In this document: one piece after another, positions 1 through 27,513 of the stretch | Position numbering within the stretch: position 1 is the stretch's first letter | How the letters are laid out: every line of letters starts with the position of its first letter | Source: a virus | IMG/VR virus record: IMGVR_UViG_3300025646_000263 | Location: 1-27,513 of that record | Reading direction: 5' to 3' (one strand) | Length of the DNA stretch: 27,513 nt | Notes under the pieces: model-generated | Told to the model about the DNA's origin: nothing | The model's input: the letters and a program-made list of their open reading frames with translations, nothing else | Database searches by the model: none | Made by a program: the position numbers and the translations under genes

Positions 1-215
1 CCAGTAAGATAATATTTAATTAATTTAGGAACGTAAGACCAATAGCGGTAAAGCCAACTTGCACTTACAAGTTTAGCAACTTCAAGTGCAGAGCCCATAA
101 TTGCAACAGGAATAGCAGCACTAGCAAAAATTGCAATCAACCCTGCAATTGAATACCATGCTGCTATAAAACTGATTGTAAGAGCAGTAAAAAATACTAA
201 AAATGTAAAAATCAT
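1..215 (-). CDS. Membrane protein, N-terminal part (cut by window edge)
   Basis: An open frame of 71 codons starts with ATG at 215 and runs off the low-coordinate edge. It begins MIFTFLVFFTALTISFIAAW and continues with alternating hydrophobic stretches (roughly residues 1-22 and 24-48), followed by a more polar part with SWLYRYW near residue 60. It is therefore an integral membrane protein with at least two N-terminal segments. From memory it resembles a conserved membrane protein of marine T4-like phages with the core pattern MGS.LE..KL..ASWLYR, whose function I do not know. The start follows the stop of the preceding gene by three bases and has no clear Shine-Dalgarno, so translation is probably coupled. 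The C-terminus is not visible. Confidence 0.7.
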   Translation of the reverse strand, partial: MIFTFLVFFTALTISFIAAWYSIAGLIAIFASAAIPVAIMGSALEVAKLVSASWLYRYWSYVPKLIKYYLT

Positions 216-218
216 TAA

Positions 219-776
219 TTAAAAGGAGCCAGCAGGCGAATCTACAACTATAGCATAATCAGCTGGTGTAACCATGGGATCTGCAGTTACTTCTTCTCTT
301 ATTGTAGAAGGATCTTGACCTGAAATAAATTTGTGTCTTAATCCTGTATTAGGCTTTGCTAAACTTGCTTCTATTGCGTCTTTAATAAATGTACTACCAG
401 TCACCAAAGTACCGTTAGGATATCCTGATGGCTCTCTGCTGTATTCTACACTTAATGTAAAAGATGTAGTATTATTTAATTTTCCAGTTGCATCTACAGT
501 ATCGCCAAATGCTTCTACTGCTACTGGGTTTTCATTTTCACTTAATGCAGCAATGATAGATGCAAACCGCATGTTACCTCTTTCTATAGCCAAGCTGATA
601 TCATTGGTATTTACAGTTACTGTGCCTGCAGCATCTAAGCTTTCTGCACTATGCGGCACATAATTTCCTTGGGCTGCAACCCCGCCTGCTGCTTGATTAT
701 TTGTGAATACAACTCTATATCTAAAATCTCTAGCATTGTTAAAATCACTTTTATAAGCGTATGCTTCTGTTGACAT
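219..776 (-). CDS. Hypothetical, probably virion-associated protein
   Basis: A 185-residue protein that I do not recognise. It is rich in Ala, Thr, Asn and Val, has no long hydrophobic segment and no cysteine, and looks like a soluble beta-rich structural protein. The ATG at 776 has a good Shine-Dalgarno (AGGAGA, six bases upstream) and lies 23 bases after an ATAAATA late-promoter motif at 800-806, which supports late expression. It is followed at once by the membrane protein gene at 215. A head or tail accessory role is an inference from composition and timing only. Confidence 0.7.
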   Translation of the reverse strand: MSTEAYAYKSDFNNARDFRYRVVFTNNQAAGGVAAQGNYVPHSAESLDAAGTVTVNTNDISLAIERGNMRFASIIAALSENENPVAVEAFGDTVDATGKLNNTTSFTLSVEYSREPSGYPNGTLVTGSTFIKDAIEASLAKPNTGLRHKFISGQDPSTIREEVTADPMVTPADYAIVVDSPAGSF

Positions 777-799
777 TTGTCTCTCCTAACACTTTATAT

Positions 800-806
800 T
801 ATTTAT
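800..806 (-). promoter_or_regulatory. Late promoter motif (ATAAATA) for the gene at 776
   Basis: ATAAATA on the minus strand, 23 bases before the ATG and in front of an AGGAGA Shine-Dalgarno. It matches the T4-type late box TATAAATA in seven of eight positions. It overlaps the end of the upstream coding region. Confidence 0.45.
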
Positions 807-1126
807 TCAGAAGTGTTAAATTTTTCGGCATAACCTTGCTCAATTAATTGGTCAGCAATATTTGTTTTTTTATCTGTTTTTTGTATAAAAATCGAACCCA
901 AACACCTGCCCACTTTTCCTCTTTTACTACTTACAGTTTCTACCTCAAATTCATATGTATGTAAAGTATCAGTTATATAATCAACTGCTTCTTTTTGTTT
1001 TTCTGGATTAATTTTTATTCCATACAATTTAACTCGCTGTTTTATATAAATGTAAAAGCCTAAATCTAAATATACATCTATACCGTCAGCTGTGGCTTTA
1101 ATAAACCTAGCTTTGTATATGTACAA
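803..1126 (-). CDS. Staphylococcal-nuclease-fold protein, degenerate active site
   Basis: A 107-residue protein with the SNase (thermonuclease) layout: an N-terminal beta strand with DGIDVYLDLGF (about 14-24), QRVKLYGI (about 30-37), a central helix, VGRCLGSIFI and a C-terminal helix NIADQLIEQGYAE. SNases cleave DNA/RNA with Ca2+. Several positions look altered here: the usual DGDT is shortened to DG-I, the Arg of RLYGIDTPE is Lys, and the following DT is replaced by KIN. Only the later Arg (VGR) is clearly kept, so it may be inactive or an accessory DNA-binding protein. The start is TTG at 1126; no in-frame ATG exists nearby, and AAGGAG lies seven bases upstream. Fold assignment is fairly confident; loss of activity is an inference. 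Confidence 0.75.
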   Translation of the reverse strand: MYIYKARFIKATADGIDVYLDLGFYIYIKQRVKLYGIKINPEKQKEAVDYITDTLHTYEFEVETVSSKRGKVGRCLGSIFIQKTDKKTNIADQLIEQGYAEKFNTSE

Positions 1127-1161
1127 TGTATTACTCCTTGATTCCCGAAGGATTATACATA

Positions 1162-1168
1162 TATTTAT
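1162..1168 (-). promoter_or_regulatory. Late promoter motif candidate
   Basis: ATAAATA on the minus strand, 35 bases before the TTG start at 1126 and followed by a TATAAT-like hexamer, in the 58-base gap between two genes. Confidence 0.35.
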
Positions 1169-1184
1169 TTAAATATAGTTTTTA

Positions 1185-1727
1185 TTACATGCGATAAAAT
1201 ATATGTTGACCTATTGTTGCAACACGTTCATAGTGTTTTGCCCACCAAGGTTTTACATATCTAGCATGATAAAATAAGCTACCTTCAGCAAAATCATAAA
1301 AAGGATATCCTGATAACAACTTATGTGCTATATCATAACTTTCATACCAACGATGGCCTTTCCAGGGTTCATCTTCCAATCCATCACAATACCAACTAAA
1401 CTGACATTTGTTTTTGACTGGTAAACCATTGTTATAGTGGATTCCTTGTTTTACAACTTCACATACTGTATTAGGATAGTCTGAATGTTCTACTCTGTTA
1501 AGTACAACTTGACCAATTGCAATTTTTCCTTCACGAGGTTCTAGAGCACTTTCAAAATATATGTTAAGTGCCATGCATTCTAATTGGACGGGATCAGGTT
1601 CGGGAGGGATGTAATAAACAATTACTTTTTCTTTAATTTTATTAACAACATCATGTACATGTAAATCATTACTTACACTACTTGTATATAAAAAGGTTAA
1701 TAAAATTACAGCAAGTATGGTTTTCAT
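1185..1727 (-). CDS. Cell wall hydrolase, SleB type, exported
   Basis: A 180-residue protein with a Sec-type N-terminus (MKT, then a hydrophobic run to about residue 18) and a SleB/CwlJ-type Hydrolase_2 domain over about residues 48-180. The domain shows LNIYFES with the expected catalytic Glu at about residue 59, IGQVVLNRV, CQFSWYCDG (about 108-116) and FYHARYVKPWW. This family cleaves peptidoglycan, probably as a lytic transglycosylase/glucosaminidase-like enzyme. In a phage it would act in lysis or in penetration from the virion. The signal sequence implies action in the periplasm independently of a pore-forming holin. The ATG at 1727 has AGGA eight bases upstream. Domain identity is confident; the stage of action is inferred. 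Confidence 0.88.
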   Translation of the reverse strand: MKTILAVILLTFLYTSSVSNDLHVHDVVNKIKEKVIVYYIPPEPDPVQLECMALNIYFESALEPREGKIAIGQVVLNRVEHSDYPNTVCEVVKQGIHYNNGLPVKNKCQFSWYCDGLEDEPWKGHRWYESYDIAHKLLSGYPFYDFAEGSLFYHARYVKPWWAKHYERVATIGQHIFYRM

Positions 1728-1753
1728 AAATAAATTCCTGAAAAGATAGGAAA

Positions 1754-1779
1754 AGGTAGTAATATTTCTATTACTACCT
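1754..1779 (-). terminator. Perfect 11-bp hairpin with GAAA loop
   Basis: On the minus strand AGGTAGTAATA and TATTACTACCT form a perfect 11-bp stem closed by a GAAA (GNRA) tetraloop, followed by TTTTCC. It lies between the stop of the gene at 1798 and the start of the hydrolase. The U-tract is short, so it could be a weak terminator or an mRNA-processing/stability hairpin. Confidence 0.5.
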
Positions 1780-1797
1780 AGTTTATGTTTTCTAAAA

Positions 1798-2103
1798 TTA
1801 TTTAGTAGACTTTGTTTTTCCGTCTTTGCTTTCTACAAAACCATAAAGCTCTTGTGCTTTTTGCAAAACGTCTTCCATGGTATATTTTTCCGGCATGATT
1901 TTTTTCCATGTATCTACTGTGAGTTTATTTTGTTCTTGCATAAACTCCATGTTTTTTACAGCCATTTCATGTTGCATCTTGTATGCATCATCTAGATACT
2001 GTTTTGCCATTTCCAAAATTTTAAAACGCAATTCAAATGGTGAAGTCATAGCGGCTCCCATAAAGGTTTTTTGAAAGTCTTTGATTGTATCTGTGGTAAA
2101 CAT
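1798..2103 (-). CDS. Hypothetical helical protein
   Basis: A 101-residue protein that I do not recognise by function. It is almost entirely amphipathic helix, rich in Met, Gln, Lys and Glu (for example a central stretch around MQHEMAVKNMEFMQEQNK), with a short charged C-terminal tail ending in KSTK. The pattern is vaguely phasin-like, but nothing specific supports that. The ATG at 2103 follows CAGGAAAA. It is the last gene before the hairpin at 1754-1779. Related small helical proteins occur in marine T4-like phages, as far as I recall. Confidence 0.65.
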   Translation of the reverse strand: MFTTDTIKDFQKTFMGAAMTSPFELRFKILEMAKQYLDDAYKMQHEMAVKNMEFMQEQNKLTVDTWKKIMPEKYTMEDVLQKAQELYGFVESKDGKTKSTK

Positions 2104-2129
2104 TTGTTTTTCCTGTGTGTATATGTGTG

Positions 2130-2219
2130 TTAAATAACATTTGACACTATTATCAAAAATGTCATCATTAGTGTTAAAGAAAAAAGCAAAGCAAACTGTT
2201 TAGGATTTGGATTAGGCAT
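2130..2219 (-). CDS. Small single-span membrane protein
   Basis: A 29-codon frame, MPNPNPKQFALLFSLTLMMT then a further hydrophobic run. It starts at an ATG inside the last codons of the zinc-ribbon gene (ATGCCTAA overlap) and has AAGAGAAG just upstream. A Pro/Asn-rich head of about eight residues precedes one transmembrane segment of about 20 residues. Short holin-like or spanin-like phage proteins have this form, but there is no family evidence. Support comes from the overlap, the plausible ribosome site and the clean membrane segment; very short frames can arise by chance. Confidence 0.5.
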   Translation of the reverse strand: MPNPNPKQFALLFSLTLMMTFLIIVSNVI

Positions 2220-2421
2220 TTTTCTTCTCTTTTACTTGAGGTTTTTGATACAAATCTTTGTACCAACCTCCTCCTTTAAGAACAAAGCTATTACGGCTTA
2301 CAACCCTATTTAGCTTGCCTTTTTTGCAAACAGTACAATCTGTCAAACTGTCACTAAAACTTTTAGCAAACTGTTCGACTATTGTACTGCAACTATCACA
2401 TTGATATTCATATATTGGCAT
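2212..2421 (-). CDS. FmdB-type zinc-ribbon protein
   Basis: A 69-residue protein with the FmdB/CxxC_CxxC_SSSS zinc-ribbon layout: MPIYEYQC, Cys8-x2-Cys11, Cys29-x2-Cys32, then the family-typical RNSFVLKGGGWYKDLY and a Lys-rich tail. Members are small zinc-binding proteins long annotated as regulators, and the biochemical role is not established. Four Cys ligands are intact. The ATG comes one base after the stop of the upstream gene with no separate Shine-Dalgarno, so it is probably translated by coupling. Phage versions may act as transcription or assembly adaptors (inference). Confidence 0.8.
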   Translation of the reverse strand: MPIYEYQCDSCSTIVEQFAKSFSDSLTDCTVCKKGKLNRVVSRNSFVLKGGGWYKDLYQKPQVKEKKNA

Positions 2422-2422
2422 A

Positions 2423-2764
2423 TTAAGAATATTGTAATTTATGGTTTAAAAAAGATATATTTCTGTTTTTTTGGGAATCCCAGTTACGTTGTCTTTGCTC
2501 TAAATCAGTGAGATCTTGTGCTTGAGAAAGATAGGTTTCCATTTCTTTTTTTTCGTCGTAGATCACACTGTTTGCAACATTAGTGACATAGCTCCAAAAG
2601 TGTTGAAACCATTTAATAATTGTTTGATCTGCTTTATGTGAATCTATAAAACTACACAAATGATATTCTGCTTCACTAGCTGTTCTATATTCACTAATGT
2701 AATAACTTGCAAGTGGATGGGATCCATACTCTTGAAAATAACTTTGACGATCATATACTAACAT
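2423..2764 (-). CDS. Hypothetical protein
   Basis: A 113-residue soluble protein that I do not recognise. It is rich in aromatic residues and Gln/Ser, with a probable C-terminal helix containing DLTDLEQRQRNW. The ATG at 2764 has one of the best Shine-Dalgarno sequences in the window (AAAGGAGG). An ATAAATA late motif lies 35 bases upstream. It heads a short chain with the FmdB-like gene and the small membrane protein. No function can be assigned. Confidence 0.65.
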   Translation of the reverse strand: MLVYDRQSYFQEYGSHPLASYYISEYRTASEAEYHLCSFIDSHKADQTIIKWFQHFWSYVTNVANSVIYDEKKEMETYLSQAQDLTDLEQRQRNWDSQKNRNISFLNHKLQYS

Positions 2765-2799
2765 ATTGGCCTCCTTTGTGTGTTGTGTTATGTACTATG

Positions 2800-2806
2800 T
2801 ATTTAT
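2800..2806 (-). promoter_or_regulatory. Late promoter motif (GATAAATA) for the gene at 2764
   Basis: ATAAATA preceded by G on the minus strand, 35 bases before the ATG and ahead of an AAAGGAGG ribosome site. Confidence 0.45.
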
Positions 2807-2818
2807 CAATTTAATTTA

Positions 2819-2965
2819 CTAACCTTGGCCTCTATAACGTTTCCAGCTACGCCTTTTGTGCTTGTTTAAAGGTTTACTATTACGACCTTTTCCTTGGCTT
2901 GTACGCTTTCTTTTGTTAGCATTTAAACTAAATTTATTTTTTACTGTTGTTGTTTTTTTAGACAT
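2819..2965 (-). CDS. Small, very basic protein
   Basis: A 48-residue frame starting MSKKTTTVKNKFSLNANKRK and ending in KHKRRSWKRYRGQG. Almost half the residues are Lys, Arg, Asn or Gln, and there are practically no acidic residues. The ATG at 2965 has AAAGGAA at good spacing. It sits immediately downstream of the tmRNA, with no terminator between, so it may share the precursor transcript. Similar small basic KRK/KGR proteins occur in marine myoviruses, to my recollection. Nucleic-acid binding (for example to DNA or to RNA) is a guess from charge alone. Confidence 0.65.
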   Translation of the reverse strand: MSKKTTTVKNKFSLNANKRKRTSQGKGRNSKPLNKHKRRSWKRYRGQG

Positions 2966-2978
2966 ATTTCCTTTTTGT

Positions 2979-3233
2979 GGTAGGGAGTTTCTGTTCCCAG
3001 GTACTCCCTAAACCCGTTCAGCTTATGCTGCTAATGCAACCTGAGCTGGAGAATAATCGCTGTTGTTTGCAATTATAAAGTTGATGGTGGTCATCACCCT
3101 ATTTGCTCTCTCTGTTACTATCATTTACTGTCGAATACCTGAACACCCCCATATATTGAAAAAGTTTTGGTGGAGGTGGCCGGAATCGAACCGGCGTCCA
3201 ATAAACTACCCTTACAGGTCTACAAGCAAACTA
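2979..3233 (-). ncRNA. ssrA: Circularly permuted two-piece tmRNA
   Basis: tmRNA with SmpB rescues stalled ribosomes and adds a degradation tag. Here the order is permuted. Transcription meets the acceptor piece first (about 3232-3168), with a T-arm (3195-3179, 5-bp stem, loop TTCGATT) and a 3' end CACCTCC-ACCA at 3178-3168. A 17-base spacer (3167-3151) follows, then the coding piece from GGGGGTG (3150-3144) to about 2979. The two ends form a 7-bp acceptor stem with G-U at the third pair, the alanine identity element. Long-range pairing also fits: CAGTAAAT with GTTTATTG, and AGCAAA with TTTGCT. The tag frame is at 3070-3023. The coding piece ends in a hairpin, TAGGGAGT/ACTCCCTA (3010-3003 with 2988-2981). 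Mature ends are inferred. Host processing enzymes and SmpB would be needed. Confidence 0.93.
3023..3070 (-). other. tmRNA tag-peptide reading frame
   Basis: Within the coding piece, GCA AAC AAC starts a 15-codon frame encoding ANNSDYSPAQVALAA and ending in TAA. The resume context TATAATT-GCA-AAC resembles that of bacterial tmRNAs, and the hydrophobic ALAA end is the usual signal for ClpXP/ClpAP-type proteases. Confidence 0.92.
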
Positions 3234-3239
3234 TTAATA

Positions 3240-3268
3240 ATTATATTTATTTTTAAATAAAAAGTCAA
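3240..3268 (-). promoter_or_regulatory. Sigma70-type promoter of the tmRNA
   Basis: TTGACT (3268-3263), a 17-base spacer and TATAAT (3245-3240) on the minus strand, a near-consensus housekeeping promoter. Initiation six to seven bases downstream falls at about 3233, exactly where the acceptor piece must begin. An ATAAATA late-type motif (3250-3244) is embedded between spacer and -10, so the site might serve both host and phage late polymerase forms. Confidence 0.8.
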
Positions 3269-3361
3269 GTATTTTTAAAAAAAAGATGTGTTAGATGCAA
3301 CAACTTCTCCTGTTATTACCTTACATATTAATTTCGTAGATTAATAAAATTTTTCAGTGTA

Positions 3362-3724
3362 TTATTCTGATTTTGGATATTTGTTTTTAATTGACGCAAT
3401 GCTAGCAACAAAGGTACTGTTTTCTGCTGTTAAATTACCACTAACAATATCATGATATAACATATCTAATTGTTCTTTAATATTGGGATATTCAACGGCT
3501 CTATATTTTCCATACAGGTTTGTATTGTATTTTGCCAGTAAATTCTCTTTTGCTGTTGCTATTTCTTCATCAGTAGGCATTGCTGTGCCTTCTGGTAAAA
3601 TTAATTCATCATTGATAAGGGCACATTTAATACCAAACTCAACGTCTAAAACTTCTACTATATTTAAATCATCTACTGTAGTAGGTGTATTTTTTGTAAT
3701 TGCTAAAATATTTTTATTTTCCAT
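3362..3724 (-). CDS. Small fibre-associated / tail-assembly-type protein
   Basis: A 120-residue protein. I chose ATG 3724 (MENKNIL) rather than the longer frame from 3763, because GGAAAA lies seven bases upstream and the longer form would overlap the fibre gene's C-terminus. The N-terminal half contains PEGTAMPTDEEIATAKENL. The C-terminal half shows the pattern YRAVEYPNIKEQLDMLYHDI (about 82-101), common in small proteins encoded right after phage tail fibres, and it ends with KNKYPK. By analogy it may be a fibre assembly chaperone or a tip-associated protein. Its position directly after the fibre gene supports this; the molecular role is inferred. Confidence 0.65.
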   Translation of the reverse strand: MENKNILAITKNTPTTVDDLNIVEVLDVEFGIKCALINDELILPEGTAMPTDEEIATAKENLLAKYNTNLYGKYRAVEYPNIKEQLDMLYHDIVSGNLTAENSTFVASIASIKNKYPKSE

Positions 3725-3738
3725 GACATTTTCCGTAA

Positions 3739-5775
3739 TTATAGCCAATAGCCAAAACACCACAATGTGTTATAATGAGTACCACCGCTAAGACCCGCAC
3801 CCAATCTACCATATATGTTTCCGTTTGCATTGATTGGTATTATGCCATTATATCCCCAAGCGCCATAATAGTGAGGAGAACCACTGGCATCACCATCATG
3901 CTCTAGTATATAACATCCCCAGCCAGTATCACTGCTGGTAGTAAAACTCCACGGTGATGATCCTGACCAGCTATTGTTTTCCTTAAACATACTTAACGCA
4001 TGATCGCCTTGATTAGCGCCACCTTGACTATACCCACTAATATGATAATATCCTGTTACCAGTATTGCTTTCGCAGTACTAGGCACTCCAAATTGAGATG
4101 ATACACTGATTGTAACATCATTTTGTGCAGTAAAAGAGGCACTCCAAGTAGTTGGTGTTGTAAATTTATGAAATATGTTTGTTATACTACTTCCATTTCC
4201 CTCAAAAAGTGTGCCTTTAACTGTTCCATTGACATCCAATTTAGCATTGGGACTACTCGTACCGATTCCAACATTCCCAGCACTTGTGCCTTCTAAAATA
4301 ATGGACATAGCTTCAGACATAGTATTTGTGCCGCTAGCTCCACCACTACGCAGAAAACGCCAGCGGCTTGAACCAGCAGCACCTGTAATGTCCATACCAG
4401 CCGTGCCAGATAGGGCGTTTTCAAGTATCCACGATGCCGTTACTTGTCCGCTTGTGCCAGAGCCTCTGATATGGTTTTTAGCAAGAGGACTACTTGTCCC
4501 AATCCCTACATTACCGCTGGAGTCGATGCGCATTCGCTCTGTAAAGCCTCCTGTGGCAAAGCGCAAAGCCCCCTCACCAGCGGCATCGCCAGTTAGTCCA
4601 ATAAAAGCGTTCCTAGAAGCTGTTCCATCCTCAAAAAGAACAAAGGCACTATCGTTGATTCCTGCACCGTTTACGCCACGAATGGTGATGCTATTACCGC
4701 TATTGGTGCTTTGAAATATTCCGCTACCGCCATTAAAACCATCAGCAGATACATGCAATGCTTTGTTTAATTTCCAATTATCATTTGTAGCGTCATATAA
4801 AATTGTAGCATTTCCATCACTTCCTAAATCTACAGTTATTCCTGCTCCATCACTTGCTGCTGCATTCACAGATCCACTGGCCAATGTAATATTAACATCA
4901 TCCACTTCCAGTGTAGTGCTGTTGATAGTAGTTGTAGTACCATCAATTTGTAGATTTCCTGCAATTACAACAGTTCCTGTGTTATCTCCATGGCCAGCAG
5001 GATCTATGGTAAATGTGCTAGGTCCGCATAATGTACCTGTCATATACAAATTACAAATATTACCATTTGTAAAATAACTATCTATGTCAGCAGGAGTAAA
5101 CGCAAATTCACCAGTGGTGTTATTATAACTTAAATTACCATTACCACTAGCTGTATTTGTACATAAACTTAAATCTGTTAAACAAATAAAATCATTCAAT
5201 GCTCCAGTAACTGCATAACTTGATAAATCTGGTGGTGTAAATGCAAATTCTCCAGTTGTGTTATTATATGTCAATCCTCCATTACCACTTGCTGTATTTG
5301 TACATATACTTAAATCTGTTAAGCAAATAAAATCACATATTGCGTTAGTTACATCAATACTAGATAGATCAGCAGGGGTAAAAGCAAATTCTCCAGTGGT
5401 GTTATTATATGTCAATCCTCCATTACCACTTGCTGTATTTGTACATATACTTAAATCTGTTAAACAAATAAAATTACTTAAATCTCCTGTAACTGCATAA
5501 CTTGATAAGTCAGCAGGTGTAAAAGCAAATTCACCTGTTGTGTTATCATAACTTAAATTACCACCTGCATTAGGTGAGTTTGTACATACACTTATACTTG
5601 TTAAATCTATTAGATCTGGGGTACTTAAGGTAGAAACATTATTATACTGTGAAGCTCCATCGCCTATTTTTAAAATTTTAGTATCTGTTTCAAATGCTAA
5701 CTCCCCTTCATATAAAACAGGATTAGCGGATGTCCAATTAGCTGACGTATCTCTTCTTATTTGTATTCTTGCCAT
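3739..5775 (-). CDS. Tail fibre-like structural protein with repeats
   Basis: A 678-residue protein. Residues 1-50 (RIQIRRDTSANWTSANPVL, then GELAFETDT and LKIGDG) match the short N-terminal module found on many phage fibre and tropism-determinant proteins. Residues about 57-245 contain four degenerate 47-residue repeats (ICTN, then YNNTTGEFAFTP, then FICLTDLS). A central beta-rich part contains VVIAGNLQIDGTTTTINSTT, and the C-terminal third has two GNVGIGTSSP motifs of fibre shafts. The last about 150 residues, rich in aromatics and Gly, could be the receptor-binding tip. No S74-type peptidase motif is evident. It starts at ATG 5775, three bases after the upstream stop, without Shine-Dalgarno. 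Confidence 0.8.
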   Translation of the reverse strand: MARIQIRRDTSANWTSANPVLYEGELAFETDTKILKIGDGASQYNNVSTLSTPDLIDLTSISVCTNSPNAGGNLSYDNTTGEFAFTPADLSSYAVTGDLSNFICLTDLSICTNTASGNGGLTYNNTTGEFAFTPADLSSIDVTNAICDFICLTDLSICTNTASGNGGLTYNNTTGEFAFTPPDLSSYAVTGALNDFICLTDLSLCTNTASGNGNLSYNNTTGEFAFTPADIDSYFTNGNICNLYMTGTLCGPSTFTIDPAGHGDNTGTVVIAGNLQIDGTTTTINSTTLEVDDVNITLASGSVNAAASDGAGITVDLGSDGNATILYDATNDNWKLNKALHVSADGFNGGSGIFQSTNSGNSITIRGVNGAGINDSAFVLFEDGTASRNAFIGLTGDAAGEGALRFATGGFTERMRIDSSGNVGIGTSSPLAKNHIRGSGTSGQVTASWILENALSGTAGMDITGAAGSSRWRFLRSGGASGTNTMSEAMSIILEGTSAGNVGIGTSSPNAKLDVNGTVKGTLFEGNGSSITNIFHKFTTPTTWSASFTAQNDVTISVSSQFGVPSTAKAILVTGYYHISGYSQGGANQGDHALSMFKENNSWSGSSPWSFTTSSDTGWGCYILEHDGDASGSPHYYGAWGYNGIIPINANGNIYGRLGAGLSGGTHYNTLWCFGYWL
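5040..5607 (-). repeat. Four tandem 141-bp coding repeats in the fibre gene
   Basis: Period 141 bp (47 codons). For example tgtcaatcctcc recurs on the plus strand at 5269 and 5410 with nearly identical flanks. The two middle copies are almost identical; the outer copies have diverged. Each unit carries one to three Cys residues around FICLTDLSICTN. Confidence 0.85.
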
Positions 5776-5778
5776 ATA

Positions 5779-7848
5779 TTATACACCAAATGCATTTCCA
5801 CCATCTATAGAAGGTATTGACGTTAGATATCCTACATCATTCACTAAATCACTAACATTATCTCCAGGCTGTACTGCTGTATCAGCTAATTGACCTTGAG
5901 AAGCTAATGCAAACAATGATGAGTCAAACAATATGCCATCTAAATCTGAATCTGTTAAATATCCTGCATCATTAATTAAAGTACTTATTAATTCATCACT
6001 TAAATTATCACTTGTTAAAATATTACTAGGTAAACTACCAGCAGTTAAATAACCTTGTATGCTATGATCACCCCATCCATAAGCTGTATTCCAATTACTT
6101 ATATTTGTATTAGTAATTGTTGCTGCAGGACTTGCAGAAAATATTGGATCTGTTTCTGTATAATTTTTTATATATCCAGCACCAGAATGGTCGCCCCAAC
6201 CATAAGCTGTATTCCAATTACTTATATTTGTATTGGTAATGGTTGCTGCAGGACTTGCAGAAAATATTGGATCTGTTTCTGAAAAACTTGTAATATAACC
6301 TGCATTATTATTTAATAATGTAATATTATCGCCAGGTTGTATAGCAGTATCTGCTTTAGTACCTTGAGCTGCAGTAGCAAAATCACTTGCTTGTGCTACC
6401 AAATAACCTGCATTATTTACTAATAGAGATATATTAGAACCTGGTTGTACAGCAGTATCTGCTTTAGCACCTTGAGCTGCAGTGGCAAAATCTGTACTAC
6501 TAGCAAAGGCTGCAGTTCCTAAATTAGGTTTATTTTCTAAATCTCCATAATCACCAGTTCTTGCAACAGGATGTAAATCTCCTGTAAATACACTTGCTCC
6601 CTGATATTGTGTGGTTGTACTTCGTTCATTTCCTGCATTTCCAGGTGCGCTGTCGCTAATATTAGGATCATCAGGACTAGTTGTAATACTGCTTTTAGCA
6701 TCTAAAACACCCTGTTGTACTATGGTTTCATATCTAATTATGTTTCCACAATAGTCATAAACAGGCTGTTGTTGTGTAAGCAAAGCTTCATAATTACTGG
6801 GATTTTTTAATAAATCCATCATTTCAGGTTCAACAAGTAATTCAAAAATATTTTTAAAACTTCTTGTTTCTAAACCTGCTGCTTTGAATTTTGCAATTTC
6901 ATCTGGGGTGTACATACCTCCAGCTGTTTCATCTTCCAGTTTAGTACCTCTAGTATCCATTGTTGATACTTGACCTATTACTGGATATCCTCCTAACTTA
7001 CTAAATGTAAAACTCAAACCACTGGCGCTACCCAAGCTTAAACTTACACTAGTTGATCCTGGGTTAGCCATGCCTATACCTATGCTTCTAGGTATGTTAA
7101 ATTGACTACTACACTCTCCTTGATGTAAGCTACTTCCTCCAGGACTGTAGTTTCCGTTAATTAATCCTTCTAAACTAATTAAACTAGCCAAATCATTAGC
7201 TACACTATTGAAACTTCCTATTAAATCATCTATAGCAGTTTGGGCAAAATTTCCACTTAATATATCGTCTAAATTATCAAAAACATCCTTAAGAGCACCT
7301 GCGTTCAAACTACTTGCATTAAATGATCCGTCTAATCCAACACAAGCACATAAATTATCTGGTAAAACGTTTCCTAATGCATTTATAGCAGCATTACCAC
7401 TACCTAAAAAGCTGCCAAATGCTTGTTGTATCATGTTAGGAATAGCGACTGGATTTACAGGAGCAGCACAAAAATTAATCATACTACCAACAGCCGCAGC
7501 TTCGTCGATAATACCATTTAATCTACCTAAAACACCGTCTATATTTGTATGATCTTGGAATGCTGACATAGCATCAGCGGCTGCTTGGAGAGCTTCTCTA
7601 AGCGCACCTTGTATAGGATTTGTTAATAGATCTCCTAATGCTGCACTTAGACAAATTTGTAGGTTGGGTAGCTGTAATCCTTGTCCTGCGAGAAGAGCAC
7701 AAATAATATCTTTTAGATTATAATCTAGCTCTGCTTTTACTGCAACAAAACTAGAATCTCCTAAAAGGGTTTGATCTATATGATGCGTAGGACTTATATA
7801 ATCATTAAAGTCTTGTAAACCCGATTTAAAATCTTGAAATGTTGCCAT
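5779..7848 (-). CDS. Large virion structural protein with fibre-like C-terminus
   Basis: A 689-residue protein. The N-terminal half (about 1-260) is helical and Ala/Leu/Asn-rich with scattered cysteines. The middle (about 260-440) is beta-rich. The C-terminal part is built of phage-fibre motifs: ATAAQGAKADTAVQPG-type units (at least three), NNAGYL/NDAGYLT units, and two near-identical 41-residue units containing ETDPIFSASPAATIT and NTAYGWGDHS. These motifs are frequent in tail fibres and side fibres. It is translated just before the second fibre-like gene, with AGGA four bases from the ATG at 7848. A fibre, collar or baseplate-attached adhesin is likely; the exact position in the virion is not known. 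Confidence 0.75.
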   Translation of the reverse strand: MATFQDFKSGLQDFNDYISPTHHIDQTLLGDSSFVAVKAELDYNLKDIICALLAGQGLQLPNLQICLSAALGDLLTNPIQGALREALQAAADAMSAFQDHTNIDGVLGRLNGIIDEAAAVGSMINFCAAPVNPVAIPNMIQQAFGSFLGSGNAAINALGNVLPDNLCACVGLDGSFNASSLNAGALKDVFDNLDDILSGNFAQTAIDDLIGSFNSVANDLASLISLEGLINGNYSPGGSSLHQGECSSQFNIPRSIGIGMANPGSTSVSLSLGSASGLSFTFSKLGGYPVIGQVSTMDTRGTKLEDETAGGMYTPDEIAKFKAAGLETRSFKNIFELLVEPEMMDLLKNPSNYEALLTQQQPVYDYCGNIIRYETIVQQGVLDAKSSITTSPDDPNISDSAPGNAGNERSTTTQYQGASVFTGDLHPVARTGDYGDLENKPNLGTAAFASSTDFATAAQGAKADTAVQPGSNISLLVNNAGYLVAQASDFATAAQGTKADTAIQPGDNITLLNNNAGYITSFSETDPIFSASPAATITNTNISNWNTAYGWGDHSGAGYIKNYTETDPIFSASPAATITNTNISNWNTAYGWGDHSIQGYLTAGSLPSNILTSDNLSDELISTLINDAGYLTDSDLDGILFDSSLFALASQGQLADTAVQPGDNVSDLVNDVGYLTSIPSIDGGNAFGV
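6061..6283 (-). repeat. Two near-identical 123-bp coding repeats
   Basis: aagctgtattccaattactt occurs at 6081 and 6204 (plus-strand orientation), period 123 bp or 41 codons. It encodes the duplicated ETDPIFSA...GWGDHS unit with only a few base changes, so the duplication is recent or maintained by recombination. Confidence 0.85.
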
Positions 7849-7853
7849 TAATC

Positions 7854-8156
7854 CTAGACACCTATAATAGAACTGGGACTACTTACACTTATCCCAGTTA
7901 CTGCTTCTAGGTATTTATCTGCAATCTCTTTTATGGTTGATACCTTTGCTACTACTTGACTCTTGTTTATTTTGATCTTTTTTGATGATCCAGTTTGTAT
8001 CCAAGGAATCATGGCCATTCCCTGTGAAGTTGGTGCAATACTTATGCATTGTTCACATTCTATTGTGGATTCATCTTCATTTAAGATCCTGGTAATTACC
8101 TCGTCTCCTGATTGCATTTTTAATGTAACTACTTCTGTATTTTTTTCAATTAACAT
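7854..8156 (-). CDS. Conserved hypothetical phage protein
   Basis: A 100-residue protein. The start was set at ATG 8156 (MLIEKNTEV) because AAGGAG lies five bases upstream; a longer frame from 8174 would begin inside nrdB. The N-terminal half (VVTLKMQSGDEVITRILNED) reads like a small beta-barrel of the Sm-like kind, followed by WIQTG, a Lys-rich strand and a C-terminal helix. I recall similar small proteins in T4-like marine phages without known function. It links the RNR genes to the fibre genes in one chain. Confidence 0.65.
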   Translation of the reverse strand: MLIEKNTEVVTLKMQSGDEVITRILNEDESTIECEQCISIAPTSQGMAMIPWIQTGSSKKIKINKSQVVAKVSTIKEIADKYLEAVTGISVSSPSSIIGV

Positions 8157-8163
8157 ATTCTCC

Positions 8164-9282
8164 TTATAATTCAAAATTACTAAATGATTTCATATCTACA
8201 TCTTGTTTAATACCACCTATAACATAGCTCTCTACTTCTGTTTCTTGAGGAGCTACTTGAACGTCCTTACTCTCAAACCAATGTGTAGTCCAAGGTAATG
8301 GATTTTGTGTGAGAGGCCTATCGAAAATAGGTTCAATACCAATAGATTTTAACCTCCGGTTTGCCAAATATTCAATATATTCTGCAAGTAACTTTTCATT
8401 TAAACCAATAATACTACCTTCTTCAAACAGATATTCTGCCCATTTCTTTTCTTCGTTTACCACCTGTTTGTAAATATCTTTTACTGTTACTTCATGTTTT
8501 TTAACTATATCTAACATACCAGCATCATCCCCGTTGTTCCAATGTTTAATAATATTTTGACTAATAGCTAGATGTTGCGTTTCGTCTCTTGCTATAAAAC
8601 TAATTATTTTAGCAGAACCTTCCATCTTTTTCAATTCACCAAAAGCGAAACTACAAGCAAAACTAACATAAAAACGCAAACCTTCTAGTGCATTAACAGT
8701 TACCATTGCCAAATACATTTTTTCTTTTAATGTGTTTAAATCTCCTGCGCCTGCTTTATATTGATCTGCATAATTCAGAAAATCATCATACATTCTAGTT
8801 ACGCTATTTGCTCTAGCCAAAATTTCTTTATCGTCTAAAATACTATCAAATACTTCACTAGGATTTGCATATACATTTTTAATTATGTGTGTATAACTTC
8901 TACTATGGATTGTTTCAAAAAAGTCCCAAGTAATAATACAACTTTCTAATTCAGGTAAGCTACAAAAGGGTAAAAAAGCAAGAGCTGGTCCTCTGCCTTG
9001 TACACTATCTAATAGTATTTGATATTTTAGATTACTTGTAAATATACGTTTTTGCTCAGGTCTAAATGTCAGATAATCTGCTCTATCTTTTTGTAAACTT
9101 ACTTCTTCTGGACGCCAAAAGAAACCTAATTGTTTTTGAGTAAGTTTATCAAAATTAGCATATTTGTAGGTATCAAAACGTTGTATATTTTGAGATTCAC
9201 CAAAAAACATAGGTTGTTTAGTAAAGTCTACACTATTTTTATTAAAGACGGTATTTATATTGGATTTTTTTAGATTGTACAT
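8164..9282 (-). CDS. nrdB: Ribonucleotide reductase class Ia, small subunit
   Basis: A 372-residue R2 protein, which holds the di-iron/tyrosyl-radical cofactor that starts ribonucleotide reduction by NrdA. All ligands are visible: Asp66 (EEVSLQKD), Glu123 and His126 with radical Tyr130 (ETIHSRSY), Glu200 (ALEGLRFYVSFACSFAF), Glu234 and His237 (ARDETQH). The C-terminal SNFEL is the tail that docks on R1. The tyrosine means the standard class Ia form. The start overlaps the end of nrdA by 13 bases, with GAGGAG upstream, so the two subunits are translationally coupled. It supplies dNTPs for phage replication. Confidence 0.97.
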   Translation of the reverse strand: MYNLKKSNINTVFNKNSVDFTKQPMFFGESQNIQRFDTYKYANFDKLTQKQLGFFWRPEEVSLQKDRADYLTFRPEQKRIFTSNLKYQILLDSVQGRGPALAFLPFCSLPELESCIITWDFFETIHSRSYTHIIKNVYANPSEVFDSILDDKEILARANSVTRMYDDFLNYADQYKAGAGDLNTLKEKMYLAMVTVNALEGLRFYVSFACSFAFGELKKMEGSAKIISFIARDETQHLAISQNIIKHWNNGDDAGMLDIVKKHEVTVKDIYKQVVNEEKKWAEYLFEEGSIIGLNEKLLAEYIEYLANRRLKSIGIEPIFDRPLTQNPLPWTTHWFESKDVQVAPQETEVESYVIGGIKQDVDMKSFSNFEL

Positions 9283-11549
9283 GCTTCACACTCCTCTTGT
9301 TCTTTGGGTAATTCTACCAACGGCAGTTTCAAATCCTCTTCTGCTTCTCCTTTGCTATCATATGTATTTTGGTAGTAACTTGTTTTCCAACCAAATTTAT
9401 ATGTTTGCAATAAATCATTTAATAATACACTCATAGGTACTTCGTTGTCTGGGTATTTTGTAGGATTATAACTCCAGTTTCCACTGATTGCTTGATCAAA
9501 AAACTTTTGCATTACGCTAACTACTTTAATATACCCTTCATTGCTTTCTTGTTCCCATAACAGATCATAATTATTTTTTAGATAAGTATAACCTGGAACA
9601 ATTTGCTTTAGAGTACCTTTTTTGCTTTTCTTTACTGTGAGATAGCCTCTAGGAGGCTCTATTCCGTTTGTTTCGTTACACACTACACTAGAGCTTTCAC
9701 TGGGCATTTGTGCTGACAGTGTGCTATGTCGCAATCCGTGCATGTGAATATCATCACGTAATTTTTGCCAGTTCATTTTTAAGTCATTAGGAGTAATTTT
9801 GTCTACATCTGTTTTATAATGATCTATAGGTAACTTCCCTTGACTATATTTTGTTTGGGAAAATGCTAAACAAGCTCCTTTTTCTTGAGCCAGCTGGTTA
9901 CTTGCTTTTAGTAAGGAATACTGAAAACATTCTGTTAATTCGTGTACTAACTTCCAAGCTTCTGGATCACTGTATTTTACTCCATTTTTAGCCAAGTAGT
10001 GAGCAAGTCCAATGTATCCTATTCCCAAACTTCTGCGATTTTTTGTACTACGCTCTGCTGCAGCAACAGGATAATCTTGGTATTCTATAATCTCATCTAG
10101 CGATCGCACCGCTAAATCACATAAATGTTCTAGTTCATTGTTGTTTCGCAAGTTACCTACATTAATAGCACTCAAAATACATAAAGCTATTTCGCCATTA
10201 GAATCATCAATGTGTTGTATTGGTTTTGTAGGTAATGTAATTTCCTGACACAAATTACTCATTCGAACAGGATCTATGAAACTACTATGACTATTACAAT
10301 GGTCAATATTCATAATGTATACACGACCTGTTTCTGCTCTTTCTTTTAGTAAATCCCCAAATAGTGTTACTGCATTTATAACCTTCTTTGGTATTTTGTT
10401 ATCTTTTTCATATTTTTGATATAGCTTATCAAATTCTTCGTTATTTCCAAAAGCTTCATATAATCCAGGTACATCATGAGGTGAGAAAAGGGTGATATCT
10501 TCCCCTTTCAACAATCTTTCATAAAATATTTTACTGGTTTGTATGCTGTAGTCCAGTTTTCGTACACGATTATCTTCTGTTCCTTTATTATTTTTCAATA
10601 CCAAAATATCTTCTATTTCCTGATGCCAAATAGGAAAATGCACTGTTGCACTGCCACCTCTTACACCGTTTTGTGTGCAACATCGCACAGTGGATTCGAA
10701 TTTTTTAAGAAAAGGAATTACTCCTGTGTGGCTCACCTCACCATTCCTGATTTTACTATTAAGCCCTCTTATTCTACCAGCATTGATGCCAATACCTGCA
10801 CGTCTAGAAACATAAAAACCAATAGCACTATCACTATGGAAAATACTAGGTAAGGTATCGTCTACATCAACCAAAACACAACTAGCAAACTGACGTAATG
10901 GAGTTCTTACTCCAGCCATCACAGGAGTGGGAATATTGATTTTGAATTTACTTACTGCATCATAATATTGCTTCACATAATTTAATCTAGTTTCAGCTGG
11001 ATATTTATGAAATAATGTAGCAGCAATCAACATGTACATATATTGTGGAGTTTCATATAATTTTCCATTAGATCTATCTTGTACTAGGTATTTGTCAACT
11101 ACTTGCTGTATTCCTGCATATGTAAAATTCATATCTCTGCTATGATCAAGTTGCTTATCTAGCCATTCATAATCTTCTTGGGTATAGTATTCCAATAATT
11201 CAGGATCATAAACTCCTTTTTCTATACCTTGTTTAACTTGATCATATAAACTAATGTACTTAAATTCACCAAATAGTTCCTTAACAACACTTGCTAATAG
11301 TAATCTAGCGGCAACATATTGGTAATTAGGTGATTCTAAACTAATAAGATCATTTGCACTTTTAATTAAAATATTTTGTATATCTTTTGTTTCTATTTTA
11401 TCATATATTTGTATATTTGCATTCATTTCTACTTGACTTTGACTTACACCAGTCAGTCCTTTACAGGCGTGTTCTACCATTTGATGTATTTTATTGATAT
11501 CTAAAGGACTTAAATCACCTGATCTTTTAGTCACACGAATAGCGGCCAT
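9270..11549 (-). CDS. nrdA: Ribonucleotide reductase class Ia, large subunit
   Basis: A 759-residue R1 subunit, about the length of E. coli NrdA. It converts NDPs to dNDPs. An N-terminal ATP-cone (RVTKRSGDLSPLDINKIH) suggests allosteric activity control. Active-site cysteines are in ASCVLVD, SNLCQEITLPTKP (radical Cys) and GEIALCILSA. The NGIEPPRGYL motif and the radical-transfer Tyr pair in TSYYQNT are present. The C-terminus EECEACTI keeps the shuttle CxxC for thioredoxin/glutaredoxin. The ATG at 11549 has AGGAGA eight bases upstream. It leads the nrdA-nrdB-small-protein-fibre chain. Upstream are a hairpin (11575-11593) and TATAAATA (11613-11620). No intein or intron interrupts it. Confidence 0.97.
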   Translation of the reverse strand: MAAIRVTKRSGDLSPLDINKIHQMVEHACKGLTGVSQSQVEMNANIQIYDKIETKDIQNILIKSANDLISLESPNYQYVAARLLLASVVKELFGEFKYISLYDQVKQGIEKGVYDPELLEYYTQEDYEWLDKQLDHSRDMNFTYAGIQQVVDKYLVQDRSNGKLYETPQYMYMLIAATLFHKYPAETRLNYVKQYYDAVSKFKINIPTPVMAGVRTPLRQFASCVLVDVDDTLPSIFHSDSAIGFYVSRRAGIGINAGRIRGLNSKIRNGEVSHTGVIPFLKKFESTVRCCTQNGVRGGSATVHFPIWHQEIEDILVLKNNKGTEDNRVRKLDYSIQTSKIFYERLLKGEDITLFSPHDVPGLYEAFGNNEEFDKLYQKYEKDNKIPKKVINAVTLFGDLLKERAETGRVYIMNIDHCNSHSSFIDPVRMSNLCQEITLPTKPIQHIDDSNGEIALCILSAINVGNLRNNNELEHLCDLAVRSLDEIIEYQDYPVAAAERSTKNRRSLGIGYIGLAHYLAKNGVKYSDPEAWKLVHELTECFQYSLLKASNQLAQEKGACLAFSQTKYSQGKLPIDHYKTDVDKITPNDLKMNWQKLRDDIHMHGLRHSTLSAQMPSESSSVVCNETNGIEPPRGYLTVKKSKKGTLKQIVPGYTYLKNNYDLLWEQESNEGYIKVVSVMQKFFDQAISGNWSYNPTKYPDNEVPMSVLLNDLLQTYKFGWKTSYYQNTYDSKGEAEEDLKLPLVELPKEQEECEACTI

Positions 11550-11574
11550 TATTTCTCCTAAGTTTCATATTAAT

Positions 11575-11593
11575 TTGATGTTGGCTACATCAA
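11575..11593 (-). other. Hairpin in the nrdA leader
   Basis: TTGATGT and ACATCAA form a perfect 7-bp inverted repeat around AGCCA, about 26 bases before the nrdA start and just outside its AGGAGA site. It may be an operator or a leader hairpin; no known regulator site is recognised. Confidence 0.4.
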
Positions 11594-11612
11594 GGTTTTT
11601 CAGTAAGTGTTG

Positions 11613-11620
11613 TATTTATA
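11613..11620 (-). promoter_or_regulatory. Exact T4-type late box TATAAATA upstream of nrdA
   Basis: TATAAATA on the minus strand, 63 bases before the nrdA ATG. TTGACA directly precedes it, but there is no TATAAT at the right distance for that -35. It would put RNR under late or mixed control together with the downstream fibre genes. Confidence 0.5.
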
Positions 11621-11639
11621 AATGTCAATCAATTGTACA

Positions 11640-12740
11640 CTATTTTGCTGTTGGATTTACTTGAAAAAATACATCAGTTTGTTGTGTAGGAATTATCATA
11701 GGTTTACCTTCTGCTATAGCTCCCTTATTATACAAATTAGCTAAATCGTCTCCTGAAGTTGCCGTTATCATTCCTCCTGATCCCAAGCTCATACTAACTA
11801 AATACTCCCATGCTCCTCCCATATCTGGATTATCTTTATACCAATCAAAGTTTGCAGATATATAGGCTGCTGTTACATTTTTAGGATTCGCATTAGATTT
11901 ACTAAATTCTGCTGTAATTTTTTCTCCGTGTTTTCCAAAAACATTACTAAAAATAGCATTTCCTATTTGTTGTTTTCTTGTACTGTCTAATCCTAAACTA
12001 TTTACGATTCTAGTAAAATCAGAAACATTTATACTTTTTTGTGGCTTATCCATCCTGCCTCTGCTCTTGACAAATTCAGATCCAGTGTCATATCCTCCGA
12101 TACTAAAGCTATTAAGTGCATCTGTTAATTCCGGAAATTTAGATATAATTGTTTTTGCTTGATCTGGACTTACTCCTCCTTCTCCCAATCTTCCACTTCC
12201 TTTTGTAACAGCGACTTTTAATTCTACTGCTTTCCCTAGTACATCAATATCTCCTAAACCTTTTTGTTTAATTTTTTTACTTAAAATTGCTAGAGCATGT
12301 TCACCTTTACCTGCTCGTGCTTTACCTGCACCCCAATCTACAAATTCCAAAAACATTTGATAGTTTATATTATTTCCATAGAACAAATCTTTAACAATGT
12401 TATAATGGCCAGATTTTAGAAGCACATTAAAATCTATACATTTGTCTTGTTTGAAATTTTGTAAAAAAATATTTTTTTGATTTAAATTGAGCCTAGGACT
12501 ACTTACCATCTTATGAGCTATTTCAAGTATAACTTGTTTTTTATACTCTCCTTTTAAGGCTACTTCTATATCAGGAGTAAATCTACCTACAACATTAGTT
12601 GTATTTAAAATAGTGTAAATTTTATCTAGTAATATTTTTTGTTGTTCATCATTAGGATCAATATCATTGATACGTTGAATAATTTCTTTTTTTGCTATTT
12701 GTGGATCTGTATATTCTTTTACAAGCTCTCTATACCGCAT
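11640..12740 (-). CDS. Putative PD-(D/E)XK-like nuclease
   Basis: A 366-residue protein without a family name that I can give. Residues about 1-130 are helical. Residues 136-180 have a restriction-endonuclease-like core: WGAGKARAGKGE (Glu147), GDIDV (Asp164/Asp166), then AVELK (Glu173-x-Lys175), which fits the E...D...ExK metal-binding pattern. The C-terminal half is mixed and Gly/Asn-rich. The ATG at 12740 has AAGGAA upstream and AATAAATA 21 bases away, so it is a late gene. It lies next to a second PD-(D/E)XK protein. A role in late DNA processing or in attack on competing DNA is inferred; the nuclease call rests on motifs only. Confidence 0.55.
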   Translation of the reverse strand: MRYRELVKEYTDPQIAKKEIIQRINDIDPNDEQQKILLDKIYTILNTTNVVGRFTPDIEVALKGEYKKQVILEIAHKMVSSPRLNLNQKNIFLQNFKQDKCIDFNVLLKSGHYNIVKDLFYGNNINYQMFLEFVDWGAGKARAGKGEHALAILSKKIKQKGLGDIDVLGKAVELKVAVTKGSGRLGEGGVSPDQAKTIISKFPELTDALNSFSIGGYDTGSEFVKSRGRMDKPQKSINVSDFTRIVNSLGLDSTRKQQIGNAIFSNVFGKHGEKITAEFSKSNANPKNVTAAYISANFDWYKDNPDMGGAWEYLVSMSLGSGGMITATSGDDLANLYNKGAIAEGKPMIIPTQQTDVFFQVNPTAK

Positions 12741-12753
12741 AATTGTTCCTTCA

Positions 12754-13413
12754 CTATAATGTATTTATTTTATAGTAGGAAATTAATCTATCGTTCCATT
12801 TATTACTATATAAATTAAATTCTTCGCCAGTAATGTCAAACCTTTTTGTATTTTCATCTCTATCTACCATAAAAATACTACAAGATTTTATATCAGTTTC
12901 ATATAAACAATTATGAGCTTGAGCATAAGCACAGCATTGTAAAAAATAATTTTCTATCCATTCTTTCTTTTTTATTTTCTTTGCTGTTTTAAAATCTATT
13001 ATTGTAGGTTTACCATCTACTACACCCACACAATCACAAGTTCCTGCATATAGTTCAGGATAATATAAACCTATTTCTGTTCCCCATACAGTATCAATAC
13101 TACCAAAATGTTCAGCTATTAGTTTATTAGCTAATTTTTCTGCTAACTGATGAACATAATTACTACCTACATTTGATGGTTTTTTAAGTAAATAATTTTC
13201 CAAAAGGTTATGAACAGCAGTTCCTAACCCGCTTGCTTCTTTGGTTTGTTTTTTGGCTTCCTCTTCTCCTACTCTTTTTTTCCAAGACTCTAAAAATGTT
13301 TTATCACTTGTTTTGTCTAGAATAGTAGTTACACTAGGAAGAGTACCGGTAGGTGTAGAATATAAACGTTTTCCGTTTATATTCTCCCTGCTTAATAATT
13401 TATAATCGAACAT
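12754..13413 (-). CDS. PD-(D/E)XK exonuclease (RecB/MGME1-like)
   Basis: A 219-residue protein with the motif series of the RecB/Cas4/MGME1-type exonuclease group: PSVTTIL near residue 26, GTAVH (64-68, motif I His), GTEIGLYY (111-118), GTCDCVG with Asp127, IIDFKTAKK (Asp140-x-Lys142, metal and catalytic Lys) and QCCAYAQA (159-166, motif QxxxY-like). These enzymes degrade single- or double-stranded DNA ends. There is no C-terminal Cys cluster as in Cas4. No Shine-Dalgarno precedes the ATG at 13413; a TAGACA-16-TATAAT promoter ends only six bases before it, suggesting a leaderless mRNA. Likely roles are recombination-dependent replication or host-DNA breakdown. Confidence 0.85.
   Translation of the reverse strand: MFDYKLLSRENINGKRLYSTPTGTLPSVTTILDKTSDKTFLESWKKRVGEEEAKKQTKEASGLGTAVHNLLENYLLKKPSNVGSNYVHQLAEKLANKLIAEHFGSIDTVWGTEIGLYYPELYAGTCDCVGVVDGKPTIIDFKTAKKIKKKEWIENYFLQCCAYAQAHNCLYETDIKSCSIFMVDRDENTKRFDITGEEFNLYSNKWNDRLISYYKINTL
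12762..12769 (-). promoter_or_regulatory. Late promoter motif (AATAAATA) for the gene at 12740
   Basis: AATAAATA on the minus strand, 21 bases before the ATG and ahead of AAGGAA; it lies within the last codons of the exonuclease gene. Confidence 0.5.
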
Positions 13414-13419
13414 ATGTTA

Positions 13420-13447
13420 ATTATAGCAAAACTCAAATAAATGTCTA
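13420..13447 (-). promoter_or_regulatory. Sigma70-type promoter of the exonuclease gene
   Basis: TAGACA (13447-13442), a 16-base spacer and TATAAT (13425-13420) on the minus strand. The -10 ends six bases before the ATG at 13413, so the transcript would start at or within a base or two of the start codon. Confidence 0.55.
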
Positions 13448-13771
13448 CCAAGAAATAACCCATACAAATGTATTTGAGGTACTGGTATTTGTCTCTTGAT
13501 ATATACTATAACCTAATCCTTCAAAATATTCTATAACTTGTGACATTTGATCAGTATAATTAGCATTTACATTAGTACCTTGCCAAGTTACATAATATGC
13601 TTCTGCAGTAGTTCCCGGAGTTGTCATAATAGTTGTATTTGCACTGATAGAAAATAAGTTATTATCAATAGCCGTAAATATCAAACTCTCCAAAGCAGTT
13701 ATTTCTGTATGTATAACACTGTTTACTCTAGAATTAAGCCTAGCTTGTTTTGCATTTATAAAATAACTCAT
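13445..13771 (-). CDS. Hypothetical, probably structural protein
   Basis: A 108-residue protein of unknown function. The N-terminal part (NAKQARLNSRVNSVIHTEI) is helical. The rest is Thr/Asn/Tyr-rich with a C-terminal strand NTFVWVISW and reads like a small virion protein. Its ATG overlaps the stop of the upstream gene (ATGA), with AAGGAA five bases before. The end of its coding region carries the -35 of the exonuclease promoter. Confidence 0.65.
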   Translation of the reverse strand: MSYFINAKQARLNSRVNSVIHTEITALESLIFTAIDNNLFSISANTTIMTTPGTTAEAYYVTWQGTNVNANYTDQMSQVIEYFEGLGYSIYQETNTSTSNTFVWVISW

Positions 13772-14022
13772 TTAAATTCCTTATCTAATTGTTTTTTTGC
13801 ATTTTTGGAAATTTTATTATCTACTTCAGATTTGTCTTTAGAATATGGTAATTCTCCTAACAAACTGACAAATTTAGGATTAGCATCGGCTACAATAGGT
13901 ATACTATTCAATATAGGCATTAATACATGAATATTTACATCATTATGCCCTATTTGTTTTAAATCTTGAATTAGGTTTTTAGGTGGAAATTTAGTTAAAT
14001 TATTAGCAAGAGCTTGTGTCAA
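13768..14022 (-). CDS. Possible -1 frameshift extension of the gene at 15122
   Basis: 84 codons if read from TTG at 14022, but this start has no good Shine-Dalgarno and the frame stays open 19 codons further, up to the slippery site at 14079, with no ATG, GTG or better start. The extra part (EITESDFYSKELRQDTEAI) reads as normal protein sequence and continues smoothly into LTQALANN. A -1 shift on A AAA AAG at the end of the upstream gene would join them, giving a 103-residue extension and a product of about 451 residues. The alternatives are an unusual TTG/ATT/ATA start or a one-base error in the A8 run. The function is unknown; the sequence is helical with a Lys-rich end. Confidence 0.65.
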   Translation of the reverse strand: MTQALANNLTKFPPKNLIQDLKQIGHNDVNIHVLMPILNSIPIVADANPKFVSLLGELPYSKDKSEVDNKISKNAKKQLDKEFK

Positions 14023-14072
14023 AATAGCTTCTGTATCTTGCCTAAGCTCTTTGCTATAAAAATCAGATTCAG

Positions 14073-15122
14073 TTATCTCTTTTTTTTAGATACTAGCATT
14101 TTTTTTGCTTGTTCTAAAATTTTTCTATCTACACGTCCACGGCTAGAATGATCTAATAGCATTTTGATTGCATTCTTGTAGGTTGATTCTTTAGGTATTC
14201 TACCTAAAGTATCTTCTTCTCCGCCACTCATTTGGTCAACACCTCCTAGATCGTCCGCTGGCATATCTGACATTTCGTCCTCTGAATCCATTGCTGGTAC
14301 TTCACCCATATCTGAATCCATATTAGGCATAGGAGCGTCCCCACTCAACGACAAAACAGCATTATCTACAGCATCTTTGGTTTGTTTTAGCATATCCAAC
14401 AATGCACTTAATTGTGAATCTACAGAAGAATTAAATGCTTCTGCTTTATCAGCACCCATTCTTTCTTTCATAGCATCTACTAAAGGCAGTAATTCTTCTA
14501 CTTGCATACTTGCAGTATCTTCTACCATTTTTTGTAATTTGTCTACTAAATCCTTTGCAGCAAGTAATACTTCTGCTTCTTCTAAATCTGCTTCATACAA
14601 ACTTTGAAAGCTTTCTAAAGTGGGAGTTTTCTTATATTCAGATCTCAATGTAACTTCATAAGTCTCTTTAACTTCTTTGCTGTCAGTAACTTCTTGTTTA
14701 CCACCAGTAATTTCTTTTACTTTACTTAAACTCATGCTTACAGGATAATCTTTTCCATCAATTTTTACACTTTTTGGCATTTTTCCTGAGCTCTTATATG
14801 CACTCATAGCTTTACTAGCTATAGCATATGTTAAACTTTCTTGAGTATCTACTGATTCTTTCACTTTGGTTTTAACCCGTCTAGAAGAAGGACTTACCTC
14901 TCGCAACAACTTTAAAGCTTCTTTCAACAAAAGATTCTTAGCATAATCAGAATCTTGTGTACAGTTTCTTGATTCAGCTAATGTCTGCTGAATTACAGAT
15001 ATAAGCTGATTTATTTTATTAGGTTCTATATCATCTTTAATAACAACACCGAAATTTTCTTTTAAAAAGTAATTTACTTTATCATATTGTTGTTTTTTGC
15101 TAAAAATACTATCTAATTGCAT
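14073..15122 (-). CDS. Conserved structural-type protein, zero-frame product
   Basis: A 349-residue protein. About 1-190 is helical and Lys/Ser-rich; 190-270 is strongly helical (LLAAKDLVDKLQKMVEDT and PLVDAMKERMG). About 270-315 is a low-complexity acidic Met/Asp/Pro stretch, and the C-terminus is basic, ending VSKKKR. I recall relatives in T4-like marine phages labelled only as structural or hypothetical. Acidic and coiled features would suit a scaffold or internal virion protein, but that is inferred. It has a late motif 19 bases before the ATG at 15122 and a GGG-type ribosome site. It ends two codons after a classical -1 slippery heptamer. Confidence 0.7.
   Translation of the reverse strand: MQLDSIFSKKQQYDKVNYFLKENFGVVIKDDIEPNKINQLISVIQQTLAESRNCTQDSDYAKNLLLKEALKLLREVSPSSRRVKTKVKESVDTQESLTYAIASKAMSAYKSSGKMPKSVKIDGKDYPVSMSLSKVKEITGGKQEVTDSKEVKETYEVTLRSEYKKTPTLESFQSLYEADLEEAEVLLAAKDLVDKLQKMVEDTASMQVEELLPLVDAMKERMGADKAEAFNSSVDSQLSALLDMLKQTKDAVDNAVLSLSGDAPMPNMDSDMGEVPAMDSEDEMSDMPADDLGGVDQMSGGEEDTLGRIPKESTYKNAIKMLLDHSSRGRVDRKILEQAKKMLVSKKKR
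14079..14085 (-). other. -1 ribosomal frameshift slippery heptamer A AAA AAG
   Basis: In the zero frame the codons are TCT AAA AAA AAG AGA TAA, so the heptamer A-AAA-AAG is exactly in the X-XXY-YYZ register known from dnaX-type shifting. After slipping back one base, reading continues GAG ATA ACT GAA for 103 codons to the stop at 13768. No stem-loop was worked out downstream. Confidence 0.6.
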
Positions 15123-15141
15123 TAGTAAGCCCTTTTTATTT

Positions 15142-15148
15142 TATTTAT
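15142..15148 (-). promoter_or_regulatory. Late promoter motif (ATAAATA) for the gene at 15122
   Basis: GAATAAATAAAATAAA on the minus strand, 19 bases before the ATG. Confidence 0.5.
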
Positions 15149-15720
15149 TCAAAAAGGCAATTTTTTAATTGCTCTTTTACTTCCAACATTTTATATTTTG
15201 CATCACTATATTTAGCTTCCATTATATGTGAATCACCTTTTTTCGCAAATCTCATATCTCTAAGATGCTTAATATAATCTTGGTCTAATTTATAAATTCG
15301 TTTTGCTTCTGTATATTGTTCTTTAATTAAATTTTTTATTATAAACATTGCACTTTCGAATAATGCCACATTTTCAAAAACACAATCCCCTGTATGATTG
15401 AAAATACTGTAATAATTTTTGTTTTTCTTTTTATTCCAAAATTCTTTTTCTATTTTTATTTCATACAAACCTTTTACTGTAATACTATCTTGTTTTTTAT
15501 GGATAGTATCTTTTATATTATCTTCTGACAATATTTTATTTGTAGCTAAATCTGTAGCTGAATGAAAATTTTCTAAAATCTTAAGCATAGCATCTACATC
15601 TGGATTTGCATGAGTTTTTGTGAGTTTTTCTTTAGAATATGAATTTGTAACAGGTAATTCTGAATTATTCATAGCATTCATAGCTTTTAACATTGCTTGT
15701 TTTTCTTGTTCAGTTACCAT
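15145..15720 (-). CDS. Hypothetical phage protein
   Basis: A 191-residue protein. The N-terminal 90 residues are polar and probably partly disordered. The middle has a short beta region (ITVKGLYEIKIEKEFWNKKK) and the C-terminal 80 residues are helical and Lys/Asp-rich. There are no recognisable motifs. The ATG at 15720 has AGAGGTG upstream and overlaps the end of the small gene at 15710. It belongs to the chain 16478-15145 of small late genes. The layout is reminiscent of conserved hypothetical proteins in other marine T4-like phages. Confidence 0.65.
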   Translation of the reverse strand: MVTEQEKQAMLKAMNAMNNSELPVTNSYSKEKLTKTHANPDVDAMLKILENFHSATDLATNKILSEDNIKDTIHKKQDSITVKGLYEIKIEKEFWNKKKNKNYYSIFNHTGDCVFENVALFESAMFIIKNLIKEQYTEAKRIYKLDQDYIKHLRDMRFAKKGDSHIMEAKYSDAKYKMLEVKEQLKNCLFE

Positions 15721-15865
15721 TTAATACACCTCTTTTAATTAAATTACGTTTAATTTCTCTTTCACGCTCATTAAGCTTTTCACCTCGTTCCAATTTTTCT
15801 AGAACAATAACCTCTCTATTATTAACAAAAGTAAAAATTCCGTTTTCTTGTCTAATGTATTTCAT
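15710..15865 (-). CDS. Small charged protein (51 aa)
   Basis: A frame of 51 codons beginning MKYIRQENGIFTFVNNREVI, followed by a highly charged helix (EKLERGEKLNEREREIKRN). It begins with an ATGA overlap at the stop of the upstream gene and ends with its TGA inside the start of the downstream gene, so it fills the only gap in this chain exactly. This gives good support for a real, translationally coupled gene. The function is unknown. Confidence 0.7.
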   Translation of the reverse strand: MKYIRQENGIFTFVNNREVIVLEKLERGEKLNEREREIKRNLIKRGVLNGN

Positions 15866-16203
15866 GCTATTTTTGAAAACCTCTTTGCTCTACGCATCAT
15901 CTGATTTGCTACAACATCATTTTCTACACCTATTTCTTCACCTGTTTCAGGATCAGTTACAACTACATTCTTTTTAATAGCACTTTTAGGCATACTAGGA
16001 ACACTTTTTATTGTACTATTACTATATGTTCCTGGATTATCTTGTTGTTTTCTATTACCTGCTATTTTATATGGTTCTTGAACTTCAGGATCAGTAGTTG
16101 GTTGTGGAGGTTTAACTCTGCTGTTTAATTGACTGCCCTGATATCCACCAGGTTGTGCAGTAGTTGCAGGACGATTGGGTAATCGTATTTCATCTATTTT
16201 CAT
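15862..16203 (-). CDS. Hypothetical protein, Pro/Gln-rich N-terminus
   Basis: A 113-residue protein with a low-complexity, Pro/Gln/Thr/Ser-rich first two thirds, then VVVTDPETGEEIGVEND (about 79-95) and a basic helical C-terminus (MMRRAKRFSKIA). It is probably extended or disordered, as for small virion-linking or neck-associated proteins; no family is recognised. The ATG overlaps the upstream stop (TAACAAATG region, four-base overlap), with AAAGG in front. Confidence 0.65.
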   Translation of the reverse strand: MKIDEIRLPNRPATTAQPGGYQGSQLNSRVKPPQPTTDPEVQEPYKIAGNRKQQDNPGTYSNSTIKSVPSMPKSAIKKNVVVTDPETGEEIGVENDVVANQMMRRAKRFSKIA

Positions 16204-16478
16204 TTGTTAAGCCTTTGAACTAGTTTACTGATTGGATTATACTTTTTGGTTTTAAGAGACTTTTTAAGCATTCTGCTTCCTAATTTAGCCTTAGTTTGTT
16301 TTAGTTTAAATTTTTTTAAAACGTCTATAGGTAAATGGCATTGAGACGGATCGCCAACAACTCTGCCTGCTCTTTTACCAGCAACGCATCTAAATTTTCT
16401 TACTAATTTGTTTTTTCCTGTTCTAGCCCAAACTAACTTGGTTTCAACAACAGGGGTAGGAATATCAAATAAATCCAT
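16200..16478 (-). CDS. Conserved basic phage protein
   Basis: A 92-residue, strongly basic protein. A central motif KLVRKFRCVAGKRAGRVVGD with a second Cys in PSQCHLPID (two cysteines about 17 residues apart) is followed by a Lys/Arg-rich helical tail ending NPISKLVQRLN. I recall similar proteins with RKFRCTSG and GRVV motifs in T4-like marine phages, of unknown role. DNA contact in the virion is a guess from charge. It has a late box (TATAAATA, exact) 22 bases upstream and AAGGG as ribosome site, and it leads the chain down to 15145. Confidence 0.68.
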   Translation of the reverse strand: MDLFDIPTPVVETKLVWARTGKNKLVRKFRCVAGKRAGRVVGDPSQCHLPIDVLKKFKLKQTKAKLGSRMLKKSLKTKKYNPISKLVQRLNK

Positions 16479-16500
16479 GCTTGCCCTTATTATATATTAT

Positions 16501-16508
16501 TATTTATA
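16501..16508 (-). promoter_or_regulatory. Exact late box TATAAATA for the gene at 16478
   Basis: TATAAATAATAATAT on the minus strand, 22 bases before the ATG. Confidence 0.55.
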
Positions 16509-16821
16509 ATAATGCAAACACTCCAGCCACAATACTTGCAATTATTGTTACTAGTAGACTTATTAAAATTTTAATTTGATTGTCGTTTTGTTTAGCTACT
16601 TGATCTCTAATACTAGCTATTTCTAAACTTATTTTTTCGTTTGTGAGTTCTAAATTTTTATTTGTTTGTTTGAGTGACTCTGTGATTTCTCGAAAACTGT
16701 CTTTTAACTCTTGGTGATTGCGTTCCATTCGTTCTTCCAATTGTTGATACCTTTGCTGACAAAGATCTACATGAGTTTCTAGACTTTGGTATTCTGTTGA
16801 AATCTGTTTGGTCACCGCCAT
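16504..16821 (-). CDS. Coiled-coil protein with C-terminal membrane anchor
   Basis: A 105-residue protein. Residues about 10-80 form a long Glu/Gln/Leu coiled coil (for example HQELKDSFREITESLKQ), and the last about 22 residues are one transmembrane segment (ILISLLVTIIASIVAGVFAL). This is the layout of XhlA/haemolysin-type small phage membrane proteins linked to holins and lysis, and also of some membrane tethers. The ATG at 16821 has GGAA. The gene starts only 25 bases after the strong terminator at 16847-16878, and I see no convincing promoter of its own, so its expression may depend on read-through. Confidence 0.7.
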   Translation of the reverse strand: MAVTKQISTEYQSLETHVDLCQQRYQQLEERMERNHQELKDSFREITESLKQTNKNLELTNEKISLEIASIRDQVAKQNDNQIKILISLLVTIIASIVAGVFALL

Positions 16822-16846
16822 TTTTTATTCCAGATAAATTTTGGTC

Positions 16847-16878
16847 AAAAAAAAGGAGGCATTTAAATTTGCCTCCTT
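16847..16878 (-). terminator. Strong intrinsic terminator
   Basis: On the minus strand AAGGAGGCA and TGCCTCCTT form a perfect 9-bp stem with an eight-base AT loop, followed by eight T (complement of 16854-16847). It lies directly after the stop of the gene at 16893. There is no T-run in the plus direction, so it is one-way. Confidence 0.9.
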
Positions 16879-16892
16879 GCGACAAAAAAATA

Positions 16893-17363
16893 TTAAGCTA
16901 ATGCTAAAGCATCAGTAATTGTTAAAGTTGTAGTTGATAAATCAACACTATCAACAACTCTTGCGGTTGTTCCACCTGTTTCACTATCTGTATATTTAAT
17001 CATATTTAATAGATCATTTGAAGTTTTACCCCAACCATGCGGTCCTTCTACAATTATATAAACATTTACTCCTGATTGATTTACCACTACAGTAGTAGCT
17101 CGTTGTTGCACAATTTGAACAATTTGCGGTAATGTAGATAGTTCACCATTAGCATCTACTCCTCGTTTAGTATCTAAACTAGCTGGTGCTGTAATTTTAA
17201 TATAATTAAAATTTGCACCAATAAACTCACCAGCTGCACCTGTGGAATTATGAGTAGCATTGGGTCCTTGGGTACCGCCTACTTGTGTAGCTTGACCTGC
17301 ACTTAATGGTGCTTGAGTGGTTACACCATCTCCATTAGTATCAATATATACTGTTGTTGCCAT
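16893..17363 (-). CDS. Hypothetical, probably abundant virion protein
   Basis: A 156-residue protein, rich in Thr, Val, Gly, Ala and Asn, without cysteine or membrane segment. It begins TTVYIDTNGDGVTT and contains VVVNQSGVNVYIIVEGPHGW in the middle, so it is probably an all-beta decoration-type protein. It stands alone: a late motif lies 29 bases upstream, there is a strong AAGGAGAA ribosome site, and one of the best terminators in the window follows immediately. That arrangement suits high, isolated expression, as for a capsid decoration or other major structural protein (inference). I do not recognise the family. Confidence 0.68.
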   Translation of the reverse strand: MATTVYIDTNGDGVTTQAPLSAGQATQVGGTQGPNATHNSTGAAGEFIGANFNYIKITAPASLDTKRGVDANGELSTLPQIVQIVQQRATTVVVNQSGVNVYIIVEGPHGWGKTSNDLLNMIKYTDSETGGTTARVVDSVDLSTTTLTITDALALA

Positions 17364-17391
17364 AATCTGTTCTCCTTAAGGCTATTTACAT

Positions 17392-18876
17392 TTATTTATC
17401 TTTTGCGTCCGGAATAAGCATATTATCTGTTTGCATAGCCATTACAAAATATTCCATTACATCTAATAATCTTGCATTGTTTTTTAACCAAAAATAAAGT
17501 CTAGTAAAAACAATTCTTTTTTGGTTCAAATCTAATATTTGCCATTCCTGTACCAGTCTTCTCAAACTCGTTAACGTGTTATTTTTTATACTTAATTCTT
17601 TTTGTAATCTAAATAAATCACGTCTACTTTCACTAACTTCAATACCGTTTTCTAAAATACGAAAATATCTTAACAACAAAATTTTATTTAAATTAGATTT
17701 TTCTTTTAGTATTTCTTTAGAAAAATCTTTGCTTTTTCTGTTACTACCTATACATCCATGTATATTCATATATAAATCATTATTTGAATATAAAGGATTA
17801 TCAAAACCATTATATTTAATTGTATTTTTTATATATTTTTTTGCATAATCTTCTGTAAGATCTTGATGTCTTAAAATATGTAAAACTAATATATTTACAA
17901 ACGTAAGCTCTCTTAAATTTTGCCAATTAAATTTATGTGTAGGACTTAATCTATATAGTTTGCTTTCCATTAAGCTTTGCAAAAAATTAGTACTTTTTTG
18001 TTCTAAAACTGTATTTACTGCTTTTATACTTTGTTCTTTTTTGTCTGCTTTTGGCGTTCCAACTTCTCCGCTTTTGACTGAAACCATGCTATTAAAAACA
18101 CCACGAATCCTTTGTTTACTAGTTGGATTTTTAATAATTCTATCAATTTGATACAACAGACTTTCAAATCCTCTATCGAAATTATAACCGGGTAGCAACC
18201 TGGTAACATCGCTCCACCTGGTACTATACCAGTGTATATTACGGGTTCCTTTGACTTCTTGACCTTGTTCGTTTTGTTCATAAGATCTAAATTCCAATTT
18301 TTGTCCGCTAAGATTAAATTCATATTTTGTATTAGGTTCTTGAGGTAAACTGGTGATGTCAATGTTAAACTCTGATAATAAATTTTCAGCTTTTCCAGCT
18401 GTTTGTGCTTCCTGAAATGCAACTTTAACTAATCCTAAAATTAATCCCTGAATTTCCGCAGGGTAGTCTAAAAATGTTTTTTTAAAATTACTCTCATCTT
18501 CGTCTAATGCTATTATACAATCTATTTGAACACTTTTTCCTGGATTATTGAATTGAGGATATCTTAAACTTACTAATTCTCCTGCATTATATGTCCGCTT
18601 TCCTTGATGCTTTCCTGTAAAAGGAATAACTATGCTTTGGGGTAACCTTTCTAAATAATTTTGCAAATCTTTTTTAATTGTTTTTTTATCTGATCCTTCT
18701 ATATGAACAATTAAATCTATATCTCCAAAATCTTTTTTTGCACTAGTGTTATAGCTTCCACTAGTTTGTACTGATTTAAAACCAGGAAAATTTTGTAGTA
18801 CTTTATTTCTAAAATCATTTAGAGTAGGTTCTACAAACTCCCTTTCTATTCTGTCTGCACCTGCGACTCCACTCAT
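17392..18876 (-). CDS. Nucleotidyltransferase-fold protein A
   Basis: A 494-residue protein. The N-terminal domain carries the pol-beta-type nucleotidyltransferase signature: TSGSYNTS (Gly40-Ser41), GDIDLIVHI (Asp52, Asp54) and a third acidic residue in SVQIDCIIALDED (Asp119). These bind Mg2+ and NTP in enzymes that add nucleotides to RNA, proteins or small molecules. The rest, mainly helical, is not recognised. The N-terminus (GADRIEREFVEPTL) matches the corresponding part of the next gene, so the two are paralogues. The start overlaps the neighbour's stop (TAATG), with AGGAAAG upstream. The substrate is unknown. Confidence 0.7.
   Translation of the reverse strand: MSGVAGADRIEREFVEPTLNDFRNKVLQNFPGFKSVQTSGSYNTSAKKDFGDIDLIVHIEGSDKKTIKKDLQNYLERLPQSIVIPFTGKHQGKRTYNAGELVSLRYPQFNNPGKSVQIDCIIALDEDESNFKKTFLDYPAEIQGLILGLVKVAFQEAQTAGKAENLLSEFNIDITSLPQEPNTKYEFNLSGQKLEFRSYEQNEQGQEVKGTRNIHWYSTRWSDVTRLLPGYNFDRGFESLLYQIDRIIKNPTSKQRIRGVFNSMVSVKSGEVGTPKADKKEQSIKAVNTVLEQKSTNFLQSLMESKLYRLSPTHKFNWQNLRELTFVNILVLHILRHQDLTEDYAKKYIKNTIKYNGFDNPLYSNNDLYMNIHGCIGSNRKSKDFSKEILKEKSNLNKILLLRYFRILENGIEVSESRRDLFRLQKELSIKNNTLTSLRRLVQEWQILDLNQKRIVFTRLYFWLKNNARLLDVMEYFVMAMQTDNMLIPDAKDK
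17393..17399 (-). promoter_or_regulatory. Late promoter motif (GATAAATA) for the gene at 17363
   Basis: ATAAATA preceded by G on the minus strand, inside the final codons of the upstream gene and 29 bases before the ATG, which has an AAGGAGAA site. Confidence 0.5.
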
Positions 18877-19910
18877 TATGCTTTCCTGTATTTTGTTAGA
18901 TTACTTGTATCAGGTAAAAACTTACCAGTTAATCCAAAATGATCTTGATGCTCTATCCAGTACTCTTGTAAATTATATGGTATGTCTGCACGAGTTTTAT
19001 CTAAAATTCTTAAATATACACTCATTATATCATCAAAATTACTATCGGCTTTAGCAACATCAATAAGTTCATAATAGCTATCAAGTTCATCTGCTGTTAG
19101 ATGACTTCCATATAAAGAGTTTATTAGTTTTAATACTTCTTCTGGTGTATTTGCAACAACTTGATTTGTCTTTTTATCTGTAACTCCTTTTACATGATTA
19201 AAACTAAATCCTTTTACCTGTAACATACTTAATAAAAGTTGGGTACGATGCAAACCTTTTACATTATCTTCTTTACCATATTCAATGCTTTTATAACTAA
19301 ACAGCAACCAAGGTAAATGTCCTATCATCCAATCAATTTGTATACCTATACCTAAATTATTTCCTTGTTCATCATACTGAGGAAACATTCCAAATGCATT
19401 TCCTGGATTTGCTTTTTTTTCGTCCATGTGTATGTTGGGTGCATGGGCATTAACATACTCACTTATTAGCTGTAGGACTGCTTTCATAGCAATTTGTTCT
19501 TTTGTACTGGTTTTTGCTCTTTTATGTAATTGATCAAACCGCATTACAAATTCTTCTGGATTAATATTCCATGCTTGAACACTATCAGAAGTTACACCAT
19601 TGGGAAACAATTTTGTTCCATCTATTGCTAAATCAATATCTCCACTAGTATCTTTTTTACCAACACTACCTACAGGATGGAAATCATTAGGGTTGATAGG
19701 AGCTTTAGGAAATACTTTTTTTAGCTCTATAAAATATTTTTGTAATGTAGGAGCTATGTGTTCTCTGCGAATTCTATCTGTAGCCGCACCAAAAATATTT
19801 CCACCTTCAGTAATTTTATTATTAAAATCTAATTGTTTTCTACGAGGTTTCCTAGGTCCTCTTATATCTCTTTTTCTCCATCCAGCTAATGTAATTTCAC
19901 TTATCTTCAT
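18876..19910 (-). CDS. Nucleotidyltransferase-fold protein B
   Basis: A 344-residue protein. A basic N-terminal tail (WRKRDIRGPRKPRRKQ) comes before ATDRIRREHIAPTL and the NTase signature: HPVGSVGKKD (Gly81-Ser82), SGDIDLAID (Asp91, Asp93), and IGIQIDWMIGH with Asp193. All three acidic residues are present, so catalysis is possible. The helical C-terminal part has no known motif. The ATG at 19910 lies inside the end of the upstream gene with no good Shine-Dalgarno. Its tandem paralogue follows directly. tRNA/tmRNA end repair, toxin-like modification or protein nucleotidylation are all possible; the sequence does not decide. Confidence 0.7.
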   Translation of the reverse strand: MKISEITLAGWRKRDIRGPRKPRRKQLDFNNKITEGGNIFGAATDRIRREHIAPTLQKYFIELKKVFPKAPINPNDFHPVGSVGKKDTSGDIDLAIDGTKLFPNGVTSDSVQAWNINPEEFVMRFDQLHKRAKTSTKEQIAMKAVLQLISEYVNAHAPNIHMDEKKANPGNAFGMFPQYDEQGNNLGIGIQIDWMIGHLPWLLFSYKSIEYGKEDNVKGLHRTQLLLSMLQVKGFSFNHVKGVTDKKTNQVVANTPEEVLKLINSLYGSHLTADELDSYYELIDVAKADSNFDDIMSVYLRILDKTRADIPYNLQEYWIEHQDHFGLTGKFLPDTSNLTKYRKA

Positions 19911-20145
19911 TAAACTTTTTTAAACCTCGCTTAAACTTATTTGGATCTTTGCCCCTTATGCTATTAACAAGTCTGCGTTCTAGCTCATCAGCTTGTTCTT
20001 GAGGATATTCATAATATAGCTGTTCTATTAAATTAATGATGCCATTAATCAAATGATCGCTACGTGTCTCAATAATCATTCGCCTATCATTACCAATATA
20101 AATTTGGTCAATTTCTTGGAAAAGACTACGAGTTTTTCTTTTCAT
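19897..20145 (-). CDS. Conserved small phage protein
   Basis: An 82-residue, helical, charged protein: MKRKTRSLFQEIDQI, then RMIIETRSDHLINGIINLI, a Glu-rich helix, and ERRLVNSIRGKDPNKFKRG. I recall homologues with ENRASHII and RRLLNSI in T4-like marine phages, without assigned function. The ATG at 20145 has AAGGAT and a late motif 19 bases upstream. It is first in the chain with the two nucleotidyltransferase-like genes, so all three are probably late. Confidence 0.68.
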   Translation of the reverse strand: MKRKTRSLFQEIDQIYIGNDRRMIIETRSDHLINGIINLIEQLYYEYPQEQADELERRLVNSIRGKDPNKFKRGLKKFNEDK

Positions 20146-20164
20146 AGGAAAGATCCTTTTTTTA

Positions 20165-20172
20165 TATTTATT
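20165..20172 (-). promoter_or_regulatory. Late promoter motif (AATAAATA), minus direction
   Basis: AATAAATATAAA on the minus strand, 19 bases before the ATG at 20145. It abuts a plus-strand TATAAATA. Confidence 0.5.
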
Positions 20173-20179
20173 ATAAATA
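20172..20179 (+). promoter_or_regulatory. Exact late box TATAAATA, plus direction
   Basis: TATAAATA on the plus strand, ending where the first possible ATG begins. Initiation five to seven bases downstream would fall at the second ATG (20185), giving a leaderless transcript. Confidence 0.45.
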
Positions 20180-20184
20180 TGTAT

Positions 20185-20385
20185 ATGAAACTATATGAAC
20201 TTAATGAGCAACCTGCTCAAGAACCTGAAATAGATGTTAATAAAATTTTAAACATGGTAGAGTTTAGTGGCCTACCCATGGATATAGTACAAAACGCTCA
20301 ACAAGCTATTACTACTTTAGCTGACAATAGACCTATACCTTCTGAAAGCAGAAAAGCTTTATTGCAAGTACTAAGCAACATTTAA
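20185..20385 (+). CDS. Small plus-strand protein
   Basis: A 66-residue protein starting MKLYELNEQ (a start two codons earlier at 20179 is also possible). It is acidic and helical: EIDVNKILNMVEFSGLP, then QNAQQAITTLADNRPIP and a C-terminal helix. The longer open frame from 20053 is antisense to another gene and was not used. No Shine-Dalgarno is visible. Its TATAAATA box is so close that the mRNA may be leaderless. It converges on the helicase gene with a four-base overlap. Similar small MKLYEL proteins occur in marine phages, as I recall; the function is unknown. Confidence 0.65.
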   Translation: MKLYELNEQPAQEPEIDVNKILNMVEFSGLPMDIVQNAQQAITTLADNRPIPSESRKALLQVLSNI

Positions 20386-21752
20386 TTCATTTTCCGCAAT
20401 AAATTTTTAAGCCTTTCACTATGATCTACTGGATCTAATTTTGGTGCTTCTTTTACACTTGTTTCAGTTTTACGTTTAATGCTTTCATATATGCTTTCCG
20501 GCTTTTCTTCTGCTTCATCTTCATCAAGATCACTAATTTTTAAACTGTTTACATCAAATTTTAAATCTAATTTACTGCCAACTCCACTACTGCTTCTAGT
20601 TTTCATAAATTGTATTTGCATTCTTCCACGTTCACGCATTAACTTGCTGCTAAAAATACCTACAACATTGTCTGCTGTTTGTATTTTACTTAAACCTCCA
20701 GCAATATGACTGTGATCAAATTCTACTTCGTCTACTGCACCTCTGTTTAGCTGGCTAGCAGTTGCCATAACTATTTCTAACTCAGTTGCTAAATTACGTA
20801 ATTCTTCACTTACAAATTTATCTTTAATAAACAGATCACTAGGTGGAACTTTTCGTTGAGCAGGCATCATTAAATCTAAATAATCAACTAAAATTGCTTG
20901 TGTTTTTTTACCTGATTTTGTTTCTAATTCTTTTAAATAGCTGCGAATATCATTTATAGTTACGCCGTTTGGCATTTGTATGATTTGCAAGTTTCCACTT
21001 TTTTTTCCTTTCATTTTAACATTTAATTCAACATCGTCCATGTTTTTAAAAATGTCTTTTGTACCGTAACCAGTAAGCATGCTATCCATTCTCATGCTGC
21101 ACAATCCTTCACTAAGTTCTAAGCTTACATAAACAACATTAATACCTGCTAATGCCCAATTAAGAGCTAAGTTTTGTAAGAATAAACTTTTACCTGCGCC
21201 ACTTCCTCCAGCAAATATATTAAGCTCTCCCCTATTAAATCCTCCATATAATACCCGATCAAAACTTTGCCACCCAGTACTAGTTGTTCCATTATTGTCT
21301 TTTATTTTTTCCAGTCTAGATCTAGGATCTTCAAAATATTGTGTTCCCATATTCTTGGGAAGTCCTAACTGGACTGCTTCTTTGATAATTCTTTCTACTT
21401 CTCCATATTTGTCCTCTTGTAACAAATCTGTAGATTCCAAAATTGCTAAAGCAAGTGCTTTATGTCTGCAAAATTTTTCGTATTCTTCAATAAACCATTT
21501 TTTGTGTTGTTCTTTTGCATCTAGTATATCATGCCAATCAAAATCATATATACCTATTAGTTGCTCTCTTGTTGGTAAAACTTGATAAACACTAACGTGC
21601 TCATCTAGAAACTCTACAATTTCTTGTAAATGATTATCAAAAAATTCTTTGCGTGTTATACTTTGACATCTTGTAAAAAGCTCAGTATCACTTGCTAAAA
21701 ATTTTACAAAAAGTTCTTGTAATTGTTTATTGTACTCTAATTCTTGAGCCAT
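20382..21752 (-). CDS. 41: Replicative DNA helicase, gp41/DnaB type
   Basis: A 456-residue RecA-fold helicase close in size to T4 gp41. An N-terminal helical domain is followed by STGWQSFDRVL, the Walker A GGSGAGKS (182-189), VVYVSLELSE (H1a-like), Walker B AILVDYLDL (286-293), ATASQLNRGA (H3) and IQFMKTRSSSGVG (H4, Arg finger region). It forms a ring that unwinds DNA at the fork on the lagging strand and works with the gp61 primase, encoded directly upstream with a 16-base overlap. The Ser/Glu/Lys-rich C-terminal tail is probably flexible. Translation from the ATG at 21752 is probably coupled, because the ribosome site is weak. Confidence 0.95.
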   Translation of the reverse strand: MAQELEYNKQLQELFVKFLASDTELFTRCQSITRKEFFDNHLQEIVEFLDEHVSVYQVLPTREQLIGIYDFDWHDILDAKEQHKKWFIEEYEKFCRHKALALAILESTDLLQEDKYGEVERIIKEAVQLGLPKNMGTQYFEDPRSRLEKIKDNNGTTSTGWQSFDRVLYGGFNRGELNIFAGGSGAGKSLFLQNLALNWALAGINVVYVSLELSEGLCSMRMDSMLTGYGTKDIFKNMDDVELNVKMKGKKSGNLQIIQMPNGVTINDIRSYLKELETKSGKKTQAILVDYLDLMMPAQRKVPPSDLFIKDKFVSEELRNLATELEIVMATASQLNRGAVDEVEFDHSHIAGGLSKIQTADNVVGIFSSKLMRERGRMQIQFMKTRSSSGVGSKLDLKFDVNSLKISDLDEDEAEEKPESIYESIKRKTETSVKEAPKLDPVDHSERLKNLLRKMN

Positions 21753-22735
21753 AATTTTGCTTGTACTTCTATTTTTATAGGATTTGATACAATATTTGAT
21801 AATATACTATTTACAGTAAAAAGTCGACCATACTCTATAACTGCACTATTTGCATCTTTTATTTTATCATTCCATTTAGGAAAGCTAACTGTATAGCCGT
21901 ATTTTATAGCTGATTTTATAAAGCTCATACTTGAAATATCTCTATCAGGAACAACTACAATTTGTTTGCGTAATTTATTTAAAATTTCAGCCTGAGTATC
22001 ATTAATTGTATTTCCTATTGCTGCTACTCCTTTGCAGCAAATTGCATCGAAAGGACCTTCAAAAACCAAAACATATTTATATTCAGGCAATATTGTATCT
22101 AACCCATATATAAAATGCTTTGGCATATTATTAATATACTTAGGTTGTCGCTTATTATTTTTTATAAGCTCTGGAATAGATCTAGCAGTATAACCAACTA
22201 ATTTATTTTTATATTTAAATGGTAAAATAATTCTATTTTTAAAGTGTTGGTAGGTACTATAATGCCAATCCGCTAAATCCAGCAACTCTCTTTCTGCCAA
22301 ATATTCTACTGCTGCAACATATTCTGTTGATACTTCAGCATCTACAATACTTTTTGTATTTGGAGGAAATTCTTTAGCTTCCCAAACAGGTAAAGTATTT
22401 GTCTTTTTAGTTTCTGTTTTAATTAATGGTTTGTCGTCCATTAATTGGAGATTTACTAATTGTATTTCATTTTTAGGAGTACCAAAGGTAAGTAATAATT
22501 CTCGTAGACTTTTGGTTATGTTTTTTCCTGGACTCCATCCAGTTTTGTATCCGCAGTTAAAACAATTATAAGTTATACTATTATCCTCATTAAAACGCAA
22601 TCCTCCCCTACGTTTACTATCTGGACGCCTTTCGCCTCTAGTAGTACACATAGGACAATTAAAGCTAATCCATCCACTGGGATTACTTCGAGAACCTAGA
22701 GGTAGATATCTTGAGACTAAATCATGTACTATCAT
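21737..22735 (-). CDS. 61: DNA primase, gp61/DnaG type
   Basis: A 332-residue primase, near the 342 of T4 gp61. The N-terminal zinc-binding domain has Cys27-x2-Cys30 (CPMC) and Cys58-x2-Cys61 (CFNC), with RRGGLRFNED between. A middle polymerase part contains YTARSI. The TOPRIM centre shows VLVFEGPFDAI (Glu) and VVVPDRDISS (DxD). It makes RNA primers for lagging-strand synthesis together with the gp41-type helicase. No Shine-Dalgarno is obvious before ATG 22735, and it follows the structural gene by 12 bases. Replication genes are thus embedded between late structural genes here. Confidence 0.93.
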   Translation of the reverse strand: MIVHDLVSRYLPLGSRSNPSGWISFNCPMCTTRGERRPDSKRRGGLRFNEDNSITYNCFNCGYKTGWSPGKNITKSLRELLLTFGTPKNEIQLVNLQLMDDKPLIKTETKKTNTLPVWEAKEFPPNTKSIVDAEVSTEYVAAVEYLAERELLDLADWHYSTYQHFKNRIILPFKYKNKLVGYTARSIPELIKNNKRQPKYINNMPKHFIYGLDTILPEYKYVLVFEGPFDAICCKGVAAIGNTINDTQAEILNKLRKQIVVVPDRDISSMSFIKSAIKYGYTVSFPKWNDKIKDANSAVIEYGRLFTVNSILSNIVSNPIKIEVQAKLWLKN

Positions 22736-22747
22736 AATAGTATTATT

Positions 22748-23542
22748 CTAGCCTCTAAATAGTATTTTGTCAACAGTTCCAGATGTGGTTTCTAACCTAA
22801 ATCTTACAAAATTTGCAAAACAAACCAAGTTATGAGGATCGATACCACTAAAATTCTGATATTCATAGTGAGGATGACTCCAATAAAGAGGTACGGAAAA
22901 CCAATTTGTTTGACTATTAGGATGTAATTCTAATGTACCATCTAAATATAAGTTACCAGTAAAACTAGTTGCATAGACAGCTATTGTTGCTAACCCTCCC
23001 CTGTTAAGTAATTGAGTTGCTTGTGCCTCAACAGGTTCACTAATTGTAATATTTGGATCTGTAGTGGGATAAAATAAATTTATTTCTTGTGCTGTATAAG
23101 TTATACTACCACCTTGTAAAATTTCAACTGTCAAATTTGTATCATAAGTTCTATTGTTATATAAGACAGTATTATTTTGCTGTGATCCCATGCTTATATA
23201 TAAGTTATATAATCCAGGTTCAAAATCCTGAATATCGTTTGGAGTAAATACAAGTGTTGCTATTCCTTTTGCTAAATCAGTATTTAGTAAAGGTTTTTCT
23301 ATTAGTAGTACTGTTTGATCAACATTATATAATCTTGCTACTAAATTTAAACCAGCAACATTTTTAATTTTTTTATTTTCGTCTCTAACATGAAAAGTAA
23401 CATTACTAGTATAACCCTTGTTTATAGGGATAGTTTTTGCTCTAGGAAAAAGTATTTCACTCACTGGGCTTCCACTTGTACTAGAGCTTATGACAATTTC
23501 TTGTATGATCGGAATATCATAAATATCTTGAGTGAAATTCAT
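22748..23542 (-). CDS. Baseplate/structural-type protein
   Basis: A 264-residue beta-rich protein. The N-terminal half (about 35-155) has the feel of the BppU-type/Ig-like module of phage baseplates: IPINKGYTSNVTFHVRDENK, then LNLVARLYNVD, and FEPGLYNLYISMG. The C-terminal half (about 170-264) is another beta domain ending in DKILFRG. Similar proteins of marine phages are annotated structural. The ATG at 23542 has AGAGAG and a late motif 19 bases upstream, which agrees with a virion component. The family link is by pattern and needs a profile search. Confidence 0.6.
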   Translation of the reverse strand: MNFTQDIYDIPIIQEIVISSSTSGSPVSEILFPRAKTIPINKGYTSNVTFHVRDENKKIKNVAGLNLVARLYNVDQTVLLIEKPLLNTDLAKGIATLVFTPNDIQDFEPGLYNLYISMGSQQNNTVLYNNRTYDTNLTVEILQGGSITYTAQEINLFYPTTDPNITISEPVEAQATQLLNRGGLATIAVYATSFTGNLYLDGTLELHPNSQTNWFSVPLYWSHPHYEYQNFSGIDPHNLVCFANFVRFRLETTSGTVDKILFRG

Positions 23543-23561
23543 AAAGCTCTCTTTTTTAAAA

Positions 23562-23568
23562 TATTTAT
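23562..23568 (-). promoter_or_regulatory. Late promoter motif (GATAAATA) for the gene at 23542
   Basis: TGATAAATATTTT on the minus strand, 19 bases before the ATG, in a 35-base divergent gap. Confidence 0.5.
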
Positions 23569-23577
23569 CAAATTAAT

Positions 23578-23931
23578 ATGAAGTTCGAAGAGTATCCATT
23601 TTTAAGTGTAATAAAAGTAAATAAGAACGAATATGTTGGTATTATACAACATACAGATCAAAATTTTGTAAGTTTTTATGATTATAATGTTTTAACAGTA
23701 AATCTAGATAAAAAAGAATTTATAAAATGCGGAGAAGAATGGTGGTGGGAAAGTAATAGAATTATGCCTATTAACTTATTTTTAGGCAAAAGATTTAGTA
23801 TATTTTCTAAAACATTGCGAGTATTTCATAGTAAAGATTATGAGATATTGCAAGGACCTAGTGTAAGTTTAAAAAATATATTTCAAAAACGTGTTAAAAG
23901 ACGTCAAGTAAAATTAATTAGGAAAATGTAA
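23578..23931 (+). CDS. Hypothetical plus-strand protein
   Basis: A 117-residue protein. It starts MKFEEYPFLSVIKVNKNEYV and reads like a small beta-barrel (strands around YVGIIQHTDQNFVSFYDY), with EEWWWESNRIMPINLFL in the centre and a very basic C-terminus (KRVKRRQVKLIRK). No family is recognised. Only 35 bases separate it from the divergent baseplate-like gene, and there is no Shine-Dalgarno before the ATG at 23578. It converges on the DnaE-like gene with an 18-base overlap. The basic tail suggests nucleic-acid contact (inference). Confidence 0.65.
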   Translation: MKFEEYPFLSVIKVNKNEYVGIIQHTDQNFVSFYDYNVLTVNLDKKEFIKCGEEWWWESNRIMPINLFLGKRFSIFSKTLRVFHSKDYEILQGPSVSLKNIFQKRVKRRQVKLIRKM

Positions 23932-24498
23932 ATTTAATTGCATCACAATTGTTAGTGCATATCCTATAGCATGACTTTTTTTAAAAAAATATTCTTCATT
24001 TTCTGGTTTCGTCCATACTTGTTCTAAAACCTCTGACCAAGATTTACCTAATAAATATCTTTTGCTAGGCCTAATAATAGCCAATACTGCTGCTAATTGT
24101 TCTACATTACTAGGCTTCATTTCATTTAAAATATTAAAATGATTGTGAATATGAAATAATTGTTTTACAATATCAGGATCTTGTAATTTAGTCCAATCAG
24201 GGTCTTTGTTAATTAAGTCATAGATACAATCATTAGATTCTAAATCTGATAACACATTCACATTTAAAAAATCTACTTTAAAGTACCCTAAATCATATGC
24301 TTTTTTATGGTCTACACTACAGTATCCGCTTAGAGGATCTATAGGAACAGATTGAAAATATACGCCTGTTTTATGTTTAGAAAGATTATTTTCTTCTATT
24401 ATACTTGCAGGAATGTTGTCTATTTTACTTAATAAAGTATTTCTATCAGCAAGATCTATATCAATGTCTGCATCTACGAAAACAAATTGTTCATCCAT
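23914..24498 (-). CDS. Miniature DNA polymerase III alpha (DnaE)-like protein
   Basis: A 194-residue protein whose motifs follow bacterial DnaE in the same order. DADIDIDLADR (Asp13, Asp15) matches PDFDVDF with two catalytic Asp. KHKTGVYFQ resembles KHAGGVVIA. LGYFKVDFLNVNVLS (Asp76) resembles LVKFDFLGLRTLT with the third catalytic Asp. VKQLFHIHNHFNILNEMKPS...LAIIRP resembles AVFQLES...LALFRPGP, and FKKSHAIGYAL resembles FNKSHSAAYAL. The usual DnaE is about 1,100 residues with PHP, thumb and OB domains; all are missing, and spacers are cut. It could be a minimal enzyme, a decoy or a regulatory paralogue. It is encoded after the zinc-finger protein with a 25-base overlap. Homology is my alignment by eye. 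Confidence 0.6.
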   Translation of the reverse strand: MDEQFVFVDADIDIDLADRNTLLSKIDNIPASIIEENNLSKHKTGVYFQSVPIDPLSGYCSVDHKKAYDLGYFKVDFLNVNVLSDLESNDCIYDLINKDPDWTKLQDPDIVKQLFHIHNHFNILNEMKPSNVEQLAAVLAIIRPSKRYLLGKSWSEVLEQVWTKPENEEYFFKKSHAIGYALTIVMQLNLHFPN

Positions 24499-25139
24499 AG
24501 TAAGTCTTGATTTTTAATTTTCCTTTGAAAAACATTTGCTATTGCTTCTAACCAACCCAGTACTAATTCTAATTGTTCCTGATTTAGTCTACCTAACATT
24601 TCTTTTCCTACATCACTACCCAAGTAAATCCATGGACTAATCACTCCCATTTGTATTTTATGACAAATCCAGTTTGTGTTTGCTTTTGTAAAAATCTCTT
24701 GCCAGTAATTATTGGTATCTATAGCCCATTCTTCTGCAAGAATTACAAATCTCTCTACGGCTCTTTCTGGAGTTTCTGTTTGTAAAAAATTATATATAAA
24801 ATTTTGATAGGTGGTTTCCTTATTCCAATTATTTAAATTTACACTATTTTTAATCAACCAATCAATATACTCTTGAGAATTATATAACTTATTTTCTTTA
24901 ATCCAACGAACCATTTTTATTAAACTCGTATAAAGTTTATTATATATAAATTTATCAAAATGTATTTTTTTATTTCCTGCAGGATCAACAATTTTTTTGT
25001 ATATTGTAAAAGCTAAAATTACATCTGGATTGTCTTTGTCTTGATATCTTGATCTATAAATACAACTATGTGTAAGTAATGTCTGTTCTCTGCTAAAAGT
25101 TTTTTTACAAAAATTACATCGAAATTTTTTCTTAGTCAT
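24474..25139 (-). CDS. Zinc-finger phage protein
   Basis: A 221-residue protein. At the N-terminus FRCNFCKKTFSREQTLLTHSC gives Cys8-x2-Cys11 and a His/Cys pair, close to a C2H2-type finger with a Cys as last ligand. The remaining 190 residues are helical and carry IDWLIKNSVNLNNW, RAVERFVILAEEWA, and ANTNWICHKIQMGVISPWIY. I recall a conserved protein with the same finger plus the ICHHI..G.ISPW pattern in T4-like marine phages, of unknown role. Its place between clamp-loader and DnaE-like genes suggests DNA metabolism (inference). The ATG overlaps the stop of the upstream gene. Confidence 0.7.
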   Translation of the reverse strand: MTKKKFRCNFCKKTFSREQTLLTHSCIYRSRYQDKDNPDVILAFTIYKKIVDPAGNKKIHFDKFIYNKLYTSLIKMVRWIKENKLYNSQEYIDWLIKNSVNLNNWNKETTYQNFIYNFLQTETPERAVERFVILAEEWAIDTNNYWQEIFTKANTNWICHKIQMGVISPWIYLGSDVGKEMLGRLNQEQLELVLGWLEAIANVFQRKIKNQDLLWMNNLFS

Positions 25140-25599
25140 TTAAAATTTTACTAAGCTCTTTTAATTTTTTATCTGTACATCCTTGATGTTCAGCATATTC
25201 TAATATTTCATTTTTTTCTGATAACTGTACAAGAACTTCCAAATTACTAATTTTTTCATTCCTAAAATTATTTTTAAACCACTCTAATAACTGATCTTTT
25301 TTTACTCTTTTACCTGGACTGATCCAGGGATGATAAGAAACTTTTCCTGTGCCTACACATGTCAATAGTTTCCACTGTAATTCTGGATGTTTTGTCAAGC
25401 TATTAAAATTAACATTAACAATCTCATTTGTTAAATATAATCCTAAATCGTGTTCATTGTCTTTTACATTTGCACTTATAAAACGCATGGTTTTCCATGC
25501 ACTAAATTCAGTTTTTTCAGCTTCTGATAATTCATTGTACCAATTTCTATTTTTGGTATCGACAGCTCTAGTTAATTCTTTTATGTGTATCATAGCCAT
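25132..25599 (-). CDS. 62: Clamp-loader small subunit candidate (gp62-like)
   Basis: A 155-residue protein. By eye it follows the gp62 pattern of T4-like phages: MRFISAN, then LYLTNEIVN, LTKHPELQWKLLTCV, a basic KR segment with W (SPGKRVKKDQLLEWF), and a C-terminal region LEYAEHQGCTDKKLKELSKIL like EYYGYS..KA...L. In T4, gp62 joins four gp44 ATPase subunits to load the gp45 clamp. gp44 and gp45 are not in this window. A start a few codons later (MIHIKEL) is possible. It overlaps both neighbours. The call is tentative, because gp62 is poorly conserved. Confidence 0.5.
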   Translation of the reverse strand: MAMIHIKELTRAVDTKNRNWYNELSEAEKTEFSAWKTMRFISANVKDNEHDLGLYLTNEIVNVNFNSLTKHPELQWKLLTCVGTGKVSYHPWISPGKRVKKDQLLEWFKNNFRNEKISNLEVLVQLSEKNEILEYAEHQGCTDKKLKELSKILND

Positions 25600-26090
25600 A
25601 ATTGATCTATCTGTATTACATCATTTATTTTTGTTAAATCTTTTGCAAAAAACACACACAAGCTGTCGCTTTTTAAACTAAGCGGTACCGCTAACATATG
25701 TCCAGTTTTTAATTTAGGCAAATACCATTTCTTTTCATTATATACTGTTTTTAAATTAATTGGTAAAAATTCAGGTTTTACATGATCTGGATTAATTGAA
25801 AATGCACTAAAACCTCTGTCAGCTATTTGCATGATACTGATTATTTCACTTTGCCCTAAAAATTGATCAGCAATAATTACACTCCAATCCAGTGGAACTT
25901 CTAGATTATATTCTCCTATTTGCAACAAAGCGCATGGTGCATTAAAGCTTTCTAAAAAAACTAGTGGTGTGTAAATGTAATCTAATTCAGGTTGATTGGT
26001 AAAATCCAAAACCATAAAACGTATATCTTCTTCTATTTCATCAGAAATAAAATTAAGATCCATATTTTTATCTATTGTGTTTATAAGCAT
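25590..26090 (-). CDS. Conserved phage protein of unknown function
   Basis: A 166-residue protein. The central pattern ISIMQIADRGFSAFSINPDH, then EFLPINL, KKWYLPKLKTGHMLAVPLS and CVFFAKDL is one I recall from conserved proteins in T4-like marine phages, without known activity. No catalytic motif stands out. The ATG at 26090 has GAGGT six bases before it. It is first in the chain with the gp62-like, zinc-finger and DnaE-like genes, driven by the TTGATT/TAATAT promoter at 26111-26139, so it is probably an early or middle gene. Confidence 0.68.
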   Translation of the reverse strand: MLINTIDKNMDLNFISDEIEEDIRFMVLDFTNQPELDYIYTPLVFLESFNAPCALLQIGEYNLEVPLDWSVIIADQFLGQSEIISIMQIADRGFSAFSINPDHVKPEFLPINLKTVYNEKKWYLPKLKTGHMLAVPLSLKSDSLCVFFAKDLTKINDVIQIDQLWL

Positions 26091-26110
26091 GATAACCTCA
26101 TTTAACTCTT

Positions 26111-26139
26111 ATATTAGCAAACATATTTACAAAAATCAA
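26111..26139 (-). promoter_or_regulatory. Sigma70-type promoter, minus direction
   Basis: TTGATT (26139-26134), 17 bases, TAATAT (26116-26111) on the minus strand, about 20 bases before the ATG at 26090. It is interleaved with the plus-strand promoter at 26126-26155, so both could not be occupied at once. Confidence 0.55.
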
Positions 26140-26155
26140 CTAAATACTTTATAAG
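26126..26155 (+). promoter_or_regulatory. Sigma70-type promoter, plus direction
   Basis: TTTACA (26126-26131), 18 bases, TATAAG (26150-26155) on the plus strand. Initiation about seven bases on would start the transcript at the beginning of the structured leader. Confidence 0.5.
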
Positions 26156-26160
26156 TTTGT

Positions 26161-26215
26161 GCCGCACAGGGGCGGACTTATGCTGTCCCCACAGCGTAGA
26201 CCTAGAACGTCATTA
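26161..26215 (+). ncRNA. Structured 5' leader / candidate cis-regulatory RNA
   Basis: A GC-rich patch in an AT-rich genome, directly before the ribosome site of the gene at 26227. Hairpin 1: CCGC (26162-26165) with GCGG (26172-26175). Hairpin 2: ATGCTGT (26180-26186) and ACAGCGT (26191-26197) around a CCCC loop. The GGGG at 26169-26172 is complementary to the CCCC loop, giving a possible pseudoknot or kissing pair. It does not match any riboswitch consensus that I know. Confidence 0.5.
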
Positions 26216-26226
26216 AGGAGAAAAAA

Positions 26227-26658
26227 ATGGGAAGACCAATTAACAAAAAATATTTCGGACCTCCTACAGCAGCAGGTAATGAAATCAAAGTAAGATTTTA
26301 TGATGGTAGCACAGCAAAACCTGGTTGGATTATTAAACAATTAGGAACCAAAAAATTTAGAGTAACTGATGGTGTTACTATTAAAGATTGTAAACTAGTA
26401 ACAGAAGATGCAGCTCAAATTAATGCAGAAGGCGAAATGTCTATTACAGTAAAAAATGATGCTGGTAATGCAGTTCAGGTAGCTAAAATTACTGCTCATT
26501 TAATTGTGGACGAAAATGGACAAACAATTCCTTGGGGATTTGCTGACTTTAATGCTGTTAGTGGACAAGTAGAAATGGAAGAAGCTGGAGATGATACCAC
26601 AATGACTTCAGCTACTACAGATGAAGACGATTTTGAATCTGCAGATCCTGCACCTTAA
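26227..26658 (+). CDS. Conserved, probably structural protein
   Basis: A 143-residue plus-strand protein. It begins GRPINKKYFGPPTAAGNEI, an opening I recall from virion-type proteins of marine T4-like phages, and then a beta-rich middle (ITVKNDAGNAVQVAKITAHL). The last 35 residues are low-complexity and acidic (Glu/Asp/Thr). The ATG at 26227 has a perfect AAGGAG six bases upstream, preceded by a structured leader and its own promoter. Its end overlaps the convergent uvsW by four bases. The strong, separate control suggests high expression; the location in the particle is not known. Confidence 0.68.
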   Translation: MGRPINKKYFGPPTAAGNEIKVRFYDGSTAKPGWIIKQLGTKKFRVTDGVTIKDCKLVTEDAAQINAEGEMSITVKNDAGNAVQVAKITAHLIVDENGQTIPWGFADFNAVSGQVEMEEAGDDTTMTSATTDEDDFESADPAP

Positions 26659-27513
26659 TACTTCATCTTTTTAATTGTAAACGGATAACGTGCCTCATTG
26701 TAAAACTTTTTCCTTTCAGTGAGGTGCCGTTTACTAAATTTAGCTGTACTAGCTATATCCCATATTTCCACATGTTCTTTATCCTCAGCTTTTCTAATGC
26801 CCCTACCAATGCTTTGAATAACTCTGACAAAGCTTTTTCCTGGTTCTACTAGTACAAGGTTAAATATCCTTGGAATGTTGATACCAACACTAGCAACGCC
26901 ATAAGTAGCCACAATAACTTTGCCATCCGCCGTTTGAACATCAGCGTATGTTTCTTGTCGCATTTTAGATTTAGTAGATCCAGATACAAATACGCACTCA
27001 TCTCCTAACCTTTCTAATAGCATGTCTCCAGCTTTAATCCTATCAACTAACACAAGTGTGTTTCCACTGTCTTTTATATTGCTAATCATTTTTGCTAGGT
27101 AATCCATTCTTTCAGAATTACTTGTTAAAAACTTTAATTCACTCTGATAATCATTGTAGACAACATTGTCTTCTAGCTGTATAACATTTACTTGGCATTC
27201 TGCTAAGACGCCCTTGTCTTGCAGTTCAGCAGCACCCAGACGCCTGCTGACAGGCCCTATACTGGCTTTGAGTGCTGCATATGCCCAGTCGTCCTTTGGC
27301 ACTGTTCCTGTCAATCCAAAACGCAAAGGAATACTGGCAAATGGGCCTGTCAGCAATTGCTTTAACACATCAGCTTTTGCTTGATGAACTTCATCAATAA
27401 TTATACACACAACATCTTCTGCAAAATCTGCCAAACTTAAATCACTCTCAGCATCTTTGAATTTTTTATTAATTACATTTAAACTTTGCCATGTGCAAAT
27501 AGTGTGAGTTTTT
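26655..27513 (-). CDS. uvsW: UvsW-type DNA helicase, C-terminal part (cut by window edge)
   Basis: The reading frame enters at the high-coordinate edge (KTHTICTWQSL) and runs about 285 codons to the stop at 26655. Visible superfamily-2 motifs are ICTWQSL (Ib/Ic region), CIIIDEVHQ (Walker B, DEVH), RFGLTGT (III), VLVDRIKAG (IV), VIVATYGVASVGIN (V) and VIQSIGRGIRK (VI with Arg fingers). UvsW unwinds branched DNA and R-loops and shifts T4 from origin- to recombination-driven replication. The Walker A and N-terminal domain lie beyond the window. Motif spacing and the short C-terminus match T4 UvsW. It converges with the plus-strand gene at 26227. Confidence 0.93.
   Translation of the reverse strand, partial: KTHTICTWQSLNVINKKFKDAESDLSLADFAEDVVCIIIDEVHQAKADVLKQLLTGPFASIPLRFGLTGTVPKDDWAYAALKASIGPVSRRLGAAELQDKGVLAECQVNVIQLEDNVVYNDYQSELKFLTSNSERMDYLAKMISNIKDSGNTLVLVDRIKAGDMLLERLGDECVFVSGSTKSKMRQETYADVQTADGKVIVATYGVASVGINIPRIFNLVLVEPGKSFVRVIQSIGRGIRKAEDKEHVEIWDIASTAKFSKRHLTERKKFYNEARYPFTIKKMKY

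Follow-up and report, generated by a model that had tools for sequence, protein, structure and literature searches.

The locus described here raises the question of how a gene with no evident start codon of its own can be translated. In particular, within a 27,513-nucleotide stretch of viral DNA (IMG/VR record IMGVR_UViG_3300025646_000263; hereafter the window, meaning the whole stretch analyzed), a minus-strand gene of 349 codons encoding 349 aa (gene 1, 14073–15122) is followed on the same strand by an open frame of 103 codons plus a stop that has no conserved start codon (gene 2, 13768–14079), and then by a gene for a 108-aa protein (gene 3, 13445–13771, minus strand) whose start overlaps the gene 2 stop. 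An initial annotation made from the sequence had proposed that genes 1 and 2 are joined by a programmed −1 frameshift, and the coordinates of the window confirm the arrangement on which that proposal was built. The minus-strand 3′ end of gene 1 reads TCT AAA AAA AAG AGA TAA, in which the run AAAAAAAAG (14079–14087; eight A residues at 14087–14080 and a G at 14079) contains the heptamer A_AAA_AAG (14085–14079) in phase with the zero frame, and a single codon (AGA) separates the heptamer from the gene 1 stop (TAA, 14073–14075, minus strand). Because a TAA occupies 14088–14086 in the −1 frame, the open stretch of that frame begins exactly at the heptamer; after a slip it would extend for 103 codons, from the GAG at 14079 to 13771, and end at a TGA (13770–13768). 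The lengths given in the initial annotation, a 349-residue form alongside a fusion of about 451 residues, were likewise reproduced (348 + 103 = 451 aa for the predicted fusion). In the window, the earliest ATG, GTG or TTG in the −1 frame is a TTG ~19 codons in.

The same junction was found in two contigs from other metagenome assemblies, IMGVR_UViG_3300007346_000926 (L001) and IMGVR_UViG_3300009001_000137 (L003), whose gene 1 products are 95% and 76% identical, respectively, to that of the window. Both have kept the identical A8-G run, the gene 1 stop and the startless −1 frame, and both lack the TTG present in the window; in L001 the first ATG, GTG or TTG of gene 2 occurs only at 122 nt past the gene 1 stop. 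The predicted junction peptide of the fusion is VSKKKEITESDF in the window and VSKKKDLTESDF in L001. Viral contigs were scanned by pattern and by protein, and genome contigs once; these scans recovered as members of this clade only the window and four contigs; three of these five, including the window, span the junction, which is thus covered by three alleles. Among these alleles, dN in gene 2 is 0.20–0.28 as compared with a dS of 0.78–1.12 (dN/dS ~0.18–0.30), and the gene 2 frame is under purifying selection. In addition, the window's 7,930 codons contain only four in-phase copies of A_AAA_AAG, and ~5e-5 of shuffles produce an open frame of 103 codons. Taken together, the rarity of the heptamer, the shuffle rate and the selection on gene 2 demonstrate that the arrangement of slip site and open frame is not due to chance.

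Outside one patch, the window and the L001 contig share ~99% DNA identity over more than 8 kb. The patch is sharply bounded, comprises ~850 bp at ~70–85% identity (window ~13390–14240, compared with ~3170–4020 of L114) and spans the end of gene 1, gene 2 and gene 3. The confinement of the drop in identity to this patch indicates that either the window or L001 probably acquired a divergent allele by recombination. The frameshift signal is present in both alleles of the patch; with dS ~1 across the patch and the A8-G run and frame unchanged, it would appear that the signal was retained while its surroundings diverged.

These observations support the programmed frameshift originally suggested: the heptamer, the startless frame and a downstream stem-loop occur in all three alleles at dS ~1. 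We consider it probable, judging from sequence, that −1 ribosomal frameshifting on A_AAA_AAG yields both a 349-aa and a 451-aa protein. According to this proposal, some of the ribosomes translating gene 1 would slip back one base at the heptamer, just before the stop, and continue into gene 2, such that one message would give rise to the 349-aa protein and to a 451-aa fusion retaining nearly all of both proteins. With IS911/IS3 stimulators in E. coli, A_AAA_AAG ranks in the top three heptamers for efficiency (PMC4066793). Two other candidate sites in the window were rejected. A second A8 run, at 14106–14099 on the minus strand and nine codons before the end of gene 1, is not kept in L001 or L003 and would be followed immediately by the −1 stop at 14088–14086. 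Another in-phase A_AAA_AAG near a gene end (~19920) precedes a gene that begins at an ATG of its own in the +1 rather than the −1 frame.

The downstream stem-loop (14005–14055, minus strand) is a candidate stimulator, with an invariant 8-bp core formed by AAGAGCUU (14051–14044) and AAGCUCUU (14015–14008). It is more stable than shuffled sequences in each of the three alleles (z −3.1, −3.2 and −4.0); among codon-resampled sequences encoding the same protein, 0, 2 and 1 per 1000 were equally stable, and two stem pairs are changed on both sides. Conserved residues near the slip site are encoded by identical codons in 14 of 15 cases, a higher share than the 27 of 60 in the rest of the block (Fisher p 0.0006; p 0.015 after correction for scanning); over the whole cassette, third-position invariance is not clearly raised (13/28 vs 28/72). 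Folding of longer stretches was less significant (z −1.8, −1.1 and −2.9). The stem begins ~23–27 nt past the heptamer, whereas stimulatory structures usually begin 5–8 nt past it (PMC4066793). Strong structure near the gene 2 start (z −2.7 to −4.1) is also present in several relatives in which that start is ordinary, and the hairpin is therefore not necessarily tied to frameshifting. Given the unusual spacing and the structure in these relatives, the stem-loop is regarded here as a putative aid to the slip. No Shine-Dalgarno-like sequence was visible upstream of the heptamer. All three alleles could also pair GAAUCU with AGAUUU over 6 bp, as an outer helix or pseudoknot close to the slip site; being invariant and located in AT-rich codons, this pairing provides no evidence for such a structure.

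The main rival to ribosomal frameshifting is transcriptional slippage, in which RNA polymerase would add one A to the A8 run and the resulting nine-A messages would encode the fusion in a single frame. The same proteins would result, and the A8 run is invariant across the three alleles. However, runs of eight A are at the short end for efficient transcriptional slippage in E. coli; the run is A8-G, with the ribosomal heptamer phased to the reading frame; and six other A8 or T8 runs occur in the window. The conserved hairpin would also be better suited to a ribosomal slip, since a structure 3′ of the run has yet to be transcribed when the polymerase reaches the run. Productive transcriptional frameshifting on poly-A has a precedent in bacteria, reported for Citrobacter tssM (PMC4256274). 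On balance, we regard transcriptional slippage as unlikely at this junction.

We sampled 89 distinct junctions of relatives, taken from named phages and viral contigs. In 87 of these, gene 2 has a start codon near the gene 1 stop, almost always from −1 to +19 nt from that stop; the two exceptions are L001 and L003. In phages PA5oct, 121Q, RaK2, GAP32 and XbC2, the gene 2 homologue has its own ATG or GTG 0–16 nt after gene 1, and the gene order runs from a DnaB-type helicase through gene 1, gene 2 and an exonuclease to nrdA, with further genes between the helicase and gene 1 and between the exonuclease and nrdA. The pairs EST35_0237/EST35_0238 of PA5oct and gp27/gp28 of 121Q, like those of RaK2, GAP32 and XbC2, are thus homologous to the window pair, adjacent and in the same order, but with a separate gene 2 start they do not need a frameshift. 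The initial annotation had spoken of this protein family in T4-like phages; the best described homologues belong to jumbo phages of the PA5oct/121Q/RaK2 type rather than to T4 itself. Whether relatives conserve the heptamer or have a single continuous frame had been raised there as informative, and the answer on the heptamer is divided: the heptamer is kept in L001 and L003 and absent from more distant relatives. A second gene with its own start, which had been named as a point against frameshifting, is literally what every more distant relative sampled has, and the slippery junction is absent from those relatives. With a gene 2 start in 87 of 89 junctions and none in only the closest relatives, the genes were most likely separate ancestrally, with the startless slippery junction arising later.

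The position of the gene 2 start in these relatives bears on a second alternative, that gene 2 is translated alone by termination and reinitiation at a non-standard start such as AUA or AUU near the gene 1 stop. Because the ATG of gene 2 overlaps or directly follows the gene 1 stop in other relatives, ribosomes would be delivered to this point, and ATA is the second codon of the open frame in both the window and L003. In L001, however, that codon is TTA, and no near-cognate start, nor any other non-standard start codon, is common to the first gene 2 codons of the three alleles; reinitiation would also leave the retention and phasing of the A8-G run unexplained. We therefore consider reinitiation distinctly improbable. 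Finally, although homopolymer runs are error-prone, it is very unlikely that the junction reflects a sequencing error or an indel that disrupted a continuous or independent gene and left gene 2 to decay, as the same A8-G run and startless frame occur in three contigs from different metagenome assemblies at dS ~1, gene 2 shows no disruption along its full length and is under purifying selection, and the single continuous gene that a ninth A would create was seen in none of the relatives sampled.

Profile searches indicated that both genes encode virion proteins. Gene 1 matches phrog_14154 (E 8e-22) and gene 2 matches phrog_15050 (E 3.5e-7), each a virion structural protein family annotated as head and packaging; a gene 2 profile matches EST35_0238 of PA5oct (E 2.5e-18), and synteny with relatives agrees with the assignment of gene 1 to phrog_14154 and with gene 2 following it. 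The PA5oct record labels both homologues, and the gene that follows them, as structural and as detected by ESI-MS/MS. Gene 3 matches the last of these, the MS-detected structural protein EST35_0239, in size and position, the two features on which they were compared. The virion proteome of phAPEC6 includes a 12.3-kDa protein detected by one peptide (PMC7247149), which we take to be a gene 2 homologue on the basis of its mass and gene order. A low-confidence model of the gene 1 protein is helical, with an acidic disordered linker (approximately residues 262–310) and a lysine-rich C-terminus, and the gene 2 protein is predicted to adopt a winged-helix-like fold (mean pLDDT 78). In structure comparisons, the gene 2 model came closest to one domain of a replisome MCM subunit (Z 9.8, rmsd 2.2 over 71 residues), a likeness that is uninformative on function; a search against PDB profiles gave a glutaminase match (E 0.003), and structure searches yielded no function for gene 2. 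The fusion would thus carry a winged-helix-like virion protein as a C-terminal extension of an acidic, helical one, and both products may be present in the particle. Because the start of gene 3 overlaps the gene 2 stop (ATGA), gene 3 is probably translationally coupled to gene 2 and would be translated largely by shifted ribosomes.

Elsewhere in the window, three long minus-strand open frames (11640–12740, 17392–18876 and 18876–19910) had no PHROG match at the thresholds used; the first sits between the exonuclease and nrdA genes. The window also contains a permuted tmRNA of the alphaproteobacterial type (2932–3272, minus strand; Rfam RF04321, E 1.5e-19, also RF01849) with the tag ANNSDYSPAQVALAA according to ARAGORN, and the presence of this type of tmRNA in a phage contig suggests an alphaproteobacterial host.

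We found no report of frameshifting for these two families in the literature on jumbo and T4-like phages, which we covered mostly through non-subscription sources. Here, frameshifting appears to be a derived state that took the place of a start codon since lost, and the locus offers a before-and-after case: the other relatives sampled start the two genes separately, and one clade has a slippery fusion junction. We put forward more tentatively the combined possibility that in this clade a conserved virion gene came to rely on the frameshift in place of its start codon, that a single slip rate sets the ratio of three virion proteins and that the signal involves an unusually distant stem-loop. 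If so, the slip rate would govern the amounts of free gene 1 protein, of the gene 1/gene 2 fusion and of the gene 3 protein; ribosomes that have not shifted may reach gene 3 only inefficiently. A fusion would also imply that the two proteins can work while covalently joined, raising the possibility that the separate gene 1 and gene 2 proteins are in contact within particles of the PA5oct/121Q group.

The junction can be compared with several characterized frameshift systems. The slippery heptamer of the phage λ genes G and G-T differs from A_AAA_AAG. In λ, as proposed for the window, a −1 slip near the end of a late gene gives two products, one of them short and the other extended at its C-terminus, but the proteins are different: λ gpG and gpGT are tail assembly chaperones that guide tail assembly and stay outside the mature virion (PMC5009743), whereas homologues of the window pair are annotated as virion proteins (head and packaging) and the pair sits between helicase and nrdA genes. 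We detected neither homology to λ-type chaperones nor neighboring tape measure or major tail genes, the neighbors being the exonuclease, nrdA and DnaB-type helicase genes. Frameshifting of virion proteins has known precedents in phages, among them capsid or tail proteins of T7/T3, Lactobacillus phage A2 and the Listeria phages PSA, A118 and A500 (PMC5009743), and the phrog_14154/phrog_15050 pair is apparently new to this list. As in those phages, two virion products would share an N-terminus and differ by a frameshifted C-terminal extension. There, the protein extended is a major coat or major tail protein, and the extension often takes the form of an Ig-like domain; in the window, the extension would instead be a predicted winged-helix-like protein, which every other relative sampled encodes in a conserved gene of its own. 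With E. coli dnaX and with IS911, the junction shares the A_AAA_AAG heptamer and a downstream stem-loop, and it differs from them in having no visible upstream Shine-Dalgarno-like stimulator and in the placement of its stem, at 23–27 rather than 5–8 nt from the heptamer.

Follow-up and report, generated by a model that had tools for sequence, protein, structure and literature searches.

A freshwater-2 RNA leader with a probable start-codon pseudoknot before a head-region gene of T4-type phages

The leader and the gene behind it

The window (the entire stretch of viral DNA analysed, 27,513 nucleotides long) carries on its plus strand a gene for a 143-aa protein that begins MGRPINKKYFG... (26227..26658). 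A divergent gene starts at position 26090, and the interval between it and the ATG at 26227 contains a late promoter element followed by a structured leader. The element is a T4-type TAAATA at 26141..26146 (+ strand, within CTAAATAC), and the same element is conserved in relatives. If the spacing of T4 late promoters is taken as a guide, transcription presumably starts at about 26152-26154. The leader, which is also on the plus strand, begins with the 5'-terminal hairpin P1 (approximately 26153..26178 according to the fold), in which CCGC and GCGG pair at 26162-26165 and 26172-26175. P1 is followed by P2 (26179..26198), whose strands UAUGCUG (26179-26185) and CAGCGUA (26192-26198) enclose the loop UCCCCA (26186-26191) and whose third pair is a U.G wobble, and by P3 (26199..26211), a hairpin of the form GAC-CUAGAAC-GUC with a conserved loop ending in AGAAC. 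The Shine-Dalgarno sequence AAGGAG occupies 26215..26220 on the plus strand, and the start codon AUG begins at 26227.

The first-pass annotation had described a GC-rich fold of two hairpins between promoter and AAGGAG, and this placement agrees with the positions of TAAATA and of the Shine-Dalgarno sequence. Both of its stems, CCGC/GCGG and ATGCTGT/ACAGCGT with a C-rich loop, were found where it had put them; P3, the best covarying hairpin, had been overlooked. The interval given for it, 26091-26226, is too wide in that 26091-26140 are 5' of TAAATA. The base composition is as unusual as had been noted: the leader patch has 57% G+C versus 32% for the window, and 133 of 27,457 windows of equal size are as rich. 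The folding energy is only modestly better than that of shuffled sequences (z about -2, with 6 of 200 shuffles equally good), so that energy alone is unconvincing and the convincing evidence is that of homology. The earlier observation can be regarded as partly confirmed, and its interpretation as partly supported. A small upstream ORF beginning at an AUG in P2 was also considered, and it was rejected because loop lengths vary and neither its frame nor its stops are conserved.

No Pfam or PHROG family was matched by the 143-aa protein. Its structure model (pLDDT 82) is predicted to be mostly beta, and a fold search with it gave no PDB match at E <= 0.001; a resemblance to Tudor/SH3-like folds was discarded, with a Z of at most 5.2 that is below the meaningful level. 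At E <= 0.001, 12 viral models match that of the 143-aa protein, all of which are unnamed or uncharacterised. Elsewhere in the window, on the - strand at 2932-3272, there is a tmRNA gene (tag ANNSDYSPAQVALAA) among phage genes; it is of the permuted, two-piece kind of alphaproteobacteria, which is a hint of the host group.

Relatives of the leader and the freshwater-2 family

A protein search of viral contigs identified relatives of the 143-aa protein in 42 loci, a selection that is free of DNA-pattern bias. Among the 28 unique leaders that were found by protein alone (L001-L041), 27 have TTATG..CGTA..A(A/G)AAC before the Shine-Dalgarno sequence, the exception being L034. A DNA pattern yielded at least 120 stretches, and patterns with an ATGGC start yielded 61 and 35 stretches; in the loci derived from patterns, the conservation of TTATGC, GCGTA and AGAAC is given by construction. 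No search pattern placed any constraint on the P2-loop sequence. A parsing filter that required a real P2, a Shine-Dalgarno sequence and an ATG resulted in 176 different leaders, from which L053 (ATGGTA) was removed as a spurious parse. The remaining 175 leaders start with ATGGG in 128 cases and with ATGGC in 47, and the 98 stretches obtained with ATGH or ATGGW as the start contributed no further structured leader.

The leaders are followed by one kind of gene, with 171 of the 175 downstream proteins falling into one single-linkage homology cluster and nearly all beginning with MGRP or MAR. In 104 of 172 loci, a gp23-like major head protein gene, which matches PHROG 138 in L056, L063, L101, L147 and L258, has its end no more than 1.5 kb upstream in the same orientation; for the loci that have at least 1.5 kb of upstream flank, the count is 97 of 145. 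The neighbours in the window differ: upstream is a PHROG 11279 gene, downstream a helicase, and each of them lies on the opposite strand. TAAATA is located within 70 nt 5' of P2 in 166 of the 170 leaders with enough flank, compared to 8.9% expected after Markov shuffling. Judged by the neighbourhood in relatives and by the promoter, the downstream product is a putative head protein. The first reading had taken the gene for a probably abundant virion gene, and a virion neighbourhood is what the loci of relatives show. In cultured phages, tblastn of the 143-aa protein found two distant relatives, in Sinorhizobium phage Phosso and Pseudomonas phage MIJ3. Both have the MGRP start with TAAATA close before it and both are without a freshwater-2 leader, which shows that MGRP does not need the RNA.

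Scanning against Rfam, which had been suggested as a check, identified the leader as a member of the freshwater-2 family (RF02980), a family that is itself already known. The match covers the full length of the model (1-84) at 26158..26229 on the plus strand with 49.9 bits (cmscan, E 7.1e-7), which is exactly the gathering score. With the score exactly on the cut-off, RF02980 was not listed in the Rfam scan of the whole window; a regional cmscan and a genome search did report the match. The window leader has the P2 and P3 of the family with the conserved UUAUGC..GCGUA and UAGAAC before the Shine-Dalgarno sequence, and the match ends at the predicted AUG of the 143-aa gene, in line with the Cis-reg class of RF02980.

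Among the relatives scanned against RF02980, 12 of 20 scored above the cut-off (best 74.8 bits). In the search of virus records, 25 of 26 matched at E <= 0.01 and 20 of 26 reached the cut-off, with scores of up to 75.7 bits; 21 of the 26 contain one copy, four contain two and one contains none. The 14 well-known control genomes gave no freshwater-2 match. A scan of a bacterial and archaeal genome collection with a strict pattern returned two stretches, one of which is not the motif; the second is a typical leader with an MGRP gene in a Rickettsiales metagenome bin, on a contig that is most likely phage-derived. When four leaders were compared by blastn with 50,697 cultured-phage records, a search of low sensitivity for an 80-nt RNA, no leader was found, and a single 32-base partial match was given no weight. 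A search of one literature collection found no paper for the freshwater-2 RNA motif or RF02980, and the accessible main text of cyanophage papers on cis-regulatory RNAs is without mention of freshwater-2.

Some loci contain further RNA elements or a second leader. In L014, a manA RNA (RF01745, 85.7 bits; 2145-2351) lies 68 nt 5' of the freshwater-2 leader on the same strand, and in L007 (1918-1965) and L008 (1928-1975) a glutamine riboswitch aptamer (RF01739) is found about 450 nt 5' of it. Tandem leaders occur in L059 (at 1454 and 3173) and L153 (at 483 and 1665), and every one of them is followed by an MGRP-type (or MGNA) gene of its own, so leader and gene can be duplicated as a unit.

Covariation and the partner of the P2 loop

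A covariation analysis of the related leaders was carried out on an alignment of 146 of the 175 (unique sequences whose P2 loop measures 5-9 nt). Every one of the four P3 pairs varies on both sides, and P2 shows compensatory changes at pair 6 (GC/AU/UA) and pair 5 (CG/GC). Over P2 and P3, 93.9% of the cells are paired; shuffles reach 77.3% and slid partners 40.3% at most. The covariation score is 0.389, compared to 0.094 for the shuffles and no more than 0.044 for the slid partners. The highest mutual information within the element is found in the P2 and P3 pairs. These comparative data confirm P2 and P3 by abundant compensatory changes. In 174 of the 175 parsed leaders the P3 loop ends in AGAAC, which to a large extent reflects how the search patterns were built.

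P1 is more variable: its sequence and length differ among relatives, and it is short or doubtful in some. Beside P2, a P1 stem of at least four pairs is present in 157 of 170 leaders, the other 13 having three pairs or fewer. Four leaders with little or no P1 (L054, L082, L086 and L119) carry TCTAG near the 5' end, which is complementary to CUAGA in the P3 loop and represents a possible second long-range contact. In up to 61 of the 175 leaders, e.g. L093 and L045, a segment between P3 and the Shine-Dalgarno sequence is partly complementary to AGGAG. It reads GGACTTCT or GGACTCCT in 31 of the 175, GGACTACT in 22 and GGGCTTCT in 8, and in this subset it could form an extra anti-Shine-Dalgarno hairpin.

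In the window, the 3' end of the P2 loop, CCCA (26188..26191, + strand), is complementary to UGGG (26228..26231, + strand), which comprises the start codon from its second base and the first two bases of codon 2. This loop covaries with codon 2 in the relatives. CCC loops occur in 98 of the 128 ATGGG leaders and in 7 of the 47 ATGGC leaders, while GCC, AGC or TGC loops are found in 5 and 29 of them, respectively. At the position just 5' of the last CC, the 128 leaders with a G-start have C in 97 cases and G in none, and the 47 with a C-start have G in 17 cases and C in 7. The 132 unique leader combinations give the same picture. When the loops were re-dealt among the leaders, the mean number of complementary bases was 85 of 157 and the maximum in 5000 trials was 100, compared to 114 observed. 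The mean energy of the duplex between loop and start is -4.71, as against -3.86 (sd 0.12) after re-dealing, where 0 of 1000 trials were as good. Sliding the target along the transcript identified the AUG region as the unique best partner of the loop, and conversely the best partners of the second base of codon 2 outside the coding sequence are the P2-loop positions -5 and -4.

A tree of 167 downstream proteins was used to follow the changes at codon 2, whose second base underwent 15 or more changes. Seven independent pairs had support; among them, CCC was lost with the C-start in 5.5 (the opposite in 0.1) and a complementary triplet was gained in 3.7 (the opposite in 0.4); with so few pairs, the phylogenetic sign tests are borderline (median p 0.0625 for CCC and 0.25 for complementary triplets). 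The geometry is that of a classical H-type pseudoknot, with the 7 bp of P2, a short L1 and 0-1 nt between strand 1 and the 3' strand of P2. The helix is just 3-4 bp long in most leaders. A helix of at least three pairs between loop and start is absent in 5 of the 175 leaders, and the expected triplet is missing in 18 of the 47 with a C-start. In a fixed register, 80.7% of the cells of the pseudoknot helix are paired in the 146 leaders, with the diagnostic pairs 14-77 and 16-75 broken in 37 and 55 leaders, in part by register shifts of one nucleotide. On this comparative evidence, we consider it very probable that the P2 loop forms an H-type pseudoknot by pairing its 3' segment (CCCA or GCCA/AGC/UGC) with the start codon and codon 2 (UGGG/UGGC). 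As in operators of the rpsO/alpha type, the start region is inside the pseudoknot helix, judged solely by covariation; in operators of that type, the pseudoknot is stabilised by a repressor protein, which traps the 30S subunit.

Possible functions and known leader pseudoknots

The loop pairs with the start codon of the very gene that it precedes, which suggests that the leader is an inherent brake on the synthesis of this protein. In the closed pseudoknot, the Shine-Dalgarno sequence would lie in the long connecting loop and should still be bindable, and the AUG would be prevented from pairing with the initiator tRNA, so that initiation would be held back. By analogy with E. coli rpsO and the alpha operon, this could happen by occlusion or by ribosome entrapment. 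Opening or stabilising the pseudoknot would then set the output of the late head-region protein, and the 5'-terminal P1 probably has a protective role for the mRNA. It appears reasonably probable that the freshwater-2 leader constitutes the 5' UTR of a late mRNA of the T4 type and serves as translational operator of the head-region gene. A trans factor would be likely to recognise the conserved wobble of P2 and the AGAAC loop in P3. The encoded protein itself would be the first candidate for such a factor (autogenous control), being the simplest one since this one gene family follows the RNA. A tentative model, which we put forward as possible, is that freshwater-2 is a phage-specific autogenous operator: the head-region protein of aquatic T4-like phages would bind its own late leader at the wobble stem and the AGAAC loop, lock the start codon in the pseudoknot and so match its synthesis to capsid assembly, with the leader having kept pace with the coding sequence as codon 2 repeatedly switched between Gly and Ala.

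The first-pass annotation had suggested a different tertiary structure, in which GGGG in hairpin 1 and CCCC in hairpin 2 would form a loop-loop contact. The letters are present in the window, but GGG is found in the P1 loop of just 4 of the 101 leaders with a CCC loop in P2, and the loop covaries with codon 2 instead. The GGGG:CCCC match is therefore a local accident and a contact of this kind hardly conceivable; the compact leader does contain a conserved pseudoknot, as had been proposed, with the start codon and codon 2 as the partner of the C-loop. Another mechanism would be control by transcript length as for T4 genes such as e (PMC3014915, as far as accessible), in which the start is hidden in long read-through RNAs and free in late RNAs that begin inside the structure. 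Read-through RNAs are possible, as most relatives have a same-strand gene upstream, in many cases the one for the major head protein. However, the distance from the end of TAAATA to P2 (TTATG) is at least 12 nt in all 166 leaders that have the element. With T4 spacing, late RNA would therefore start 5' of P2 and should keep the whole pseudoknot, which makes this explanation very improbable.

The compact size, the conserved loops and a pseudoknot at the start codon would also suit a small riboswitch, with P2 and P3 as the aptamer for a metabolite and the start-codon pseudoknot as expression platform, and in two relatives (L007 and L008) a glutamine riboswitch is indeed nearby. We nevertheless regard a riboswitch as unlikely, as the leaders go with one gene family in a head-region neighbourhood and nearly always with the late promoter element, no association with metabolic genes was seen, and no result points to a small-molecule ligand. 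Doubtful, though less unlikely than a riboswitch, is a constitutive leader without a switch, where P1 shields the 5' end, P2 and P3 space the ribosome-binding site and a weak pairing of loop and AUG tunes basal translation. This would fit a pseudoknot that is short and missing in some members, the position of P1 at the very 5' end and the fact that no trans factor has been identified. But 27 of the 28 protein-selected leaders strongly conserve the wobble stem and the unpaired AGAAC, and the loop coevolves with codon 2; both go beyond the needs of a spacer.

The window leader shares with RF02980 the sequence, the P1/P2/P3 structure and the place directly before AAGGAG and AUG. The structure line in Rfam is without the start-codon pairing; added here are the late promoter, the single head-region gene family and the start-codon pseudoknot. 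An orphan Rfam motif can now be assigned to a phage lineage, a class of promoter and a gene family and is given a tertiary contact, which makes its function testable, and a leader RNA is seen to coevolve with the first codons of the protein that it would control.

If the translational operator proposed above is real, freshwater-2 would be a second kind of leader pseudoknot in T4-type phages. According to the accessible part of PMC3014915, the T4 gene 32 pseudoknot is possibly the only viral one used in translational autoregulation. It is likewise a pseudoknot in a T4-type phage mRNA leader that controls translation, a role which for freshwater-2 is a proposal derived from sequence. At 67 nt upstream of the start, the gene 32 pseudoknot serves as the nucleation site for gp32 binding (PMC3014915, same part). 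Its start codon is outside the structure and its gene is not of the head region; freshwater-2 differs on both counts and, unlike gene 32, would hold the start codon of a structural-region gene. In the T4 genes e, soc and 49, the Shine-Dalgarno sequence or start is also hidden in RNA structure, but by sequestering helices, and the inhibited form of gene e is a longer early transcript (PMC3014915, same part); the freshwater-2 structure is a pseudoknot and would be retained in the late transcript. The operators of E. coli rpsO (S15) and of the alpha operon (S4) resemble the freshwater-2 leader in that a pseudoknot is located where translation of the gene under control begins. There the 30S subunit binds and no active complex is formed (entrapment), as described in the accessible part of PMC10931766. 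According to the same part, rpsO requires a U-G/C-G motif, whereas in the freshwater-2 leader a U.G is followed by G-C. Both operators belong to host ribosomal protein genes and have a different sequence from freshwater-2, and the likeness drawn here is one of proposed mechanism, with no relation claimed.
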